Assembly (NCBI RefSeq): GCF_900475935.1
Contig: NZ_LS483431.1
Span: forward strand, 62,001-126,000
Origin: Campylobacter fetus subsp. fetus
GTDB taxonomy: Bacteria > Campylobacterota > Campylobacteria > Campylobacterales > Campylobacteraceae
Reading direction: 5' to 3'
Length of the DNA stretch: 64,000 nt
Part shown: piece after piece, positions 1 through 64,000 of the stretch
Position numbering within the stretch: the stretch's first letter is position 1
How the letters are laid out: every line of letters begins with the position of its first letter
Notes under the pieces: generated by a model
The model's database searches: none
Seen by the model: only the letters and a program-made list of their open reading frames with translations
What the model was told of the DNA's origin: nothing
Program-made: the position numbers and the translations under genes

Positions 1-720
1 TTTATTATGGGCTCTGGTAAATTTGATCCAGAGTTGATAAGTGCTTGTGTAGAAGACGCTAAAGCGCAAATAGTAACTCTTGCTTTAAGAAGAGTAAATA
101 AAGACAAAGATAGTATAACCGAATTTATACCAAAAAATGTAACTCTCTTACCAAATACAAGCGGTGCCAGAAATGCCGATGAAGCGCTGCGCATAGCAAG
201 ACTTAGTCGTGAGTTGGGCTGCGGAAATTTTATAAAAGTAGAAGTCATTCGAGATAGTAAATATCTATTTCCCGATAATTACGAAACTATAAAAGCTACC
301 GAAAAACTTGCAAATGAAGGCTTTATAGTGTTGCCATATATGTATCCAGACTTAACTTGCGCTAGAGATTTAGTAAATGCTGGAGCAAGTGCCGTTATGC
401 CTTTAGCCGCTCCGATCGGTTCTAATAAAGGACTTATAAACCGAGATATTATTCAAATTTTGATTGACGAGATAGATATTCCTATTATAGTTGATGCGGG
501 TATAGGCCGTCCTAGCGAGGCATGCGCTGCTATGGAGATGGGTTGTGCTGCTATTATGGTAAATACCGCTATTGCTACTTCAAAAGATATAAGAGCTATG
601 GCAAAAGCGTTTTGCGAAGCGATAATTGCCGGAAGAACTGCTTATAAAGCCGGACTTGGTAGGGTAAAAAATATAGCAAGCGCTAGTTCGCCTTTAACTG
701 GATTTTTAGGCGAAAATTAA
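1..720 (+). CDS. thiG: Thiazole synthase ThiG, 5' end outside window
   Basis: ThiG builds the thiazole phosphate ring of thiamine in the cytoplasm from deoxyxylulose phosphate, dehydroglycine and the ThiS thiocarboxylate. The reading frame is open from base 1, and the first in-window ATG (position 7) lies inside the conserved N-terminal MGSGKF segment, so the true start and roughly 15-20 residues are missing. A TIM-barrel phosphate-binding segment, [11 protein letters not shown], followed by the AIMVNTAIA strand is clearly visible near the C-terminus and matches the family. thiH follows after 21 bp, so the two are probably cotranscribed; dehydroglycine made by ThiH is the ThiG substrate. Confidence 0.95.
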
Positions 721-741
721 AAGATAAAATGAGAATATAAA

Positions 742-1902
742 ATGAGAGATAGAACAGATCATATGCGTTATCTTCCTCATCAAGAGGTTATAAGCCATGA
801 TGTGATGAATAAGATATTTAAAGAGTGGGAAGAGACTAAATTTGAAAACTTTACTCAAGATGATGTTATAAGCGCTATTAATGCAAATAATAAAAGTATA
901 TATGACTTTAAGGCACTTTTAAGTCCTGAAGCAGCCCCCTTTTTAGAAGATATGGCAAAAGAAGCGATGAGTATCAAAGAGAGGCATTTTGGAAAAAATA
1001 TCTATCTTTTTACACCTTTGTATATAGCAAATCATTGCGATAATAACTGTGTTTATTGCGGATTCAATGTACACAACAAGATAAAACGTGCGCAGCTTGA
1101 AGAAGATGGCATTATACGTGAGTTAGAAAACATCGCAAAAAGTGGATTAGACGAAATTCTTATACTTACAGGAGAGAGTCAAAGCAAAACTCCGCTTAGT
1201 TATATAAGTAGAGCTTGTGAGCTTGCAAAACGTTATTTTAAGGTAGTAGGAGTAGAAATTTATCCTCTAAATTCGGATGAATACGCATTTTTACACAAAT
1301 GCGGCGTGGATTTTGTAACCGTATTTCAAGAGACTTATAATCCGCTAAAATATGAAAAAATCCATCTGGAGGGAAATAAACGCATTTTTCCATATCGTCT
1401 AAACGCTCAAGAAAGAGCACTTATGGGCGGTATGAGAGGGGTTGCTTTTGCCGCTCTTTTAGGTATAGATGACTGGAGAAAAGACGCTTTATCTACAGGG
1501 CTTCACGCTTATCTTTTGCAAGCAAAGTATCCTCATGCTGAGATTTCTATCTCAGTTCCTAGACTTAGACCTATTATAAACAATAAAAAGATTAATCCAA
1601 AAGACGTCGGCGAGAGAGAGCTTTTGCAAGTTATCGTTGCTTATCGTCTATTTTTACCGTTTGCAAATATCACTCTTAGCACTAGAGAAAGTGCGCATTT
1701 TAGGGATAACGCAATCAAACTTGGAGTAACAAAAGTTTCTGCCGGAGTTAGTGTTGGTATCGGTGAGCACGGTGGTAAAAAAGATGAGCAAAAAGGCGAT
1801 TCTCAGTTTGAGATCAGCGACGGTAGAGATGTAGAAGAGATGAAAAGATCTATAAGAAAAGCCGGTTTAACGCCGGTTATGAGTGATTATATTTACGTAT
1901 AA
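742..1902 (+). CDS. thiH: 2-iminoacetate (dehydroglycine) synthase ThiH
   Basis: This is a radical-SAM tyrosine lyase that makes dehydroglycine for thiazole synthesis and releases p-cresol. The cluster-binding CxxxCxxC motif is seen at about residues 99-106 (CDNNCVYCGF). The 386-residue length is normal for the family. The chosen start follows an A-rich spacer after thiG; an ATG seven codons further in is an alternative. Using tyrosine-dependent ThiH rather than oxygen-dependent ThiO fits an anaerobic or microaerobic organism (family knowledge). Next to thiG, it is certainly part of the thiamine thiazole branch. Confidence 0.96.
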   Translation: MRDRTDHMRYLPHQEVISHDVMNKIFKEWEETKFENFTQDDVISAINANNKSIYDFKALLSPEAAPFLEDMAKEAMSIKERHFGKNIYLFTPLYIANHCDNNCVYCGFNVHNKIKRAQLEEDGIIRELENIAKSGLDEILILTGESQSKTPLSYISRACELAKRYFKVVGVEIYPLNSDEYAFLHKCGVDFVTVFQETYNPLKYEKIHLEGNKRIFPYRLNAQERALMGGMRGVAFAALLGIDDWRKDALSTGLHAYLLQAKYPHAEISISVPRLRPIINNKKINPKDVGERELLQVIVAYRLFLPFANITLSTRESAHFRDNAIKLGVTKVSAGVSVGIGEHGGKKDEQKGDSQFEISDGRDVEEMKRSIRKAGLTPVMSDYIYV

Positions 1903-1951
1903 ATTAAAATTATCTCTTGTTGTGCTTATATGACAAAAGATTTTATGAAAA

Positions 1952-2569
1952 TTAGATAATTTCTTTGGCAAATATCGGCACTGCAAGAAAGTAAAATCCA
2001 TCTATTTCAAAATCTTTTGCAAATTTAAAAAACTCTTCAAAATCTTCTTTTTTAAATTTAAAAGTATAAATAGACCCTTGCTCTACAAATTCCTTTTTTT
2101 CGTCTTTTACTCCGTGTTTTTCAAAGTAATGATTAAAACGTGCCAACAAGGCAAACGGTATAAAAAACAGACATTCATCTTGCGCTTCGAATTTGATCAA
2201 ATTTGCGTTATTTATCACTAAATTTGCACTGCTGGAGTATGCTCGTACAAGTCCGCCGACTCCTAGTTTTACTCCTCCGAAATACCGTACAACAAAAACT
2301 CCCGTGTTTATAAGGTTTGCTCCTCTTAGCACATCAAGACAAGGTGGTCCGGAGCTGCTTTTTGGCTCACCGTCATCGCTGGAATTTTCTACTATTTGAA
2401 AATGTTTGTTGTAATTTCTGTACGCCCATACTATGTGAGCCGCTTTTGGATGATCTTCTTTTAGCTTTTTGTGAAGAGTTTCAAATTCATTTATAGGGCA
2501 TAAATAGCTTATAAAATTTGACTTTTTTATCTCTTTTGAGCCGGTATAAATTTGATTTACTATAAACAT
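1952..2569 (-). CDS. YigZ/IMPACT (UPF0029) family protein
   Basis: A 205-residue cytoplasmic protein of the YigZ/IMPACT family. The conserved core is visible: KAAHIVWAYR, then DDGEPKSSSGPPCLDVLRG and VVRYFGGVKLGVGGLVRAYS. In the family this fold is linked to translation or stress control, and the eukaryotic member IMPACT modulates Gcn2, but the bacterial role is not settled. The gene converges on thiH (49 bp gap without an obvious terminator) and diverges from galU. Family assignment is firm; function is not. Confidence 0.88.
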   Translation of the reverse strand: MFIVNQIYTGSKEIKKSNFISYLCPINEFETLHKKLKEDHPKAAHIVWAYRNYNKHFQIVENSSDDGEPKSSSGPPCLDVLRGANLINTGVFVVRYFGGVKLGVGGLVRAYSSSANLVINNANLIKFEAQDECLFFIPFALLARFNHYFEKHGVKDEKKEFVEQGSIYTFKFKKEDFEEFFKFAKDFEIDGFYFLAVPIFAKEII

Positions 2570-2644
2570 GGATATATTTTAACAGATAAATTTAAATTTA
2601 AATGAATTTAAGATAAAATTACTAAAAAATTAAGGATTATCCAT

Positions 2645-3475
2645 ATGATACAAACTTGCCTTTTTCCTGCTGCCGGTTATGGTACGAGATTTCTTCCAGC
2701 TACAAAAAGTTTGCCAAAAGAGATGCTTCCTATCCTTACTAAGCCTCTTATTCACTACGGAGTAGATGAAGCTAGAGAAGCCGGTATGAAAAATATGGCA
2801 TTTGTCACCGGTCGAGGAAAAAGAGCTTTGGAGGATTATTTTGATATAAGTTATGAGCTTGAGCACCAAATAGCCGGGACTAAAAAAGAGTATCTTCTTA
2901 CCGAGATAAGAGATCTTATGAATTCTTGTAGCTTTTCATTTACTCGTCAAAGTAGTATGAAAGGTCTAGGAGACGCGATATATACTGGTAGAACTTTAGT
3001 AGGAGATGAAGCTTTTGGTGTTATACTTGCCGATGATTTGTGTATAAACGAAGATGGTGAAAATGTTCTAGCTCAGATGGCGAAAATTTATGAAAAATAC
3101 CGCTGTAGCATAGTAGCGGTTATGGAAGTTCCTAAAGAGAGTATCAGTAGTTATGGTGTTGTAAATGGCAAGTTTATAGAAGATGATCTTTTAATGGTAA
3201 ATGATATGATAGAAAAACCAAGTCCAGATGAAGCCCCTACAAATCTTGCTATCATAGGCAGATATATACTTACGCCCGATATATTTGAGATATTAGAATC
3301 TACAAAACCGGGCAAAAACGGTGAAATTCAGATAACAGACGCGCTTTTAAAACAGGCTCAAAACGGTATGGTTTTAGCTTATAAATTTAAAGGAAGAAGA
3401 TTTGATTGTGGTTCTGTTAGCGGATTTGTCGAAGCTACGAATTTCTTCTATGAGAGTGACAATGGTAGTAAATGA
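2645..3475 (+). CDS. galU: UTP-glucose-1-phosphate uridylyltransferase
   Basis: Makes UDP-glucose from UTP and glucose-1-phosphate for lipooligosaccharide and other surface glycans. The nucleotidyltransferase signature lies at the N-terminus (PAAGYGTRFLPATKSLPKEM), and the ILADDLCI segment carries the metal-binding aspartate. Length 276 is typical. A TAAAAT -10-like element and an AAGGA ribosome-binding site precede the ATG. The 3' end overlaps pgi by 14 bp, so the two hexose-phosphate genes are translationally coupled. Confidence 0.96.
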   Translation: MIQTCLFPAAGYGTRFLPATKSLPKEMLPILTKPLIHYGVDEAREAGMKNMAFVTGRGKRALEDYFDISYELEHQIAGTKKEYLLTEIRDLMNSCSFSFTRQSSMKGLGDAIYTGRTLVGDEAFGVILADDLCINEDGENVLAQMAKIYEKYRCSIVAVMEVPKESISSYGVVNGKFIEDDLLMVNDMIEKPSPDEAPTNLAIIGRYILTPDIFEILESTKPGKNGEIQITDALLKQAQNGMVLAYKFKGRRFDCGSVSGFVEATNFFYESDNGSK

Positions 3476-4667
3476 GCTGAAGTTTCCATTTAAGGATATG
3501 CAAAATATCAGCTCATACGCAAGACGTATGAATGAAGAGCTAAATAACGATGAGATCGGCTATTATCATCTGCCTAGTTTTGGTGAGGAGATAAGCGAAA
3601 AACTTGCTTTGTATCGTAAAAATGTAAATTTCAACACGGTTGTGTTAATAGGAGTTGGCGGCAGCTCGCTTGGCGTGAAAGCACTTTATGAAATGCTAAA
3701 TTTAAAAACTAAGCTTATATTTTTAGATAATCTTGATCCGTTTTATATAGAAAATAGATTAAAAGATATCGAGTTTGATAGCAGTATTTTTATCTTATCT
3801 AGCAAATCAGGCACGACTATAGAGCCAATTAGTATTTATAAGTATATTTTAGATCTCTATTCGCCAAAAAATTACAAAAATTTTATCATAATTACCGATC
3901 CCCAAAGCCCTCTTGAAGAGTACGCTAATTTACATAATATAACTGTTTTTAATATTCCAAAAAATGTTGGAGGACGCTTTAGCGTATTATCTGCTATAGG
4001 GCTTGTGCCGCTTGGATTATGTGGAGCAGATACGTCATCCTTGTTAGACGGTGCTGTTTCTTGTAAAAAGCAGTTTTTAGAAGATGATGATAGTTTAATT
4101 TTACAAAAAGCATATCACTATGCAACGCATAAAAGCGCTAAGATAAATGTAGTTTTTAGCTATAGTGAAAGATTTCATAGTTTTAATGATTGGTATGTAC
4201 AGTTATGGGCTGAGAGTCTTGGTAAAAAGCGCGGTTATAAGCGAATGGGACTTACTCCGGTCGGACTTATAGGAAGTAAAGATCAACACTCGTTTTTGCA
4301 GCTTATAATGGAAGGAATAAAAGATAAAACAGTTACGTTTTTGATTTTAAAAGATCATTTAAGCAGCATTTGTATTCCAAATTTAAAACTTGAGTATTTA
4401 GATGAGTGCGACTTTGTAAATGAAGTGTCTATGAGTACGCTTTTAAATGCTCAAGCAAAATCTACCATTCAAGCTTTACTTAGTGAAAATATCAGCATAG
4501 ATACGATTTTAGTAGATAGATTAGATGAGTGGCACTCTGGTTGGCTCATTTATTATTACGAGCTCCTTACAAGCGCTACTGGACTTATGCTCGGAGTAAA
4601 TACTTATGATCAGCCTGGCGTTGAAGCCTCTAAAAGAATACTAAAAAATTTACTATCAAATAACTAA
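3462..4667 (+). CDS. pgi: Glucose-6-phosphate isomerase
   Basis: Interconverts glucose-6-phosphate and fructose-6-phosphate; in Campylobacter, which generally lacks a complete glycolysis, it serves gluconeogenesis and sugar-nucleotide supply. Signature segments VGVGGSSLG and GGRFSVLSAIGLVPLGL and the C-terminal QPGVEASKRIL lysine are seen. The frame is open further upstream, but the ATG at 3462 gives 401 residues, a usual length for epsilonproteobacteria; the ATG at 3450 is possible. Either start lies inside galU, so the pair forms one operon. Confidence 0.94.
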   Translation: MVVNELKFPFKDMQNISSYARRMNEELNNDEIGYYHLPSFGEEISEKLALYRKNVNFNTVVLIGVGGSSLGVKALYEMLNLKTKLIFLDNLDPFYIENRLKDIEFDSSIFILSSKSGTTIEPISIYKYILDLYSPKNYKNFIIITDPQSPLEEYANLHNITVFNIPKNVGGRFSVLSAIGLVPLGLCGADTSSLLDGAVSCKKQFLEDDDSLILQKAYHYATHKSAKINVVFSYSERFHSFNDWYVQLWAESLGKKRGYKRMGLTPVGLIGSKDQHSFLQLIMEGIKDKTVTFLILKDHLSSICIPNLKLEYLDECDFVNEVSMSTLLNAQAKSTIQALLSENISIDTILVDRLDEWHSGWLIYYYELLTSATGLMLGVNTYDQPGVEASKRILKNLLSNN

Positions 4668-4871
4668 TTTTGTCTGTTTGTATTTTGATAATGATTACTC
4701 AACAAATAGGGTTCAAAATAGGCAATATTTATTTTTTATTTATCATTTAAACTATATAATTTACTTAATAAGAGATTCTGTATCTAAATAATAAAAATTC
4801 TTATCTAAGATTTATTTCTTTTTAAGAATAATTTGATATAATTCTCGAAATTAAAAAATAAAGGATATAAA
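4668..4871 (+). promoter_or_regulatory. dps promoter region
   Basis: Gene-free 204 bp. A TATAAT -10 box at 4837-4842 sits 29 bp before the dps ATG in the T-rich setting typical of Campylobacter promoters, and AAAGGA precedes the start. Upstream are an inverted repeat ATTCTTA (4797-4803) / TAAGAAT (4823-4829) and a Fur-like half site GATAATGATTA (4687-4697). Iron or peroxide control of dps is known in other bacteria; whether these elements bind Fur or PerR is inference. Confidence 0.5.
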
Positions 4872-5309
4872 ATGACAAATGTAGTTAAACAACTTAACCA
4901 AATTCAAGCAGACGCTCATGCGTTTTTCATTGCGTTTCATGACTATCATTGGAATGTAAAAGGTCTTCAATTTTTCTCAATTCACGAATATACTGAAAAA
5001 GCATATGAAGAGATGGCAGAGCTATTTGATGATGTAGCTGAAAGAGCTATACAAATAGGCGGGAAAGCTATTTTAAAATCTGAAGAGCTTGTAAAACTTG
5101 CTCATGCTCCGGTAATGCAAAAAGATAGCTATACTGCTATAGAAGTTATAGAACAATTAAGAGTAGCTTATAAACATCTTGTTGAAGAGTTCAAAAAGCT
5201 TGAAGCGGCAGCTGAAAAAGCCGGTGATACAACAACTGCAAATATCGCTCAAGATCATTACGGTTCATATGAGAAGAAAATTTGGATGCTTAATTCTACT
5301 TTAGCGTAA
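4872..5309 (+). CDS. dps: Dps ferritin-like DNA-protection/iron-storage protein
   Basis: A 145-residue mini-ferritin that forms dodecamers and oxidises Fe(II) using H2O2, protecting DNA from Fenton chemistry in the cytoplasm. The intersubunit ferroxidase site is readable: HDYHWNVKG, then HEYTEKAYEEMAELFDDVAE with the acidic pair. Length matches Campylobacter and Helicobacter Dps/NapA. It is monocistronic, with its own -10 box upstream and a strong terminator downstream. Confidence 0.95.
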   Translation: MTNVVKQLNQIQADAHAFFIAFHDYHWNVKGLQFFSIHEYTEKAYEEMAELFDDVAERAIQIGGKAILKSEELVKLAHAPVMQKDSYTAIEVIEQLRVAYKHLVEEFKKLEAAAEKAGDTTTANIAQDHYGSYEKKIWMLNSTLA

Positions 5310-5341
5310 TTTTTGATACTAAAACCTGATACTTTGATATG

Positions 5342-5366
5342 AAAGGCGGATAAATCCGCCTTTTTT
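5342..5366. terminator. Bidirectional rho-independent terminator between dps and yceI-like gene
   Basis: A nine-pair stem, AAAGGCGGA (5342-5350) with TCCGCCTTT (5355-5363), has a four-base loop and a T run on the plus strand. The leading A residues give a weaker U run on the minus strand, so it can serve both convergent genes. Confidence 0.85.
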
Positions 5367-5368
5367 AT

Positions 5369-5935
5369 TTATTTTGCTGCAGCTTCTACTTCTATATTTA
5401 TCTTAATTTCATCTCCTAAAGTTAATGTGCTTGTATCTGGAGCAAAGCTAAAATCGCTTCTTTTTATCTTGCCCTCAAGGCTAAATCCAACGATTTGAAT
5501 TCCTTTTTGATTTTTGCTTTGTCCGCCAAATTCATAGTTTAGAGTTACTGGTTTTGTTACATTTTTTATAGTTAAATTTCCTATAATTTTACCTTCGTTA
5601 TCGCCATCTTTTTTAAATTCGGTCATAACAAATTTCATTTCAGGAAATTTAGCAATATCGAAAAAATCAGCTTGTTTTAGATGGTTATCTCTTGCGGTGT
5701 TGCTTGTATTGATAGAATCAACGTTTATTATAGCATCTATCTTTTTTGGTATACCGTTTTCTATATCAACAATTCCGCTAAATTTGTCAAACGATCCTGT
5801 TACGTTGCTCACGCTTAGGTGTTTGATTTTGAAATTTGTACTTGAATGAGTAACATCTATATCGTAGTTTGCTGCGTTTGCAAAACCTACTAAAAGCATT
5901 GCACACAACGCAGATCCAAATATTCTCTTTGTCAT
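5369..5935 (-). CDS. YceI-family periplasmic protein
   Basis: 188 residues with a Sec signal peptide (hydrophobic FGSALCAMLLVGFANA, likely cut after ANA) and the YceI lipocalin-like core: DVTHSSTNFKIKHL near the N-terminus and GFSLEGKIKRSDF plus LGDEIKINIEVEA near the end. Family members bind polyisoprenoid lipids in the periplasm. The physiological role is uncertain; induction under base or stress is reported for some homologues. It is transcribed alone from the 162 bp gap upstream and converges on dps. Confidence 0.9.
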   Translation of the reverse strand: MTKRIFGSALCAMLLVGFANAANYDIDVTHSSTNFKIKHLSVSNVTGSFDKFSGIVDIENGIPKKIDAIINVDSINTSNTARDNHLKQADFFDIAKFPEMKFVMTEFKKDGDNEGKIIGNLTIKNVTKPVTLNYEFGGQSKNQKGIQIVGFSLEGKIKRSDFSFAPDTSTLTLGDEIKINIEVEAAAK

Positions 5936-6097
5936 TTTTGTCCTTTTTTATAAAATATAAATAATTGTACAATGTAAAATACAATTAATATTAAATTTCA
6001 ATACAATAAATATACTATTTAATAATTTTTTAAATTTCATTAACTACGTTAATTTTTTCAATTTAAAAATATTAATAAATTTTATGCAAAGTAGATA

Positions 6098-6478
6098 TTA
6101 TTTTTTGATAAAGTTATAATTTTTTAAATTTAAAACGAGTTGATTTGTAAATTTTTCTATATTTAAATCCCTTTTCGTACCATCTCTTTGTTTTGTACCC
6201 CACATCGACTCAGGAAAAAAGCTATCGTCTTTGAATCTGGCTTGAACGTGGATATGTACTTTTGGAACGTAATTAGCAAAACTTGCCCAATTTATTTTAT
6301 CGGCGCAGTAGAAATCAAGCATAGTTTTTTCGGTAATTAGAGCCGCTTCAAATAGCCATTTTCTAGTCACATCATCTACATCGCTAATCTCTTTGAATTC
6401 TTTTTTTGTAAATACCTTTACCCAAGGAATTTCGCTTTTTTCAAGTTCAATGCAGATAAGTTCATTTTCATATATCAT
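6098..6478 (-). CDS. HIT-family hydrolase with HxHxQ motif
   Basis: A 126-residue histidine-triad protein. The nucleotide-binding motif is VHIHVQAR with H75, H77 and Q79. In place of the canonical third histidine there is glutamine, as in GalT and ApaH-type members of the superfamily. Likely activity is hydrolysis or transfer of nucleoside phosphate esters, substrate unknown. Its start overlaps bioD by 4 bp, making it the last gene of the biotin operon. A direct role in biotin metabolism is not established. Confidence 0.8.
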   Translation of the reverse strand: MIYENELICIELEKSEIPWVKVFTKKEFKEISDVDDVTRKWLFEAALITEKTMLDFYCADKINWASFANYVPKVHIHVQARFKDDSFFPESMWGTKQRDGTKRDLNIEKFTNQLVLNLKNYNFIKK

Positions 6479-7086
6479 AGTTTTACTCTCGCTTTTATAA
6501 TTTGTTCTTTTAATCTAAGACTTGCTTTTTCAAAGCTTGTTTCATCAAAGTTTTCTAGATTAAAAAAATGTAGATCTTTAAACTGCTTCTTTAAATAATT
6601 CTCACTTTGCTCATCTTTAGATCCACTAAAAATAACCCCCAAAATCTCTAAATTTTTCATTTTTAAGGCTTCTATGCTTAAAATAGTGTGATTTATGCTG
6701 CCAAGATAGTTTTTAGAAACTAAAAACGTAGGAAGATTTGCTATTTTGATATAGTCGATCATGTAAAATTTGTCATCAAGCGGACAGTAAAGTCCTCCTG
6801 CTAACTCGACTAAAATATCGTCTGGTTTTGGAATTTTTATTTTAAGTCCGTCAAAATGTATGTTCTCATTTATCATTCCTACATGCGGACTAGCAGCGGT
6901 TTGCAGCATTACGCCAGGAGAGTGTGATTTGAGATTTGGCACAATTTTTTTTACAAAACTTTCATCGGTTATATTTCCGGCTTGTATTAACTTAAAATAC
7001 TCGTATGAAAACGCATAACACAAAGCCGCACTTACGCAGCTTTTTCCGGCATCCGTATGAATACCGCTGATACAGATATTTCTCAT
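6475..7086 (-). CDS. bioD: Dethiobiotin synthetase
   Basis: ATP-dependent carboxylation of 7,8-diaminopelargonate to dethiobiotin, the penultimate step of biotin synthesis. The N-terminal P-loop is SGIHTDAGKS (residues 7-16), and the VELAGGLYCPL segment matches the family EGAGG region. At 203 residues it is somewhat short but complete. It overlaps bioC by 4 bp upstream and the HIT gene by 4 bp downstream, consistent with translational coupling throughout the operon. Confidence 0.93.
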   Translation of the reverse strand: MRNICISGIHTDAGKSCVSAALCYAFSYEYFKLIQAGNITDESFVKKIVPNLKSHSPGVMLQTAASPHVGMINENIHFDGLKIKIPKPDDILVELAGGLYCPLDDKFYMIDYIKIANLPTFLVSKNYLGSINHTILSIEALKMKNLEILGVIFSGSKDEQSENYLKKQFKDLHFFNLENFDETSFEKASLRLKEQIIKARVKL

Positions 7087-7772
7087 TTTTTACCTTTTTT
7101 GCAGATTATATTTGTAAATTTATAAGTTAGTTTGAAATCATTATTAAAATGCGTTTCAAGACTTTTTAAATTTGATTTGGTTAGTTTAAAACTCCCGTTT
7201 AAGTTATTTACCCCTGTTTGCTTAAGGTGAGTTAAAAGCTCTTTTAAACTACCGAATTTAGCTATAAATTCCCCATTTTTATACTCTAAAATATCAAATT
7301 TGGTTCCAAAAATATCTATGATTTGATCCGTATTTTTATAATTTAAACTATCTTTAGTAAAGCTTGAAAGTTCATTTAAAGTTCCATTTATAAACATAGA
7401 AAATGCAAGTATTCCGTTATTTTCTAGGCTTAGAAATATCTTATCACATAGTTTTTCAATCTCATCAATCCATTGAAATACTGAGCTCGATATGATAATA
7501 TCAATGTTTTTTGGCATTTGTTTAGTAGTTATATCTCCGATATCCATATAAAAATTATTCATAAATTCACTTTTATAGATATCATTAAGAATTAAATGTT
7601 CATAATTAAAATTTTGTATAAAAAGCTTTGTTAAAACTCCGCTTCCAGCACCGATTTCATAAACATTCTTAAAGTTTTGCGTATATTTTTTTAACAAATT
7701 TATGAGATTGAGAGCGGCAAATTTTTGAGCCACTGCAAATTCTTCGTAGTTGATAGCTTTTTCAAATTTCAA
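7083..7772 (-). CDS. bioC: Malonyl-ACP O-methyltransferase BioC
   Basis: An SAM-dependent methyltransferase that masks malonyl-ACP as a methyl ester so that fatty-acid synthase can make the pimeloyl chain. The SAM-binding motif I, VYEIGAGSGVL, is at residues 38-48, and the IIISSSVFQWIDE post-II segment is typical of BioC. The position between bioG and bioD supports the assignment over a generic methyltransferase. Length 229. It overlaps bioG by 11 bp. Confidence 0.9.
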   Translation of the reverse strand: MKFEKAINYEEFAVAQKFAALNLINLLKKYTQNFKNVYEIGAGSGVLTKLFIQNFNYEHLILNDIYKSEFMNNFYMDIGDITTKQMPKNIDIIISSSVFQWIDEIEKLCDKIFLSLENNGILAFSMFINGTLNELSSFTKDSLNYKNTDQIIDIFGTKFDILEYKNGEFIAKFGSLKELLTHLKQTGVNNLNGSFKLTKSNLKSLETHFNNDFKLTYKFTNIICKKGKK

Positions 7773-8376
7773 TTATATCTCCAAAGCTTTTAAAGTTAAA
7801 AAATGCAAAATGTGGAGCATTTATATATATTTTTTGACATGTAAACCATTCAGATGCTTTTGGCGAAAAGATCAAATCTTTTTTGCTTATAATCGCTTTA
7901 TCCCAACAAATGTTGTTATCACACGGTTTTATAGCGTTTTTATAGAGATTAAGTAGTTCGAATTTTGCGTTTGTATTGAATTTAAAATTTGAGATTTTTT
8001 CTGGTGGAATTCCTAAAAAACAGAACTTTTTGAAGTTTTCAAAATCATAATTCGTTATTGTTTTATAAAAATTACCTGCGTTTATACCGTATTTTTCATC
8101 TATACCAAACGGAGTTCCGTTTATGGCTATTGATTTTTTTAAAGGTATATTTTTTAATACCAAATTTGCAGCCCAAACACCCATTGACCAAGACACTAGA
8201 TAAATATCTTTATCTTTTAAAAAACTATGATCAAACTCAAGTTCGCTATAGTCGTAAATAACCGCTAAAGCGAAATCTCCTACTTCTAAATGTTCTACAC
8301 AACTAGGCGTAAATGAATAGCCTAAAAATAACAAAATTAGTTTTTTACCGTCTTTTTTAATGATATCTATTTTCAT
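7762..8376 (-). CDS. bioG: Pimeloyl-ACP methyl ester esterase BioG
   Basis: A DUF452-family alpha/beta-hydrolase that removes the methyl group put on by BioC, freeing pimeloyl-ACP for BioF. The nucleophile elbow is VSWSMGVWAA with serine 64. BioG is one of several unrelated esterases that replace E. coli BioH in other bacteria. Length 204 matches BioG. The start overlaps the bioF 3' end by 20 bp, and the 3' end overlaps bioC. Confidence 0.88.
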   Translation of the reverse strand: MKIDIIKKDGKKLILLFLGYSFTPSCVEHLEVGDFALAVIYDYSELEFDHSFLKDKDIYLVSWSMGVWAANLVLKNIPLKKSIAINGTPFGIDEKYGINAGNFYKTITNYDFENFKKFCFLGIPPEKISNFKFNTNAKFELLNLYKNAIKPCDNNICWDKAIISKKDLIFSPKASEWFTCQKIYINAPHFAFFNFKSFGDIIEI

Positions 8377-9463
8377 CTAAAATCTTTTTTAAATTTGATA
8401 ATTCGCCTATTTCTATATCTCCTCTTAAGCTTATCCTAAGTCTTGAATTATGTTTAGGCACTGTTGGGGGACGGATTGCCGGTACGAAATATCCAGAGTC
8501 AAAAATTTTATTTGCGAGTTCTAGAGTTTTATCGTTTTCATAGGTCATAAATGGACATATGTGAGTTGTGCCAAGATCTAAAAATTTGATATTTTTTTCT
8601 AAATTTGTCCTTTCGCGGCTAAAATCTTTGTTTAGTATAAAGTTCGTCCATGCTATATTTATACTAGGAATGGCAGTAGAGTAAATCAGGCTTCTAGCCG
8701 AGTTTATAAAAATATCTTTATACTCTTTATCGCTAAGTATAACAGCTCCTTCTCCCCCGACTGCTTTGCTAAGAGTTACAAGTAAAAAATCCACATCGGT
8801 ATCTGTTTGGCTGCTTTTTGCTAGACCTAATTCGTCTTTGATAAAAAATGAATGAGCTTCATCGATATAAAGTAGTACATTTTTATACCGTTTTTTTAAA
8901 TTTATAAGATTTTTGATATCTAGCAAATCCCCATCCATGCTGAAAATAGTCTCTGTTAATATTATAATATTTTCAAATTTATCTTGATTTTGTTCGAGTA
9001 AATTTTGAAGTGCTAAAAGGTCGTTGTGAGGATATCTTTTGAAATTTGCTCCGGCTAACTTTAGAGCGTCTATCATGCTAGCGTGAGCTAATTTATCGGC
9101 TAAAAATAGAGTATTTGGACTATTTATGGCTGATATACAGCTTAAATTTGCACAGTAGCCGGAGTTAAAAATTGTTGCTTTTTTACCGTCAAATTTCGAT
9201 TCAAACCAGCTTTCAAGCTCATTAAATTCGTTACTTGAAGTATATACAAGCCTACTCGCGCCAGAGCCAAAAAACCACTCTTTATGTTTGGCGATTGTTA
9301 AGAATTCGTCTCTTAAACTTATATTCGTAGCTATGCCTAAGTAATCGTTGCTACCGAGATTTAAAAGAGTTTTGCCTCTATAGTTTATAAATTTGGAATG
9401 GCTTTGAGATATTTTTAACTCTCTAAAGTTGCTTTCTTGTTTGGCTTTTTTTATATCAAACAT
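8357..9463 (-). CDS. bioF: 8-amino-7-oxononanoate synthase
   Basis: A PLP enzyme that condenses pimeloyl-ACP and L-alanine. The fold-type I motifs are present: the DEAHSFF aspartate at 201-204 and the PLP lysine K233 in TLSKAVGGEGA. Length 368 is slightly short for the family but contains all motifs. It is the first gene of the operon; bioA and bioB are not in the window and must lie elsewhere. The start is preceded by AGGT and a nearby TATAAT. Confidence 0.94.
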   Translation of the reverse strand: MFDIKKAKQESNFRELKISQSHSKFINYRGKTLLNLGSNDYLGIATNISLRDEFLTIAKHKEWFFGSGASRLVYTSSNEFNELESWFESKFDGKKATIFNSGYCANLSCISAINSPNTLFLADKLAHASMIDALKLAGANFKRYPHNDLLALQNLLEQNQDKFENIIILTETIFSMDGDLLDIKNLINLKKRYKNVLLYIDEAHSFFIKDELGLAKSSQTDTDVDFLLVTLSKAVGGEGAVILSDKEYKDIFINSARSLIYSTAIPSINIAWTNFILNKDFSRERTNLEKNIKFLDLGTTHICPFMTYENDKTLELANKIFDSGYFVPAIRPPTVPKHNSRLRISLRGDIEIGELSNLKKILDENRYH

Positions 9464-9476
9464 TTTTTACCTAATT

Positions 9477-9482
9477 ATTATA
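9477..9482 (-). promoter_or_regulatory. -10 box of the biotin operon
   Basis: On the minus strand the sequence reads TATAAT, 13 bp before the bioF ATG, implying a very short 5' leader. No BirA-type operator was recognised around it. Confidence 0.5.
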
Positions 9483-9595
9483 CTGAATTAATTATCGTGA
9501 ATAAATTTATGTCGTAAGATTATATCAAATAGATCTTAAATTTATGACTATTTTATGCGGCTTTCGCTAATATTATGCAAAACAAAAGGTGATAT

Positions 9596-10054
9596 GTGAA
9601 GAGCTGCATAGTCTTGTATGATGGAATAAGTATGCTTAGCTTTGCTAAAATTTATGATTTCTTTATAGCAAATAGCGTTGATTTCGAAGTTGCTTCTTTA
9701 AGAGAAGAGATAACTTGCGAGGGCTCATTTAAGCTCAATTCACCAAATTACTCTCAGTCGCTTTATGGATATGATATAGTCGTATTTCCAGATGGCACCG
9801 GAGCTTTAAATTTAAGCTATGACGATATATTTTTAAGCTGGATAAAAAGTGCAAACGATGCAAAGATAAAGATCGCTATAAACAGGGCTTCTTTGATCAT
9901 TAAAGAAGCCGGGCTTTTTCATCGTCAACTATTTATGAATGATGATAAGGTGACAGCGATTTGCGAGTTTTGCGTTGATAAAGATGTGATTAGTATGGCT
10001 GATACGTCAGCTTCGTGGCAGGAGCTTAAAGAGTGGATAAAGAGCAGAGTATAA
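9596..10054 (+). CDS. DJ-1/PfpI-like protein lacking the usual nucleophile
   Basis: A 152-residue protein with the DJ-1/PfpI layout: an N-terminal LYDGISMLSFAKIYDFF segment, a YDIVVFPDGTGAL strand and the KIKIAINRASLIIKEAGLF region that corresponds to the nucleophile elbow. At the position where catalytic members carry cysteine, Asn/Arg is found, so peptidase or glyoxalase activity is unlikely. The start is a GTG preceded by AAAGGTGAT. The 3' end overlaps thiL by 22 bp. Function is unknown; regulation or chaperoning of the thiamine kinase step would be speculation. Confidence 0.7.
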   Translation: MKSCIVLYDGISMLSFAKIYDFFIANSVDFEVASLREEITCEGSFKLNSPNYSQSLYGYDIVVFPDGTGALNLSYDDIFLSWIKSANDAKIKIAINRASLIIKEAGLFHRQLFMNDDKVTAICEFCVDKDVISMADTSASWQELKEWIKSRV

Positions 10055-10851
10055 TAGACCGTTTTTCTCATAAACTAAACGGCGATGATGGAGCAGTAGT
10101 CGGCAAAATGGTGCTTAGCAAAGATATGTTTGTTGAAAATTCGCATTTTAAACGTAAATGGTTAAGCGCTTATGAGATCGGCACAAAAGCAATGCTGGTA
10201 AATTTAAGTGACGCGGTAGCTATGAACGCAACTCCTAAATATGCCCTTTTAGGGCTTGGTATTCCAAAAAACATATCAAATAACTATATTTATGAGATCT
10301 GTAGAGGTATAAAAAGCGCAGCGAAAGATTTTAATGTTGAGATAGTCGGCGGAGACACTATAAAAAGCAGCGAAATAATAATAAGCCTAACGATAATATC
10401 ATACCTAAACTCCAAAAAACCTATTTTTAGAAATACTTCTAGGCTGGGGGATTTAGTATGCTATACAGGGAAGCTAGGAGACTCCTTAAAAGGCTTGAGA
10501 ATTCTCCAAAACGGTGGAAATCTACCGAAAAATTCTCGTTTTAAAAGACCTGTTTTAAGAGTAAATTTTATGAAAAAAGCAGCACCTTTTATACACAGTG
10601 CTATGGATATCAGCGACGGGTTGGCTAGCGATTTACCAAAAATATGCTCTAAATTTGGAATCAAATTTAAAAATATACTTAGTAAAGATGAGTTCAGAAG
10701 CGGTGAAGAGTATGAACTTCTATTTACGGTGAGTAAAAAACATCTAAAACGTATGCAAAATGAAGCAAAAAAATGTAGACTTAAACTAAATATATTAGGA
10801 AAACTGATAAAAGGAAAATATAAATCATATGGAAAATACAGCCATTTTTAA
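10033..10851 (+). CDS. thiL: Thiamine-monophosphate kinase
   Basis: Phosphorylates thiamine monophosphate to the active diphosphate. Family segments: an N-terminal GDDGAVVG aspartate pair, [31 protein letters not shown] and [13 protein letters not shown], which together form the PurM-like Mg-ATP site. Length 272 is shorter than E. coli ThiL but usual for Campylobacter. The start is GTG within the end of the previous gene. The last 23 bp overlap truD, so three genes are coupled. Confidence 0.92.
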
Positions 10852-11962
10852 ACCGCTTTTAGGCACTACGCATTCGCCTATAAACGCGCATTTTAGTAAA
10901 AACGCAAGTGATTTTGTAGTTAGAGAAAACCCTCTTTATAGTTTTAGTGGAAGCGGTGAGCATCTCGTTGTTGAAATTCAAAAAAAAGGTATGACGACTT
11001 CCGAAGCCCTTACTGTTTTAAGCAGGCAAAGCGGAGCAAAAATGCGTGATTTTGGTTATGCCGGGCTTAAAGATAAAGAGGGTATGACAACACAATTTAT
11101 TAGTATGCCGGCTAAATTTGAAAATGAAATTTCAAAATTCAGCTACGAAAATTTAAAAATCCTAAGTATAACAAAACATAATAATAAAATAAGAATCGGT
11201 CACTTAAAATCAAACAGCTTTTTTATTCGTCTCAAAAAAGTCTTAGGAAGTGAAGCTCTTAAACTTAAAGAGGCTTTAAAAACTATCGATAAAAACGGCT
11301 ATCCGAATTATTTCGGTTATCAGAGGTTCGGTAGATTTGGAGATAATGCAAATAGTGGATTTGAAATTTTAAATAGTGCTTTAAACGGTGATAAATCGAT
11401 GTTTAAAAAGGCAAATCCAAAGTTAAGAGATTTTTTAATTTCAGCTTATCAGAGCGATCTTTTTAACAAATGGCTAAGCAAGAGAGTGGAAATTAGCCGT
11501 TTTAGTGAAGATTTTAGCGCCAGGGAGCTTGAAGATATATATAAATTTGATAAAACTACTATAAAAAATTTAAAATCCCAAAAACAATTTTTTAAGCTTT
11601 TTCAAGGCGAAGTTTTAGGTCATTATCCTTTTGGAAAGGTGTTTTTATGCGAAGATTTAGAAGCCGAGGTTGCTAAATTTGGAGCAAGAGACAGAACAAG
11701 CTGCGGATTGATAATCGGTTCTAAAGCGTATGAAAGTACAGGAGTTGCAAAGAGTTTAGAAGATGAAATATTTAGAGACGCTTATAAATTTAGTTCTTTT
11801 GTAAGCGGTTCAAGACGATTTGCTTGGATGTGGATTGATAATTTAGAATATAAATATAATGAAGAATCCGCACAGTTTAGCATAAGTTTTGCGCTACAAA
11901 AAGGTTCATATGCGACTGTTGTTTTGCGCGAAATTTTAGGTAGAGATATTTTTGAAGAGTAA
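10829..11962 (+). CDS. truD: tRNA pseudouridine(13) synthase TruD
   Basis: Isomerises uridine 13 in the D-arm of certain tRNAs. The TruD signature [14 protein letters not shown] contains the catalytic aspartate at residue 82, and the [12 protein letters not shown] segment is the second diagnostic block. Length 377 is normal. It starts inside the thiL 3' end. A hairpin follows the stop codon, and then rnpB. Confidence 0.94.
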
Positions 11963-11965
11963 AAA

Positions 11966-11984
11966 GTGGGAGTTTTTCTCCCAC
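11966..11984. terminator. Hairpin after truD
   Basis: Seven perfect pairs GTGGGAG (11966-11972) / CTCCCAC (11978-11984) with a five-base T loop. On the plus strand no U run follows, so it may act as a weak terminator or an mRNA 3' stabiliser. The U run is actually on the minus-strand side, where no gene is seen to need it. Confidence 0.4.
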
Positions 11985-12095
11985 AAGTATTCACATACTA
12001 TCGATTTTAAACATATAATATCGGTATAAATTTAAAAAACTTTATTGATCTTTTGAATTTATATCTATTTTAATATATTTTAGTTAAAATAACAG

Positions 12096-12420
12096 CCGGT
12101 GCGATGGGTAGTTGCAAGATATTATCTTGAGGAAAGTCCGAGCTGCAATAAGACAGAGTTCCACCTAACGGGTGGCTAGGGAAACCTAAGGGAAAGTGCA
12201 ACAGAAAGGAAACTGCCGCTAAAGAAATTTAACGGTGATGGTGAAACGGCGGGGTAAGAGCCCACCAGTATAAGTAGAGATACTTATAGCTATGTAAACC
12301 CAACTTGCAGCAAGAAGGGACGGTTTGGAGTCTTATGCTCAACCCTTCGCTTGAGTTTGATACAATATCAAAACTAGATAAATAGCTACCATAACAGAAC
12401 TCGGCTTATCATCGCACCTA
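12096..12420 (+). ncRNA. rnpB: RNase P RNA (M1 RNA)
   Basis: The catalytic RNA that trims tRNA 5' leaders. The terminal P1 helix is GGTGCGAT (12098-12105) paired with ATCGCACC (12411-12418). The universal GAGGAAAGTCC block follows near the 5' end, and the 3' conserved CAGAACTCGGCTTAT lies just before P1 closes. TAAAAT at 12085-12090 is a plausible -10 box. Ends are set from the P1 helix and may be off by a few bases. Confidence 0.95.
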
Positions 12421-12436
12421 CAAAGTAGCTTTTAGT

Positions 12437-12652
12437 TTAGAAGCTATATTTTCTAGCTTTTTTAACTTTTTGAAACTCTACGTCTAACTCTTTTTGTTTT
12501 CGTTTATATATCGCTGCTGCATTTTCCAATAAAGCTGCTGCGCATTGCATCTCTTCTATATCCATTTTATTTGGATAGTTGTTTATCAAATACTCTATTT
12601 TATTTAGATCTTCATTTACCAAAGCACTCTTAAAATCATCTAGCCACTTCAT
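12437..12652 (-). CDS. Small protein downstream of fliS, unknown
   Basis: I do not recognise this 71-residue protein. It is predicted to be entirely helical, with a C-terminal basic coiled-coil-like stretch (KRKQKELDVEFQKVKKARK). The ATG at 12652 is preferred because GAAAGAAGAG lies just upstream; it begins 17 bp inside fliS. By position and size it could be a FliT-like export chaperone, but no sequence motif proves this. Confidence 0.6.
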   Translation of the reverse strand: MKWLDDFKSALVNEDLNKIEYLINNYPNKMDIEEMQCAAALLENAAAIYKRKQKELDVEFQKVKKARKYSF

Positions 12653-13025
12653 CTGACTCTTCTTTCGTAACGTCTCTCCATGCATCAAGAAGCTCCCTTG
12701 TTACGTGTATTACTTCATCTAGCGGAGCTTTATCGTTTGTGCTATTTGCTAGAGATATGAGCTGAATTTGCCTTGCGTAAAGTCCATTTAAGTATTGCGA
12801 TATCGCTCCTTGATTCATATCTAAAGAGTTTATAAGTTCAAAAAATATCGCATTTGTTTTATTTAGAAATTGAACTTTTGTTTCTATATCTCCCTCGTCT
12901 ATCGCTTTTTTTGCACGGTAGATAAATCTCAAAACTCCTTCATAAAGCATAGTGATAAGCTTTTGTGGAGATTCTATACCGATATTATTTTGGTTATAAG
13001 CTGCGTAAGCTACATTTGATTGCAT
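12636..13025 (-). CDS. fliS: Flagellin export chaperone FliS
   Basis: Binds the C-terminus of flagellin in the cytoplasm and delivers it to the flagellar type III export gate. The FliS core is visible: NQNNIGIESPQKLITMLYEG then FRIYRAKKAI-like helix and the NGLYARQIQLISLANS segment. Length 129 is typical. It lies between fliD and a small unknown gene in the flaG-fliD-fliS operon. Confidence 0.93.
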   Translation of the reverse strand: MQSNVAYAAYNQNNIGIESPQKLITMLYEGVLRFIYRAKKAIDEGDIETKVQFLNKTNAIFFELINSLDMNQGAISQYLNGLYARQIQLISLANSTNDKAPLDEVIHVTRELLDAWRDVTKEESDEVAR

Positions 13026-13035
13026 ACCATCATCC

Positions 13036-14859
13036 TTAAGATTTAGAGTTTAGTTGTGCATTTATCATGGTTTTTAGCGTAGAAAACTGCTGTTCTATCT
13101 TTGCTATCATGCTATCATATTGCACCCATTTTTCAGCCATAGTTTCATACTTTTTGGTAATACTTTCCTCATTGTTTGTTTTTTCTTTTGTTAGCTGTTT
13201 GTTGTTGCTAACTAGGCTCTCTTCGTACGTAACTAGCGATCCCTTAGTTCCTATAAATGAATCTAAGGTATCCTTTAACTGTTTGAAAAATCCTCCGGTA
13301 ACTTCTGAGCTTCCTTTAAGTTCAGTTTCTTTTAAACCTAGTTTTTCTAAAAAAGTAGAGTCGCCTTTTATTTCTAAATTTTCTCCACCGCTACCTTTTA
13401 TTACTAGTTTTCCGTCTTTATCTATAGTTACAGCGATGTTGTCTATACCTGCACTAGTGATAGCTTTTAGTATATCTTTTGCGTTTTGATTGCTATTGTT
13501 TGCAGAGTCGGTTTTGATATCTATATTTTTACCGTTTATAGTTAAACTTCCTTGAAGCTCTCCTGCTTCTACGGCTTTTGTTCCTGTTGTAGATACGTTT
13601 GTATACTCTGTTTTTGAGCTAAAAAAGTTTTTAAAATTATCAAAATTGTTCGATAAAGCATCTTTAAGTTTGCTAGCTTCTAGTTTCAAAAGACCGTCAC
13701 TGCTTAGAGATAATCCAAAGTCTTGAATTGATTTTCCGTCTTTTGAGACTCCGTTTATTATCTGGTTAATTTTTGATTTTATCTGCGTTATTTCGCTTAC
13801 GCCTTGAAATGTTCCGCTAGCTCCTGTCTCTGAATTATAAGAAGTTGCTACTGATAAATTATTCATAAGATTATTGTAACTGTTAACTAAGCCTTCTACG
13901 TCTTGAACTATACCTTCTGTATTTTGTTTAATGTCGAAATTCGAGCTTTCTCCTTCTTTATCCACTTTATTTAGCTTTATAGTGACTCCGGTTATGAGAT
14001 CGCTTATAGAGTTTGTATCTCTTGTTATCTCTATTCCGTTATATTCAAATATAGCGTTTTGAGCAGTTTGCAGTCTTGAAGCTAAATTTGAAGTATCGAT
14101 AGTCTTATCTGTTAATGCTGCATCTTTTATCTCATCTTCTGTCATCATAGTTAGCTTTTCGCCAGGAGAAGTCGTACTTGGATCTTTAAACATAAATCCT
14201 AAAGATTTCATTAAATTTTTTGAGTTGTCTATACTTCCTGCGCTATCTTGTACATAGCTAAAACTTATTTCGTTATCTTTTCCGCTATCTTTTGACTGGA
14301 TAACTAAACTATATGGATTTTCTCCTCCGACATTTAAAACTTTTGCTTGAATTTTGCCGTCTGTTGCTTCATTTATTTTGTTTGCTATATCTTCAAGCGT
14401 AGTTGAAGCATTGATCTCTATCTCATATGAGTCTGATCCTATGCTTAACTTAAAACTTGTTTCAGCCGAACCCGGACTTAAAACAGATTCGTTTTTTAGC
14501 TCAAATTTTTTAGACTGATATACATCTTGACTAGCTAGTTGAGATACCTTAATTTTCATTGTTTGTTCATTAACTCCGGTACTTGCATCTACAGTAGCGC
14601 TTCCACTTCCTGAGCTAGATACCGAGCGTTTTAAGTAGCTAGTATCATCAGTAAGTGATGATACGTTGCTTTTAAAATTGCTTAATAGTGTTTTTATGGC
14701 TGTTAAGTCTTTTTGTTGAGTCAAATTTGTTTGAATTTTAGCATCTATCGTTGATACTAAATTTTTTGTATCAACTGATTTTAATTTATCAAGAATATCC
14801 CACGAAAGGACATTACCACTTCCCAATCCAAGTTGGGACTTTTCAGTATTAATAGCCAT
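13036..14859 (-). CDS. fliD: Flagellar filament cap protein FliD (HAP2)
   Basis: The filament cap that folds flagellin subunits at the growing tip. It begins with GLGSGNVLSWDILDKLKSVD, a typical FliD N-terminus, and ends with a coiled-coil region (YESLVSNNKQLTKEKTNNEE through the final FSTLKTMINAQL) that mediates assembly. 607 residues, slightly shorter than the C. jejuni protein. The middle is Ser/Thr-rich and low in Cys, as expected of an exported, surface-exposed protein. It is 3 bp downstream of flaG. Confidence 0.94.
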   Translation of the reverse strand: MAINTEKSQLGLGSGNVLSWDILDKLKSVDTKNLVSTIDAKIQTNLTQQKDLTAIKTLLSNFKSNVSSLTDDTSYLKRSVSSSGSGSATVDASTGVNEQTMKIKVSQLASQDVYQSKKFELKNESVLSPGSAETSFKLSIGSDSYEIEINASTTLEDIANKINEATDGKIQAKVLNVGGENPYSLVIQSKDSGKDNEISFSYVQDSAGSIDNSKNLMKSLGFMFKDPSTTSPGEKLTMMTEDEIKDAALTDKTIDTSNLASRLQTAQNAIFEYNGIEITRDTNSISDLITGVTIKLNKVDKEGESSNFDIKQNTEGIVQDVEGLVNSYNNLMNNLSVATSYNSETGASGTFQGVSEITQIKSKINQIINGVSKDGKSIQDFGLSLSSDGLLKLEASKLKDALSNNFDNFKNFFSSKTEYTNVSTTGTKAVEAGELQGSLTINGKNIDIKTDSANNSNQNAKDILKAITSAGIDNIAVTIDKDGKLVIKGSGGENLEIKGDSTFLEKLGLKETELKGSSEVTGGFFKQLKDTLDSFIGTKGSLVTYEESLVSNNKQLTKEKTNNEESITKKYETMAEKWVQYDSMIAKIEQQFSTLKTMINAQLNSKS

Positions 14860-14862
14860 TTT

Positions 14863-15243
14863 TTATTCCTTTTTATCAAAGATCACACCGACAATCTCTT
14901 TAAAATGCTCTGTTAATTTCATAATCTCTTCAGTCGGTATTTTTCTGATAACTTTACCGCTATCAGCTTCTGTTACGCTCACATACATAGAGCTAATTTT
15001 ATCATTAAAACCAAATCTTATGTTTGTGTTTAGAGTCTCCATGTTGTCATTTAGTTTATTTACTATGTCGCTTATACGCTTTGAGTCTTGTTCATTATTG
15101 CCTTTATTTTGGTTAGAGCGTTCTTGCGCTACGTTTTGTTGTATTTTTGCTTGCTCAACTTCTCTTGTTTGGTTGCTATTTTGCTTAGTATTTAAAGCAA
15201 CGGAATTATCTATTTGCTGCGAGGCTACCTTAAAAATTTCCAT
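14863..15243 (-). CDS. flaG: FlaG family flagellar protein
   Basis: A 126-residue protein with the FlaG C-terminal domain: RFGFNDKISSMYVSVTEADSGKVIRKIPTEEIMKL-type segment is present, preceded by a Gln/Asn-rich disordered region. FlaG influences filament length in Campylobacter. First gene of the flaG-fliD-fliS operon, with a sigma-28-like promoter upstream. Confidence 0.92.
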   Translation of the reverse strand: MEIFKVASQQIDNSVALNTKQNSNQTREVEQAKIQQNVAQERSNQNKGNNEQDSKRISDIVNKLNDNMETLNTNIRFGFNDKISSMYVSVTEADSGKVIRKIPTEEIMKLTEHFKEIVGVIFDKKE

Positions 15244-15280
15244 CTTTAAATCCTTTGAAATATAAAATCTAACTTTTATT

Positions 15281-15308
15281 ATATCGGTAATTACTGCATA
15301 AAGCTTTA
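15281..15308 (-). promoter_or_regulatory. Sigma-28-type promoter for flaG-fliD-fliS
   Basis: Read on the minus strand, TAAA (15308-15305) is followed after 17 bases by CCGATAT (15287-15281), close to the flagellar sigma-28 consensus TAAA-N15-GCCGATAA. It lies about 40 bp upstream of the flaG ATG. The spacing is one base longer than consensus. Confidence 0.6.
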
Positions 15309-15364
15309 TAGTTATAGTTGAAATATTATATTAAATATGCTAGAATGATGCATAAGGAGATTCT

Positions 15365-15712
15365 ATGAAAATATCGATAGAGTGCGACTGCGTACTTCTT
15401 GCACAGAGTCTAAGACTATTTTTGGACGGTTACTACGCGCCTAAAAAAGAGTGCGATTTTATCATATCAGATAAAAAAACGATTTCGGATAAACCTGTTT
15501 TCATAATAAGCGAAAAATCACCATATCTTAGTGTGCCATTTACAAAAGATACGCTATTAAATACGCTAGAAGAGTTTTATTCCGCTATGCAAATAAGAAA
15601 TCAAAACTATGTAAAAAAGAGCCCTTTAAGCTTAGAAGAGAGAGTTTCAAATTTAGTCGATAATTTTAAGCGTGATTTAATAAATATTATAAAAGATGAA
15701 TATGAAAAGTAG
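15365..15712 (+). CDS. Hypothetical protein before rsmD and the flgI block
   Basis: 115 residues without a recognised family. The N-terminal half alternates strands and helices (MKISIECDCVLLAQSLRLFL, then FIISDKK and VFIISEKSPYLS), loosely like a shortened receiver-type fold, but no phospho-acceptor motif is evident. The C-terminal third is a charged helix. It shares 17 bp with rsmD, so the two are coupled, and the flagellar genes follow on the same strand. Confidence 0.65.
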   Translation: MKISIECDCVLLAQSLRLFLDGYYAPKKECDFIISDKKTISDKPVFIISEKSPYLSVPFTKDTLLNTLEEFYSAMQIRNQNYVKKSPLSLEERVSNLVDNFKRDLINIIKDEYEK

Positions 15713-16277
15713 TCTGACGACGACTATTAGTAGTGGCAGATTCAAAGGGAAAAAGCTATTTTTACCGAGTTTAAATACAACAAGAAGTACAAAATCTATA
15801 GTAAAAGAGTCATTTTTTAGCGCAGCGAGACAAGATATAGTCGGTAAAGTTTTTATAGAAGTATTTGGAGGAAGTGCACTTATGGCTGCCGAAGCGCTTA
15901 GCAACTATGCGGCTAAAGCATATGCTGTCGAGTTAGATAGGGATTCGTATAAATTTACAAAGAAAAATATCGATAACTTAAACGACCAAAATATACTTGC
16001 AATCAATGCTGATACGTTTAAAATAACTCCTCAAATAGTAAATGAAAATGATGATATAGTATTATACATAGACCCTCCGTTTGATATCAGAGATGGATTT
16101 GGCGGAATTTATGAGAGAGTTTGGGATATGATCTCTGCACTTGATAAATCAAAGATATTTTTAATAGTTTTAGAGCATATTTCAACTTATAATTCTCCTG
16201 ATAGTTGTGCCGGATTTTCTAAATTTAAAAGCCGTAAATTTGGAAAAACAACGCTTAGCTACTATAAGCAGCATTAA
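15696..16277 (+). CDS. rsmD: RsmD-family 16S rRNA (guanine-N2) methyltransferase
   Basis: An SAM-dependent methyltransferase with the N2-guanine signature DPPF at residues 126-129 (LYIDPPFD) and motif I at FIEVFGGSALMAAEA. The N-terminal RFKGKKLFLPS and TTRSTKSIVKESFF blocks match RsmD, which methylates G966 of 16S rRNA. Two in-frame ATGs at 15696 and 15702 compete as starts; both overlap the previous gene. Length 193 is normal. Confidence 0.85.
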   Translation: MNMKSSLTTTISSGRFKGKKLFLPSLNTTRSTKSIVKESFFSAARQDIVGKVFIEVFGGSALMAAEALSNYAAKAYAVELDRDSYKFTKKNIDNLNDQNILAINADTFKITPQIVNENDDIVLYIDPPFDIRDGFGGIYERVWDMISALDKSKIFLIVLEHISTYNSPDSCAGFSKFKSRKFGKTTLSYYKQH

Positions 16278-16290
16278 ATTTAAATTAAAT

Positions 16291-16308
16291 TTGGAATAAT
16301 TATTGCTT
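16291..16308 (+). promoter_or_regulatory. Sigma-54 promoter for flgI
   Basis: TTGGAA, six bases, TTGCTT: an exact match to the Campylobacter sigma-54 pattern GGAA-N6-TTGCTT. It lies 30 bp before the flgI ATG, in the rsmD-flgI gap. Rod, ring and hook genes under RpoN control are known for this genus. Confidence 0.8.
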
Positions 16309-16338
16309 TAATCCTTGCAAAATAAAGTAAGGGTCCAT

Positions 16339-17388
16339 ATGAAAATATTTATAAAAATCATCTCGTTCGCGCTACTTCTTAGCACTATAAACGCTGCTCA
16401 AATCAAAGATCTTGCAAGTATAGTAGGCGTAAGAGACAACCAGCTTATAGGATATGGTTTGGTAGTTGGACTTAATGGAACCGGAGACGGAAGTAGTAGC
16501 GAGTTTACCATTCAGTCTTTGTCAAATATGCTACAAACAGTAAATGTCAAAATAAATCCAAATGATATAAAATCAAAAAACACTGCCGCTGTTATGGTTA
16601 CTGCGAAACTTCCTCCTTTTGCAAGGCAAGGAGATAAGTTAGATGTTACTATAAGCTCTATAGGAGATGCTAAAAATCTCGTTGGAGGAACGCTTCTTTT
16701 AACAGCTTTAAAAGGCGTTGACGGTGATATATACGCTCTTGCACAAGGAGCACTTACTTTGGGTGGCGGTACTAGTAAAGGCGGAAATCATCCTACTGTA
16801 GGCACAATTCTTGCAGGAGGTCTTGTTGAAAAAGAGGTAAATTTCGATATCTATACACAGCAATCCGCAAATTTAAGTCTTAAAAACTCTAGTTTCCAAA
16901 CAGCAGTCGGAATGCAAAATGCCATTAACACAAAATTCGGAGTTCAAGCTGCTATGGCTATAGATCCAAGAACGGTAAAACTTACCAAACCGGCAAATAC
17001 AAATATGGTCGAGTTTTTAGCTAAAGTTCTGGAAGTGGATATGGATTATAAAGCCGATGAAAAAGTTGTTATTGATGAAAGAACCGGAACTGTAGTAAGC
17101 GGTGTAAATATCACTATAGATCCAGTTGTGATATCGCATGGCGCCATCACTATAAAAATTGAACCAAATGCTTATAATCCAGCAGCAGCAAATGCCAATG
17201 ATGTGGACATAGGCGGAGCAGCGATAGACACTACTACGAATACGTTAAAAATTGATGCAGCAAAAACAACAGTAGCTAATGTAACAAGAGCTTTAAATAA
17301 ACTAGGAGCTACTCCAAAAGATATTATAGCGATAATTGAAAATTTAAAAAGAGCAGGCGCGATACACGCCGGAGTGGAGATAATATAG
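16339..17388 (+). CDS. flgI: Flagellar P-ring protein FlgI
   Basis: Periplasmic P-ring subunit that forms the bushing around the flagellar rod. A Sec signal peptide is clear (MKIFIKIISFALLLSTINAA, cut after NAA or INA), followed by the invariant IKDLASIVGVRDNQLIGYGL. The frame also opens upstream at a TTG (16315), but the ATG at 16339 gives a proper signal peptide and about 349 residues. flgJ starts on the base after the stop codon. Confidence 0.96.
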   Translation: MKIFIKIISFALLLSTINAAQIKDLASIVGVRDNQLIGYGLVVGLNGTGDGSSSEFTIQSLSNMLQTVNVKINPNDIKSKNTAAVMVTAKLPPFARQGDKLDVTISSIGDAKNLVGGTLLLTALKGVDGDIYALAQGALTLGGGTSKGGNHPTVGTILAGGLVEKEVNFDIYTQQSANLSLKNSSFQTAVGMQNAINTKFGVQAAMAIDPRTVKLTKPANTNMVEFLAKVLEVDMDYKADEKVVIDERTGTVVSGVNITIDPVVISHGAITIKIEPNAYNPAAANANDVDIGGAAIDTTTNTLKIDAAKTTVANVTRALNKLGATPKDIIAIIENLKRAGAIHAGVEII

Positions 17389-17688
17389 ATGCAAGTAGAT
17401 AATAGTTTAGCTTTGGATTCTTACAACTCTCTTAGTACATCAAGCATAAATTCAAATTTAAAAGATTCAAAAAATGATGAACTTTTAAGAGAGCAGACGG
17501 ATGCATTTGAAGCATTTTTGTTAAAAGAGGTTTTAGATATATCTATTAAAAATGAAAATAGTCTTTTTCCTCAAGATGCTGGAGATAAGATATATTCGTC
17601 TATGTATAATGATACGATGAGTAAAGCTTTAAGCGGAGGATTGGGATTTAGTGAGATGTTATTTAATTTTTTGAAAGAAAGAAACTAA
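17389..17688 (+). CDS. flgJ: Rod-binding protein, FlgJ N-terminal-domain type
   Basis: 99 residues that match only the rod-binding N-terminal domain of FlgJ ([20 protein letters not shown], then [14 protein letters not shown] and the [12 protein letters not shown] end). The muramidase domain found in enterobacterial FlgJ is absent, as usual for Campylobacterota, which use a separate enzyme. It follows flgI with no gap. Its stop codon overlaps the -35-like element of the flgM promoter. Confidence 0.85.
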
Positions 17689-17712
17689 ATAAAAAGCTTA
17701 TATGTCCGATTT
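17686..17712 (+). promoter_or_regulatory. Sigma-28 promoter for flgM
   Basis: TAAA (17686-17689), fifteen bases, TCCGATTT (17705-17712): exact sigma-28 spacing with a near-consensus -10. It lies 33 bp before flgM. FlgM inhibits FliA, so a FliA-type promoter here gives the known autoregulatory loop. Confidence 0.75.
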
Positions 17713-17744
17713 AGTCATTAATATATGGTTAAAAAGGATCGAAC

Positions 17745-17948
17745 ATGATAAGTTCTGTAGGTGTAGGCGCTGCTTACTCAGGTTTGTCAGCACCTAAAAA
17801 TGAAACAAAAAAAAGTGAACAAACAACACAAACTCAAAGTAGTAATAACGATAGCAAAGTAGCAACTATAGCTAAAGAGATAAATGACGGTACTTATAAA
17901 GTAGATATCGATAAATTAGCAAAAAAGATAGCTGACTCACTTATGTAA
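17745..17948 (+). CDS. flgM: Anti-sigma-28 factor FlgM
   Basis: A 67-residue protein with a flexible Ser/Thr/Gln-rich N-terminus and the conserved C-terminal FliA-binding helix region (SKVATIAKEINDGTYKVDIDKLAKKIADSLM in sequence context). It holds FliA inactive until the hook-basal body is complete. The length is that of Campylobacter FlgM. AAGGATCG precedes the ATG. A ten-pair hairpin starts two bases after the stop codon. Confidence 0.9.
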   Translation: MISSVGVGAAYSGLSAPKNETKKSEQTTQTQSSNNDSKVATIAKEINDGTYKVDIDKLAKKIADSLM

Positions 17949-17950
17949 AT

Positions 17951-17984
17951 CTCTTACTCCTTTGAGAAAAAAAGGGAGTAAGAG
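17951..17984 (+). promoter_or_regulatory. Hairpin enclosing the flgN ribosome-binding site
   Basis: CTCTTACTCC (17951-17960) pairs perfectly with GGAGTAAGAG (17975-17984) across a 14-base loop. The right arm contains GGAG, the Shine-Dalgarno of flgN (ATG at 17987). There is no U run, so it is not a terminator. Confidence 0.7.
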
Positions 17985-17986
17985 CT

Positions 17987-18421
17987 ATGTTAGAAAAATA
18001 TTTAGATGATGCTGTTTTACATCTTGAAGAGCTGATAAAAATAACCAAAGCCGATATAGAAAATATAAAAAATGCAGACCATTCTTTTGTCGCAGAACAC
18101 ACAAGATTAAAATCCGAACTTATAAAAAAATTTGAAAATACAAAAACATTATTAGATAATGAACTAGTAAAACTAGCTAAAGAAAATAATGGAACAGATC
18201 TTGCTGATATACTTTGCGATGATATAAAAGAGAAACTATCAAAATTGAGAGAATCTCTTGTATCTTTACAAAAAGTCAATAAAGAGTACGCAAAATCTGT
18301 TATTGTAGTAAAGGAATTTTACGACTCTTTATTAAAGTCAATGTTTGGCAGCGACTCTGGATCAGGAACATATGGCTCAGAATCTCTTTCGCCAGAGCAA
18401 CTTTTTAAATTAAGGGTTTGA
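17987..18421 (+). CDS. flgN: FlgN-like flagellar chaperone
   Basis: 144 residues, mostly long helices (LHLEELIKITKADIENIKNA, then EKLSKLRESLVSLQKVNKEY) and a Ser/Gly-rich tail, the organisation of FlgN. FlgN escorts the hook-filament junction proteins FlgK and FlgL. Its position, 1 bp before flgK and after flgM, is the standard flgM-flgN-flgK order and is the main support, since FlgN sequences diverge strongly. Its ribosome-binding site lies in a hairpin. Confidence 0.75.
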   Translation: MLEKYLDDAVLHLEELIKITKADIENIKNADHSFVAEHTRLKSELIKKFENTKTLLDNELVKLAKENNGTDLADILCDDIKEKLSKLRESLVSLQKVNKEYAKSVIVVKEFYDSLLKSMFGSDSGSGTYGSESLSPEQLFKLRV

Positions 18422-18422
18422 G

Positions 18423-20276
18423 ATGGGAATATTCGATTCGCTTTATACAGGAGCATCAGGGCTAAACGCCGCTCAGCTCCAGATCCAAGTAACCGGGCAA
18501 AATATAACAAATATAAATAGTGATTACTATACTAGACAAAGAGTTGTGCAGTCGGCTACAACTCCGCTTCATACTTCTCCGGGCGATGTTGGTATGGGAA
18601 CTAGGATAGATACTATAATACGAATTCATGATGAATTTACATTTGACAAGCTCAAAACTGCAACGACAAATAAAGAAAATACCGCATACAAACAGCAAGT
18701 TCTTCAAGAAATAGCTCAAAGATTTCCAGATCTTAAAGATACCGGACTTTTAAAAGATATAGAAAATTACTTTGGCGCATGGAATAATTTTGCGTCTCAT
18801 CCGTATGAAAGTGCACAAAAAACTAATCTTTTAAATTTAACCAGCACTTTAACAAATAGATTAAACGATACATCCTCTCAGCTAAAAACAGTTCATAATA
18901 ATATAAACGAGCAAGTAAAATTAGCAGTAGATGAGATAAACAGGATCGGCAAACAAATAGCAGATTTAAATGCTCAAATTCAAAAAGTAGAAACAGGCAC
19001 GACTCAAAACGCAAATGATTTAAGAGATAAAAGAGATCAGCTAGAGCTTACTTTGGCAAATATTTTAAACATCTCAACATTTAAAAATGATATTTCGAGT
19101 AATAGCACTTTTGGAGGTACTCTTACTGATCAAGGAAGAAACTATAATCTTAATATAGACGGCATAACGCTGATAGATGGAGTAAATTTTCATCCTCTTA
19201 CTCTTGATACTAATGGAAATAAAGATGGATTTACAAATATATATTATGAGTTAAATGACGGTACGAGAGTCGATATGGCTTCAAAGATAAATAGCGGCAA
19301 ACTTGGTGCCATGCTTGATCTAAGAGGCAGAACTATGGGCGATAATGGAGAAGTCAAAGATGGTATGATAACTGAGTTTAGAAATAATCTCGATACTTTT
19401 GCAAAGACATTAATAATACAAACAAATAATATATACGCCAGCGCAGCTCAAGAAGGTATGAGTTCAACCGATCTTTCGCAGATGAAACCAAACACAACTC
19501 TTCAAAACTTTGATCAAAATGTTCAAAGCGGTAATTTTGATGTTATAATCTATAACTCTCAAGGCGTGGAAGTAGCAAGAAAAACTATAAATGTAAACTC
19601 TTCAACAACCATGGACGATACAAAACAAGGAAATTCAATAGTCGGCGACTTTAACTCAGATACCGATGATAATAATAACGGCAACTTAAATGACGATGTT
19701 AATGATTTTTTCACTGCAAAGTTTAACTATGATGAGAAAACAGGACTTGGTCATCTAAGTTTTTCTCCTCTTTTTTCATCCGGCGAATATACTATGGCGA
19801 TAGAGGATAAAGGAACAAATTTCCCCGGAGTATTTGGAATGAGCCAGTTTTTTGAAGGAGACAGCGCTTCAAATATCAAAATAGAATCATCATTAGCAAG
19901 CGATACTTCAAAGATTAAAGGAAATAAAGCTCCGGTAGATGGAGATAATAGTATGGCAAACGCTATGATAAATCTTCAATATCAAAGTCTAAATTTCTAT
20001 GCAAATGACGGAACTATAAGATCTGAAACGATAACTGGGTATTATAGATATTTAACTACCGATATAGCGTCAAAAACTGAATCCGTTAATGCTTTAAATA
20101 ACACAAATTTATCTCTTTATAAAAGTGTAAATGCAGAGTTTCAGTCTATAAGTGGTGTAAATATGGATGAAGAACTTGGAAATTTAATTAAATTTCAATC
20201 AAGTTACGGGGCGGCTGCAAAGATAGTCACAACAGTAGAAAAAATGTTAGAAACCCTTATAGGAATGAAACAATAA
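18423..20276 (+). CDS. flgK: Hook-filament junction protein FlgK (HAP1)
   Basis: 617 residues. The N-terminal D0 segment GIFDSLYTGASGLNAAQLQIQ and the FlgK/FlgE family stretch VTGQNITNINSDYYTRQRV are unmistakable. The C-terminal heptad region (VNMDEELGNLIKFQSSYGAA) packs against it. It is exported through the flagellar type III system, with no signal peptide. It starts one base after flgN. Confidence 0.96.
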   Translation: MGIFDSLYTGASGLNAAQLQIQVTGQNITNINSDYYTRQRVVQSATTPLHTSPGDVGMGTRIDTIIRIHDEFTFDKLKTATTNKENTAYKQQVLQEIAQRFPDLKDTGLLKDIENYFGAWNNFASHPYESAQKTNLLNLTSTLTNRLNDTSSQLKTVHNNINEQVKLAVDEINRIGKQIADLNAQIQKVETGTTQNANDLRDKRDQLELTLANILNISTFKNDISSNSTFGGTLTDQGRNYNLNIDGITLIDGVNFHPLTLDTNGNKDGFTNIYYELNDGTRVDMASKINSGKLGAMLDLRGRTMGDNGEVKDGMITEFRNNLDTFAKTLIIQTNNIYASAAQEGMSSTDLSQMKPNTTLQNFDQNVQSGNFDVIIYNSQGVEVARKTINVNSSTTMDDTKQGNSIVGDFNSDTDDNNNGNLNDDVNDFFTAKFNYDEKTGLGHLSFSPLFSSGEYTMAIEDKGTNFPGVFGMSQFFEGDSASNIKIESSLASDTSKIKGNKAPVDGDNSMANAMINLQYQSLNFYANDGTIRSETITGYYRYLTTDIASKTESVNALNNTNLSLYKSVNAEFQSISGVNMDEELGNLIKFQSSYGAAAKIVTTVEKMLETLIGMKQ

Positions 20277-20278
20277 TT

Positions 20279-21055
20279 ATGAATTATGGTTTAAAAGAAA
20301 TTTTAGAAAGAGCTTTAAAAGAGAAAAATACTTTAGAAAATCTCTATTTAGAAGCCGATCCGCTGCAAGTGGCGGCTAAATTTAAAAACGTGCATATAAG
20401 TCTTATTTGCGCACTTTTCGCTTACGGAAATGCTAAAGCTATAGTGAAATTCTTAAATTCGCTGGATTTCGAACTTTTAAGCTTAAGCGATCAGATTATA
20501 GAAAAAGAGATATTGGCTCAAAAACGACTTTATAGATTTCAAAATCCAAAAGACGTGTCAAATATTTTTATCACTATAAAAAGAGCGGCGCAAGAAGATA
20601 TACAAGCTATTATAAAAAGTGGGTTTGATAAAAATGGACTTATGATAGACGGAATAAATTCGCTTATAAATAAAATTTATGATTTGAACGACTATAGAAG
20701 CGACGGTTATGAGTTTTTCTTTGGCAGAAGTTATCAAAACGAACCCAAAAGTCCATATAAACGATATAATATGTGGCTTAGATGGATGGTTAGAGATAGC
20801 GATATCGATCTTGGTCTGTTTAAAAATTTGCCAAAAAGCGAGTTAATAATTCCTCTTGATACTCATACGCATAAAGTTAGTCTTGCTCTGGGGCTTTGCG
20901 ATAGGAAAAGTTATGATTTTAAAGCGGCTAAAGAGATAACTTTAAATTTAAAAAACTTTGATGCTTTTGATCCGATAAAATATGATTTTGCATTATACAG
21001 AATAGGTCAAAGTAAAGAGCTTGATAATGTAAAATCAAATTTAAAAAACATATGA
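20279..21055 (+). CDS. TIGR02757/DUF2400 family protein
   Basis: 258 residues with the family landmarks FFGRSYQNEPKSPYKRYNMWLRWMVRDSDIDLGL and IPLDTHTHKVSLALGL (quoted as separate short blocks in the protein), plus the C-terminal DPIKYDFALYRIG. The helical arrangement resembles helix-hairpin-helix DNA glycosylases, but the biochemical function is not known. It follows flgK by 2 bp yet has no flagellar motif, so it is probably a passenger in the transcript. Confidence 0.8.
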   Translation: MNYGLKEILERALKEKNTLENLYLEADPLQVAAKFKNVHISLICALFAYGNAKAIVKFLNSLDFELLSLSDQIIEKEILAQKRLYRFQNPKDVSNIFITIKRAAQEDIQAIIKSGFDKNGLMIDGINSLINKIYDLNDYRSDGYEFFFGRSYQNEPKSPYKRYNMWLRWMVRDSDIDLGLFKNLPKSELIIPLDTHTHKVSLALGLCDRKSYDFKAAKEITLNLKNFDAFDPIKYDFALYRIGQSKELDNVKSNLKNI

Positions 21056-21128
21056 AGTAAAGTAAATTTAATATTAGTTTTGATAGTATTTTAATGTTTC
21101 TATTCTAAATTTAAAAAGGTTATGGATT

Positions 21129-22496
21129 ATGTTTGATACGATTTTTAGAGAGTATGATATCAGAGGTATTTATGAAAAAGATCTAAACGAAACCAGCGTT
21201 AAAGCCATTGGTTATTGTTTAGGTGTAGAGATGGCTAAAAGAGATGTTAAAACGATAAGCGTTGGATATGATGCTAGGCTTAGCGCCGATACTCTTTTTA
21301 AATATTTAATTAGTGGCTTAAATGAAGCTAAAATGAGAGTATTTGATATAGGTATGCTGCCTACTCCTGTTGGATATTTTAGTGTTTTTACAGATGTTTT
21401 TGATGCAAACGTGATGATTACTGGAAGCCATAATCCAAAAGAGTATAATGGATTTAAAATAACAACTCATAAAGATAGTTTTTTTGGCGCAGATCTTCAG
21501 AAATTAAAAGATAGTGTAAATGAACTTATTTCTTCTAAAAAACAGATAAAAGATAATTTTGAAGCGCAAAAATACGATATATTAAGCAAATACGTAGAGT
21601 TTTATAAAAATGAGTTTTCGCATTTGACCGGACTGAAAACAAAGATTATTTGCGATTGCGCAAATGGCACTGCCGGCATTACTTTAGAGCCGATAATACA
21701 AGCTTTGAGTTTAAACGCTACTATCTTTTATAAAGAGCCAAACGGAAACTTTCCAAATCACCATCCAGATCCTAGCGAAGAGAAAAATTTAAAAGATTTA
21801 AAAAACGCTTTAAGTGGTGAATACGAGATTGGTTTTGGGTTTGACGGAGACGCAGATAGAATAGCTGTTTTAACTAAAAAAAGAAGCATAAAGGGCGACG
21901 AGTTAGCCTATTTGTATGCAAAAAATATGAAAAACCCTAGGGTTTTAGGCGAAGTTAAATGTTCGCAAAATATGTATGATGAAATAGACAAAATCGGTAA
22001 ATCTTTTATGGGTAAAACAGGTCATAGTAATATAAAAAAGGCTATGAAAGAACTAAATATCGATATGGCTGCTGAGGTTAGCGGACATATATTTTTTAAA
22101 GAGAGATTTTTTGGTTTTGATGACGCGGTTTATGCTATGATAAGAGTTTTGGAGCTTATTGCAAAAGGATTTAACCTTGATGATGAGCTTGATAGCCTTC
22201 CAAAGTTATACTCGAGCGATGAGATAAAAATAGATACCACCGAAGAGATGAAATTTAAAATTATAGATGAATTAAAAAAAGAACTTCACAATACCAAAAA
22301 CGGACTTCCTAAGATAGTCGATGTTATCGATATAGACGGTGTTAGGATTAAATTTGAAAATGGCTGGGGTCTTGTAAGAGCTTCAAATACGACACCGGTT
22401 TTAGTAGCTAGATTTGAAGCCGGTTCGTTAGAAACTAAAGAGCTTTTAGAGCAAAAAGTACTATCTTTAGTACAAAAGTTAAAGGCAAAAATATGA
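21129..22496 (+). CDS. manB: Phosphomannomutase/phosphoglucomutase
   Basis: Interconverts hexose-6- and hexose-1-phosphates (mannose and/or glucose). The phosphoserine loop TGSHNPKEYNG has serine at residue 100, and the metal-binding loop GFDGDADR lies near residue 240. C-terminal phosphate-binding RASNTTPVLVARFE is present. Length 455 is normal for the PMM/PGM group. It overlaps manC by 4 bp, so its main task is probably mannose-1-phosphate for GDP-mannose. Confidence 0.92.
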   Translation: MFDTIFREYDIRGIYEKDLNETSVKAIGYCLGVEMAKRDVKTISVGYDARLSADTLFKYLISGLNEAKMRVFDIGMLPTPVGYFSVFTDVFDANVMITGSHNPKEYNGFKITTHKDSFFGADLQKLKDSVNELISSKKQIKDNFEAQKYDILSKYVEFYKNEFSHLTGLKTKIICDCANGTAGITLEPIIQALSLNATIFYKEPNGNFPNHHPDPSEEKNLKDLKNALSGEYEIGFGFDGDADRIAVLTKKRSIKGDELAYLYAKNMKNPRVLGEVKCSQNMYDEIDKIGKSFMGKTGHSNIKKAMKELNIDMAAEVSGHIFFKERFFGFDDAVYAMIRVLELIAKGFNLDDELDSLPKLYSSDEIKIDTTEEMKFKIIDELKKELHNTKNGLPKIVDVIDIDGVRIKFENGWGLVRASNTTPVLVARFEAGSLETKELLEQKVLSLVQKLKAKI

Positions 22497-23827
22497 CAAA
22501 TGTAATTCTTTGCGGAGGTAGCGGAACTAGACTTTGGCCGCTTTCTAGAGCGCTTTTGCCAAAACAATTTGTAAAAATCTTTGATAATGATTCGCTATTT
22601 AGTAAAACATTAAAACGCAATACTTTTGCTGAAAATAGAATAATTATTTGTAACGAAAGTCACTATTTTTTAGCGCTTGATGAGTGCGGAGGAAATAGTG
22701 CTAAATTTATTTTAGAGCCGTTTGGAAAAAATACCGCAGCTCCTATAGTGTTTTGTGCTTTGAGCGTAGATAAAGATGAAATTTTGCTAGTTACGCCAAG
22801 TGATCATCTAATCGAGCTTGAAGACGAATATAATAGATCTATAAAAGCTGCAGTAGAGTTGGCAAATGATGGCAAGCTAGTAACATTCGGTATTACTCCA
22901 AACGAACCAAATATAGGATATGGCTATATAAAAGCTGATGGAAACAATGTTAAAAGCTTTATAGAAAAGCCGAGTTTAAAAAAAGCAAAAGAGCTTTTGG
23001 CGCAGGGCGATTGTTATTTTAATAGCGGAATGTTCTGTTTTAAAGCCGGAGTTTTTATTAATCAAATGCAGAAATATGCTCCAAATATACTTGAACAGGC
23101 GCGTCAAGCTATCTTAAATGTAGAAAATAACTCGGATATAATGCGCATTAAACCACAATATATGCAAAATATCGATGATATAAGCATTGATTACGCTTTG
23201 ATGCAAAAAAGTGAAAATATCGCTATGGTTCCATTGAATGCTAGGTGGAGCGATATGGGAAGTTTCGATGAATTATCCAAAAAGGTTCAGAGTTCGCCAT
23301 CAACAAGTATAGATGCAAATAATAACTTTGTTATCAGCTATAAAAATAGCGCTTTAGTAGATGTGGATGATCTTATCATAGTAGATACTAAAGACGCTCT
23401 TTTGGTTACTAAAAAAGGTAGCTCTCAAAAAGTAAAAAATGTTTATAATCTGATAAAAAAAACAAATCCAAATTTATGCGAAATTCACACCAAAGCCTAT
23501 CGTCCGTGGGGAAGTTATGAGGTTTTAGAAGATGCTCCAAATTTCAAAATTAAAAAAATTATAGTAAAACCATATAAGCGTTTAAGTTTGCAAAAACATC
23601 TTCATAGAAGCGAGCATTGGGTGGTTGTCAGTGGCGAAGCTCTAGTCACGATCGATTATAAAGAGACACTTTTGAAAAATAACCAGTCGATTTATATAGA
23701 AAAGCAAAAGCTCCATAGATTAGAAAATAAGCTTGATACGGATCTTATCCTTATAGAAGTTCAAGTTGGGGATTACCTCGGCGAGGATGATATAATACGA
23801 ATAGAAGACGATTATAGTAGGACTTAA
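22493..23827 (+). CDS. manC: Mannose-1-phosphate guanylyltransferase / mannose-6-phosphate isomerase
   Basis: A bifunctional type II enzyme. The N-terminal nucleotidyltransferase domain has [21 protein letters not shown], and the C-terminal cupin isomerase domain has [11 protein letters not shown] and [18 protein letters not shown] with metal-binding histidines. Together they convert fructose-6-phosphate-derived mannose into GDP-mannose for surface polysaccharide. 444 residues, both domains complete. It is coupled to manB (4 bp) and to queC (1 bp). Confidence 0.93.
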
Positions 23828-24498
23828 TGGTAAATTTAAAAAAAGCTGTTTGCGTGATAAGCGGCGGTATGGATAGTGCTTTAGCAGCGTATAAAGCTAA
23901 AAATTCAGGATATGAGATAGTAGCGCTTCATTTTGATTATAATCAACGCACCATGAATAAAGAAAGAGAGTGTTTTAACCTAATTTGCGATGATTTAGAT
24001 GTTGAAAAACGATTTATTTTAGATGTTGGTTTTATAGCGCAAATTGGTGGAAATGCTTTAACGGATAAAACTCTTAATATACCAAAAGATGGCATAAGCG
24101 AAAATATCCCTATAACTTACGTGCCATTTAGAAACGGTATATTTCTTAGTATAGCAGCGGCTCTAGCGCAAAAAGAAGGTTGTGAGGCTATATATATAGG
24201 AGTCGTAGAAGAAGATAGCAGCGGATATCCAGACTGCACTGAACAGTTTATAAATTCTATAAATAAGGCTATAAATTTAGGTACCGCAGATAATAATATA
24301 GTTATAAAAACTCCTTTAGTTCATCTCTCAAAAGGTGATATAGTAAAAGAGGCTAGTAGCCTAAAAGTTCCATTAGAGCTTACTTGGAGCTGCTATGAAA
24401 ATAGCGAATTTGCATGCGGTACTTGTGATAGCTGCAGGTTAAGACTAAAAGGCTTTAAAGAGGCAAAACTGAGCGATAAAATACCTTATAAAAGCTAA
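23827..24498 (+). CDS. queC: 7-cyano-7-deazaguanine synthase QueC
   Basis: ATP-dependent conversion of carboxydeazaguanine to preQ0 in queuosine synthesis. The PP-loop [11 protein letters not shown] is at residues 13-23, and the zinc site [14 protein letters not shown] plus an upstream Cys forms the C-terminal four-cysteine cluster. Length 223 is typical. The ATG shares one base with the manC stop codon; the functional link to mannose metabolism is none that I know, so this looks like transcriptional packaging. Confidence 0.94.
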
Positions 24499-24560
24499 TT
24501 AAACGCTATTTTATACTTTTAAAACGCTTAAGCTACAAGATAATATTTAGCCTATTGTGA

Positions 24561-24566
24561 TATAAT
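24561..24566 (+). promoter_or_regulatory. -10 box of gltX operon
   Basis: GTGATATAAT, an extended -10-like TATAAT, lies 24 bp before the gltX ATG in the 92 bp queC-gltX gap; AAGGAAA is the ribosome-binding site. Confidence 0.5.
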
Positions 24567-24590
24567 AAATGAAAAATTTAAGGAAAATAG

Positions 24591-25880
24591 ATGTACCGTT
24601 TTGCACCATCTCCAACAGGAGATATGCATATAGGCAACTTAAGAGCTGCTATATTTAATTACATATGCTCATTACAAGATAATAGCGGATTTATATTACG
24701 TATCGAAGATACCGATAATGCTAGAAACATAGATGGAAAAGATAAAGAGATCTTTGATATATTGACTAAATTTAATATAAAATGGGATACACTTTATTAT
24801 CAAAGTAAAAATCTTAAGTTTCATCAGGAATTTGCAGCTAAACTTTTGGCTGAAAAAAAAGCATTTTTATGCTTTTGTGACGAAACGACCTTAGAATCTA
24901 AAAAAGAAGCCGCAAAAACAGCAGGTAAGCCGTACAGATATGATGGAACTTGTGAAAATTTAAGTGATGACGATGTTTTAAGCAATCCCCGTCCAGCAGC
25001 CGTTCGCTTGAAAATCAAAAACGAGCCGCAAAGTTTTTATGACGCTATAAAAGGCGAAGTCAAATTTGAACCGCAAAATATCGATAGTTTTGTTCTTTTA
25101 AGAGCGGATAAAACTCCGACTTATAATTTTGCTTGCGCTATAGATGATATGCTTGAGGGCGTCACGTTTGTTATCAGAGGCGAAGATCATGTTAGTAATA
25201 CTCCAAAACAAAATTTAATCCGAGAAGCGCTTGGTTACACCGGTAAAATCGGCTATGCTCATTTGCCTATTATCCTAAATAAAGAAGGCAAAAAGATGAG
25301 CAAACGTGAAAATAGCTCATCTGTAAAATGGCTTTTAAATAGAGGTTATATGCCTGAAGCCATTGCAAATTATCTTATTTTGTTAGGCAATAAAACCCCT
25401 TGCGAGATTTTTACTTTAGAAGAGTCTTTACAGTGGTTTAGTATAAAAAATATTTCGAAATCTCCTGCTAAATTTGACGAGGAAAAGTTAGCTCAAATAA
25501 ACAGAGAACACATAAAAAAAGCTAGTGACGAAAGGCTAAAAGAACTTGGTTTATCAAAACCTCATTTGGCTAGATTTTATACTCAAGAGTGTAGTTTAAT
25601 TTCAGAAATTAAAGATAAAATAGATCAAATTTACTCTAAAAAAGATATTTCAGATGAGTGGAAACAAAATGCAAATTTAATAAAAGACGCCGTTTTAAAC
25701 TCAAATATTCCTAATAATTTTGATGAGTTGAAAAATGAGATTATACAAATTACAAATTTAAAAGGAAAATCTCTGTTTATGCCATTTCGTTTATTGCTTA
25801 CAGGAAGCGAGCATGGTCCGGAGCTAAAAGAATTATATGCGCTAATCAAAGATGATATAAAGGAGATAATAGCAAAATGA
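24591..25880 (+). CDS. gltX: Glutamyl-tRNA synthetase (one of the usual two)
   Basis: Class I aminoacyl-tRNA synthetase. HIGN at residues 13-16 is the HIGH motif, and KKMSKREN near residue 233 is the KMSKS motif. Length 429 is short for GluRS, as in epsilonproteobacteria, which usually carry two: one for tRNA-Glu and one that charges tRNA-Gln for later amidation. Sequence alone does not tell me which this is. As I recall, the gltX-yggT-slt neighbourhood matches C. jejuni gltX1. It overlaps the next gene by 4 bp. Confidence 0.93.
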
Positions 25881-26176
25881 TGGTTATAAGCACGTTTATT
25901 ATAGCACTAGCAAACCTCTTACACATAGTAATCACCGCCTATACGTGGATTATAGTTGCTGCAGCGCTCATTAGCTGGGTAAATCCAGATCCGTATAACA
26001 AGATAGTTCAATTTCTGCATCGTATAACTGCGCCTGCTTATGAGTTAGTACGAAAAACAAAGATACCCACTGCATTTGGCGGCATAGATATAGCTCCGAT
26101 TATCGTACTTTTAGCACTTCAATTCCTAGATCTATTTTTAGTAGGATTGTTAATTGAAATTTCTACTAAAATTTAG
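25877..26176 (+). CDS. YggT-family integral membrane protein
   Basis: 99 residues with two hydrophobic segments (about 5-30 and 75-97) and the family motif [21 protein letters not shown] between them. YggT proteins are linked to envelope shaping, osmotic tolerance and cell division, without a defined activity. It overlaps gltX by 4 bp and slt by 23 bp, so all three share one transcript. Confidence 0.85.
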
Positions 26177-27827
26177 TATATTTACAGCTTTTATAGCTGT
26201 TTTTTTGGATGCCGGAGTTATAAGTTACGAGCAGATAAAACAAGCTCCAAAAGGACTTGCAAAAGATTATTATATCTATAGATACATAAATGAGAGTAAA
26301 AAAGCTACTCCAAACGAGATAAAAACTCTTAGAACCGAAATTTATAGATACTCGGGAAAGCTTAAAAAAGATATAGAATCGATCATAGGACCTTTAAAAG
26401 AGCGAGTTGTTGATTGTAGAGGCGTAAATGCAAATAATATAATAGATGCTAACGCTACTTGTCAAAAGATGGTTTTGAGCGTTAAATTTTTACAAACTAT
26501 GAGTAAAGACAAAAGAGACGAGTTGGCTTTTAAATTTAAAGACGGTTCTCCCGAGCTTGCAAATTTTATTATAGGTTTTGATGCCCCAAATCCAGTGAAG
26601 TATTATATGGATACAAATGATACTGTAAGTTATTTTAAGTTTTATAATACAAGCAACAATAAAGAGAAGTTTTTAAACGATAACAATATAACCAGTTCAT
26701 TTATACCGCACTTATCTAGTAATTGGCAATTTAAAACTCTTATAAATGACGCCGTGATCAACAAAAAATTTGATAATTTTAGGCTGTCTTTATTAAATAT
26801 ATCGCCGCAGTTTGCTAGTTCTGAAATAGCGTTTTTGCTTGGGATAAATGCTATTATTTTTAATAAAGACGATTTAGCGCTTGAGTTTTTCAAAAGTGCG
26901 GCAAAGACTTCTAAATTTGCTAGTCAAAGAGATAACGCGAATTTCTGGATATATCTTATTACAAAAGATAAGTCTATCTTAAAAACCATATCAAAAAGCA
27001 GCGATATAAATATGTATAGTTTGTATGCAAGAGAGTTCAGCGGTGGAGGCAAGATAAAGATAGTTGTTCCAGATCCGAGCACAAAAACTTTGTTAAATTA
27101 TGACTATACAGATCCGTTTGTTTGGCAAAAAACATTAAATAAAGTAGCAAAAATGAGCCAGAGCGAGCTTATTAGGTATGGGGTTAGATTTTTTACTAAA
27201 AGTACTCTTGGCGAGTACAGTTATATAATGGAAAAAGCTCATAATTATAAACTTCATTTTTATCCGACTCCGTTTATGGAGCATATCGGCACAAATGATG
27301 TTAAAAGGCAAGCTCTCATATTAGCATTAGCAAGGCAGGAAAGCCGTTTTGTACCAAGTGCGGTTTCGACTTCTTACGCTCTTGGTATGATGCAGTTTAT
27401 GCCGTTTTTAGCAAATCATATAGGAAAAGAGCTGGGTATTTCAAATTTTGATCAAGATGATATGTTTAAGCCTGAGATTGCATATAAATTTGCGAATTAT
27501 CATTTGGATTATCTGGAAAAATATCTTATAAACCCTATTTTTATAGCTTATGCTTATAATGGAGGGATAGGATTTACAAAACGTATGCTTCAAAGAGGAG
27601 ATCTATTTAGTCAAAATAGCGAATATAAAAGATACGAGCCATTTTTATCTATGGAGTTAGTTCCTTACGCCGAGAGTAGAACATATGCTAAAAAAGTTCT
27701 TGCAAACTATATCATATATCTTGCTATTTTGAATTCCAATACAAAGATTTCGCAATTTTTCGAAAATTTAATGATACCTGGAGTGGGCGAGAAGTTCCGT
27801 TTGAATCTACAAACCGCTCAAAACTAA
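26154..27827 (+). CDS. slt: Soluble lytic murein transglycosylase
   Basis: Cleaves the glycan strands of peptidoglycan in the periplasm with 1,6-anhydro ring formation. TTG start at 26154; signal peptide [15 protein letters not shown]; a long helical superhelix domain; then the catalytic SLT domain from about residue 385 with LARQESRF (catalytic Glu about 395), SYALGMMQFMP and AYNGG. 557 residues, comparable to C. jejuni Slt. Its last 104 bp are overlapped on the other strand by the neighbouring lipoprotein gene. Confidence 0.93.
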   Translation: MKFLLKFSIFTAFIAVFLDAGVISYEQIKQAPKGLAKDYYIYRYINESKKATPNEIKTLRTEIYRYSGKLKKDIESIIGPLKERVVDCRGVNANNIIDANATCQKMVLSVKFLQTMSKDKRDELAFKFKDGSPELANFIIGFDAPNPVKYYMDTNDTVSYFKFYNTSNNKEKFLNDNNITSSFIPHLSSNWQFKTLINDAVINKKFDNFRLSLLNISPQFASSEIAFLLGINAIIFNKDDLALEFFKSAAKTSKFASQRDNANFWIYLITKDKSILKTISKSSDINMYSLYAREFSGGGKIKIVVPDPSTKTLLNYDYTDPFVWQKTLNKVAKMSQSELIRYGVRFFTKSTLGEYSYIMEKAHNYKLHFYPTPFMEHIGTNDVKRQALILALARQESRFVPSAVSTSYALGMMQFMPFLANHIGKELGISNFDQDDMFKPEIAYKFANYHLDYLEKYLINPIFIAYAYNGGIGFTKRMLQRGDLFSQNSEYKRYEPFLSMELVPYAESRTYAKKVLANYIIYLAILNSNTKISQFFENLMIPGVGEKFRLNLQTAQN

Positions 27828-28224
27828 GATTTAGTGTGTCGCTATTTTTTTGCGGCGCACTTACCTTTAGATAAATTCCCCATGGCATTTGAAACGTTGT
27901 TAGTTTTAAAAGAGGATCGTTATCTTCTAAAATAGATATTTTAGTTCCGTTATTATCATCATTTACTTTAAATGAAGAGTAGTTTATTTTACTATCTTTT
28001 GGATAGATTGTGATAATGAAATGCTCATTTTTTTTGTCTAGAAATTCATCTTGATGAATGGGATTTAGATATGTTCCTACGGCTAAAAATTTATCATTCG
28101 TATCTTCAAATTTCTGTGTGTATGCTAAAAGCTCATTTTTTAATGGATCTTGTATAACCGCTTTTTTATCGCTACAAGATGCTAAAAATAGGGCAAAGAT
28201 ACTTATCAAAATAGCATTTTTCAT
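27724..28224 (-). CDS. Putative lipoprotein, unknown function
   Basis: 166 residues with a lipobox (FALFLASC, lipidation cysteine at 17), so probably anchored on the inner face of an envelope membrane. The mature part is beta-rich (FIITIYPKDSKINYSSFKV, GIYLKVSAPQ) and not assignable to a family. Codon use and the signal peptide argue that it is real. Its 3' end runs 104 bp into slt on the opposite strand, so about 34 C-terminal codons are antisense to slt codons. Confidence 0.75.
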   Translation of the reverse strand: MKNAILISIFALFLASCSDKKAVIQDPLKNELLAYTQKFEDTNDKFLAVGTYLNPIHQDEFLDKKNEHFIITIYPKDSKINYSSFKVNDDNNGTKISILEDNDPLLKLTTFQMPWGIYLKVSAPQKNSDTLNLSFERFVDSNGTSRPLQVSLNFRKIAKSLYWNSK

Positions 28225-28400
28225 AGATAATCCTTTTTCTATTATTATAACATATTTATCTATTATTTTATGATTTTTACGAGCTTAGAGTTGTTTTTTA
28301 GTTGGATAATTTGATAAGAATAATCAAAATAAGCTTAAATTCAGTCAAGTGATAATATAATAACGAATATCAAAAAAGTATCAAAGTATCAAGGAATATT

Positions 28401-28718
28401 ATGTCAGTATTAGTAATAGGCGCAGATGAAATAACGCCGATAAAAGCTGTTTTAAGAGATTTAGGTGCTAGTAGCATTGAGCATTGGGATGCGAGAAATG
28501 AAAATAGAGTAAATCGTAAACCGATTCCTCAAAATACTGAATGTGTTATTATGTTAACTAGCTTTTTAAATCATAATACGATGAAAAAGATCAAAGGCGA
28601 AGCTAAAAAGCGCAACATTCCTATAGTGTGTGCTAAAAGAAGCGTAAGCTGCGTTTTTTGTGAATATTGCAAAGTATTTGGACTAGATAAAGAGTTTGGT
28701 TGCCAAGGCTCAAAATGA
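28401..28718 (+). CDS. DUF2325 domain protein
   Basis: 105 residues: an N-terminal Rossmann-like VLVIGADEITPIKAVLRDLG, the NTECVIMLTSFLNHNTMKKI block and IPIVCAKRSVSCVFCEYC, the landmarks of DUF2325. Paired cysteines at the C-terminus could bind a metal; this is inference. It overlaps the next gene by 4 bp (ATGA), and with fldA forms a three-gene unit. Confidence 0.8.
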   Translation: MSVLVIGADEITPIKAVLRDLGASSIEHWDARNENRVNRKPIPQNTECVIMLTSFLNHNTMKKIKGEAKKRNIPIVCAKRSVSCVFCEYCKVFGLDKEFGCQGSK

Positions 28719-29413
28719 TTTCTAAATTCAGCGGCTTAGACGTTTTTTATGAAATTTACGGCAGTTTGTATAGCAGTAATAGGCTCGAAACATTTTTAAC
28801 GCTTTATAATTCATCTGTCGATGAAGGCTTAAAAATACCCTATAAATATATAAAAAATAGTCAAAGCGTAGGTCATATATTTCATTTAAGAGTAAATGAT
28901 TTGCTAAATATTAAGCCGTTTAAATTTACAAAATGTGTTATTTTTTGTTTGATTTCAAATGCTATAATTCGTGCATTTTTAGATGGAAAAGAGTTGCCTA
29001 TTTTTGCTCGTGAGCCAAAAATGAGAGTTGCAAAACTTATCAAAACTGCATTTTCAAATGCTAAATTTGATATGCAATTTATGTTCAGTGAGTATGTTTT
29101 TGATAAGATTTCAAAGCGTCATCCATATAAAGTGGTAGATATGAAAGATGGTTTGATTTTGCTAAAGGATGGTGAAAAAACTATTTTAGGGGTGATAGCA
29201 TTTTTCAAGCTAGTTGATAGCGACTATGAAAATAATCTACTAGCTGAAATAAATTTTGCTCAGCAAAAAAGCAGAGATATAGGCACTGATCTATATATGG
29301 CATTTCCTAGAAATGTGAATTTTACTAGATATATAGATATAAAACAAAATGGAGCTAGACTAAGGCTCGTTCCATATAAAATTTGTAATAAAATTTATGA
29401 TAAAGGATATTAA
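28715..29413 (+). CDS. Hypothetical protein between DUF2325 and fldA
   Basis: 232 residues, not recognised. No signal peptide or membrane segment. The ATG at 28715 overlaps the DUF2325 stop codon; a TTG at 28700 is possible but less likely. Its C-terminal half has an alternating strand pattern (GLILLKDGEKTILGVIAFFK) and basic patches. It is coupled to fldA (1 bp overlap), which hints at a redox or iron context, but no catalytic motif is visible. Confidence 0.7.
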   Translation: MISKFSGLDVFYEIYGSLYSSNRLETFLTLYNSSVDEGLKIPYKYIKNSQSVGHIFHLRVNDLLNIKPFKFTKCVIFCLISNAIIRAFLDGKELPIFAREPKMRVAKLIKTAFSNAKFDMQFMFSEYVFDKISKRHPYKVVDMKDGLILLKDGEKTILGVIAFFKLVDSDYENNLLAEINFAQQKSRDIGTDLYMAFPRNVNFTRYIDIKQNGARLRLVPYKICNKIYDKGY

Positions 29414-29901
29414 TGACAGGTATAATTTATGGTAGCAGTATGGGAAATACTGAAGAAGCAGCAAATTTAATAGCTGCAAATCTAGGCATTGACGAAGTTC
29501 TAAACATCGCCGATACTGATGCGGCTACGATAAATGGCTTTGATAAGCTTATCATCGGTAGCTCTACTTGGGGAAGCGGAGATTTACAAGATGATTGGGA
29601 TAGCTTTGATTTTGATAAGCTTGAAGTTAGCGGCAAAACCATTGCTCTTTTTGGTATGGGAGATAGCTCAAGCTATTCAGATACATACTGTAATGCTATG
29701 GGAATATTATACGAAAAATTATCTCAAAAAGGCGCAAATATAGTAGGTGCTATATCTACAGATGGCTATGAATTTGATGAAAGTGAAGCCGTAAAGGATG
29801 GTAAATTCGTAGGACTTGCGCTAGATGCGGATAATGATAGCGATAAAACCGAAGATCGCATAAAGGCTTGGGTAGAGATAATAAAACCCAACTTTTCATA
29901 G
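29413..29901 (+). CDS. fldA: Flavodoxin
   Basis: 162-residue FMN electron carrier. The FMN phosphate loop GSSMGNTEEAA is at residues 8-18, with the isoalloxazine-flanking SSTWGSGDLQDDW and FGMGDSSSYSDTYC loops. In Campylobacter and Helicobacter it accepts electrons from pyruvate and 2-oxoglutarate oxidoreductases and is essential in several species. Last gene of the DUF2325-hypothetical-fldA unit and followed by a hairpin terminator. Confidence 0.95.
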   Translation: MTGIIYGSSMGNTEEAANLIAANLGIDEVLNIADTDAATINGFDKLIIGSSTWGSGDLQDDWDSFDFDKLEVSGKTIALFGMGDSSSYSDTYCNAMGILYEKLSQKGANIVGAISTDGYEFDESEAVKDGKFVGLALDADNDSDKTEDRIKAWVEIIKPNFS

Positions 29902-29930
29902 TTAATTTTGCACTTGCATTAACTTCTGCT

Positions 29931-29957
29931 AGCCGCTCATTCTAGGGCGGCTTATTT
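29931..29957 (+). terminator. Terminator after fldA
   Basis: AGCCGC (29931-29936) pairs with GCGGCT (29947-29952) and is followed by TATTTTA. Short stem but GC-rich and correctly placed. Confidence 0.6.
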
Positions 29958-30009
29958 TAAATTCAATAACTTTTGCTAAAATCTTTTTTATTAAATTTAA
30001 GGAGACAAT

Positions 30010-30510
30010 ATGCCATTACTTGATAGTTTTAAAGTAGATCATACCATTATGAATGCACCAGGAGTTCGTTTAGCTAAGGTTATGAATACTCCAAAAGGTG
30101 ATAAAATAACTGTTTTTGATCTTAGATTTTGCAAGCCGAATATTGAAATTTTACCGCAAAAAGGTACGCATACTTTAGAGCATCTGTTTGCCGGATTTAT
30201 GAGAGATCATTTAAATAATAACGACGTTGAGATAATAGATATATCCCCTATGGGCTGTAGAACCGGATTTTATATGAGTCTTATAGGTACACCGTCTTGG
30301 GAGATGGTAGCAAAAGCATGGGAAGAGTCTATGAAAGATATATTAAACGTAAAATCTCAAGATGACATTCCGGAGTTAAATAAATATCAGTGCGGAACAT
30401 GCACATTGCACTCTTTAGATGAAGCTCAAGATATTGCTAGAAATATTTTAGCTAAAGGTGTCGGATATATAGATAATGAAGCTATAAAGCTAGATATGAG
30501 TAAGATTTAG
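30010..30510 (+). CDS. luxS: S-ribosylhomocysteine lyase LuxS
   Basis: Splits S-ribosylhomocysteine to homocysteine and DPD, the precursor of autoinducer-2, in the activated methyl cycle. The metal-binding HTLEH motif is at residues 54-58 and the third ligand cysteine lies in [10 protein letters not shown] near residue 127. 166 residues, normal. Monocistronic, with AAGGAGACA before the ATG. Confidence 0.97.
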
Positions 30511-30519
30511 TTTCTCATT

Positions 30520-30577
30520 GCAGAGTGCGTTATAGATATAAATTTATATTTAATATTTTTATCGCATCTCTGCTTTT
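30520..30577 (+). terminator. Long hairpin after luxS
   Basis: GCAGAGTGCG (30520-30529) pairs with CGCA-T-CTCTGC (30563-30573; one bulged T), then TTTTAT. The 33-base AT-rich loop is unusually large for a terminator but the placement after luxS and before the convergent ung fits. Confidence 0.5.
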
Positions 30578-30592
30578 ATAAATACCTTAAAT

Positions 30593-31291
30593 TTAGTTTA
30601 ACGTATAGTTGTTCAAATCCCAATCAATCGGAGTTTGACCGTTTTTTATAAGATAATTATTGCATTTTGAGAAGTGACGTGAGCCAAAAAATGCTCCACG
30701 TGCAAGCGGACTCGGGTGAGCTGCTGTTAGTACTAGATGTTTATTAGCTTCTATCAGGTTTGCTTTCGCTCTTGCATAATTCCCCCAAAGCATAAACACC
30801 ACACCTGTTTTTTTCTCGCTGATATTCTTTATAACGGCATCGCTAAATATCTGCCAGCCGAAATTAGAATGCGAATTTGCCATTCTAGCCCCAACGCTCA
30901 ATGTCGCATTTAGCAACAAAACCCCTTGTTTTGCCCAGTATGATAGATCGCCGCAATTTGGTTCTATTATACCTAAGTCGTCTTTTATCTCTTTATATAT
31001 ATTTGCTAAACTTGGTGGCACTCTTACGCCTTTTGGCACAGAAAAGCTAAGTCCCATTGCTTCTCCTTCGTTATGATAAGGATCTTGTCCTAATATAACT
31101 ACCTTAACTTTATCAAATGGTGTTAGATTAAATGCGTTAAATATGAGGTTGCTTGGAGGATATACTTTGCCGTTTTTTAGTGCGTTTATTAAATTAAATT
31201 TAATTTCTAAGAAATACGAACTTAGGAATTCGTCTTTTAATACTTCTTTCCAGCTATCTTCGATTTTAACTTTAGCTAAATCAATAGTCAT
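30593..31291 (-). CDS. ung: Uracil-DNA glycosylase
   Basis: Removes uracil from DNA. The water-activating loop VVILGQDPYHNEGEA has catalytic Asp70, and the DNA-intercalating HPSPLARGAFF block is near the C-terminus. 232 residues, family 1 UNG. Transcribed alone, convergent with luxS and just downstream of the rpmI-rplT terminator. Confidence 0.96.
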   Translation of the reverse strand: MTIDLAKVKIEDSWKEVLKDEFLSSYFLEIKFNLINALKNGKVYPPSNLIFNAFNLTPFDKVKVVILGQDPYHNEGEAMGLSFSVPKGVRVPPSLANIYKEIKDDLGIIEPNCGDLSYWAKQGVLLLNATLSVGARMANSHSNFGWQIFSDAVIKNISEKKTGVVFMLWGNYARAKANLIEANKHLVLTAAHPSPLARGAFFGSRHFSKCNNYLIKNGQTPIDWDLNNYTLN

Positions 31292-31305
31292 AGTGTAAAT
31301 TTAAA

Positions 31306-31328
31306 ATTGAGTCCAAGTTGGACTCAAT
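31306..31328 (-). terminator. Terminator of rpmI-rplT
   Basis: A nine-pair perfect stem ATTGAGTCC (31306-31314) / GGACTCAAT (31320-31328). On the minus strand it is followed by TTTTAAATTT, giving a rho-independent terminator just after rplT. Confidence 0.75.
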
Positions 31329-31330
31329 GA

Positions 31331-31684
31331 TTATAGAGCTTTTTTAGCCTCTGCTACGATAGCAGCAAATGCGGCCGCATCATTCATAGCTAAATTTGCC
31401 AAAACTTTTCTGTCTAATGCTATGTTTGCTTTTTTAAGACCATTCATAAATCTTGAATAGCTGATATCATTTAGTCTGCAAGCTGCGTTGATACGGATGA
31501 TCCATAAGCGACGGAAATCACGTTTTTTCGCACGTCTATCACGGAATGCATAAACTAAACTTCTTTCTAATTGTTCTTTTGCTTTTCTAAAATGTTTATG
31601 TCTAGCGCTGTAAAAACCGCGAGCTAGTTTTAGAACTTTTTTATGGCGTCTTCTTCTTACTACGCCTGTTTTAACTCTTGCCAT
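31331..31684 (-). CDS. rplT: Ribosomal protein L20
   Basis: Large-subunit protein that binds 23S rRNA early in assembly and in other bacteria represses its own operon. The basic N-terminus [20 protein letters not shown] and the [18 protein letters not shown] core are diagnostic. 117 residues. It follows rpmI after 86 bp. infC, often the first gene of this operon, is not present upstream. Confidence 0.97.
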
Positions 31685-31770
31685 ATTTATCCTTTACAAA
31701 TTGGCGTCCAAATTCGGAACTTGTCCTAAGCTTTTTGGCTAAGGAGGTTTAAATGACTTTCGTCAAAAAC

Positions 31771-31962
31771 TTATATACAAAGCATTTTTTTAACGGCTGA
31801 AACATTAGTACTATCTACATATTGAGATTGTCTAAGGTCTCTCATACGCTTACTTGGTTTTTTTGTTAAGATATGGCTTCTAAATGCTGAGCCTCTTTTT
31901 ATCTTATTTTTACCAACTTTAAAGCGCTTAGCTGCACCGCGAACAGATTTCATTTTTGGCAT
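31771..31962 (-). CDS. rpmI: Ribosomal protein L35
   Basis: 63 residues with the L35 pattern [17 protein letters not shown] and the basic [12 protein letters not shown] block. First gene of the rpmI-rplT pair; AAGGATT lies before the ATG. The 175 bp gap to the divergent iron-transport operon holds the promoters of both. Confidence 0.96.
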
Positions 31963-32065
31963 GCTAATCCTTTACTTCAAAATAGGTGCTGATTTTACCA
32001 GAATTCTCTTTAAGTATAGATAAATTTAGATTTCGAATATTTTTTGTTGCTAATATGTAAATATT

Positions 32066-32080
32066 GATAATTAATATTAT
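32066..32080 (+). promoter_or_regulatory. Candidate Fur box upstream of the iron transporter
   Basis: GATAATTAATATTAT shares the GATAAT and ATTAT arms of the Fur consensus and lies just upstream of a TATACT -10 box (32097-32102). The flanking DNA is very AT-rich, so chance similarity is possible. Confidence 0.35.
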
Positions 32081-32137
32081 ATTTAAAAATCATAGATATA
32101 CTTAAATAAACAAAATTTTAAAAATAAGGATAAGTGA

Positions 32138-33145
32138 ATGAAAAAAAGAGTACTGTTTTTAGGACTTTTAGCAAGCGCTATGTTAGCTAGTGAAGTAAAT
32201 TTATATACCGCGAGACACTATGATGCAGATCAGAAAATTTACGATGCATTTGAGAAAAAAACAGGTATAAAAGTAAAAGCAACTCAAGCAAAAGCTAGTG
32301 AGCTTATCAAAAAACTTGAGATTGAGGGAGCTAGCTCATCTGCTGACCTTTTTATAACTGCCGATGTTGGGAATTTATACTCTGCAAAGCAAAAAGGCGT
32401 ACTTCAAAAAGTAAATTCTGAATATTTAGAAAAAACCATACCGCAAAATCTAAGAGACAGCGACTCACAATGGTTTGCCGTGACAAAAAGAGCTAGAGTT
32501 ATAGTTTATTCAAAAGATAGGTTTGATCCTGCTAAAATGGGACTTAAAAATTATGAAGATCTAGGAAATTCAAATTTAAAAGGTAAACTGCTTATAAGAA
32601 GCGGAACGGCTGGGTACAACACAACTCTTATCGCCTCTTTAATTGCGCATAATGGTGAAGAAAAAACCCTTGAACTATCTAAAAATATCGTATCGAATTT
32701 TGCTAGAGCTCCAAAAGGAGGCGATAGAGATCAGATCAAAGCGATATTTGCCGGCGAGGGAGACGTAGCTCTTGTTAATACGTATTATATAGGTCTTATG
32801 CTAAACTCACCAAAAGCAAATGACGTAGATGCTGCAAAGAGCATAGGCATCATTTTTCCTGATCAAGATAGCTATGGTACTCACGTAAATATCAGCGGTG
32901 TTGCGCTTACAAAAGCTAGTAAAAATAGAGAAAACGCAATTAAATTTATGGAATTTTTGCTAAGTCCTGAAGCCCAAGAAATAATAACAAATATCAATTA
33001 CGAATATCCGGTAAATAAAGACGTAAAACCGAGTCAAACTACTGCTAATTTCGGTGAGTTTAAAGCAGATGAAATCTCTTTAAGCAAAGTTAGCGAAAAT
33101 ATCAAAAAAGCCGTATTTTTAGTAGATCAAGCCGGTTGGAAATAA
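32138..33145 (+). CDS. cfbpA: Ferric-iron ABC transporter substrate-binding protein
   Basis: 335-residue periplasmic iron-binding protein of the FbpA type. Signal peptide KKRVLFLGLLASAMLAS; mature N-terminus EVNLYTARHYDADQKIYDAF is typical, and the tyrosine-rich NTYYIGLML segment contributes iron-binding tyrosines. It captures Fe(III) and hands it to the permease encoded next (adjacent, no gap). Confidence 0.92.
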   Translation: MKKRVLFLGLLASAMLASEVNLYTARHYDADQKIYDAFEKKTGIKVKATQAKASELIKKLEIEGASSSADLFITADVGNLYSAKQKGVLQKVNSEYLEKTIPQNLRDSDSQWFAVTKRARVIVYSKDRFDPAKMGLKNYEDLGNSNLKGKLLIRSGTAGYNTTLIASLIAHNGEEKTLELSKNIVSNFARAPKGGDRDQIKAIFAGEGDVALVNTYYIGLMLNSPKANDVDAAKSIGIIFPDQDSYGTHVNISGVALTKASKNRENAIKFMEFLLSPEAQEIITNINYEYPVNKDVKPSQTTANFGEFKADEISLSKVSENIKKAVFLVDQAGWK

Positions 33146-34702
33146 GTGAAAATACTTAAATTAGGGGCGATTTTTGTCGCCCTAGTTATCGTTTTTCCTC
33201 TATTTTTTATATTTATAGAGATGTTTTTCGGTGATTTTTCGCTTCTAAATCATTTTAGTAAATATCTGCTTTCGGGATATATAAAAGATACTTTTTTACT
33301 CTTATTCGGTGTTTTGGTATCCACTATCACAATAGCTTGTATAAGTGCGTATTTGGTCGTGAATTATAAATTTCCATTTAGTAGATTTTTTGAGTTTGCT
33401 CTTGTGCTTCCTTTGGCAATCCCTGCTTATATATTTAGTTTTGCTTATGTGGGGCTTATGGATTATAATGGCGAATTTATGAAAGTTTTTGGATTTCGCA
33501 TAGATATGATGAATATCTGGGGTGCGATTTTTGTGATAAGCTTATCGCTATATCCGTACATCTATATGTTTGCTAAAACTAGTTTCAAAACGGGAAGTAA
33601 AACGGTATTTGAGTTGGCAAAAATTTACAATATCAATGGATTTATGACATTTTTTAAGATATCTTTGCCTCTCGCAAGACCTGCTATTTTTGGTGGAGCT
33701 ATGCTAGTAGCCATGGAAACTTTGAGCGATTATGGAACGGCGGCTTATTATGGAGTAAATACTTTTAGTGCCGGAATTTTTAAGGTTTGGTATGATCTTG
33801 ATGATTCATATCTGGCTAGTTTTTTGGCTGGAATTTTAATGGTTATAGTATTTTTTATTATGTTTGCAGAATATCTTAATAAAAAATCCTATAGTTTTAA
33901 CAATAATACTTCTCTTAGTCTAAAACCTGCAAATCTCTCAAAAATAGCTAAATTTTTTGCGTTTTTATGGTGTTTTACACTATTTATGATAGCTTTTGCT
34001 TTGCCTTTTTACTGGCTTGTTTATTGGTCGATTTTTGGTGACGTGAAATTTGATGCGGGTTTTATTAAAATGGCTTCAAACTCACTATTTATCGCTATTT
34101 TAGCTTCTGTTTTGATAGCTGCTGTAGGGCTATTTTTGACATTTTCATCAAGATTTTTTGTTTCAAAACTGATAAAAACTATGGTTTTAAGATGTTCGTC
34201 TCTTGGGTACGCGCTTCCTGGAGCTAGTGTTGGAGTTTGCGTTATGATAGTTTTTGGTTATATAGATAGAAATTTCGGCACGAGTTTACTCTCAAGTAGC
34301 TTTGTGGTGCTGATGTTTGGATATCTTGTGCGCTTTATGACTGCTAGTATTTACGCTCTTGATAGTGGTTATTCAAAGATTTCTAAATTTATAGATGACG
34401 CGTCTAAAGTTATGAAAATTAGCCTTTGGAACATGTTTTTTAAAGTGCATTTACCGCTTTTGAAACATTTTATTTTGCTAGCTTTTACTTTAGCTTTTGT
34501 AGATATAGTAAAAGAGCTTCCTCTGAGTTTGATTTTACGTCCATTTGAGTTTGAAACTCTAAGTATTAGAGCGTTTTTTTACGCGACTGATGAGAGACTT
34601 TATTCTGCCGCGTTGCCAAGTTTGCTTATAGTTTTGATATCATTATGCGCTGTTGTTTTTGTAGAAGTTTATGCTCATAAAAAGTCCAAACAGAGTATTT
34701 AA
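33146..34702 (+). CDS. cfbpB: Ferric-iron ABC transporter permease
   Basis: 518 residues, two fused permease halves with about twelve hydrophobic segments; each half has an EAA-type loop for ATPase docking (YNINGFMTFFKISLPLARP and MKISLWNMFFKVHLPLLKH). GTG start directly after the cfbpA stop codon. No ATP-binding subunit follows; a terminator and the convergent cmeC come next, so the ATPase must be encoded elsewhere. Confidence 0.9.
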   Translation: MKILKLGAIFVALVIVFPLFFIFIEMFFGDFSLLNHFSKYLLSGYIKDTFLLLFGVLVSTITIACISAYLVVNYKFPFSRFFEFALVLPLAIPAYIFSFAYVGLMDYNGEFMKVFGFRIDMMNIWGAIFVISLSLYPYIYMFAKTSFKTGSKTVFELAKIYNINGFMTFFKISLPLARPAIFGGAMLVAMETLSDYGTAAYYGVNTFSAGIFKVWYDLDDSYLASFLAGILMVIVFFIMFAEYLNKKSYSFNNNTSLSLKPANLSKIAKFFAFLWCFTLFMIAFALPFYWLVYWSIFGDVKFDAGFIKMASNSLFIAILASVLIAAVGLFLTFSSRFFVSKLIKTMVLRCSSLGYALPGASVGVCVMIVFGYIDRNFGTSLLSSSFVVLMFGYLVRFMTASIYALDSGYSKISKFIDDASKVMKISLWNMFFKVHLPLLKHFILLAFTLAFVDIVKELPLSLILRPFEFETLSIRAFFYATDERLYSAALPSLLIVLISLCAVVFVEVYAHKKSKQSI

Positions 34703-34753
34703 TTACAGAGATATTTAAATTTTTTAATTTATGCAGTGTAAATCAAACAGAAA

Positions 34754-34779
34754 AAAACTGCTCATTTTTGAGCAGTTTT
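34754..34779. terminator. Bidirectional terminator between cfbpB and cmeC
   Basis: AAAACTGCTC (34754-34763) / GAGCAGTTTT (34770-34779), ten perfect pairs with a six-base loop. The arm overlaps the cmeC stop codon (34762-34764), so the hairpin includes the end of the coding sequence. Confidence 0.75.
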
Positions 34780-36177
34780 AGGGTTTCCTAAATTTAAATT
34801 ATCCTCTTTGTAGTTAAATCCTCCGCCAAGAGATTTATACACATCAACTACGCTAGTAGCGACGTCTAATTTTGATTGAGCTAGGCTGAGTCTTGCCGAT
34901 AAAAGATTTCTTTGCGAGTCTAAAAACTCAAGATGAGTGCTATATCCATCATCATATCTGGCTTTTGATAAGTCATAAACTTTTGTTTGAGATTTTACTA
35001 AATCTTGCATGCTTTGTTCTTTTAAAACTGAGTTTTTTCTTGTATCAAGAGCGGTTCTTATCTCGCCAAATGCAGTTTTTACGGCTTTATCGTATGATAA
35101 AAAACTAGCATTTTGCTCTAAGTTTGCAAGTTCAACTCTATTTTTTGTCCTTCCAAAATCAAGCAGAGGCATCATAATACTTCCACCTACGCTCCATATA
35201 TTTGCGTTATTTACAAAAAATCTATTAAACTCATCGCTACTAAATCCAAAAATTCCAGTAAGCGACAATTGAGGTAGCCAAGCCGTTCTAGCTACTCCAA
35301 CTAAGAAATTTGAAGCTTTAAGTCTTTCTAATGAACTAGCTATATCTGCTCTGTGCAAAAGAACATCCGAACTTATACCGCTTGGAACTTCTGGCATAGT
35401 CGGAAGAGTGTTAGGAGAGTCTATGCTCTGATATAAAATATCATTTAAATTTTTACCTACTAACACGCTTAGAGCAGAATTTGTTTGTGCAATTTGAGTT
35501 TGGATACCTATAAGTTGAGTTTTAGCGCTGTGCACTGCTGCTTGGGCTTGATAATACGTAAGTTCATCTATAGCTCCTGCATTAAGCTCTTTTTGTCTAT
35601 AGGTGAGCGTTTCTTCATAGGTATTAAGAGTTTCATTGAGTATATTTTCTTGCTCTTTTAACGATATTAGCATGAAATATGTATTTGCTGTAGTACTCGC
35701 TATGCTTAACATCGCGCTATCATAGTCGTATTTTGTAGCTTTGAAGATGGCCTCGCTTGCATTTGCGCTATCCCTTACTCTGCCCCAAAGATCTATCTCG
35801 TAGCTAAGAGCCGTATTTAGGCTAAATGCGTTGTATTTTTTATTATCTTGCCCCATGTATGTTTCACCGCTTGAGCGGTTTTTGGTTGCTTCACCGTTTA
35901 AATTTATATTTGGAAATAGCTCAACGTTAGCTAAATTTAGATTGATTTTAGCTTGTTCGATATTATTTAAAGCTATCAATAAATCGCTGTTGTTTTTAAG
36001 GGCCTGAGAGATGAGAGAGTTTAGTTTTTCATCCCCAAAACTCTCCCACCATTTTTCATTGATACTATAAACATCAAATTTATACTCGTATGTTTGTTGT
36101 ATCTCTATCATATCAGGTTTTAAAGAGCATCCTGCTACAAATGCTCCTATTAGTAAAATAAGTGCTGTTTTACGCAT
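34762..36177 (-). CDS. cmeC: RND efflux outer-membrane channel CmeC
   Basis: A 471-residue TolC/NodT-type lipoprotein (lipobox IGAFVAGCSLKP, Cys16) that forms the outer-membrane exit of the tripartite multidrug pump. The two repeated outer-membrane efflux domains and long helices (NLEQNASFLSYDKAVKTAFG) are seen. The start overlaps cmeB by 8 bp. Last gene of the cme operon. Confidence 0.92.
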   Translation of the reverse strand: MRKTALILLIGAFVAGCSLKPDMIEIQQTYEYKFDVYSINEKWWESFGDEKLNSLISQALKNNSDLLIALNNIEQAKINLNLANVELFPNINLNGEATKNRSSGETYMGQDNKKYNAFSLNTALSYEIDLWGRVRDSANASEAIFKATKYDYDSAMLSIASTTANTYFMLISLKEQENILNETLNTYEETLTYRQKELNAGAIDELTYYQAQAAVHSAKTQLIGIQTQIAQTNSALSVLVGKNLNDILYQSIDSPNTLPTMPEVPSGISSDVLLHRADIASSLERLKASNFLVGVARTAWLPQLSLTGIFGFSSDEFNRFFVNNANIWSVGGSIMMPLLDFGRTKNRVELANLEQNASFLSYDKAVKTAFGEIRTALDTRKNSVLKEQSMQDLVKSQTKVYDLSKARYDDGYSTHLEFLDSQRNLLSARLSLAQSKLDVATSVVDVYKSLGGGFNYKEDNLNLGNPKTAQK

Positions 36178-39100
36178 GTTCTTCTCCCGAGGTTATTTTA
36201 CCACGTTTGTTGTCTAACCACAAATTGAAACTTTCTAATATATAGAAAAACAGCGGCACAAAGAAAATCGCTATCGTAGACGCCGCTATCATACCGCCTA
36301 TAACTCCGGTTCCTAGTGCGTGACGAGACGCAGCTCCTGCTCCTGTGGCAACAACCATAGGCAAAACTCCAAGAGTAAATGCTAAAGAGGTCATCACGAT
36401 AGGTCTAAATCTCATTCTAGCAGCGTTTATCGCGGCTTCTTTTATGGATTTTCCCGCCAAATGCTCTTGCATCGCAAACTCAACTATCAATATCGCATTT
36501 TTAGCCGCTAATCCGATAAGAAGCAAAAGTCCTATTTGAAAATATACATCATTGCTAAGTCCTCTTGTCCATGTAAAAAGAAGTGAGCCAAATACTGAAA
36601 AAGGAACCGCAGTTACGACTGCTAATGGCATAAGCCATCTTTCATATTGTGCCGCAAGTATCAAAAATACGAATATCATACCAAATACAAATGCTTGAGC
36701 ACCTTTACCTGTTGACGCTACTTCTTGATACGCCGAGCCCGACCATCCTATATCGTATCCTGTTGGAAGCTCTTCTTTGATAATTTGTTCAATTGCTTTT
36801 ATAGCGTCTCCTGAAGTGTATCCTGGTTTTGGTTCGCCCATGATCTTGGCTGCAGGAAATGCGTTAAATCTATCTACGTTATCTGGTCCTAAGCTTCTTT
36901 TTAATGATACTATCGAGTCTAACGGTACCATTTTGCCGTCCTGGCTTCTAACATATAATGAACGTAAATCCTCCGGTGAGTCTCTATACTCTGACATTGA
37001 TCTTATATTTACTTTAAATGTTTTACCTAGCATATTAAAGTCATTTACATAATACTGACCTATTGTGGAGCTTAAAGTATTAAATACGTCTGATATATTT
37101 ATTCCCATCATCTTGATTTTTTCTTTATCAAGAGTTAGATCGTATTGAGGGAAATTTGTATCAAGCGTAGTACGAACCATATTTAAAGCCGGGTGAGCAT
37201 TTGCTTTTGCTACCACTTTTTGCATATCTGCTTCTATTTGAGAGTAGTTCTTACCCTCCGTATTTTGTGCAAATAGCTCAAATCCTCCTGTTATAGATAG
37301 TCCCATGATGGGAGGCGGAGTCATAAAATATGTCATAGAGTTTCTATCTGCCATATACATCTGTTTATTATATTGAGCTGCAAACGCTGCAGTTGAGTTG
37401 GCTTCTCCTGGTCTCTCATTCCATGGTATCATACTGATAAACATTATACCCGCGTTTTCTCTAAGAGTGCCCGCCAACATATCGTATCCTGCAAGTCCGG
37501 TTACGTTTTTTACGTTTGGATTTTGAGATATAATGCTTCTTATGAACTCTGTATCTTCAGTAGTTCTACTAAGAGTCGAAGCAGGAGGTAAATTTGTTAT
37601 AGCTAAAACAGAACCTTTGTCTTCAGCAGGAACGAGCCCCCCTGGAACGACTTTAAATAGTTCTGCCATCATAAATATAATTATTCCCACGCATATTAAG
37701 CTCATAATGACATGTTTTAAAATTTTAGCTACTCCGGCCGTGAAAATTTTGGTTGAAAAGTCAAAGAATTCATTAAATTTACGCACAAACCAAAACGGAG
37801 GATTCTCTTTTTTGCGAAGTATCATAGCACACAAAGCAGGAGTAAGGGTTAGCGCAACAAGTCCTGATATACAAACAGATACGACTAAGGTTAGCGCAAA
37901 TTGTCTTTGTATGACGCCTACAAAACCTTCCATAAAAGATACCGGTATAAAAACAGCCGAAAGTACCAAAACTATAGATATAACAGGCGCTACTATCTCG
38001 CTCATGGCTTTTATAGTCGCTTCTTTTACGGTGAGATTTGGCTCTTCATGCAATATCCGTTCTACGTTTTCTATAACGATAATAGCATCATCGACGACTA
38101 TTCCTATGGCTAGTATAAGTGCGAACAATGTTATCAAATTTATAGAAAACCCCATAGCATAAAGTCCGCCAAAAGCTCCTAAAATAGATACAGGCACCGC
38201 CAACATAGGAATTATAGTAGCCCTTACGTTTCCAAGGAACATATACATAACTATAACAACTAAAATCATAGCTTCAATAAATGTTTTTATAACTTCATCT
38301 ATAGATACTTTAACAAATTCAGTCGTGTCGTAGCCGACTATATATGTTAAATCTCCTGGAAAAGAGGCTTTGAGTTCATCTACTCTTTTTACGATAGCAT
38401 CAGCTGTATTAAGAGCGTTTGCACCGCTTTGTAAAAACACAAGCATAGGTATCATTGTAGCGCCGTTGATTCTTCCTGCAAATGTGTAGTTTTGTGCGCC
38501 AAGCTCCACGGTTGCTACGTCTTTTAGTTTTATTATATTGCCTTTGTTGTTGGCTTTTATAATAATATTTTCAAATTCAGAAACATTTTTTAGTCTTCCT
38601 TCGGGTTTTATGGCATAAACATAAGGATTGCTTGTTTGAGTCGGCTGTTCGCCTATTTTTCCTGTAGCATACTGACTATTTTGCTCTTTTATAGAGTTTA
38701 TCACGTCTGTTGTTGTTAAAGAGTATTTTTTAAGGAGATCTGGTTTTATCCAAACCCTCATAGAGTAGTCTTTGTTTCCTATAACAACAGCGTCTCCAAC
38801 TCCCGGAACTCTTTTTATGGCATCAGCTACGTTGATATTTATATAATTGCTGATCTCGGTATCGCTCATTTTACCACTTGGGTCATAAAACGATAAAACA
38901 TTTAGTATAGAACTGCTTCTTTCTCTAACAGTAACACCTACTCTTTTTACCTCCTCAGGGAGCAAAGACAAAGCAGGAGTTACGCGGTTGCTGACATTTA
39001 CCGTTGCGGTTTGCGGATTCGTGCCGATTTTAAAATACACGCTTAGACTCATAGTTCCAGCAGAACTTGAAGTGCTTTGCATATATATCATATCTTGAAC

Positions 39101-39316
39101 GCCGTTTATAGCATTTTCCAAAGGAGCTGCTATAGTATCGGCTATAGTCTGTGCGTCTGCACCGCTATAATTGGCTTGAACCATGATTTGAGGCGGAGTG
39201 AGCTGAGGATACTCTTCTATCGGAGAGCTTTTGAGTCCGATATAGCCGGCGATGACGATTATTATCGACAAAACGCAGGCGAATACCGGTCTGTTGATAA
39301 AAAATTTAGAAAACAT
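36170..39316 (-). CDS. cmeB: RND multidrug efflux transporter CmeB
   Basis: A 1048-residue HAE1-type proton-drug antiporter in the inner membrane. Begins FSKFFINRPVFACVLSIIIV; the transmembrane-4 proton relay GIVVDDAIIVIENVER carries the adjacent aspartates. Substrates of the C. jejuni counterpart include bile salts, fluoroquinolones and macrolides; this is family knowledge. Shares one base with cmeA. Confidence 0.95.
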   Translation of the reverse strand: MFSKFFINRPVFACVLSIIIVIAGYIGLKSSPIEEYPQLTPPQIMVQANYSGADAQTIADTIAAPLENAINGVQDMIYMQSTSSSAGTMSLSVYFKIGTNPQTATVNVSNRVTPALSLLPEEVKRVGVTVRERSSSILNVLSFYDPSGKMSDTEISNYININVADAIKRVPGVGDAVVIGNKDYSMRVWIKPDLLKKYSLTTTDVINSIKEQNSQYATGKIGEQPTQTSNPYVYAIKPEGRLKNVSEFENIIIKANNKGNIIKLKDVATVELGAQNYTFAGRINGATMIPMLVFLQSGANALNTADAIVKRVDELKASFPGDLTYIVGYDTTEFVKVSIDEVIKTFIEAMILVVIVMYMFLGNVRATIIPMLAVPVSILGAFGGLYAMGFSINLITLFALILAIGIVVDDAIIVIENVERILHEEPNLTVKEATIKAMSEIVAPVISIVLVLSAVFIPVSFMEGFVGVIQRQFALTLVVSVCISGLVALTLTPALCAMILRKKENPPFWFVRKFNEFFDFSTKIFTAGVAKILKHVIMSLICVGIIIFMMAELFKVVPGGLVPAEDKGSVLAITNLPPASTLSRTTEDTEFIRSIISQNPNVKNVTGLAGYDMLAGTLRENAGIMFISMIPWNERPGEANSTAAFAAQYNKQMYMADRNSMTYFMTPPPIMGLSITGGFELFAQNTEGKNYSQIEADMQKVVAKANAHPALNMVRTTLDTNFPQYDLTLDKEKIKMMGINISDVFNTLSSTIGQYYVNDFNMLGKTFKVNIRSMSEYRDSPEDLRSLYVRSQDGKMVPLDSIVSLKRSLGPDNVDRFNAFPAAKIMGEPKPGYTSGDAIKAIEQIIKEELPTGYDIGWSGSAYQEVASTGKGAQAFVFGMIFVFLILAAQYERWLMPLAVVTAVPFSVFGSLLFTWTRGLSNDVYFQIGLLLLIGLAAKNAILIVEFAMQEHLAGKSIKEAAINAARMRFRPIVMTSLAFTLGVLPMVVATGAGAASRHALGTGVIGGMIAASTIAIFFVPLFFYILESFNLWLDNKRGKITSGEEHA

Positions 39317-40437
39317 TATTTGCTTCCTTTGGCATCATTTATCGCCTGAACCGGTTGTCCTATATTTATTTTTTTGAAATTATCCATTATTATTAGATCG
39401 CCGTCATTTATACCGCTTGATATAACTGCTGATGTTGAGTCTTGAGATACTATTTTTATAGGGTTTTTAGCTACTTTTCCATCTTTTAGCGTATATACAA
39501 ATGGGCTGGCTAAATCTTGCAATATAGCGACTTGTGGAATTTTAAAGCCGTTTTTTTGATAAAATCCATATACATTTACGCTTGCAAATATACCTGGACG
39601 AATTTGAGTTGAGTTGTTTTCAAACATAGCTTTTGCGTTAACAGTACCGCTGCCCTCGTCAATAACGTTATCTATAAAAGTAAGAGTACCGTTATAATCT
39701 CCGTTTTGCATACTCAAAGTGACGAGCGAGTTTAATTGCTCCCACTCTTTAGTGCGAGTTTTTTGAGCGATATTTAACTTATCCACATCCGATATTCCGA
39801 ATTTAACAAAAATCGGATTTAGTTTAGTAAGTCTTACTAAATCGGCGTCTGATGAGCTTACGTATGAGCCGACGTCTTTTAAAGTGTCGCCTAAAACTCC
39901 AGAAAAAGGAGCCGTTACAGTAGAATAATCAAGATCGATTTTTGCAGTTTGTACGTTTGCTTTTGAGGCTAATACGCTAGCTTTTGCAGATTCATAAGCC
40001 GCTAAAGCCGCGTCATACTCTTTTTGAGAGATTGCGCTTTTTTCTTGTAATTTTTTTGCCCTATCAAAGTCAGATTCCGCGTTTTTTAAATTTGCTTGCG
40101 ATACTTGTAAATTTGCAAATGCGCTATCATACGCAGCTCTGTATTTTGCTTCATCTATCTGGTATAGTTTATCTCCTTCTTTTACGCTTGCTCCGGCTTT
40201 AAAAAATTGTTTTTCTATAGTTCCTGCTACTTTTGCTTTTAAAACGACATCCATATCGCTAACTGTTTGACCATTAAATGATAAAACAATAGGTATATCA
40301 CCCATTTTTGCTTGCATAACAGTTACTGGCATAGGCGGTATCTGTTGCTGGGCGGCTGATTTTTTATTATCTGAGCCTAAACATCCAGCTAGTATCAAAG
40401 ATGAGGTCAGGATAACAAAATTAAAAAATTTATTCAT
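39316..40437 (-). CDS. cmeA: RND periplasmic adaptor CmeA
   Basis: A 373-residue membrane-fusion lipoprotein (lipobox SLILAGCLGS, Cys19) that joins CmeB to CmeC. The lipoyl half-motifs VLKAKVAGTIEKQFFKAGASV and TVTAPFSGVLG flank a helical hairpin. First gene of cmeABC; the operator-like repeat lies 34 bp upstream of the ATG. Confidence 0.93.
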   Translation of the reverse strand: MNKFFNFVILTSSLILAGCLGSDNKKSAAQQQIPPMPVTVMQAKMGDIPIVLSFNGQTVSDMDVVLKAKVAGTIEKQFFKAGASVKEGDKLYQIDEAKYRAAYDSAFANLQVSQANLKNAESDFDRAKKLQEKSAISQKEYDAALAAYESAKASVLASKANVQTAKIDLDYSTVTAPFSGVLGDTLKDVGSYVSSSDADLVRLTKLNPIFVKFGISDVDKLNIAQKTRTKEWEQLNSLVTLSMQNGDYNGTLTFIDNVIDEGSGTVNAKAMFENNSTQIRPGIFASVNVYGFYQKNGFKIPQVAILQDLASPFVYTLKDGKVAKNPIKIVSQDSTSAVISSGINDGDLIIMDNFKKINIGQPVQAINDAKGSK

Positions 40438-40470
40438 TTATTTACCTTTCAAATTTTCATTTTTAAATTT

Positions 40471-40486
40471 AGTAATGATAATTACA
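40471..40486 (-). promoter_or_regulatory. Candidate CmeR operator upstream of cmeA
   Basis: AGTAATGATAATTACA has inverted arms GTAAT/ATTAC around GATA. It matches, at 12 of 16 positions by my count, the C. jejuni CmeR site TGTAATAAATATTACA as I remember it. It sits in the cmeR-cmeA gap where repression of cmeABC is expected. Confidence 0.6.
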
Positions 40487-40566
40487 AAATAGTTTTGAAT
40501 TATACATAAAATTTATTAAACATTTGTTAAATTGTTAAATAAGTTACTTTTATGGACTTCAAGTTT

Positions 40567-41208
40567 TTATTTTAGTGCGGCACTCAAAAAGAACTCTACG
40601 CACTCTTTTACCCACTCTTTTTTCTCTTGTTTATTCATATTTAAGTGTCTTTTAAGTATTGCGCTTCTTACTGTAAATGGCTCTTCGAGCAAGTAGCAAA
40701 ATCTAAATGCCAATAGCTCCAAATCATCGCTTTTAAATCTTGGTTTTACGGATGGTTTGCTAAAAAAATCCGTGAGTATTTGATTGACTTTTTTAACACC
40801 ACTTTCGTAAAATATATCTACTATTTGTGACTTATCTTTAAATGATTCGTTCAAAATCAGCTTTTTAAGCAGCAGAGAGTCTTTTGTCCAAACTACATTC
40901 AAAAATTCTTCACCAAATTTAAATAAAAATTTCTCCAAATCATCAGAAGAGTCAAGATAAATTTGATTCTCTACTTCTGTTAAAAACTGCCTTACTCCAC
41001 GATCGATTATAGCTTTAAAAAGTCCCTCTTTACTACCGAAATACGTATAAATAGTAGAAAGAGATCCGCCGCTTTTTGAAATAATATCATTCAAGCTAGT
41101 GTTTTCAAAACCGTTTTTTAAAAATAGTTCCAGCGAGACAGATAAGATTAACTCATATCTATCTTTTGCTTTTTTACTTTTTATTTGAGAAAGTATTTCG
41201 TTACTCAT
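40567..41208 (-). CDS. cmeR: TetR-family repressor CmeR
   Basis: 213 residues; N-terminal helix-turn-helix (TSLNDIISKSGGSLSTIYTYFGSKEGLFKA) and a variable ligand-binding C-terminal domain. In C. jejuni CmeR represses cmeABC and is relieved by bile salts. It lies upstream of cmeA on the same strand and overlaps ccoG by 8 bp, so it is probably transcribed with ccoG. Confidence 0.9.
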   Translation of the reverse strand: MSNEILSQIKSKKAKDRYELILSVSLELFLKNGFENTSLNDIISKSGGSLSTIYTYFGSKEGLFKAIIDRGVRQFLTEVENQIYLDSSDDLEKFLFKFGEEFLNVVWTKDSLLLKKLILNESFKDKSQIVDIFYESGVKKVNQILTDFFSKPSVKPRFKSDDLELLAFRFCYLLEEPFTVRSAILKRHLNMNKQEKKEWVKECVEFFLSAALK

Positions 41209-42604
41209 TTTCTTGCTTTTGAATTGCTTTATTTATTTCGGTCATTTTTGGAAATACAAAAATCGTATCCCTTGAAACTTTAACTGTGTTTATATCGTCA
41301 ACGGCGTAAGCATTTATAGTGATATCAATAGGAGTATCTTTGTTTACCTCGTCGACAAGAGTATCTTTTGTACTAAGCACTACTATTATTTTTCTTTTGC
41401 CTCCGGCTTTTAGTTTTATAGGCTCAAGAGGTCTATTTATACTGATTCTAGTGTCATTTACATCAAAATAGTACTCGTGCACTTTGTTTTGCGTATTTTG
41501 GATCAAAAACGTATATGCGTTTTGTACTTCAAATTTCGAATCTTCCACTTTTATTTTATATAATTCCGTTGTTCGGTTGATATTCAAAAGCATATGCTCC
41601 TTTTTGGTACTCATAAATATCAAAGCTATAATAGCTATAGATAAAACTACCATATAAGCTATAGTTCTAAATCTAAAATAATTTACCTTTTTTCCGGTTT
41701 GCAGAGATTTTGCACTTGTCCAATTTATAAGACTTTTTTCGCCAAATCCAGCCATAACTTTTGTACATGCGTCGCTGCATTCAAGGCAGTTTATGCATTC
41801 AAGCTGCATTCCTTGTCTTATATCTATATGGGTTGGACAGATATGTACGCAAGCATCACAGCCTATACATTTTGCATCTTTTTCAAGAGGTTTTTTACCT
41901 ATTTTCGTATGACATTCATATATTTTTCCGCCGCGTTTTTCATCATATATTACTTGAACCGTATCATTGTCAAACATTACGCTTTGAACTCTTGCGTAAG
42001 GACATACGTAAATACAGAAATTTTCAGCTAAAATAATTACGTCATAAACGATAAATAGAGTAATTCCTATTAAAATTCCTATTAAAAGTTTGTGCTGAGC
42101 AGGATTTGCTAAGTAACTAAAAAAATCCTCAGGCGGTACAAAATACCATAAAAAATTGCTTGCCGCAACTAGGGATAAACATGTCCAAATGAATACAGCT
42201 ATCATTTTTTTAAAATACTCGCTATCAACTTTTTTTTGCTTATCTCTAATATTTTTTCTTATTTTTAAAATTTTAGTTTGAATAAGATCTCTATATATCA
42301 CCCTAAAACAGGTTTGGGGGCATGCCCAGCCGCACCATATTCTTCCGCCAAGAGTAGTTAGAAAAAATATCGTTAAAAATAAAATTATTAGTACAAACGG
42401 CATCAAATATAGCTCTTGCATATCAAATGATGTAAAGAGCAGGTGAAGTTGCTTTTTATCAAAACTAAGCAAGAAAAAGTGATTATCATTAATTCTGATA
42501 AAAGGCAAAACGAGTGCTATAATGGTGACTACTGCGTAAGCTATGTAGCGTTTTGTAGCGTATGGAGTCCAGTTCGCTAAGTATTGTTTGATATTTGCAG
42601 ACAT
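41201..42604 (-). CDS. ccoG: Cytochrome c oxidase accessory protein CcoG (FixG/RdxA)
   Basis: 467 residues. Several N-terminal membrane segments, the WCGWACPQTCFR motif, then a ferredoxin domain with CIGCDACVHICP and CINCLECSDAC, and a C-terminal Ig-like periplasmic domain. CcoG helps supply copper for the cbb3 oxidase by reducing Cu(II). The ATG at 42604 is chosen because AAGGATT precedes it; the frame is open to 42637 (TTG region). Confidence 0.93.
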   Translation of the reverse strand: MSANIKQYLANWTPYATKRYIAYAVVTIIALVLPFIRINDNHFFLLSFDKKQLHLLFTSFDMQELYLMPFVLIILFLTIFFLTTLGGRIWCGWACPQTCFRVIYRDLIQTKILKIRKNIRDKQKKVDSEYFKKMIAVFIWTCLSLVAASNFLWYFVPPEDFFSYLANPAQHKLLIGILIGITLFIVYDVIILAENFCIYVCPYARVQSVMFDNDTVQVIYDEKRGGKIYECHTKIGKKPLEKDAKCIGCDACVHICPTHIDIRQGMQLECINCLECSDACTKVMAGFGEKSLINWTSAKSLQTGKKVNYFRFRTIAYMVVLSIAIIALIFMSTKKEHMLLNINRTTELYKIKVEDSKFEVQNAYTFLIQNTQNKVHEYYFDVNDTRISINRPLEPIKLKAGGKRKIIVVLSTKDTLVDEVNKDTPIDITINAYAVDDINTVKVSRDTIFVFPKMTEINKAIQKQENE

Positions 42605-42761
42605 TCGTAAATCCTTTATAAATTTAACTTGGAACAATTATATAACTTATGATTTTAAAAATAGGTTAAACGTATTTTATATATTTTTTATTTATAAATC
42701 AAATTTAAGTCAAATTTAGATACAATCTCAACTTATTTTAATCTGAAAGGTGGTGAGGACT

Positions 42762-42974
42762 GTGCCAGGAGTAAAGGTACATCCTAATGAGTCTTTTGAC
42801 GAAGCTTATAGACGTTTCAAAAAACAAACCGATCGTAACCTAGTTGTTACTGAAGTTCGTGCTAGAAGATTTTTTGAGCCTATGACTGAAATTCGTAAAA
42901 AACAAAAAATTTCAGCTCGCAAAAAAATGCTTAAAAGACTTTATATGCTTAGACGTTACGAGTCTAGACTCTAA
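42762..42974 (+). CDS. rpsU: Ribosomal protein S21
   Basis: A 70-residue small-subunit protein: [20 protein letters not shown], then [20 protein letters not shown]. The GTG at 42762 gives the canonical MPG start, preceded by GGTGAGG; an in-frame GTG at 42750 would add four residues and is less likely. TACAAT (42721-42726) is a plausible -10 box. A strong terminator follows. Confidence 0.95.
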
Positions 42975-42980
42975 AACCAT

Positions 42981-43006
42981 AAGCCGGAAGCTTTTCCGGC
43001 TTTTTT
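42981..43006 (+). terminator. Terminator of rpsU
   Basis: AAGCCGGAA (42981-42989) / TTCCGGCTT (42994-43002), nine perfect pairs, then TTTT. Confidence 0.85.
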
Positions 43007-43081
43007 CTCTAAATTCTATGATCTATTTTTACTTTTAAATTTGGTAAATTTATATATAAACAATAGATATTTGGGTATGTT

Positions 43082-43546
43082 TTATTTTAAATTTAAATCT
43101 ATCTCTTTTATCTTTTGCACTGCTTTTTTGGCAGATATCTTTGCGTTTTGGCTAAGACCTTCTTCAAAGCCAAGAACATTTTCAAGTAGCACCGAGATAC
43201 CTAAAAACAGCGTTTTTGGAGTGATGGTTCTAAGATAGCTTAGCAAAACCGGAGTAGGTAAATTGTGCGTGGAGTAGATGTAATCTCTCTCGTTCTCAAG
43301 GTTAAAAAACTCTATCTTATCGTCTTTAAAGCCGCTCATCGCATCGACTACCACAATGATATCAGGAGCAAACTCTCTGATAGCGCCAAACTCGTTCTCA
43401 GGCACGTCCTGCCCGTAAAATACTCTCCAGCTAGGCATCTGCTCTTCTACTAACTCGCCCACGTATAAACCCACGGCGTCATCGCCTCGCATTTTATTGC
43501 CTATGCAAAGTAGAGATTTTTTTAGTTCTTTTTTGGTTTTGGGCAT
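43082..43546 (-). CDS. Hydrogenase maturation protease, HycI/HyaD type
   Basis: 154 residues with the protease signature CIGNKMRGDDAVGLYVGE (metal-binding acidic residues) and the STHNLPTPVLLSYL histidine region. This class removes the C-terminal extension of the [NiFe] large subunit after nickel insertion. As last gene of the hydrogenase operon it most likely matures the HyfG-like subunit, which does carry a tail after its final cysteine pair. Confidence 0.87.
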   Translation of the reverse strand: MPKTKKELKKSLLCIGNKMRGDDAVGLYVGELVEEQMPSWRVFYGQDVPENEFGAIREFAPDIIVVVDAMSGFKDDKIEFFNLENERDYIYSTHNLPTPVLLSYLRTITPKTLFLGISVLLENVLGFEEGLSQNAKISAKKAVQKIKEIDLNLK

Positions 43547-43548
43547 TT

Positions 43549-43890
43549 TTAACTCTTTTTTAGGACGATATAGCCTTCATCTAAGCTTGAAAGTATATCT
43601 CTAAATTTTGAGTTTGGAAGCTTGTCTTTTAGCACTTTTGCGTGAACAGGCAAGATCTCGACTTCAAAATATTTGTTTATATTTCCGAGTTTAAATTTGG
43701 CGTATTCATCACTGCTATCAAGCATTTTATTCCACTGTTCATCGTCAAATTCTGCTATCTTTTCGTTGAAATCTATCGTTCCTACGCCGTGTCCTACGCA
43801 AGTGCTAAACGTGACTATTTGTTTGTAAATTTGTGGAAGTTCGGCGTTTTCATCAACGTGGCGTTTTGTGAGTTTCCAGACTTGTATCAC
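43549..43890 (-). CDS. HycH-like formate hydrogenlyase maturation protein
   Basis: 113 residues resembling HycH (FSTCVGHGVGTIDFNEK block; two conserved cysteine/histidine residues near 31-34). HycH is needed for assembly of the membrane-bound group-4 hydrogenase complex in E. coli, by an unclear mechanism. The start overlaps the small subunit by 4 bp. The family call rests partly on context. Confidence 0.7.
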   Translation of the reverse strand: MIQVWKLTKRHVDENAELPQIYKQIVTFSTCVGHGVGTIDFNEKIAEFDDEQWNKMLDSSDEYAKFKLGNINKYFEVEILPVHAKVLKDKLPNSKFRDILSSLDEGYIVLKKS

Positions 43891-44702
43891 TTTTTATCCC
43901 AAATTTGATCTAAATTTATATGAAATTCATTTGAAGCGTTTGTGTATTTTAAATAAATTTCATTAAAAAGTACGGCTAGACACTCAGCATATCTCTGATC
44001 GTCTTGCTCTTTTATGGCTAAGCTAAGTGCGTCTTTTGCAAGAATCGGATCTTTGGGATTGACGCAAGTTTTTAGAGCGGTTATAAATTTATCATATAAG
44101 ATCCTGCCGTATATATAGCTCATCAAAAACTTAGCTTTTACAAGTAGATCGCGCTCAAAAGAAGCGTTGTCAAGTAGCGATTTTTGAGTTAAATTCGGTA
44201 GTAAATCGTCGTCTTTGAAGCTCTGTTTTTCTAGCTTTTGTTCTATCAGACCGACCGCGGTTGCTAAAGCATAAATGATGCTTGCTGGATGAGGTGGGCA
44301 ACCAGGCACAAATACATCAACTGGTAAAACCTTATCGGCTCCACCCCAAACCGCGTAACTATCGTGAAATATCCCACCGCTCACTCCGCACGCACCAAAG
44401 CCAACTACTATCTTTGGATCTGGAGTGGCTTCGTAGGCTCTAAGAAGCGGATAGTACATTTGTCTAGTGATAGGTCCTGAGACTATCAGAATGTCTGCGT
44501 GGCGCGGGTTTGCTACTAGTTTAAATCCAAATCGCTCTGGATCCCAAAGCGGACTAAGAGCGGCAAATATCTCTATTTCGCAACCGTTGCAGCTTCCGCA
44601 GTCTATGCGAAATACGCTAAAACTGCGTTTGATGTTTTTAAGTAAATTTAGCTTTGAGTTTAGATCGTTTGATCTTTGTATATCATCAGGTACAACGTAC
44701 AT
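43887..44702 (-). CDS. hyfI: Group-4 hydrogenase small subunit (HyfI/HycG type)
   Basis: 271 residues, NuoB-related electron-transfer subunit. The proximal [4Fe-4S] ligands are seen in RIDCGSCNGCEIEI, GFGACGVSGG and VPGCPPHP. The C-terminal 90 residues are an extra helical extension of unclear role. One-base overlap with the ferredoxin subunit upstream. Confidence 0.9.
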   Translation of the reverse strand: MYVVPDDIQRSNDLNSKLNLLKNIKRSFSVFRIDCGSCNGCEIEIFAALSPLWDPERFGFKLVANPRHADILIVSGPITRQMYYPLLRAYEATPDPKIVVGFGACGVSGGIFHDSYAVWGGADKVLPVDVFVPGCPPHPASIIYALATAVGLIEQKLEKQSFKDDDLLPNLTQKSLLDNASFERDLLVKAKFLMSYIYGRILYDKFITALKTCVNPKDPILAKDALSLAIKEQDDQRYAECLAVLFNEIYLKYTNASNEFHINLDQIWDKK

Positions 44703-45232
44703 TATTTTACCGCCTTATACTCTTTGTTTGTCATCATCTCTACTATTGCATTTTTCTTGCAGCTAGGACAGATATGTAGATATTTTTTGGCTTCTTCTAG
44801 CCTTTGTTTGCTTAAAGTGCTAAGCCTTTGCTCACAAAACTGCACGAATTTTTTACTCAAAAACGCTTTACCACAAACACTGCATAGCTCACTTTCTAGC
44901 TCTCCTTCTTGGATGAGTGCTGATTTATCAAATTTAACCGTAAGTTCGTAATCATTGCTTAGCCTTATAGCCGCAGTAGGACATACCTCGTCGCAACGAC
45001 CGCAAAATATACATCTACCGCAGTTGTATCGCCATTTTATGAATTTTTTCCCATCCTCCCATTTTACGCTTATCGCGTTGCTCGGGCACGCTACCCCGCA
45101 AGCCGCGCAACCTATACAGTTTGTGTAATGATACGTCGGTTTGCCTCTAAAATGCTCTTCTACTATATAAGGTTCATATGGATATTTACTTGTAACGATA
45201 CCTGTTTTTTTGACTATATCGTAAATTTTCAT
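44702..45232 (-). CDS. hyfH: Hydrogenase [4Fe-4S] ferredoxin subunit (HyfH/HycF type)
   Basis: 176 residues, NuoI-like: CIGCAACGVACPSNAI and CGRCIFCGRCDEVCPTAAI bind two [4Fe-4S] clusters. A C-terminal pair CSVCGKAF and CPSCKKN could bind zinc or another cluster. It passes electrons to the small subunit on the cytoplasmic side of the membrane. Confidence 0.9.
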   Translation of the reverse strand: MKIYDIVKKTGIVTSKYPYEPYIVEEHFRGKPTYHYTNCIGCAACGVACPSNAISVKWEDGKKFIKWRYNCGRCIFCGRCDEVCPTAAIRLSNDYELTVKFDKSALIQEGELESELCSVCGKAFLSKKFVQFCEQRLSTLSKQRLEEAKKYLHICPSCKKNAIVEMMTNKEYKAVK

Positions 45233-46977
45233 CTTATATCCTTTGTCGGACTATCTTTTAGGCTTTGGCAGTATTTTTTAAGCTCTTTTTCGCCTATCAC
45301 TTTTGACTTTCCGCTTTTTACATTTACTAAAGTCACGCGCTCGGTGCAAGAGTAGCAAGGATCTAAACTACATACTATAAGTGCGGCGTCTGCTATGGTA
45401 TTTCCTTGAAGTTGATATCTTAAGCTTGACCAGTTATTATACGTAGAAGCTCTACATCTCCAGCGATATACTTTTTGAGAGTCGCCTTGCATGATCCAGT
45501 GTATATTTTCCCCGCGCGGGGCTTCGTCGTATCCTAAGCAGTAAGTTCCAGGTTGTAGTCTGTAGTTAGTATCTGTAAAAATAGCACCGCCCGGCATTAT
45601 ATCAAGGCACTGTTTTACTAGCCGCAAGGCTTGTTTGCAGTCGTTATATCGAACTAATTCCCTGCTTAGCACGTCACCGTCAAACTGGACGTTAGGAGTA
45701 AGCTCAAGCTCTTTGTAAAATCCGTAAGTATGATCATATCTCGTATCTCTTTTAAATCCGCTTCCGCGCACGTTTGGACCGACTGGGCTAAAGTCACGCG
45801 CCACTTGTTTATCAAGTATGCCTATACCTTTCCAGCGTCCTATTTGGCGTTTATCTTCCATGACGACTTGCCAAATTTCATCTAGTTGGGTGCCAATTTT
45901 TTCTAAGATTTCGTAAGATTGTTTTATCTCATTTAGCGTGATATCTCGTCTAACGCCGCCGATCACGATAGTACCGTATGTTTTTCTACCACCTGTTATG
46001 AGTTGAGCTAGTTCAAGCGTGTATTCGCGAACTCTAAATATATGCATAAATGCCGTATAATTTCCAGTAACTTCACAAGCCAAGCCCAAATTTAAAAGAT
46101 TTGAGTGCATTCGCTCTATTTCGCTACTCATAATCCTGATAGCTTGTGCACGGCGTGGAATTTCAAGCCCTATACCTCTTTCTACTGCTTCAACGCAAGC
46201 TATAGAGTGAGCAAATCCGCATATCCCGCATACTCTTTCTGCAAGGTAGCTCATCTGGTTATAGTTTAGTCTGTTTTCGGCTAGTTTTTCCATACCTCGG
46301 TGCTGATAAAACAGTCTATAATCGGCATCTACTATGGTGTCGCCGTCGCAGTACAACCTAAAATGCCCCGGCTCATCGGCTGTTATATGAAGAGGTCCTA
46401 AAGGTATGTCCGTCACAGAGCCGTTTGGTCGCATAAACTCATAGTCTGGTTCGTCTTTTGGTTGCACCGGATCCGGGCGAAATTTATAATCCATAGCATC
46501 TTTTCTAAGCGGGTATAAATTCTCAGGCCAGTCATCGCTAAGAACGAGTCTTCTTTTATCGGGTAAGCCCTCGGCTACTAAACCAAACATATCATAAGCT
46601 TCTCTTTCATACCATACACAAGCAGGAACCAAAGGTGTAACGGAGGGATAACAAGGGTCGTTTTGGGGGATAAGGGTTTTAACCGTGATAAAGCATTTTT
46701 CGCTACTTTGTATCTCATCTATAGTTCCGTCTTCTTTGCTCATTTTCGAGCCTTCCATAGATAAAACGTAGTAAAGCGCGTAACTTTGATTTATGGTTCT
46801 TTCATCGTTTGCTACCATACTAGAAAGCCAACCGCCGATACTGTAGTATAGTTTATGAACGACTTTTGGTAGATCATTTCTATCTACTAATATCGTTATT
46901 TGATCTTCACATTGTCTGCTTGTTTCTAAAATATTAAACTCATTTTTTAAAATATCTATAAATTTATCGCCTCTCAT
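45229..46977 (-). CDS. hyfG: Group-4 [NiFe]-hydrogenase large subunit (HyfG/HycE type)
   Basis: 582 residues: an N-terminal NuoC-like domain fused to the NuoD-like catalytic domain. The [NiFe] ligands are ERVCGICGFAHS and DPCYSCTERV, with about 35 residues after the last pair, the removable maturation tail. The ATG at 46977 overlaps the previous stop codon by one base. Evolves or oxidises H2 on the cytoplasmic side, coupled to ion transport by the membrane subunits. Confidence 0.93.
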   Translation of the reverse strand: MRGDKFIDILKNEFNILETSRQCEDQITILVDRNDLPKVVHKLYYSIGGWLSSMVANDERTINQSYALYYVLSMEGSKMSKEDGTIDEIQSSEKCFITVKTLIPQNDPCYPSVTPLVPACVWYEREAYDMFGLVAEGLPDKRRLVLSDDWPENLYPLRKDAMDYKFRPDPVQPKDEPDYEFMRPNGSVTDIPLGPLHITADEPGHFRLYCDGDTIVDADYRLFYQHRGMEKLAENRLNYNQMSYLAERVCGICGFAHSIACVEAVERGIGLEIPRRAQAIRIMSSEIERMHSNLLNLGLACEVTGNYTAFMHIFRVREYTLELAQLITGGRKTYGTIVIGGVRRDITLNEIKQSYEILEKIGTQLDEIWQVVMEDKRQIGRWKGIGILDKQVARDFSPVGPNVRGSGFKRDTRYDHTYGFYKELELTPNVQFDGDVLSRELVRYNDCKQALRLVKQCLDIMPGGAIFTDTNYRLQPGTYCLGYDEAPRGENIHWIMQGDSQKVYRWRCRASTYNNWSSLRYQLQGNTIADAALIVCSLDPCYSCTERVTLVNVKSGKSKVIGEKELKKYCQSLKDSPTKDIR

Positions 46978-48452
46978 TAGTTTCCTTTTATCATTGTGAC
47001 GCTGTTTTGTACTAATATCCAAAAGTTATCAAACTGCCATATGCCAAAGCTGATTATCAAAAATGCTAATGCGATAAGCGGTAAATTTTCCCATAAACTC
47101 ATTTCTGATTTAAATTTAACTTCACCTTTAACTTCACCAAAACTTGCCATAAAAAAATGTGAAAAATCGGCTATAAAGATGATAGTTAAAGCCAGCGCAA
47201 ATAATACGATAGCAGCGTACTGACCGCTTAAAACAGCGGCTTTAAACGTCAAAAACTCACTTACAAAGATAGCAAAACCAGGAACTCCTACGAGTGAGCA
47301 GATAGATATGCCAAACAAAACGGTTGTGAGCGGAGCGATATGTATCATACACCCCATTTTACTCATATCGTTTGTCCCGTAAATTCTAGCAGTGTTTCCT
47401 GTGGTTAGGAATGCTAAAGCTTTTGTAAAGCTGTGAGCCGCACAGTGGAAAACGGCTGCAAAAACGCCTATTTTTCCACCGACTCCAAGAGCAAAAGCTA
47501 TAACTCCCATATGTGCTACTGAATGGTAAGCGAACATTCTTTTTACATCATGTTGTCTGATAAGAAAAAACGCAGATACGAAAAGCGTTAATGTACCGCT
47601 TATCAACATTATTTGTTCGCTAAAATTACCTCCGGTTGCATTTGAAGCGATAGCGTAGTAACGCAAAAGTCCTAACATGGCGCATTTTATAACGATTCCG
47701 CTAAGCATAGCTGAAGTTGGAGCTGGACCCTGAGCGTGAGCATCAGGGAGCCAAGTATGAGTAGGCACTAAGCCCGCTTTTGTTCCAAAACCGATTAAAG
47801 CAAATATAAATATAAGTTTTAAAACATCGGGATTTAAGCTACTTGCGTGAAGTATTAAATTTGAAAACAAAATCGCATTTTTCTCATCATGTAAAGTATT
47901 TAAACTAGAAGCGTACAAAAGTATGGTTGCAAACATAGCAAATGCTAAGCCGACCGAGCAGATGATTATATATTTGTATCCGCTTTCAAGTGAGCGTTTA
48001 TCACCTTTTAGCGCCACCATAAATACCGTTGCTAAAGTGGTTGCTTCAAGAGCGGCCCACATTATCGCCATATTATTGCTAATACAGCTTAGAGTCATAG
48101 CAAACGTGGTTATATGAGATAAACAGAAATTTGTTTTTATCTGTTTTAAATTTAAAGAATTTGAGTTTAACTGCCACTTAAAATAGCTAGTCGAGTATAA
48201 ATTTACACAAAATCCAGTCAAACTTATAAGTACTAAAAAAACAGCTCCTAAAGAGTCTAAAAACAACATATCGTTAAATGCATATATGGCACCCAAGCTT
48301 AAAACTTTACTTATAGAACAAAGTAGTGCTAAAGATACTGCGGCGCTGCAAAGTATATGCAAAAGGTTTAAAACTTTTACATTTAAAGGAGATACAAATA
48401 AAATGAGAGCCGATACCAAAGGAAGCAGTAGAATTAAAAATAAAATATCCAT
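46977..48452 (-). CDS. hyfF: Hydrogenase antiporter-like membrane subunit (HyfF type)
   Basis: 491 residues, NuoM/NuoN-like with about fourteen hydrophobic segments. The PTHTWLPDAHAQGPAPTSAM loop with lysine and histidine residues for proton movement is conserved. Belongs to the ion-pumping arm of the complex. Confidence 0.88.
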   Translation of the reverse strand: MDILFLILLLPLVSALILFVSPLNVKVLNLLHILCSAAVSLALLCSISKVLSLGAIYAFNDMLFLDSLGAVFLVLISLTGFCVNLYSTSYFKWQLNSNSLNLKQIKTNFCLSHITTFAMTLSCISNNMAIMWAALEATTLATVFMVALKGDKRSLESGYKYIIICSVGLAFAMFATILLYASSLNTLHDEKNAILFSNLILHASSLNPDVLKLIFIFALIGFGTKAGLVPTHTWLPDAHAQGPAPTSAMLSGIVIKCAMLGLLRYYAIASNATGGNFSEQIMLISGTLTLFVSAFFLIRQHDVKRMFAYHSVAHMGVIAFALGVGGKIGVFAAVFHCAAHSFTKALAFLTTGNTARIYGTNDMSKMGCMIHIAPLTTVLFGISICSLVGVPGFAIFVSEFLTFKAAVLSGQYAAIVLFALALTIIFIADFSHFFMASFGEVKGEVKFKSEMSLWENLPLIALAFLIISFGIWQFDNFWILVQNSVTMIKGN

Positions 48453-48455
48453 AAA

Positions 48456-49091
48456 TTAACCTTTTAAACTAGCAGCTATACTTGTATCAAGAGTGCCGTA
48501 AATTTTATAGTAAGCAAATGCTAAAATACTCATTATGATGATGGCAAAAACAGCGTCGCTAAGAATGCCAAGCTCAACTAAAGCGTGGGAATTATAAGCT
48601 GTGAGAGCTAGACTTAGATGAATACCGTTTTCAAATAAACAGTAAGATAAAATTTGCTTTACAAATGAATTTCTAAGTATAAATCCAAATATTCCTACCA
48701 TAAATATAAAAATTCCGCCTATCAAAGCAGTTTCGTTTTTGATAAGTGAAAACTCCATAAATATAGGAGCTATCAGCATAGCCGATCCTATAGAAAAAGC
48801 AAATGCGATCAGCGGTGAAACCAAAAATCCGCCTACGGGCTCAACTTCGTGAGTAACCCCAAGCTTTTTTACTAGAGTAAAGAGAATGAGCGGAACTGCT
48901 ATAACTTTTATAAAAAATGCGATTATCGCCCATGAAAACAGTTCATTTGCTTTGTATTCGTTTGCTAAAAACAAAAACACGCAAACTAGTGCTATAGCTT
49001 CTAAAACGTAGCTTATAATGCTTAATTTATAACTTCTAAAACCAAATACCAAAAGACTTAAAATCATCATTAAAATTATTAAAATTTCCAT
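48456..49091 (-). CDS. hyfE: Hydrogenase-4 membrane subunit HyfE
   Basis: 211 residues, about seven hydrophobic segments, NuoK-like in its C-terminal half (SYCLFENGIHLSLALTAYNSH). HyfE is characteristic of Hyf- rather than Hyc-type complexes, so its presence supports a hydrogenase-4 label. Confidence 0.85.
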   Translation of the reverse strand: MEILIILMMILSLLVFGFRSYKLSIISYVLEAIALVCVFLFLANEYKANELFSWAIIAFFIKVIAVPLILFTLVKKLGVTHEVEPVGGFLVSPLIAFAFSIGSAMLIAPIFMEFSLIKNETALIGGIFIFMVGIFGFILRNSFVKQILSYCLFENGIHLSLALTAYNSHALVELGILSDAVFAIIIMSILAFAYYKIYGTLDTSIAASLKG

Positions 49092-49092
49092 A

Positions 49093-50013
49093 TCATACTC
49101 CTACTACATAGAGGCTAAGAGATATAAGAGATATAAAAAGTATGCAAGCTGAGTTAAATTTCAAGCTTGAAATTATCCTAAATCTCGGTCCAAAGTTGTC
49201 CATCAAAATCGCTCCTACATAAAAAAGCCCCACTAAAATAAGATGAACAATGAGAGTTAAAAATGGGCTTGAAAAACCGATAGGAACAAACATAACTATG
49301 AAAAAGCTTATCATAGCAAACTGTTTTAGCATAAGAGCCATTTCCACTAAAGCCAGATCTTTTCCACTGTATTCGCCGATGACGCCCTCTTGTACTTCTT
49401 GCTCGGCTTCTGCAAGATCAAACGGTTTTCTTCCTGTTTCAACATACATCGCCCACAAAAATGCTACACTTGCTACTGCGTAAGATGCGCTTGAGTAGCC
49501 TATTTCCGCGTTTTGTATAAGCTCTTTTATGATAGCAAGATTTGTTGTTTTTGCAAGCATTGCTATCACTACTAAACAAATTATCATTATAGGCTCTATA
49601 TAGATAGCTATAAGACTCTCTCTACTAGCTCCTACTGCTGCGTAAGGATTTGCACTATCTAAGCTTGCGACTCCAAAGATAAATCTAAAAAGCGCAACTA
49701 GATAAACCACGACTATGATATCGCTAACTGCTCCGGCGTTTGCCGATCCGCCATAAGTTATAGGTATCATCATCACAAGCATAGCACAAACGCTAAAAAG
49801 CATATACGGACTAAATTTAAAAAACCAATGCACGCAGTTTGGAGCCGTGCGAGAACGTTTTAAAAGTTTAAATATATCATAGTACGTCTGTAATATCGGT
49901 GAACCTTTGCGACTTTGAATTTTACCACGCAGATTTCTAGCTATACCATCAAACAACGGAGTAAGCGCCAATGCAACAAAAAGTTGTAAAATCATTAGTA
50001 AAACAGCTTCCAT
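49093..50013 (-). CDS. hyfC: Hydrogenase membrane subunit HyfC/HycD (NuoH-like)
   Basis: 306 residues, NuoH homologue, eight or so transmembrane segments. ILQTYYDIFKLLKR and PFDLAEAEQEVQEG are the NuoH landmark loops facing the catalytic arm. Joins the soluble hydrogenase module to the pump. Confidence 0.9.
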   Translation of the reverse strand: MEAVLLMILQLFVALALTPLFDGIARNLRGKIQSRKGSPILQTYYDIFKLLKRSRTAPNCVHWFFKFSPYMLFSVCAMLVMMIPITYGGSANAGAVSDIIVVVYLVALFRFIFGVASLDSANPYAAVGASRESLIAIYIEPIMIICLVVIAMLAKTTNLAIIKELIQNAEIGYSSASYAVASVAFLWAMYVETGRKPFDLAEAEQEVQEGVIGEYSGKDLALVEMALMLKQFAMISFFIVMFVPIGFSSPFLTLIVHLILVGLFYVGAILMDNFGPRFRIISSLKFNSACILFISLISLSLYVVGV

Positions 50014-51966
50014 TTAAGCCCCCAAAAAGTAAAATCCAACTACTAGCATAGCATAGAGATAAACTAGTATATATACAACATAAAAGCTACTTCTTCCGTT
50101 TTGAAAAGCACCTATTTTATCAGCTATAAGCATATTAAACTTGATAATCGGCTCGTATAAAATCTTCCACCAAACATCTTCAGTGCCGGTTTTATAATCT
50201 ACATTACTAAAGTAATTTTGCTGCTTAGTTTCTGTTTTAAATTTGATAACTTTGCTAATAAGTCTTTTAAAATCCCCGACAAACGAATTTGAGTTCATGC
50301 TCATTTGCGGACTAAATTTAAATCCGCAAGCCCAAGGTTCGCTTGCTCTGACTTTGCTCATATTTGCTCCAAATAGTCCAAAAAGCAGAAACGGAAGTGC
50401 TAAAGCAAACATAAGTAAAATCATTATAGCAGGCATTGAAATAACATTTATGTTCATGCTATACATGGTTTGAGGTACTAAATATAAAACTACGTTTCCT
50501 AAGAATAGAATTATATTATTTGCAAAAACAGCAAAATAAATAGAACTAAAAGCTAGTATAAACATGCCAAATGGCATAAAGAATGATTTTTCACAAGCTC
50601 TGTTATGTATGTTTTCATCTTTTGGTGTCCCGGCAAATATAACTCCGTAAAGTTTGATAAAAGCATAAACTACCATAGCTCCAGTAAGCGCTAAACATAT
50701 GATAGCAAGAGCAAAAATCAGTCTTGAAGCTATACTATCATCAAGCGCTCCCATAAACATAGATCTATAAATAAACCATTCGCTGATAAATCCATTTAGC
50801 GGAGGAAGAGCGGATATACTAATGGCTCCTATTAGAAAAAATAGCGCAGTAAAAGGCATTTTTCTAGCAAGCCCTCCAAGAGAGTTCATATTTTTTGTTC
50901 TAGTGACGCTATATATGCTTCCTGAACCTAAAAATAGCAATGATTTAAATGTTGAGTGATTAAGCACGTGAAATAAAGCTCCTATGAACCCAAGCAAAAC
51001 TAGAGTCGGCTCAGCTATGCTAATACCGTAAAACCCAACTCCAACTCCAAGCATAATAATACCTAAGTTTTCAACTGAGCTATATGATATTAATTTTATA
51101 TAATCATTTTGTATCAAAGCGTAAGTTATACCAATCAGCGCGCTAATGGCTCCTAATGCTACAACACTAAGAGCAAATCCAGAAGTTATAGGCAAAATAA
51201 CGCTAAATTGAATAATTCCGAATATTGCCATTTTAGACATAATACCGCTTAACATTCCTGCTACGTTTGATGGAGCCAACGGATAAACAAGCGGTGCCCA
51301 TACGTGAAACGGAAACATTCCGATTTTGCTGCCAAATCCTATTAAGAGCAGAATAAGAATACAAGTAGCGACTGTTGGATCTATATCTAGTTTGCTCCAT
51401 TGCATAAATGAGAAGCTTCCGGCAAAGTATGAGATAAAAAGAAGCGCTATAAGTATGCAAAATGCTCCTATTTGTGCTATGCTAAGATATATCATCACTG
51501 TTTTATTGCTATGTTTTTCATCATTAAATTTAAGCAAAAGAGCAGATATTAAAGTCATAATTTCCCATAAAACAATGAAACTAAAAACATCTGAGCTAGA
51601 AACTACAAGCAGCATAGAAAGGATAAAAAAGTTAAATAAAGCTGCAAAAACAGCGAGATTTCCCCTGTCTTTAAACTCTTTTATATATCCTATTGTATAT
51701 ATGCAGATACCAATTGCTATAAAAGTTATGATAAAACTAAAAAATCCGCTAAGCGGAGTTATAATAAAATGTGGAGAAAATAAGAAATTTCCTGCTAATT
51801 TAAAACCGTAAGTTGAATTGATATTTTTTATAAAATATATCGTGCTAAATATGGATATTATGCAAGGTATCGCAAGTCCAATATAAAGAGCGATTTTCGG
51901 CACTCTATAAAGAACTAAGCATATAATTCCTACCAAAAAGAACGACGTATAAATTATTTCAAGCAT
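50014..51966 (-). CDS. hyfB: Hydrogenase antiporter-like subunit HyfB/HycC (NuoL-like)
   Basis: 650 residues with about sixteen hydrophobic segments. FPFHVWAPLVYPLAPSNVAG and the STFKSLLFLGSGSIY loop are the conserved proton-channel regions. Overlaps hyfA by 8 bp. With HyfF it gives two pump subunits, one fewer than E. coli Hyf, which also has HyfD. Confidence 0.9.
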   Translation of the reverse strand: MLEIIYTSFFLVGIICLVLYRVPKIALYIGLAIPCIISIFSTIYFIKNINSTYGFKLAGNFLFSPHFIITPLSGFFSFIITFIAIGICIYTIGYIKEFKDRGNLAVFAALFNFFILSMLLVVSSSDVFSFIVLWEIMTLISALLLKFNDEKHSNKTVMIYLSIAQIGAFCILIALLFISYFAGSFSFMQWSKLDIDPTVATCILILLLIGFGSKIGMFPFHVWAPLVYPLAPSNVAGMLSGIMSKMAIFGIIQFSVILPITSGFALSVVALGAISALIGITYALIQNDYIKLISYSSVENLGIIMLGVGVGFYGISIAEPTLVLLGFIGALFHVLNHSTFKSLLFLGSGSIYSVTRTKNMNSLGGLARKMPFTALFFLIGAISISALPPLNGFISEWFIYRSMFMGALDDSIASRLIFALAIICLALTGAMVVYAFIKLYGVIFAGTPKDENIHNRACEKSFFMPFGMFILAFSSIYFAVFANNIILFLGNVVLYLVPQTMYSMNINVISMPAIMILLMFALALPFLLFGLFGANMSKVRASEPWACGFKFSPQMSMNSNSFVGDFKRLISKVIKFKTETKQQNYFSNVDYKTGTEDVWWKILYEPIIKFNMLIADKIGAFQNGRSSFYVVYILVYLYAMLVVGFYFLGA

Positions 51967-52594
51967 CTGCTTCTCCTTGCTGCACTTCCCCGGTCTCTTT
52001 TAGAGGTTTGTTTTTTTGCGCTATTATGATTTGCGGCGGCGGGCAATCTAGAATTTTAGATATAAAATTTGACATATTATCACCGTCTTTTAGTTTTTTA
52101 CCGTATTTGTGTTTATTTGTTATAGGATCAAGCATTACTAAAGCGCCTTTTGGACAGACTTCTACGCAAGCGCTTCCTTCATTTCCGCCATCGCAGATAT
52201 CGCATTTTATCGCTACGCTCATAAAGCCGTCGCCGCACACGTCCATTTCATCTAAATTTGATCCATTTGATGGGATCTCTAAGCTATCAAGATGAATCGC
52301 GCCATATGGGCAAGCATTTACGCATAAAGCGCAGCCTATGCAAAGTTGCTCATGCATTTCTACATATCCATTTTCGTTGCGTAAAGCCGAGCTTGGACAT
52401 ACTAGTGCGCAAGGCGCGTCGTCGCACTGACGGCATTGATTTGGCATAACTCCGTTTGTCATTTTTATAACGTCAAGCCTTGGTTTTGCTAGTTTTCCGC
52501 GTTTATAAGCCTCTTTACCGCATGCTTTCATACAGGCTTTACAGCCTATGCAAAGCTCAGGATTACAGATTACAAATTTATGTTTTTTACTCAA
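51959..52594 (-). CDS. hyfA: Hydrogenase iron-sulfur subunit HyfA/HycB
   Basis: 211 residues with four ferredoxin-type cysteine groups (CIGCKACMKAC, CRQCDDAPCALVCP, CIGCALCVNACP, CDICDGGNEGSACVEVCP), DmsB/HycB-like. It normally links formate dehydrogenase-H to the hydrogenase. TTG start with GGGG nine bases upstream. First gene of the operon; the expected fdhF partner is not in the window. Confidence 0.88.
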   Translation of the reverse strand: MSKKHKFVICNPELCIGCKACMKACGKEAYKRGKLAKPRLDVIKMTNGVMPNQCRQCDDAPCALVCPSSALRNENGYVEMHEQLCIGCALCVNACPYGAIHLDSLEIPSNGSNLDEMDVCGDGFMSVAIKCDICDGGNEGSACVEVCPKGALVMLDPITNKHKYGKKLKDGDNMSNFISKILDCPPPQIIIAQKNKPLKETGEVQQGEADA

Positions 52595-53121
52595 ATTAAC
52601 CCCATTTTTGTTATTTTTTATTTTAAATTTATATAACGCAACGCGTATCTTTTAATAGTAAGTTATATATTTTTTATTTTAATTGTATAATTTTAAAACT
52701 TAATTTAAAATTTATATTTTCTACATTTTTGTACCAAAATATATTATAAATTTAGGTTATGGTGATATTTATAGCGAGCTTTTTGGTTTGTGTTATTATA
52801 ATAATAAAATATCTAGTAACGACGCGATTACGTATAAAAGCTGTTGGGCATAGTTGAAATAAAGCAAATTTTTTATAAATTCTTATAATATTTTGCGACT
52901 TTGGCACTTGAATTTACTAAAAAAATTATCTACTAATATGCTACTTTTAGTAACAAATTTAAATGTTGCTCGGACATCTATAAACTAACAATATTTATAT
53001 TTTATTACATTATTATATAAAAAATAATTTAAAATTATTAAAATATATAAAATTTAAAAGATTACTTTTTGGAAATTATTTTTATTTAAAATTACGTTAA
53101 ATTTCTTACAAAGGGGATAAT
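52595..53121. promoter_or_regulatory. 527 bp divergent intergenic region
   Basis: Separates the hydrogenase operon (minus) from the lyase/flavoprotein respiratory operon (plus). Extremely AT-rich. I see no open frame of note, no tRNA and no terminator. GTAACGACGCGATTAC (52816-52831) is an imperfect inverted repeat and could be an operator. Only the ribosome-binding site AAGGGG before 53122 and GGGG before 52594 are secure. Confidence 0.5.
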
Positions 53122-54744
53122 ATGAAAAGTTTTGTGATTTTATCTGCTGTGGCAGCGTTGGCTCTTAGTTTGAGTGCTAGTAGTGTAACATTAGATGGCA
53201 ATAGCGTAACGTCTCGCGATATAGTAGATATAGCAAACGGGGCAAAGGTAGGCATTGATCAAAATGCTTTTTCAAAAGTAAAAAAAGCACACGAAATTTT
53301 GCTTAACGCGGCAAAAGATGGCCAAAAAATTTATGGACTAACAGTCGGCGTCGGTCTTAATAAAGATAAAAATTTCGTTGATGCAAAGGGAAATTTAGAT
53401 CCAGAAGTCATCAAAGCATCAACGGATTTTAATATAGGTCTTATACACGCTCATTGCGGCGGTGTCGGCGAAGATCTACCGCTTCAAACGGTAAGAGCGA
53501 TCCTTGCAACTAGACTTAATAATATGCTTTTTGCCGGAGCTGGTGTTCAAGAAGAGGTCGTGCATCTTTATCAGGAGTTTTTAAATCAAGACATACTTCC
53601 TGTTATGCCAAGTAGTGGTTCAATGGGAGAAGCCGATATCACTATACTCGGACACATCGGTCTTGCGATGTTGAGAGAGGGCAAGGTCTATTATAAAGGT
53701 GTAAAAATGGACGCTGGTGAGGCTTTGCAAAAAGCAGGGCTTAAAAAACTATCACCTTTTGGTAAAGATAGTCTATCTATAGTAAGTTCAAACGCTTACT
53801 CAGCAGCGCTTGCAAATCTTGCGCTTGAAGATTTTAAGCAAGCATTTGAAGTTTCAAAAACAGTATTTGCACTCAGTTTAGAGGCTTTAAACGGTAATGT
53901 TGCTCCATTTTTACCAGAAGCTACTAGTTTAAGACCTTATCCAAGCTTTGTTTCAACTGCAAAAGAGATAAGGGAGATCTTAAAAGGTAGCTATTTGTGG
54001 GAACAAAACGGCGAGAGAGCTTTGCAAGATCCGCTTAGTTATAGAGACGCTACGTATTTGTTTGCCGCACTTAAAAGCAGTATTGACGAATTAGAAAAAC
54101 TAATGAAAATTCAGCTAAATTCTTCAGACGATAATCCGGGAATTTACATAGGAAAAAGTCCAAAAGATGCTAGTTTTCAAGAAAATAAACTATTTACAAG
54201 CGGCGGTGCAGTTGTTCCTACATCAAATTTCGAGCCGTTACTTTGGGTAGTTGAGTTTGAAAAAGCATCTATAGTTTTAGCTCATAACTCAAAAGCTTCA
54301 TCGCATAGAACTATAAAATTATCAGACGATAATTTCACCCATCTTAGCAGATTTTTAGGCACCGATAAAACTATCCATGCTTTTGGAGCTATGCAAAAAC
54401 CTTTTGTGTCATTAGCTGGTGAAAATGAATTTCTAGCAAATCCTGCTTCGCTTGATTACTCTCCCGTAGCAGGAAATATAGAAGATGTTGCGACAAATGC
54501 ACCGTTTGTAGTTCAAAAGTTCCAAAAACAGATAGATAACTTTTATCATATTTTAGGTATGGAACTCATCCACGCAGCCCAAGCTATCGATCTAAGAAAA
54601 CAAAAAGATCCAAATTTAAAATTATCAAAATCTACGCAAAAATTATATGACGAGTATAGAAAAGTTGTTGAGTTTATGAATATAGATAGACCTTTAAGCG
54701 ATGATTTCAAAAATTCGGCGAAATTTTTGAAAAATTATAAATAA
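53122..54744 (+). CDS. Exported histidine ammonia-lyase-superfamily protein without MIO triad
   Basis: 540 residues. Sec signal peptide at 1-20 (FVILSAVAALALSLSA), so the mature enzyme is periplasmic. Superfamily landmarks: catalytic-type tyrosine Y71 in IYGLTVGVGL, RLNNMLFAGAGVQ (131-143), QDPLSYR (302-308), NSSDDNP (333-339) and GNIEDVA (451-457). Where true HAL/PAL enzymes have GSVGASGDL, this reads GSMGEADIT (166-174): one residue shorter and without Ala-Ser-Gly, so the MIO cofactor cannot form. Ergothionase, which eliminates trimethylamine from ergothioneine, is the MIO-less lyase of this group that I know; that substrate is a hypothesis. First gene of a seven-gene operon. Confidence 0.85.
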   Translation: MKSFVILSAVAALALSLSASSVTLDGNSVTSRDIVDIANGAKVGIDQNAFSKVKKAHEILLNAAKDGQKIYGLTVGVGLNKDKNFVDAKGNLDPEVIKASTDFNIGLIHAHCGGVGEDLPLQTVRAILATRLNNMLFAGAGVQEEVVHLYQEFLNQDILPVMPSSGSMGEADITILGHIGLAMLREGKVYYKGVKMDAGEALQKAGLKKLSPFGKDSLSIVSSNAYSAALANLALEDFKQAFEVSKTVFALSLEALNGNVAPFLPEATSLRPYPSFVSTAKEIREILKGSYLWEQNGERALQDPLSYRDATYLFAALKSSIDELEKLMKIQLNSSDDNPGIYIGKSPKDASFQENKLFTSGGAVVPTSNFEPLLWVVEFEKASIVLAHNSKASSHRTIKLSDDNFTHLSRFLGTDKTIHAFGAMQKPFVSLAGENEFLANPASLDYSPVAGNIEDVATNAPFVVQKFQKQIDNFYHILGMELIHAAQAIDLRKQKDPNLKLSKSTQKLYDEYRKVVEFMNIDRPLSDDFKNSAKFLKNYK

Positions 54745-54756
54745 AAGGGTATCGCT

Positions 54757-55923
54757 ATGAAAAAAAGTACATTTTTGCTTATTTCAATGATCGCTAGTAT
54801 GGCTTTGGCTAATAGCGATACGTTGCAAAGTGCGCTTAAAGACGGTAAATTTAGCGGAGATATCTCCGCTTTTTCAGAAACTCGTCATATAAATGAAGGT
54901 CAAAAAAGCGTTTATTATAATAATACATCGTATATCATAGGTTCTGTTGGCTTAAAATACGAAAGTGATTTTTATAAAAATTTCAAATTCGTAACAGGCT
55001 TTAGAGGTACGGCTCCTCTATACGAAAAAGATAAAAATTATAAAACATTACACGGTACCGGAGATTCCACAGAGAGAATTTACGAAGACGATAGGATGAT
55101 GTTATCAAATTTGTATTTAGAATACAACGCGTATGATACGTCCGTTAAAGTAGGTCGTCAAGAGATGATAACTGACTGGGTCGGTAAGATAAATGACGGA
55201 GTTAGAGTGACAAATAACTCTATCGAAAATTTGACTTTGGACGCTATTTGGACACGCGCTCAAGGTAGAGTTTATATGAAAGAGATGTGGGGCTTTAAAA
55301 GTATAAATAAAGATAACGGCGGACTTTTTAACCTCGGCGGAACTTATAAATTTGATAACGGGCTTGGATTTAAAGCGTACGGTTTGTACGCGGATGAGAT
55401 ATTTTCAGCTTTTGGCGCAAAGATAATCTATGATGGACAAGTAAGCGATGAGCTTGGTGTCGGTGGTACCATTCACTACGCCCAAAGCGACGAAGATAAA
55501 AACAAAGACGATGGTAGCGTTTTTGAAGGATTACTCTATGCTAAATACTTAGATACAAAACTTACTTTAGGATATGTGAAATCAGGTAAAGAGATCGGCT
55601 GGGGGAGTTTAAATACGGCTGGAGATCAAATCGTTCAATTTGAAGAAGGCGATGTAATGTACGAAAGAGACGTTAAGACGTTTTATGCGATGTTATCAAC
55701 AAGCATAGCAGATCTTTCGGTAACTGGTATATTTGGTACGACGGAGTATAAACTTAAGGGCGGCGATGATACGAATTATAGACAAAATGAATTTAGCGCA
55801 TGGCTTAGTTATCCTATAATGAAAAATTTACAAGGACTTTTGATATATGATCAAGTATTTAAAGCTCAAGCGGGATATCCTAGTTTGACTCAAGTCGGCG
55901 TCGGGCTGATTTATAGTTTTTAA
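54757..55923 (+). CDS. Outer-membrane porin of the operon
   Basis: 388 residues: signal peptide KKSTFLLISMIASMALA, then a beta-barrel pattern of alternating strands ending in VGVGLIYSF with C-terminal phenylalanine, the outer-membrane sorting signal. It resembles the Opr/alginate-export-like porins of Campylobacterota. Gap of 12 bp after the lyase gene and 9 bp before the reductase gene. Placement suggests it admits the lyase substrate; selectivity is not readable. Confidence 0.8.
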   Translation: MKKSTFLLISMIASMALANSDTLQSALKDGKFSGDISAFSETRHINEGQKSVYYNNTSYIIGSVGLKYESDFYKNFKFVTGFRGTAPLYEKDKNYKTLHGTGDSTERIYEDDRMMLSNLYLEYNAYDTSVKVGRQEMITDWVGKINDGVRVTNNSIENLTLDAIWTRAQGRVYMKEMWGFKSINKDNGGLFNLGGTYKFDNGLGFKAYGLYADEIFSAFGAKIIYDGQVSDELGVGGTIHYAQSDEDKNKDDGSVFEGLLYAKYLDTKLTLGYVKSGKEIGWGSLNTAGDQIVQFEEGDVMYERDVKTFYAMLSTSIADLSVTGIFGTTEYKLKGGDDTNYRQNEFSAWLSYPIMKNLQGLLIYDQVFKAQAGYPSLTQVGVGLIYSF

Positions 55924-55932
55924 GGAGATTAA

Positions 55933-57486
55933 ATGAATAGTAGAAGAAAATTTTTAGGTAGCTTATGCGCTCTTACATCGGCTGCTGTTTTAAAAGCTAA
56001 TAACTTTAGCGATGAGCAGTTTAAGTGGGACGAAGAATGGGATGTTTTGGTAGTCGGATCGGGATTTGCCGGTACGGCTGCTGCTTGTCAAGCAATCGAT
56101 GAGGGCGTAAAAACATTGCTGATAGATAAAATGCCCGTTCTTGGAGGAAATTCAGCTATAAACGGCGGAGCGTTTGCGGTCGTAAATTCAAAATTTCAAA
56201 AGGTTCGCGGCATAGAGGATTCTTATGAGCTTTACGTAAAAGATATTTTAAAAGCCGGACTTGGGTTAAATAGAATGGATCTAGTGGAAGTTATAGCTAA
56301 AAACGGAAATGACGCTTATGAATATACGTTAAAAAAAGGCGTGTATTACAGAGACGCGCTAGGTCAGTTCGGCGGACATTCTGTTCCAAGAACGATTTGG
56401 CCAGAAATAAACTCGGGCGGCAAGATCACGATACCTTTGCAAGAATACATTATGAAAAGCGGTGGAACGATCAGGACTAGGGTTGTATTAGATGATTTTA
56501 TAAGAAATGATAACGGAAAAATCATCGGAGTAAAAGTTAGGGAAAATTACGACTTTATATTTGATCCTTTAAAAAACGAAGATGATAATAAAAGCGGTAT
56601 CGTGAAATTTTACAAGGTAAATGGCGGAGTCGTTATGGCAACGGGCGGTTTCGCTTATGATGTAAATTTCAGACAAACGGTCGATCCGAAATTAACTGCG
56701 GATCTAGACTGTACGAATCACTATGGTGCAACGGCGTACGCTCTAAAAACTATGATGAGAAACGGCGCTGATACGGTTGATCTAAAATGGATACAACTAG
56801 GACCTTGGGGGAGTCCTGATGAAAAAGGATTTGGTATAGCTCCTGTTTTTGCGATACCTGCTTTTAGTTATGGCGTAATGGTCGATGCAAGAACAGGAAA
56901 AAGATTTGTCAATGAGCTTGCAGATAGAAAAATTCGCTCAGATGCCATTTTAAAAATGCATAAAAATCCAGACGGAAGCATAACTCATCCAGTTGTTATA
57001 TGTGATAGCATCGGCGCACAAGGCACTACAAAAGCAAACGTACAAAGAGGAATAGATAAAAAAGTCATAAGAGTTTTTGATACGCTTAAAGAATTAGCAG
57101 ATTTTTATAAAATTCCTTACGAAGGGCTTAAAAAAACCGTTGATGATTATACGAGGTATTCAAAAAACGGAAAAGACGAAGAGTTTGACAAACCGTTTTT
57201 TAAATTTAACGATATGATCCCGGATCTCACAAAACCGCCTTTTTACGCATGGCAAGCCTTGCCAAAAGTTCATCATACGATGGGCGGAGTGAAAATAGAC
57301 ACCGAAGCTAGAGTTATAGACAAAAACGGAAATATAATCGAAGGGCTTTTTTCTGCCGGAGAAGCAGTCGGCGGACCGCATGGAGCTAGCAGGCTCGGAA
57401 GTTGTGCTATACCTGATTGTTTAGTTTTTGGAAGGATAGCCGGCAAAAACGCTGCTAATCTAGCAAAAAAGGAGAAAAAATGTTAA
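55933..57486 (+). CDS. Tat-exported FAD reductase, fumarate/urocanate-reductase superfamily
   Basis: 517 residues, FccA-like. Twin-arginine leader SRRKFLG at 3-9. FAD loop VVGSGFAG at 40-47. Catalytic residues of the flavocytochrome c family are present: R332 in NELADRK, H447-H448 in KVHHTMGGV and R487 in GASRLGS. The histidine that binds the second carboxylate of fumarate (usually in a HPT motif) is replaced in IQLGPWGSPDE (287-297), so fumarate is not the expected substrate; urocanate, thiourocanate or another enoate fits better. It has no heme or FMN domain of its own. Overlaps the next cytochrome gene by 7 bp. Confidence 0.88.
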   Translation: MNSRRKFLGSLCALTSAAVLKANNFSDEQFKWDEEWDVLVVGSGFAGTAAACQAIDEGVKTLLIDKMPVLGGNSAINGGAFAVVNSKFQKVRGIEDSYELYVKDILKAGLGLNRMDLVEVIAKNGNDAYEYTLKKGVYYRDALGQFGGHSVPRTIWPEINSGGKITIPLQEYIMKSGGTIRTRVVLDDFIRNDNGKIIGVKVRENYDFIFDPLKNEDDNKSGIVKFYKVNGGVVMATGGFAYDVNFRQTVDPKLTADLDCTNHYGATAYALKTMMRNGADTVDLKWIQLGPWGSPDEKGFGIAPVFAIPAFSYGVMVDARTGKRFVNELADRKIRSDAILKMHKNPDGSITHPVVICDSIGAQGTTKANVQRGIDKKVIRVFDTLKELADFYKIPYEGLKKTVDDYTRYSKNGKDEEFDKPFFKFNDMIPDLTKPPFYAWQALPKVHHTMGGVKIDTEARVIDKNGNIIEGLFSAGEAVGGPHGASRLGSCAIPDCLVFGRIAGKNAANLAKKEKKC

Positions 57487-57872
57487 AAATTTTCAAGATA
57501 TTTTTAACTATATGTATCGGACTATCTATAAGCTCTTTTGCCGCAAATTTAGATCTTAATACATTTACGAAAGAAAATTATCCTATAAAGGCTCATCACG
57601 AGAAACTTGGATTTGACTGCAAAAATTGTCACAAAGAAAAAAATCCAAACGAATATAAAGCTCTAAAAACAGATGAGTGTTTGAGCTGCCATAAAAGCTA
57701 CAAACGTTTAGCAGAGAGAAGCGGTCACCTTGGATATGATGATAACATACATAGCAGTCCGCATTATCCTAATATGGATTGCAATAACTGTCATAAATCA
57801 CACAAGTCTTCACAAAATTATTGTGTAATGTGCCATTCGCAAGATGGTATGAAAAAAATATTGGTGCCATAA
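57480..57872 (+). CDS. Small periplasmic tetraheme cytochrome c (FccB-like)
   Basis: 130 residues with a signal peptide and four CxxCH sites (CKNCH, CLSCH, CNNCH, CVMCH). It corresponds to the heme domain that Shewanella flavocytochrome c carries fused to the flavin domain; here it is separate, as in Wolinella FccB. Direct electron donor to the flavoprotein, by inference. Confidence 0.88.
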   Translation: MLKIFKIFLTICIGLSISSFAANLDLNTFTKENYPIKAHHEKLGFDCKNCHKEKNPNEYKALKTDECLSCHKSYKRLAERSGHLGYDDNIHSSPHYPNMDCNNCHKSHKSSQNYCVMCHSQDGMKKILVP

Positions 57873-57878
57873 GGAGAT

Positions 57879-58454
57879 ATGATGAAAAATATTTTTATAA
57901 AAATTTGCATATTTTGTATTTTTGCATTCGTCATATTTTTTGGCGGTAACTCTTTGATACACGCTACAAGCGACGATAAATTTTGTACCGTTTGTCACGA
58001 ATGGATGGATCCTATGGTAGAAGCTTATGGGCAAAGCATTCACGGAGGTGCGAATAATCACGGATTTAAGGCAAGTTGCACTAGTTGCCATTTGCCTAAT
58101 GATAGTTATGTAAAATACGTTTTCAAAAAAGGCTTAAACGGCATCAGCGAAGCTACTCATATGGTTTTTAACGATGCAAAAGAGATGGATTGGCAAGGCA
58201 ATAGAAAAAATCGCGAGGAATTCGTATATGATAGCGGTTGTATAAGTTGCCATCAAACAATTTTAGATATAAACTCAAGCAATCAAAATATCAATGATAT
58301 GCATAATCTATACGCGGCGTCTATTCAAAATAAAGATAAAAAACTAAGTTGCGTAAGCTGTCATAAAACCGTAGGTCATAAAAATTTGGGTAAAATACTG
58401 TATGAGATCAAACATCCGCCTGTCGGAGACTGGGGAGATGAAATAAAAAGATAA
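57879..58454 (+). CDS. NapC/NrfH-type membrane tetraheme cytochrome c (FccC-like)
   Basis: 191 residues: an uncleaved N-terminal membrane anchor (FIKICIFCIFAFVIFF) and four CxxCH motifs (CTVCH, CTSCH, CISCH, CVSCH). Family members oxidise membrane menaquinol and feed periplasmic reductases. Two adjacent ATGs at 57879 and 57882 are possible starts. Completes the quinol-to-flavoprotein chain. Confidence 0.88.
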   Translation: MMKNIFIKICIFCIFAFVIFFGGNSLIHATSDDKFCTVCHEWMDPMVEAYGQSIHGGANNHGFKASCTSCHLPNDSYVKYVFKKGLNGISEATHMVFNDAKEMDWQGNRKNREEFVYDSGCISCHQTILDINSSNQNINDMHNLYAASIQNKDKKLSCVSCHKTVGHKNLGKILYEIKHPPVGDWGDEIKR

Positions 58455-58462
58455 GGAGCCTT

Positions 58463-60082
58463 ATGAAAGAGATATTATACAAAAATAATATCTTTATAAT
58501 ATTTTCTATATTTTTCTTATTGCTTATGATAGGAAATTATTACCTAAATCGCTCATTTGTGAAAGAAGTTCTCACAAATGAGCAGCTTAGTATTTTAAAA
58601 AATTCAAGCGACAAGATACAAGAATGGCTTGAAAATAAAAAAACTAGTCTCAAATTCATTAGTTTGCTTGTCGCAAATTTCGACCATACGAAAGAGCAAA
58701 ATACTATACAAGATATACTTATTAAATCTCAGGAAATAGCAAATTTTTCAAGTACGTACGTCGGATATGAAAACGACACGATGCTTTCTAGCAGAGTATT
58801 TCAAGGTCCAAAAAATTACGCGCCGACGCAAAGACCTTGGTATATAAACACTGTTTTACAAAACGGAATTTACATCACCAAGCCATATCTTGATGCCGGA
58901 CTTAAAATTCCAGTTATATCGATTTGTCAAAGTATAAAACGAGAAAATAAACTACAAGGCGTTATTTGCGGCGTGATATCTTTCGAGAGTATAAAAAATG
59001 AAATTTTAAATTTGAGACTAGAAAACGGATATATATTTTTAATAGACGAAGATCTTAACATCTTACTTCATCCAGATAGCGAAACAGGATTTTCCCAAAC
59101 AAAATTTAATATAGAAAATTTAGATTTTATCAAATCGTTAAGCCATGAAACGCAAAATGAAATTCTAAATTTCAAACCGCTTGAAAACTCAAAATTGATC
59201 TTGGTTACAAAAACGCTAAAAGATAATATATATAACAAAATAAACGAGCAATTTATAATAAATCTTATGATATATGTTATCAGTATTATTTTATTTTTGA
59301 TATTGGCTTACTTTTACAACAAAAGGTTAGAGCGACAATCAAAAATATTTGAAAAAGCAAAAAGAGATTACGAAGTTCTTTTGTTCCAACAAACTAAAAT
59401 GGCGGAGCTCGGTCAGATGATAGCGGCGCTTTCTCATCAGTGGATACAGCCTTTAAATTCACTCGGAATTTTCCTTGGAAATTTGATGCAGTTTAAAAAA
59501 ATGAATAAACTAAGCGATGAAATTTTTTATGACAATATCACTAGATCTTTACAAAATATAGATTATATGTCAAAAACTATGGATATGTTTAAGAACTTTT
59601 ATAAGATTGAAAAAAACGTTCAAGAATTTGATATACAAAAAGCGATAAACGATACGGTATGTGTTCTTTTTCCGGTAAAATCAACGATAGATATCAAAGT
59701 TACCATAGCAAAAGGCGTTACGCCGATGTGTAAAAATTATATAAATGAATTTAAACAGATAACTGCTTGTTTGATCCAAAATTCAAAACAAATTTTACAA
59801 AATAGTAAAAACAAAAAAAGAACCAGAATAGTAGTTAATATAAAACAAACTCAAACTCATTTTGTTATCAGAGTTATCGACAACGGTGATGGAATAGCTC
59901 AAAATTTCAAAGACGATCTTTTCACTCCTTTTATGAGTACGAAAGGCAGCTCCGGACTTGGTTTGTATATATCAAAATTGATAGCAAATAAAAAATGCGG
60001 CGGAGATCTATATGTAAGCAGATATCAAAATCCGACTATTTTTACGCTAACTATACTAAAAAAGGTAAAAGATGATAGATGA
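58463..60082 (+). CDS. Sensor histidine kinase with periplasmic dCache domain
   Basis: 539 residues: transmembrane helix near 10-27, periplasmic double-Cache domain, second helix near 265-285, dimerisation domain with phospho-histidine in ALSHQWIQPLN, and ATPase motifs NGDGIAQNF and GSSGLGLYISK. The Cache domain has the amino-acid-sensor spacing Y-x4-R-x-W-Y (YAPTQRPWY) and a Y-x-D eighteen and twenty residues after the R. The usual ammonium-binding Asp in the later GVICGVISF strand is replaced by a hydrophobic residue. Overlaps the response regulator by 11 bp. Confidence 0.9.
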   Translation: MKEILYKNNIFIIFSIFFLLLMIGNYYLNRSFVKEVLTNEQLSILKNSSDKIQEWLENKKTSLKFISLLVANFDHTKEQNTIQDILIKSQEIANFSSTYVGYENDTMLSSRVFQGPKNYAPTQRPWYINTVLQNGIYITKPYLDAGLKIPVISICQSIKRENKLQGVICGVISFESIKNEILNLRLENGYIFLIDEDLNILLHPDSETGFSQTKFNIENLDFIKSLSHETQNEILNFKPLENSKLILVTKTLKDNIYNKINEQFIINLMIYVISIILFLILAYFYNKRLERQSKIFEKAKRDYEVLLFQQTKMAELGQMIAALSHQWIQPLNSLGIFLGNLMQFKKMNKLSDEIFYDNITRSLQNIDYMSKTMDMFKNFYKIEKNVQEFDIQKAINDTVCVLFPVKSTIDIKVTIAKGVTPMCKNYINEFKQITACLIQNSKQILQNSKNKKRTRIVVNIKQTQTHFVIRVIDNGDGIAQNFKDDLFTPFMSTKGSSGLGLYISKLIANKKCGGDLYVSRYQNPTIFTLTILKKVKDDR

Positions 60083-60760
60083 AAATATACTTAAAAAACT
60101 AAAAAATATATCGGTTTTGCTTGTTGAAGATGATGAAAATACAAGATTTGCCATAACTCAATCCTTGCAGTTTTATTGCAAAAAAATAGACGTCGCAAGC
60201 GACGGGCTTGAAGGATTTGACAAATTTTTTAAAGATAATTTTGATATCGTAGTTACTGATATAAATTTACCGAATTTAAACGGTCTTGAGATGCTAGATG
60301 AGATTAAAAAAGAGCCCCGCATGTAGCATCTATCATAATCACATCGTACGATACAAGCGAAAATATACTTGCAAGTATCGAGCTTGGGGCGTACAATTAT
60401 CTTAGAAAACCTTTTAAAATCGAAGAGCTTCAAATAACTATTTTAATGGCTACAAAAAATTTATACGACAATAAAATATCCTTAAAAGACGACTATGAAT
60501 ATGACCTAGCTTCAAAAACGCTCTACAAAGACGGCGATATGATCTCATTTACAAAAATAGAATCAAAACTTCTGTATCTGCTTGTAAGCAATATCGATAA
60601 AATAGTAAGTTACGAGATGATCGAAAATTTCGTATGGGGCGATAAGGCGATGAGTAGCGAAGCCTTGCGTATGGTAATCAAAAAGATAAGATTAAAAACC
60701 ACAAACGATATCATCGAAAATATTTCGGGTGTCGGATATAGAGTCATATCAAAGAAGTAA
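60072..60760 (+). pseudogene. OmpR-family response regulator, frameshifted
   Basis: The receiver domain (VLLVEDDENTRF; phospho-Asp in VVTDINLPNLNG) runs to a stop at 60324-60326. From 60320 another frame continues exactly where the receiver should: HVASIIITSYDTSEN, LGAYNYLRKPF, then a winged-helix DNA-binding domain ending GVGYRVISKK. One base is missing in the CCCC run at 60315-60318; a fifth C would restore a protein of about 229 residues. Could be a real mutation or an assembly error. Cognate regulator of the kinase by overlap. Confidence 0.85.
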
Positions 60761-60804
60761 ATTTAAACTCGGTGTTATAAATTTGATTGGTTTTAGGAAT
60801 TTTA

Positions 60805-60892
60805 TGGCGGACAGAGAGGGATTTGAACCCTCGAAAGCTTACACCTTACACGCGTTCCAGGCATGCTCCTTCAGCCGCTCGGACATCTATCC
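60805..60892 (-). tRNA. tRNA-Ser(GGA)
   Basis: Minus-strand 88 nt with a seven-pair acceptor (GGATAGA with TCTGTCC, one G-U), D-arm, anticodon loop CTGGAAC giving GGA (60856-60858), long variable arm of the serine type, TTCAAAT T-loop, discriminator G and encoded CCA (60805-60807). Confidence 0.95.
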
Positions 60893-60905
60893 ATTGAATC
60901 TTATG

Positions 60906-60911
60906 ATTATA
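60906..60911 (-). promoter_or_regulatory. -10 box for tRNA-Ser
   Basis: TATAAT on the minus strand, 13 bp before the mature tRNA 5' end. Confidence 0.55.
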
Positions 60912-60944
60912 TAGTAATTTAGCTTAAATTTAAAATAGAACTCT

Positions 60945-61003
60945 GAAAGAAACCGCCCACTTTTCAGTGAGCGCTTTACAAAAAGGAGGTTATTTGTTTA
61001 GGA
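60945..61003 (-). ncRNA. Candidate small RNA with anti-Shine-Dalgarno motifs
   Basis: On the minus strand, TATAAT (61015-61010) could start a transcript near 61003. The RNA would begin AACUCCUAAAC, contain ACCUCCUUUU (60990-60981), then fold CGCUCACU-GAAA-AGUGGGCG (60973-60954; one G-U) followed by GUUUCUUU, a good terminator. About 59 nt. No open frame. Predicted only from these elements. Confidence 0.4.
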
Positions 61004-61170
61004 GTTGACATTATATTCTTGAATTTTTAATATTAAATTAATGTAACGTTAAGATTATAATTTAAAACATTAATTTATTGCCATATTGTTTCAAATTTTA
61101 TAACTATTCTATCCGCTAAAATAGTTTTTATTAAGTTTTCGCTATAATCGTCTTAAAAAAGGAGACTTTT

Positions 61171-61647
61171 ATGCTGACGCATTTAAATGAGCAAAATCTT
61201 CCAAAGATGGTTGATGTCGGTCTTAAAGATGTTACTAGGCGAGTAGCTGTTGCTAGTGGAGCGATAAAAATGTCTTTAGAGGCGTACAGCGCCATTAAAC
61301 AAAATACGGGTAAAAAAGGTCCGGTACTTCAAACAGCAGTAGTAGCAGCTGTTTTAGGAGCTAAAAAAACCAGCGATTTAATTCCTATGTGCCACCCTTT
61401 GCCTATAAACTCTATTAATATAAATATAGAAGATTTGGAAGAGCTTCCAGGGTTTAAGCTCGAAGCTACAGTGATTACAGATGGAAAAACTGGAGTAGAA
61501 ATGGAAGCATTAACCAGTGTTAGCGTTGGACTTCTTACTATTTATGATATGATAAAAGCTATCGATAAATCTATGGAAATAATCTTTATAAGATTAGATA
61601 TCAAAAGCGGCGGGAAAAGTGGAGATTATAGGAGAAAAAATGGCTAA
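61171..61647 (+). CDS. moaC: Cyclic pyranopterin monophosphate synthase MoaC
   Basis: 158 residues. Second step of molybdenum cofactor synthesis. [17 protein letters not shown] and the MCHPLPI substrate block plus [20 protein letters not shown] are diagnostic. AAGGAG precedes the ATG. Needed for molybdo- and tungsto-enzymes such as formate dehydrogenase and nitrate reductase. Overlaps the DUF493 gene by 8 bp. Confidence 0.96.
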
Positions 61648-61903
61648 TGTATGTGATTTTAATGAAAAACCAGAGATAGTTTATCCGATTTTTTGGGAGT
61701 ATAAAATTATTTTAGATAAAGACTCTGATGAAAAAAATTTGGTAAAAGAGTGTGTTGGAAACAGAAATTATACGCTTGATTTTTCTAAAAATAGCGCAGA
61801 GGGCAAATTTAAAAGTTTTAATCTTGCTGTTTTAGTAAATAGCGATGAAGAAAGATTGGAGCTTTTTAGCCTGCTTAAAAGATATTCAAAGTTCGTTTTA
61901 TAA
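61640..61903 (+). CDS. DUF493 (YbeD-like) family protein
   Basis: 87 residues from the ATG at 61640, which has GGAGA six bases upstream; an upstream ATG at 61619 is less likely. [21 protein letters not shown] and [11 protein letters not shown] fit the small ferredoxin-like fold of DUF493. Function unknown. Confidence 0.8.
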
Positions 61904-61912
61904 GGAGATACT

Positions 61913-63088
61913 ATGAATTTAAAAGTGGTAATAGAGCAAAATTTAAATAACGATAATCTTGAAAACATTATCAAAAAAGAGATATTTAAATTTGCAAAAG
62001 ATAGTTTTTTGGGACTTAGTTATGAGGAGAAATTAGAACGTTCTAAATCTTGCTTTAGTGAGATTTGTTCTTGTTTGAATGAGTTTGAACTTTTAAATCC
62101 TAAATTCGTAAATGCAGCCGTAGAATCTCTAAATAGGGCAATTGCTTACGAATCTGAGCAGTATCTATACAAGATAATATATGAAAGAGATAAATTAAAA
62201 AAGCAAATTATAGATCAAAAAGATCGGATAAGAGCTATTACGACGCTAAATTGTAAAAACATAGAAAATTATATATGTAAAACGGATTTTAAAAACAAAG
62301 ATCAAATTTCAAAAGTTTTGAACGATAGATTGCTTTATGACACTCAGATGCTCGGTATCTTAAAAGAGACTACCGAATCTGCTTTTTTGACTACTATAGA
62401 GATGGGCGATGATGTTGAAGACACTGCGTATGAAATCGCTAAAAATATAGTTTATTTGGCTATAAATGAGGGGGATTTTACAAAAGAAAGATTTATAAAT
62501 ATCGCAAGAGTCGTGATAAAAAGTGCCGCTAGCATTGCAAATGAGAGTAAAATTTATGCAAAAGAGCTTGTTAAAAGCGCGATAAATGGCAGCAACGACG
62601 GCATTTCAAAAGCTATTGAAAAGTTTAAAGACGAGCTTAAATTTGCTCCGGACGAGATAGGAGATAGTTTAAATTATAGTGCAAAAGAGCTTATGAAAAT
62701 AGAAGAAGATTTTATAATTCTATTAAAAGATATATCTTTAAGCGTGAATGAACCGGCTTCCATCATAGTAGCAGAAGTTTTGCAAAGCGACTATGATTCG
62801 TATTTTGCTAGACTAAGAAGAATTTCAGCTGAAACAAGAGAACAGATAATGGATAAGATAGATGAGATTAGCCATAAAAGATTTAAATTAACGGGTGATT
62901 TAAACATAGATGAGAGGATTTCAAATTTAAAAAAAGAGATTGGCGAGTTAGAGAAAAAAGCCAGTCAAAAATTAACTCAGATAAAAAGTCTTCAAACATT
63001 TGAAAATGCAAAAACAGAAGCAAAAAAACTTGGAGATAGAGTTTATGAAGCCGCAAAAAATCTGATAGATTCGGCAAAGAAAAAGTAG
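61913..63088 (+). CDS. Large helical hypothetical protein
   Basis: 391 residues, not recognised; no signal peptide or membrane segment. Almost all helix: amphipathic repeats (DTAYEIAKNIVYLAINEGDF, FINIARVVIKSAASIANES, YAKELVKSAINGS) in the middle and a coiled coil at the end (ISNLKKEIGELEKKASQKL). AAGGAGATA precedes the ATG, 9 bp after the DUF493 gene. The C-terminal part resembles apolipoprotein-like or phasin-like amphipathic helices; membrane association is a guess. Confidence 0.7.
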   Translation: MNLKVVIEQNLNNDNLENIIKKEIFKFAKDSFLGLSYEEKLERSKSCFSEICSCLNEFELLNPKFVNAAVESLNRAIAYESEQYLYKIIYERDKLKKQIIDQKDRIRAITTLNCKNIENYICKTDFKNKDQISKVLNDRLLYDTQMLGILKETTESAFLTTIEMGDDVEDTAYEIAKNIVYLAINEGDFTKERFINIARVVIKSAASIANESKIYAKELVKSAINGSNDGISKAIEKFKDELKFAPDEIGDSLNYSAKELMKIEEDFIILLKDISLSVNEPASIIVAEVLQSDYDSYFARLRRISAETREQIMDKIDEISHKRFKLTGDLNIDERISNLKKEIGELEKKASQKLTQIKSLQTFENAKTEAKKLGDRVYEAAKNLIDSAKKK

Positions 63089-63116
63089 AATATCAGAGTC
63101 AAATTTAGATAAATTT

Positions 63117-63155
63117 AACTATAAAGGCAGTAAAAAACTGCTTTTATAGTTGTTT
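63117..63155. terminator. Bidirectional terminator
   Basis: AACTATAAAGGCAGT (63117-63131) with ACTGCTTTTATAGTT (63137-63151), fifteen pairs including one G-U, then GTTTTG. Serves the convergent helical protein and DUF411 genes. Confidence 0.8.
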
Positions 63156-63170
63156 TGTTCCAAATTTAGA

Positions 63171-63620
63171 CTATTTTATCTCATCAGAACCTTTATATGT
63201 TGCCCAGACTTTTTGACTTCCGTCTTTATAAAATGCAATTATTTTATAAGTTTCTTCTATACCATCTTGTTCCATACCAGGACTTCCGATAGGCATTCCA
63301 GGAACACTTATACCAATGACGTCGTCTGGTTTTTGAGATAATAATTTTTTTATCTCGGCTGCTGGAACATGACCCTCTATAGCATATCCGCCGACCAAAG
63401 CCGTATGGCAGCTAGATAATTCATCTGGAACTCCAGCATTATGCTTTATATTCATTATATCGTTTGTTTTGTACTCTTTAGTACTAAATCCATTTTTCTC
63501 CATAGCTTTTGACCAGTTACTGCAGCAACCGCACTCCGGAGTTTTATAAACGTCTATATCTGCGCTAAACGCAGTAGTAGCAAGTAGCGTAGTGCCGATA
63601 AACAAAGAAGCAATTTTCAT
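63171..63620 (-). CDS. DUF411 periplasmic metal-binding protein
   Basis: 149 residues: signal peptide IASLFIGTTLLATTAFSA, then DIDVYKTPECGCCSNWSKAM with the CxCC motif, SSCHTALVGGYAIEGHVPA and GISVPGMPIGSPGM. DUF411 members occur near copper resistance genes and are thought to bind copper. No copper genes are adjacent here. Confidence 0.88.
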   Translation of the reverse strand: MKIASLFIGTTLLATTAFSADIDVYKTPECGCCSNWSKAMEKNGFSTKEYKTNDIMNIKHNAGVPDELSSCHTALVGGYAIEGHVPAAEIKKLLSQKPDDVIGISVPGMPIGSPGMEQDGIEETYKIIAFYKDGSQKVWATYKGSDEIK

Positions 63621-63686
63621 AAAAATCCTTTATAGGTAAGTTATGAAATTGTAAAATATTAGATTAAATGTAGAATTAATTAAAAG

Positions 63687-63710
63687 TGATTTGGGTCAAA
63701 GCCCAAATCA
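63687..63710 (-). terminator. Terminator of the Dcu transporter gene
   Basis: TGATTTGGG (63687-63695) / CCCAAATCA (63702-63710), nine perfect pairs; on the minus strand followed by CTTTTAATT. Confidence 0.7.
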
Positions 63711-63717
63711 TTATATA

Positions 63718-64000
63718 TTATAGATAGCCATAAAGTCCAGCAAATATATATCCAAATATACAAGAGCTTATAACTCCGATAAGCCCCGGAATAATAAAGC
63801 TGTGATTTATAACGTATTTGCCTATATGTGTGGTTCCTGAGCGGTCAAATTGTATCGCCGCAAGGTCACTTGGATATGTAGGTAAAATATAATAACCATA
63901 ACAAGCGGGAGCAAAAGCTAAAATTATAGCTGGGCTAACGCCGATTCCTAAAGCAAGAGGAACAAATGCAACTAAAGCTGCAGCTTGAGAATTAACAAAT
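63718..64000 (-). CDS. Anaerobic C4-dicarboxylate transporter (DcuA/DcuB), 3' part
   Basis: Last 93 codons of a gene that continues past the window end. Minus-strand translation contains [20 protein letters not shown] and [20 protein letters not shown], hallmarks of the Dcu family, ending [11 protein letters not shown]. Exchanges succinate for fumarate, malate or aspartate in fumarate respiration. DcuA and DcuB cannot be told apart from this part. Confidence 0.9.

Follow-up and report, generated by a model that had tools for sequence, protein, structure and literature searches.

We find that Campylobacter fetus subsp. fetus encodes a signal-peptide-bearing member of the aromatic-amino-acid-lyase family that lacks the MIO-forming triad and is, with considerable confidence, an ergothionase. 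Its gene is the first in a conserved operon that also encodes a dedicated reductase and cytochromes; this arrangement suggests that the breakdown product is breathed instead of oxygen. We consider it likely that the whole pathway is a periplasmic ergothioneine respiration with thiourocanate as the terminal electron acceptor. With somewhat greater reserve, we favour the fuller reading that, in at least 17 Campylobacterota genomes, ergothioneine respiration is complete in one periplasmic operon, which makes and reduces its own acceptor outside the cytoplasm without any uptake. Ergothioneine is a dietary compound that animals take up by a selective transporter and that is promoted as a protective nutrient (PMC13405746, PMC7653990). 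If our reading is true, an antioxidant of host or dietary origin serves these Campylobacter as a respiratory substrate, from which they obtain an electron acceptor in a self-contained, anaerobic, extracytoplasmic process that gives off trimethylamine.

A predicted exported lyase without the MIO triad

The lyase is the only PF00221 protein in the 1.76-Mb genome. Within the 64,000-nucleotide stretch analysed here (the window), its open reading frame has the exact bounds 53122–54744 on the plus strand and contains the following features:

53122..54744, plus strand: aromatic-amino-acid-lyase family protein, exported and without MIO; a proposed periplasmic ergothionase (540 amino acids; PF00221, 391 bits)
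53122..53181, plus strand: Sec-type signal peptide, approximately residues 1–20, cleavage near SLSAS-S (by inspection; like the N termini of orthologues)
53617..53643, plus strand: GSMGEADIT loop, residues 166–174, where the MIO-forming GSVGASGDL is expected (MAFFT alignment with ergothionase and MIO enzymes)

The superfamily landmarks named in the original prediction are all present: Y71, QDPLSYR (Q302–R308), SSDDNP (S334–P339) and IEDVA (I453–A457). The same prediction held that GSVGASGDL had become GSMGEADIT with one residue deleted, and the alignment bears this out: in the loop G166–T174, the Ala-Ser-Gly of MIO enzymes is replaced by Glu-Ala, one residue fewer (GSMGEA-DIT). GEA-DIT is conserved in 15 of 15 full-length Campylobacterota orthologues aligned (60–96% identical), and the lyase is under purifying selection, with a dN/dS of roughly 0.06–0.08 against its closest relatives; the loss of the MIO triad is thus neither a chance event nor a sequencing error. 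Tyr71, Glu170 and Lys426 are conserved in the alignment with relatives and are candidate counterparts of the catalytic residues reported for Treponema denticola ergothionase.

The N terminus (MKSFVILSAVAALALSLSAS) has a basic residue followed by a hydrophobic stretch and small residues, and the N termini of orthologues in the clade resemble it. Judged by eye from these N termini, the lyase is probably exported. Export had been predicted as a departure from classical histidine ammonia-lyases, and the signal-like N terminus agrees with this; it is not, however, a peculiarity of this protein, being common to the whole ergothionase-like clade. A promoter scan (41 versus 36.4 ± 5.2 in shuffles) gave no clear excess and is unused as evidence, and an AlphaFold model built from a three-sequence alignment (mean pLDDT 34) was discarded.

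The lyase groups with ergothionase

The top match of the lyase in the Protein Data Bank is T. denticola ergothionase (6S7J, E = 3.3e-96), with the best MIO enzyme second to it (E = 3.3e-55). Histidine ammonia-lyase models score the protein at 268 bits against a cut-off of 539 (TIGR01225) and 265 bits against 524 (NF006871), and the alignment finds no Ala-Ser-Gly triad in it. Closest homologues carrying that triad elsewhere in the loop were sought and not found. Instead, the lyase shares the shortened, Glu-containing loop of ergothionase (SSIGEG-DIT in 6S7J). Two maximum-likelihood trees of lyases, the second one wider, agree with the database E-values that full-length homology is closer to ergothionase than to MIO enzymes. 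In the first, the lyase, ergothionase and exported MIO-less relatives, together with the MIO-less protein L063, are separated from other lyases by a branch with 100/100 support; in the wider tree, a group including the lyase and T. denticola ergothionase has 96/93 support. Members of the tree group all have the shortened loop, and nearly all have a Lys in a QKP/QKT motif; a protein from Sinorhizobium meliloti pSymA does not, having VEAPL in place of this motif.

The original prediction offered ergothioneine as an example of a substrate for a lyase without MIO. The best structural match, the trees and the relatives found beside thiourocanate hydratase (below) all support this at the level of sequence, and the gene product very probably splits ergothioneine. 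A GEA-DIT loop, an export signal and a linked reductase together offer an easy way to recognise such enzymes in genomes, where they are otherwise prone to annotation as histidine ammonia-lyase.

Relatives of the lyase and their neighbourhoods

A contig scan gave two close relatives, and a wider search covered a genome panel and plasmids. The closest relatives outside Campylobacterota, approximately 50–53% identical, lie on large replicons of Burkholderia, Paraburkholderia and Sinorhizobium and have signal-peptide-like N termini as well. Four exported relatives (53%, 42%, 37% and 37% identical) adjoin thiourocanate hydratase in full or partial Ert clusters, in Burkholderia arboris, Paracoccus denitrificans and two Campylobacterota (G254 and G084). 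In B. arboris, the lyase (53% identical) lies some 1.4 kb downstream of a protein that shares 68% identity with the G254 thiourocanate hydratase, alongside an ErtC-like S-Me-THD/DUF917 protein and homologues of ErtD and ErtE. In G254, from a different family within the order, the lyase (37% identical) comes after genes for thiourocanate hydratase (974 bits, cut-off 930) and ErtD (676 bits, cut-off 600), both above their NCBIfam cut-offs, for an ErtE-like hydrolase slightly below its cut-off (505 bits, cut-off 520) and for an MFS transporter. In G084, from the window's own family, it occurs with a hydratase just under the cut-off (911 bits), a DUF917-type protein and an MFS transporter, and the P. 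denitrificans relative adjoins a hydratase match. The genomic tie to thiourocanate metabolism is thus found in relatives 37–53% identical to the lyase, whereas the window locus has a reductase instead. Because its members reside in ergothioneine-degradation clusters, the clade would, by association, act on ergothioneine or near analogues. The Ert-cluster organisms pair a secreted lyase with a transporter and a hydratase that looks cytosolic, which suggests cleavage in the periplasm and subsequent import of thiourocanate.

In Paraburkholderia sp. PGU19 (L056, 3862–7563), an exported GEA-DIT lyase, 51% identical, adjoins an ordinary HutU and an ornithine cyclodeaminase family protein; the urocanase scores 967 bits with the HutU model versus 688 with the thiourocanate model. 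This locus is a candidate hercynine route, and its HutU would fit urocanate release there. Exported MIO-less lyases also occur on S. meliloti pSymA (L055, 8001–9545; L062, 7920–9560), annotated as hutH in one strain; the L062 gene has an ABC transporter and an annotated dimethylsulfoniopropionate lyase gene in its vicinity. The pSymA homologue (51% identical) was dropped as support for ergothioneine, given its GQA-DMT loop and VEAPL without the conserved Lys; its substrate is possibly another betaine. A separate MIO-less group with a GCA-DIG loop, 26–29% identical to the window lyase, lies upstream of thiourocanate hydratase in Rhizobium, Ochrobactrum and Shinella (L079, 223–1797; L081, 1454–3061; L082, 1296–2831). 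Plasmid-borne aromatic amino acid lyases of Klebsiella (L064, 2953–4482) and Rhizobium (L066, 977–2461) have differently shortened loops at the triad site (GSVGY---L and GS---AGYL, respectively), and annotated neighbours of the former are a HutD family protein, hutC and formimidoylglutamate deiminase.

The lyase operon encodes a reductase and cytochromes

The genes downstream of the lyase, which did not figure in the original prediction, change the meaning of the finding. The lyase is first in the operon and is followed, in order, by:

54757..55923, plus strand: outer-membrane porin of the Opr/Campylo_MOMP type, through which the substrate likely enters (NF033923, 486 bits, above cut-off)
55933..57486, plus strand: FAD reductase of the flavocytochrome c/fumarate reductase type, exported via Tat (SRRKFLG); a proposed thiourocanate reductase (TIGR01813, 443 bits, cut-off 285; best structural match UrdA, 6T85)
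57480..57872, plus strand: secreted tetraheme cytochrome c3-like protein, four CxxCH (PF14537; CxxCH count)
57879..58454, plus strand: membrane-anchored NapC/NrfH-family tetraheme quinol dehydrogenase, four CxxCH (PF03264, 86 bits)
58463..60082, plus strand: dCache-domain sensor histidine kinase (PF02743 and PF02518)
60072..60760, plus strand: OmpR-type response regulator, frameshifted in this genome (alignment to the intact L034 regulator)

A single operon combines a predicted exported FAD reductase, a tetraheme cytochrome and a quinol-dehydrogenase cytochrome. The regulator lacks one A in a run at 60306–60311 (six A versus seven in its relative L034), which reflects an assembly error, phase variation or a real loss.

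In each of the 17 loci found, 16 in the family and one, G304, in a different family, the lyase occurs together with the flavoprotein, cytochrome c3 and NrfH-like genes. Among the 16 family loci, the kinase and regulator are present in 14 and the porin occupies the same place in 10. In G304, the same genes are linked in another order, with a divergent kinase–regulator pair and the lyase last. Across 153 family genomes, a reductase orthologue (68–100% identity) is found in exactly the 16 that have the lyase and in no other; other flavoproteins are at most about 50% identical to the window reductase. That lyase and reductase are gained and lost together is our strongest argument for a shared pathway. 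Damaged copies, with internal stops or split matches, occur elsewhere (the lyase of G030, which has internal stops, and the reductase of G062). No urocanase-family enzyme was found in the window's genome or in any of the 16 family genomes with an orthologous lyase, so the product could not be hydrated there by the known route; among the 153 genomes, only G084 and G133 have a urocanase-family gene.

Several family genomes, including G047, G053 and G064, encode up to seven such flavoprotein reductases each, mostly 40–50% identical to that of the window. With so many paralogues, these Campylobacter may have many unassigned organic electron acceptors.

The reductase active site and competing readings

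The nearest relative of the flavoprotein in the Protein Data Bank is the urocanate reductase UrdA (6T85), followed by Shewanella fumarate reductases. The flavoprotein orthologues retain the UrdA residues Arg411, His520 and Arg560; they keep the proton-donor Arg of the fumarate reductase family together with the His and Arg that hold the substrate carboxylate. The two Arg residues are essential in UrdA (PMC7921117). At the hinge position, they have Gly, in contrast to the His of fumarate reductase and Tyr373 of UrdA. UrdA needs Asp388, which contacts the imidazole ring, and gut UrdAs have Asp, Asn or Gln there (PMC7921117); the flavoprotein orthologues have FAIP at this site and none of these three residues. 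Since Asp388, Tyr373 and the fumarate-reductase His are all missing, the substrate would be an enoate with a ring unlike that of urocanate and a tail that is not fumarate. Thiourocanate would fit this description.

These residues bear directly on the best-surviving alternative, which we nevertheless regard as improbable: that the lyase takes trimethylamine off hercynine, or another histidine betaine, to give urocanate, and that the flavoprotein is a divergent urocanate reductase. UrdA being the nearest solved relative speaks for urocanate, as does the Paraburkholderia lyase next to an ordinary HutU, but the absence of an aspartate that UrdA requires speaks against it (PMC7921117), and four other lyase relatives sit with thiourocanate hydratase and no urocanase. 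Slightly less probable still is that the lyase is a true ergothionase, cleaving for detoxification, trimethylamine release or signalling, while the flavoprotein reduces an unrelated acceptor. The abundance of paralogous flavoproteins in Campylobacter genomes would allow an incidental neighbour; against this, lyase and reductase orthologues share the same 16 genomes out of 153 and are still linked after rearrangement in another family, and the lyase product is the kind of enoate that these enzymes reduce. We give little credence to the idea that the lyase is a MIO-independent histidine ammonia-lyase whose urocanate goes to the reductase: superfamily membership and the retained substrate-clamp landmarks are compatible with it, but the triad is gone, scores are half the HutH cut-offs, the genome has no urocanase and the nearest relatives are ergothionase-like. 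The least credible reading, a decayed, non-catalytic protein, could draw on the lost catalytic triad, the frameshifted neighbouring regulator and the internal stops in the G030 orthologue, but conflicts with the low dN/dS and with identical active-site motifs in orthologues from two families.

A model for ergothioneine respiration

For the preferred reading, ergothioneine respiration, we infer the substrates, the direction of electron flow and the roles of the porin and regulator as follows. Ergothioneine would enter through the co-encoded porin, and the MIO-less lyase would convert it to trimethylamine and thiourocanate, an α,β-unsaturated acid; because trimethylamine is a good leaving group, no MIO electrophile would be needed. 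The Tat-exported flavoprotein would then reduce the thiourocanate double bond to the propionate in the periplasm. Menaquinol may supply the electrons, which would reach the flavoprotein by way of the NrfH-like cytochrome and then the tetraheme c3, as in known flavoprotein–tetraheme systems (PMC4427408). The dCache kinase and OmpR-type regulator would sense the substrate and switch on the operon. From general Campylobacter physiology, formate or hydrogen would be the likely donors.

Comparison with known systems

The operon is built of known parts; what is new is an exported ergothionase, a well-supported reading, paired with a dedicated reductase and cytochromes. Among the best matches in the literature naming both Campylobacter and ergothioneine, taken by title and the start of the abstract, none concerned a Campylobacter ergothionase.

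The lyase and T. denticola ergothionase (6S7J, 6S7Q) belong to the same superfamily, with 40% identity over the aligned length. Both lack the MIO triad, have a loop Glu with one residue missing and share the QDPLS, SxN and QK motifs, but the crystallised T. denticola sequence starts at the fold, without a signal peptide, whereas the lyase has a predicted one. The lyases of Ert clusters (thiourocanate hydratase NF058530, ErtD NF058538 and ErtE NF058540) are likewise exported, MIO-less members of the same clade. In those clusters, thiourocanate is hydrated and degraded towards glutamate; in contrast, the window's genome has no hydratase and has a reductase in its place.

The flavoprotein resembles UrdA (6T85) in its carboxylate-binding and proton-donor residues but lacks Asp388, Tyr373 and the N-terminal FMN domain, and it is accompanied by separate c3 and NrfH-like cytochromes. 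A periplasmic flavoprotein with a separate tetraheme cytochrome as terminal reductase is also found in the Geobacter methacrylate reductase Mrd/Mcc and in Wolinella FccA with its heme subunit; in the passages of PMC4427408 consulted, these are not described with an acceptor-making lyase, whereas the window operon includes one. In the cross-feeding between gut bacteria described by Zhou et al. 2025 (as relayed in PMC13405746), thiourocanate from ergothioneine likewise supports anaerobic energy metabolism, as we propose here. In that account, the steps are split between Clostridium symbiosum and Bacteroides xylanisolvens, whereas here both appear in one periplasmic operon.
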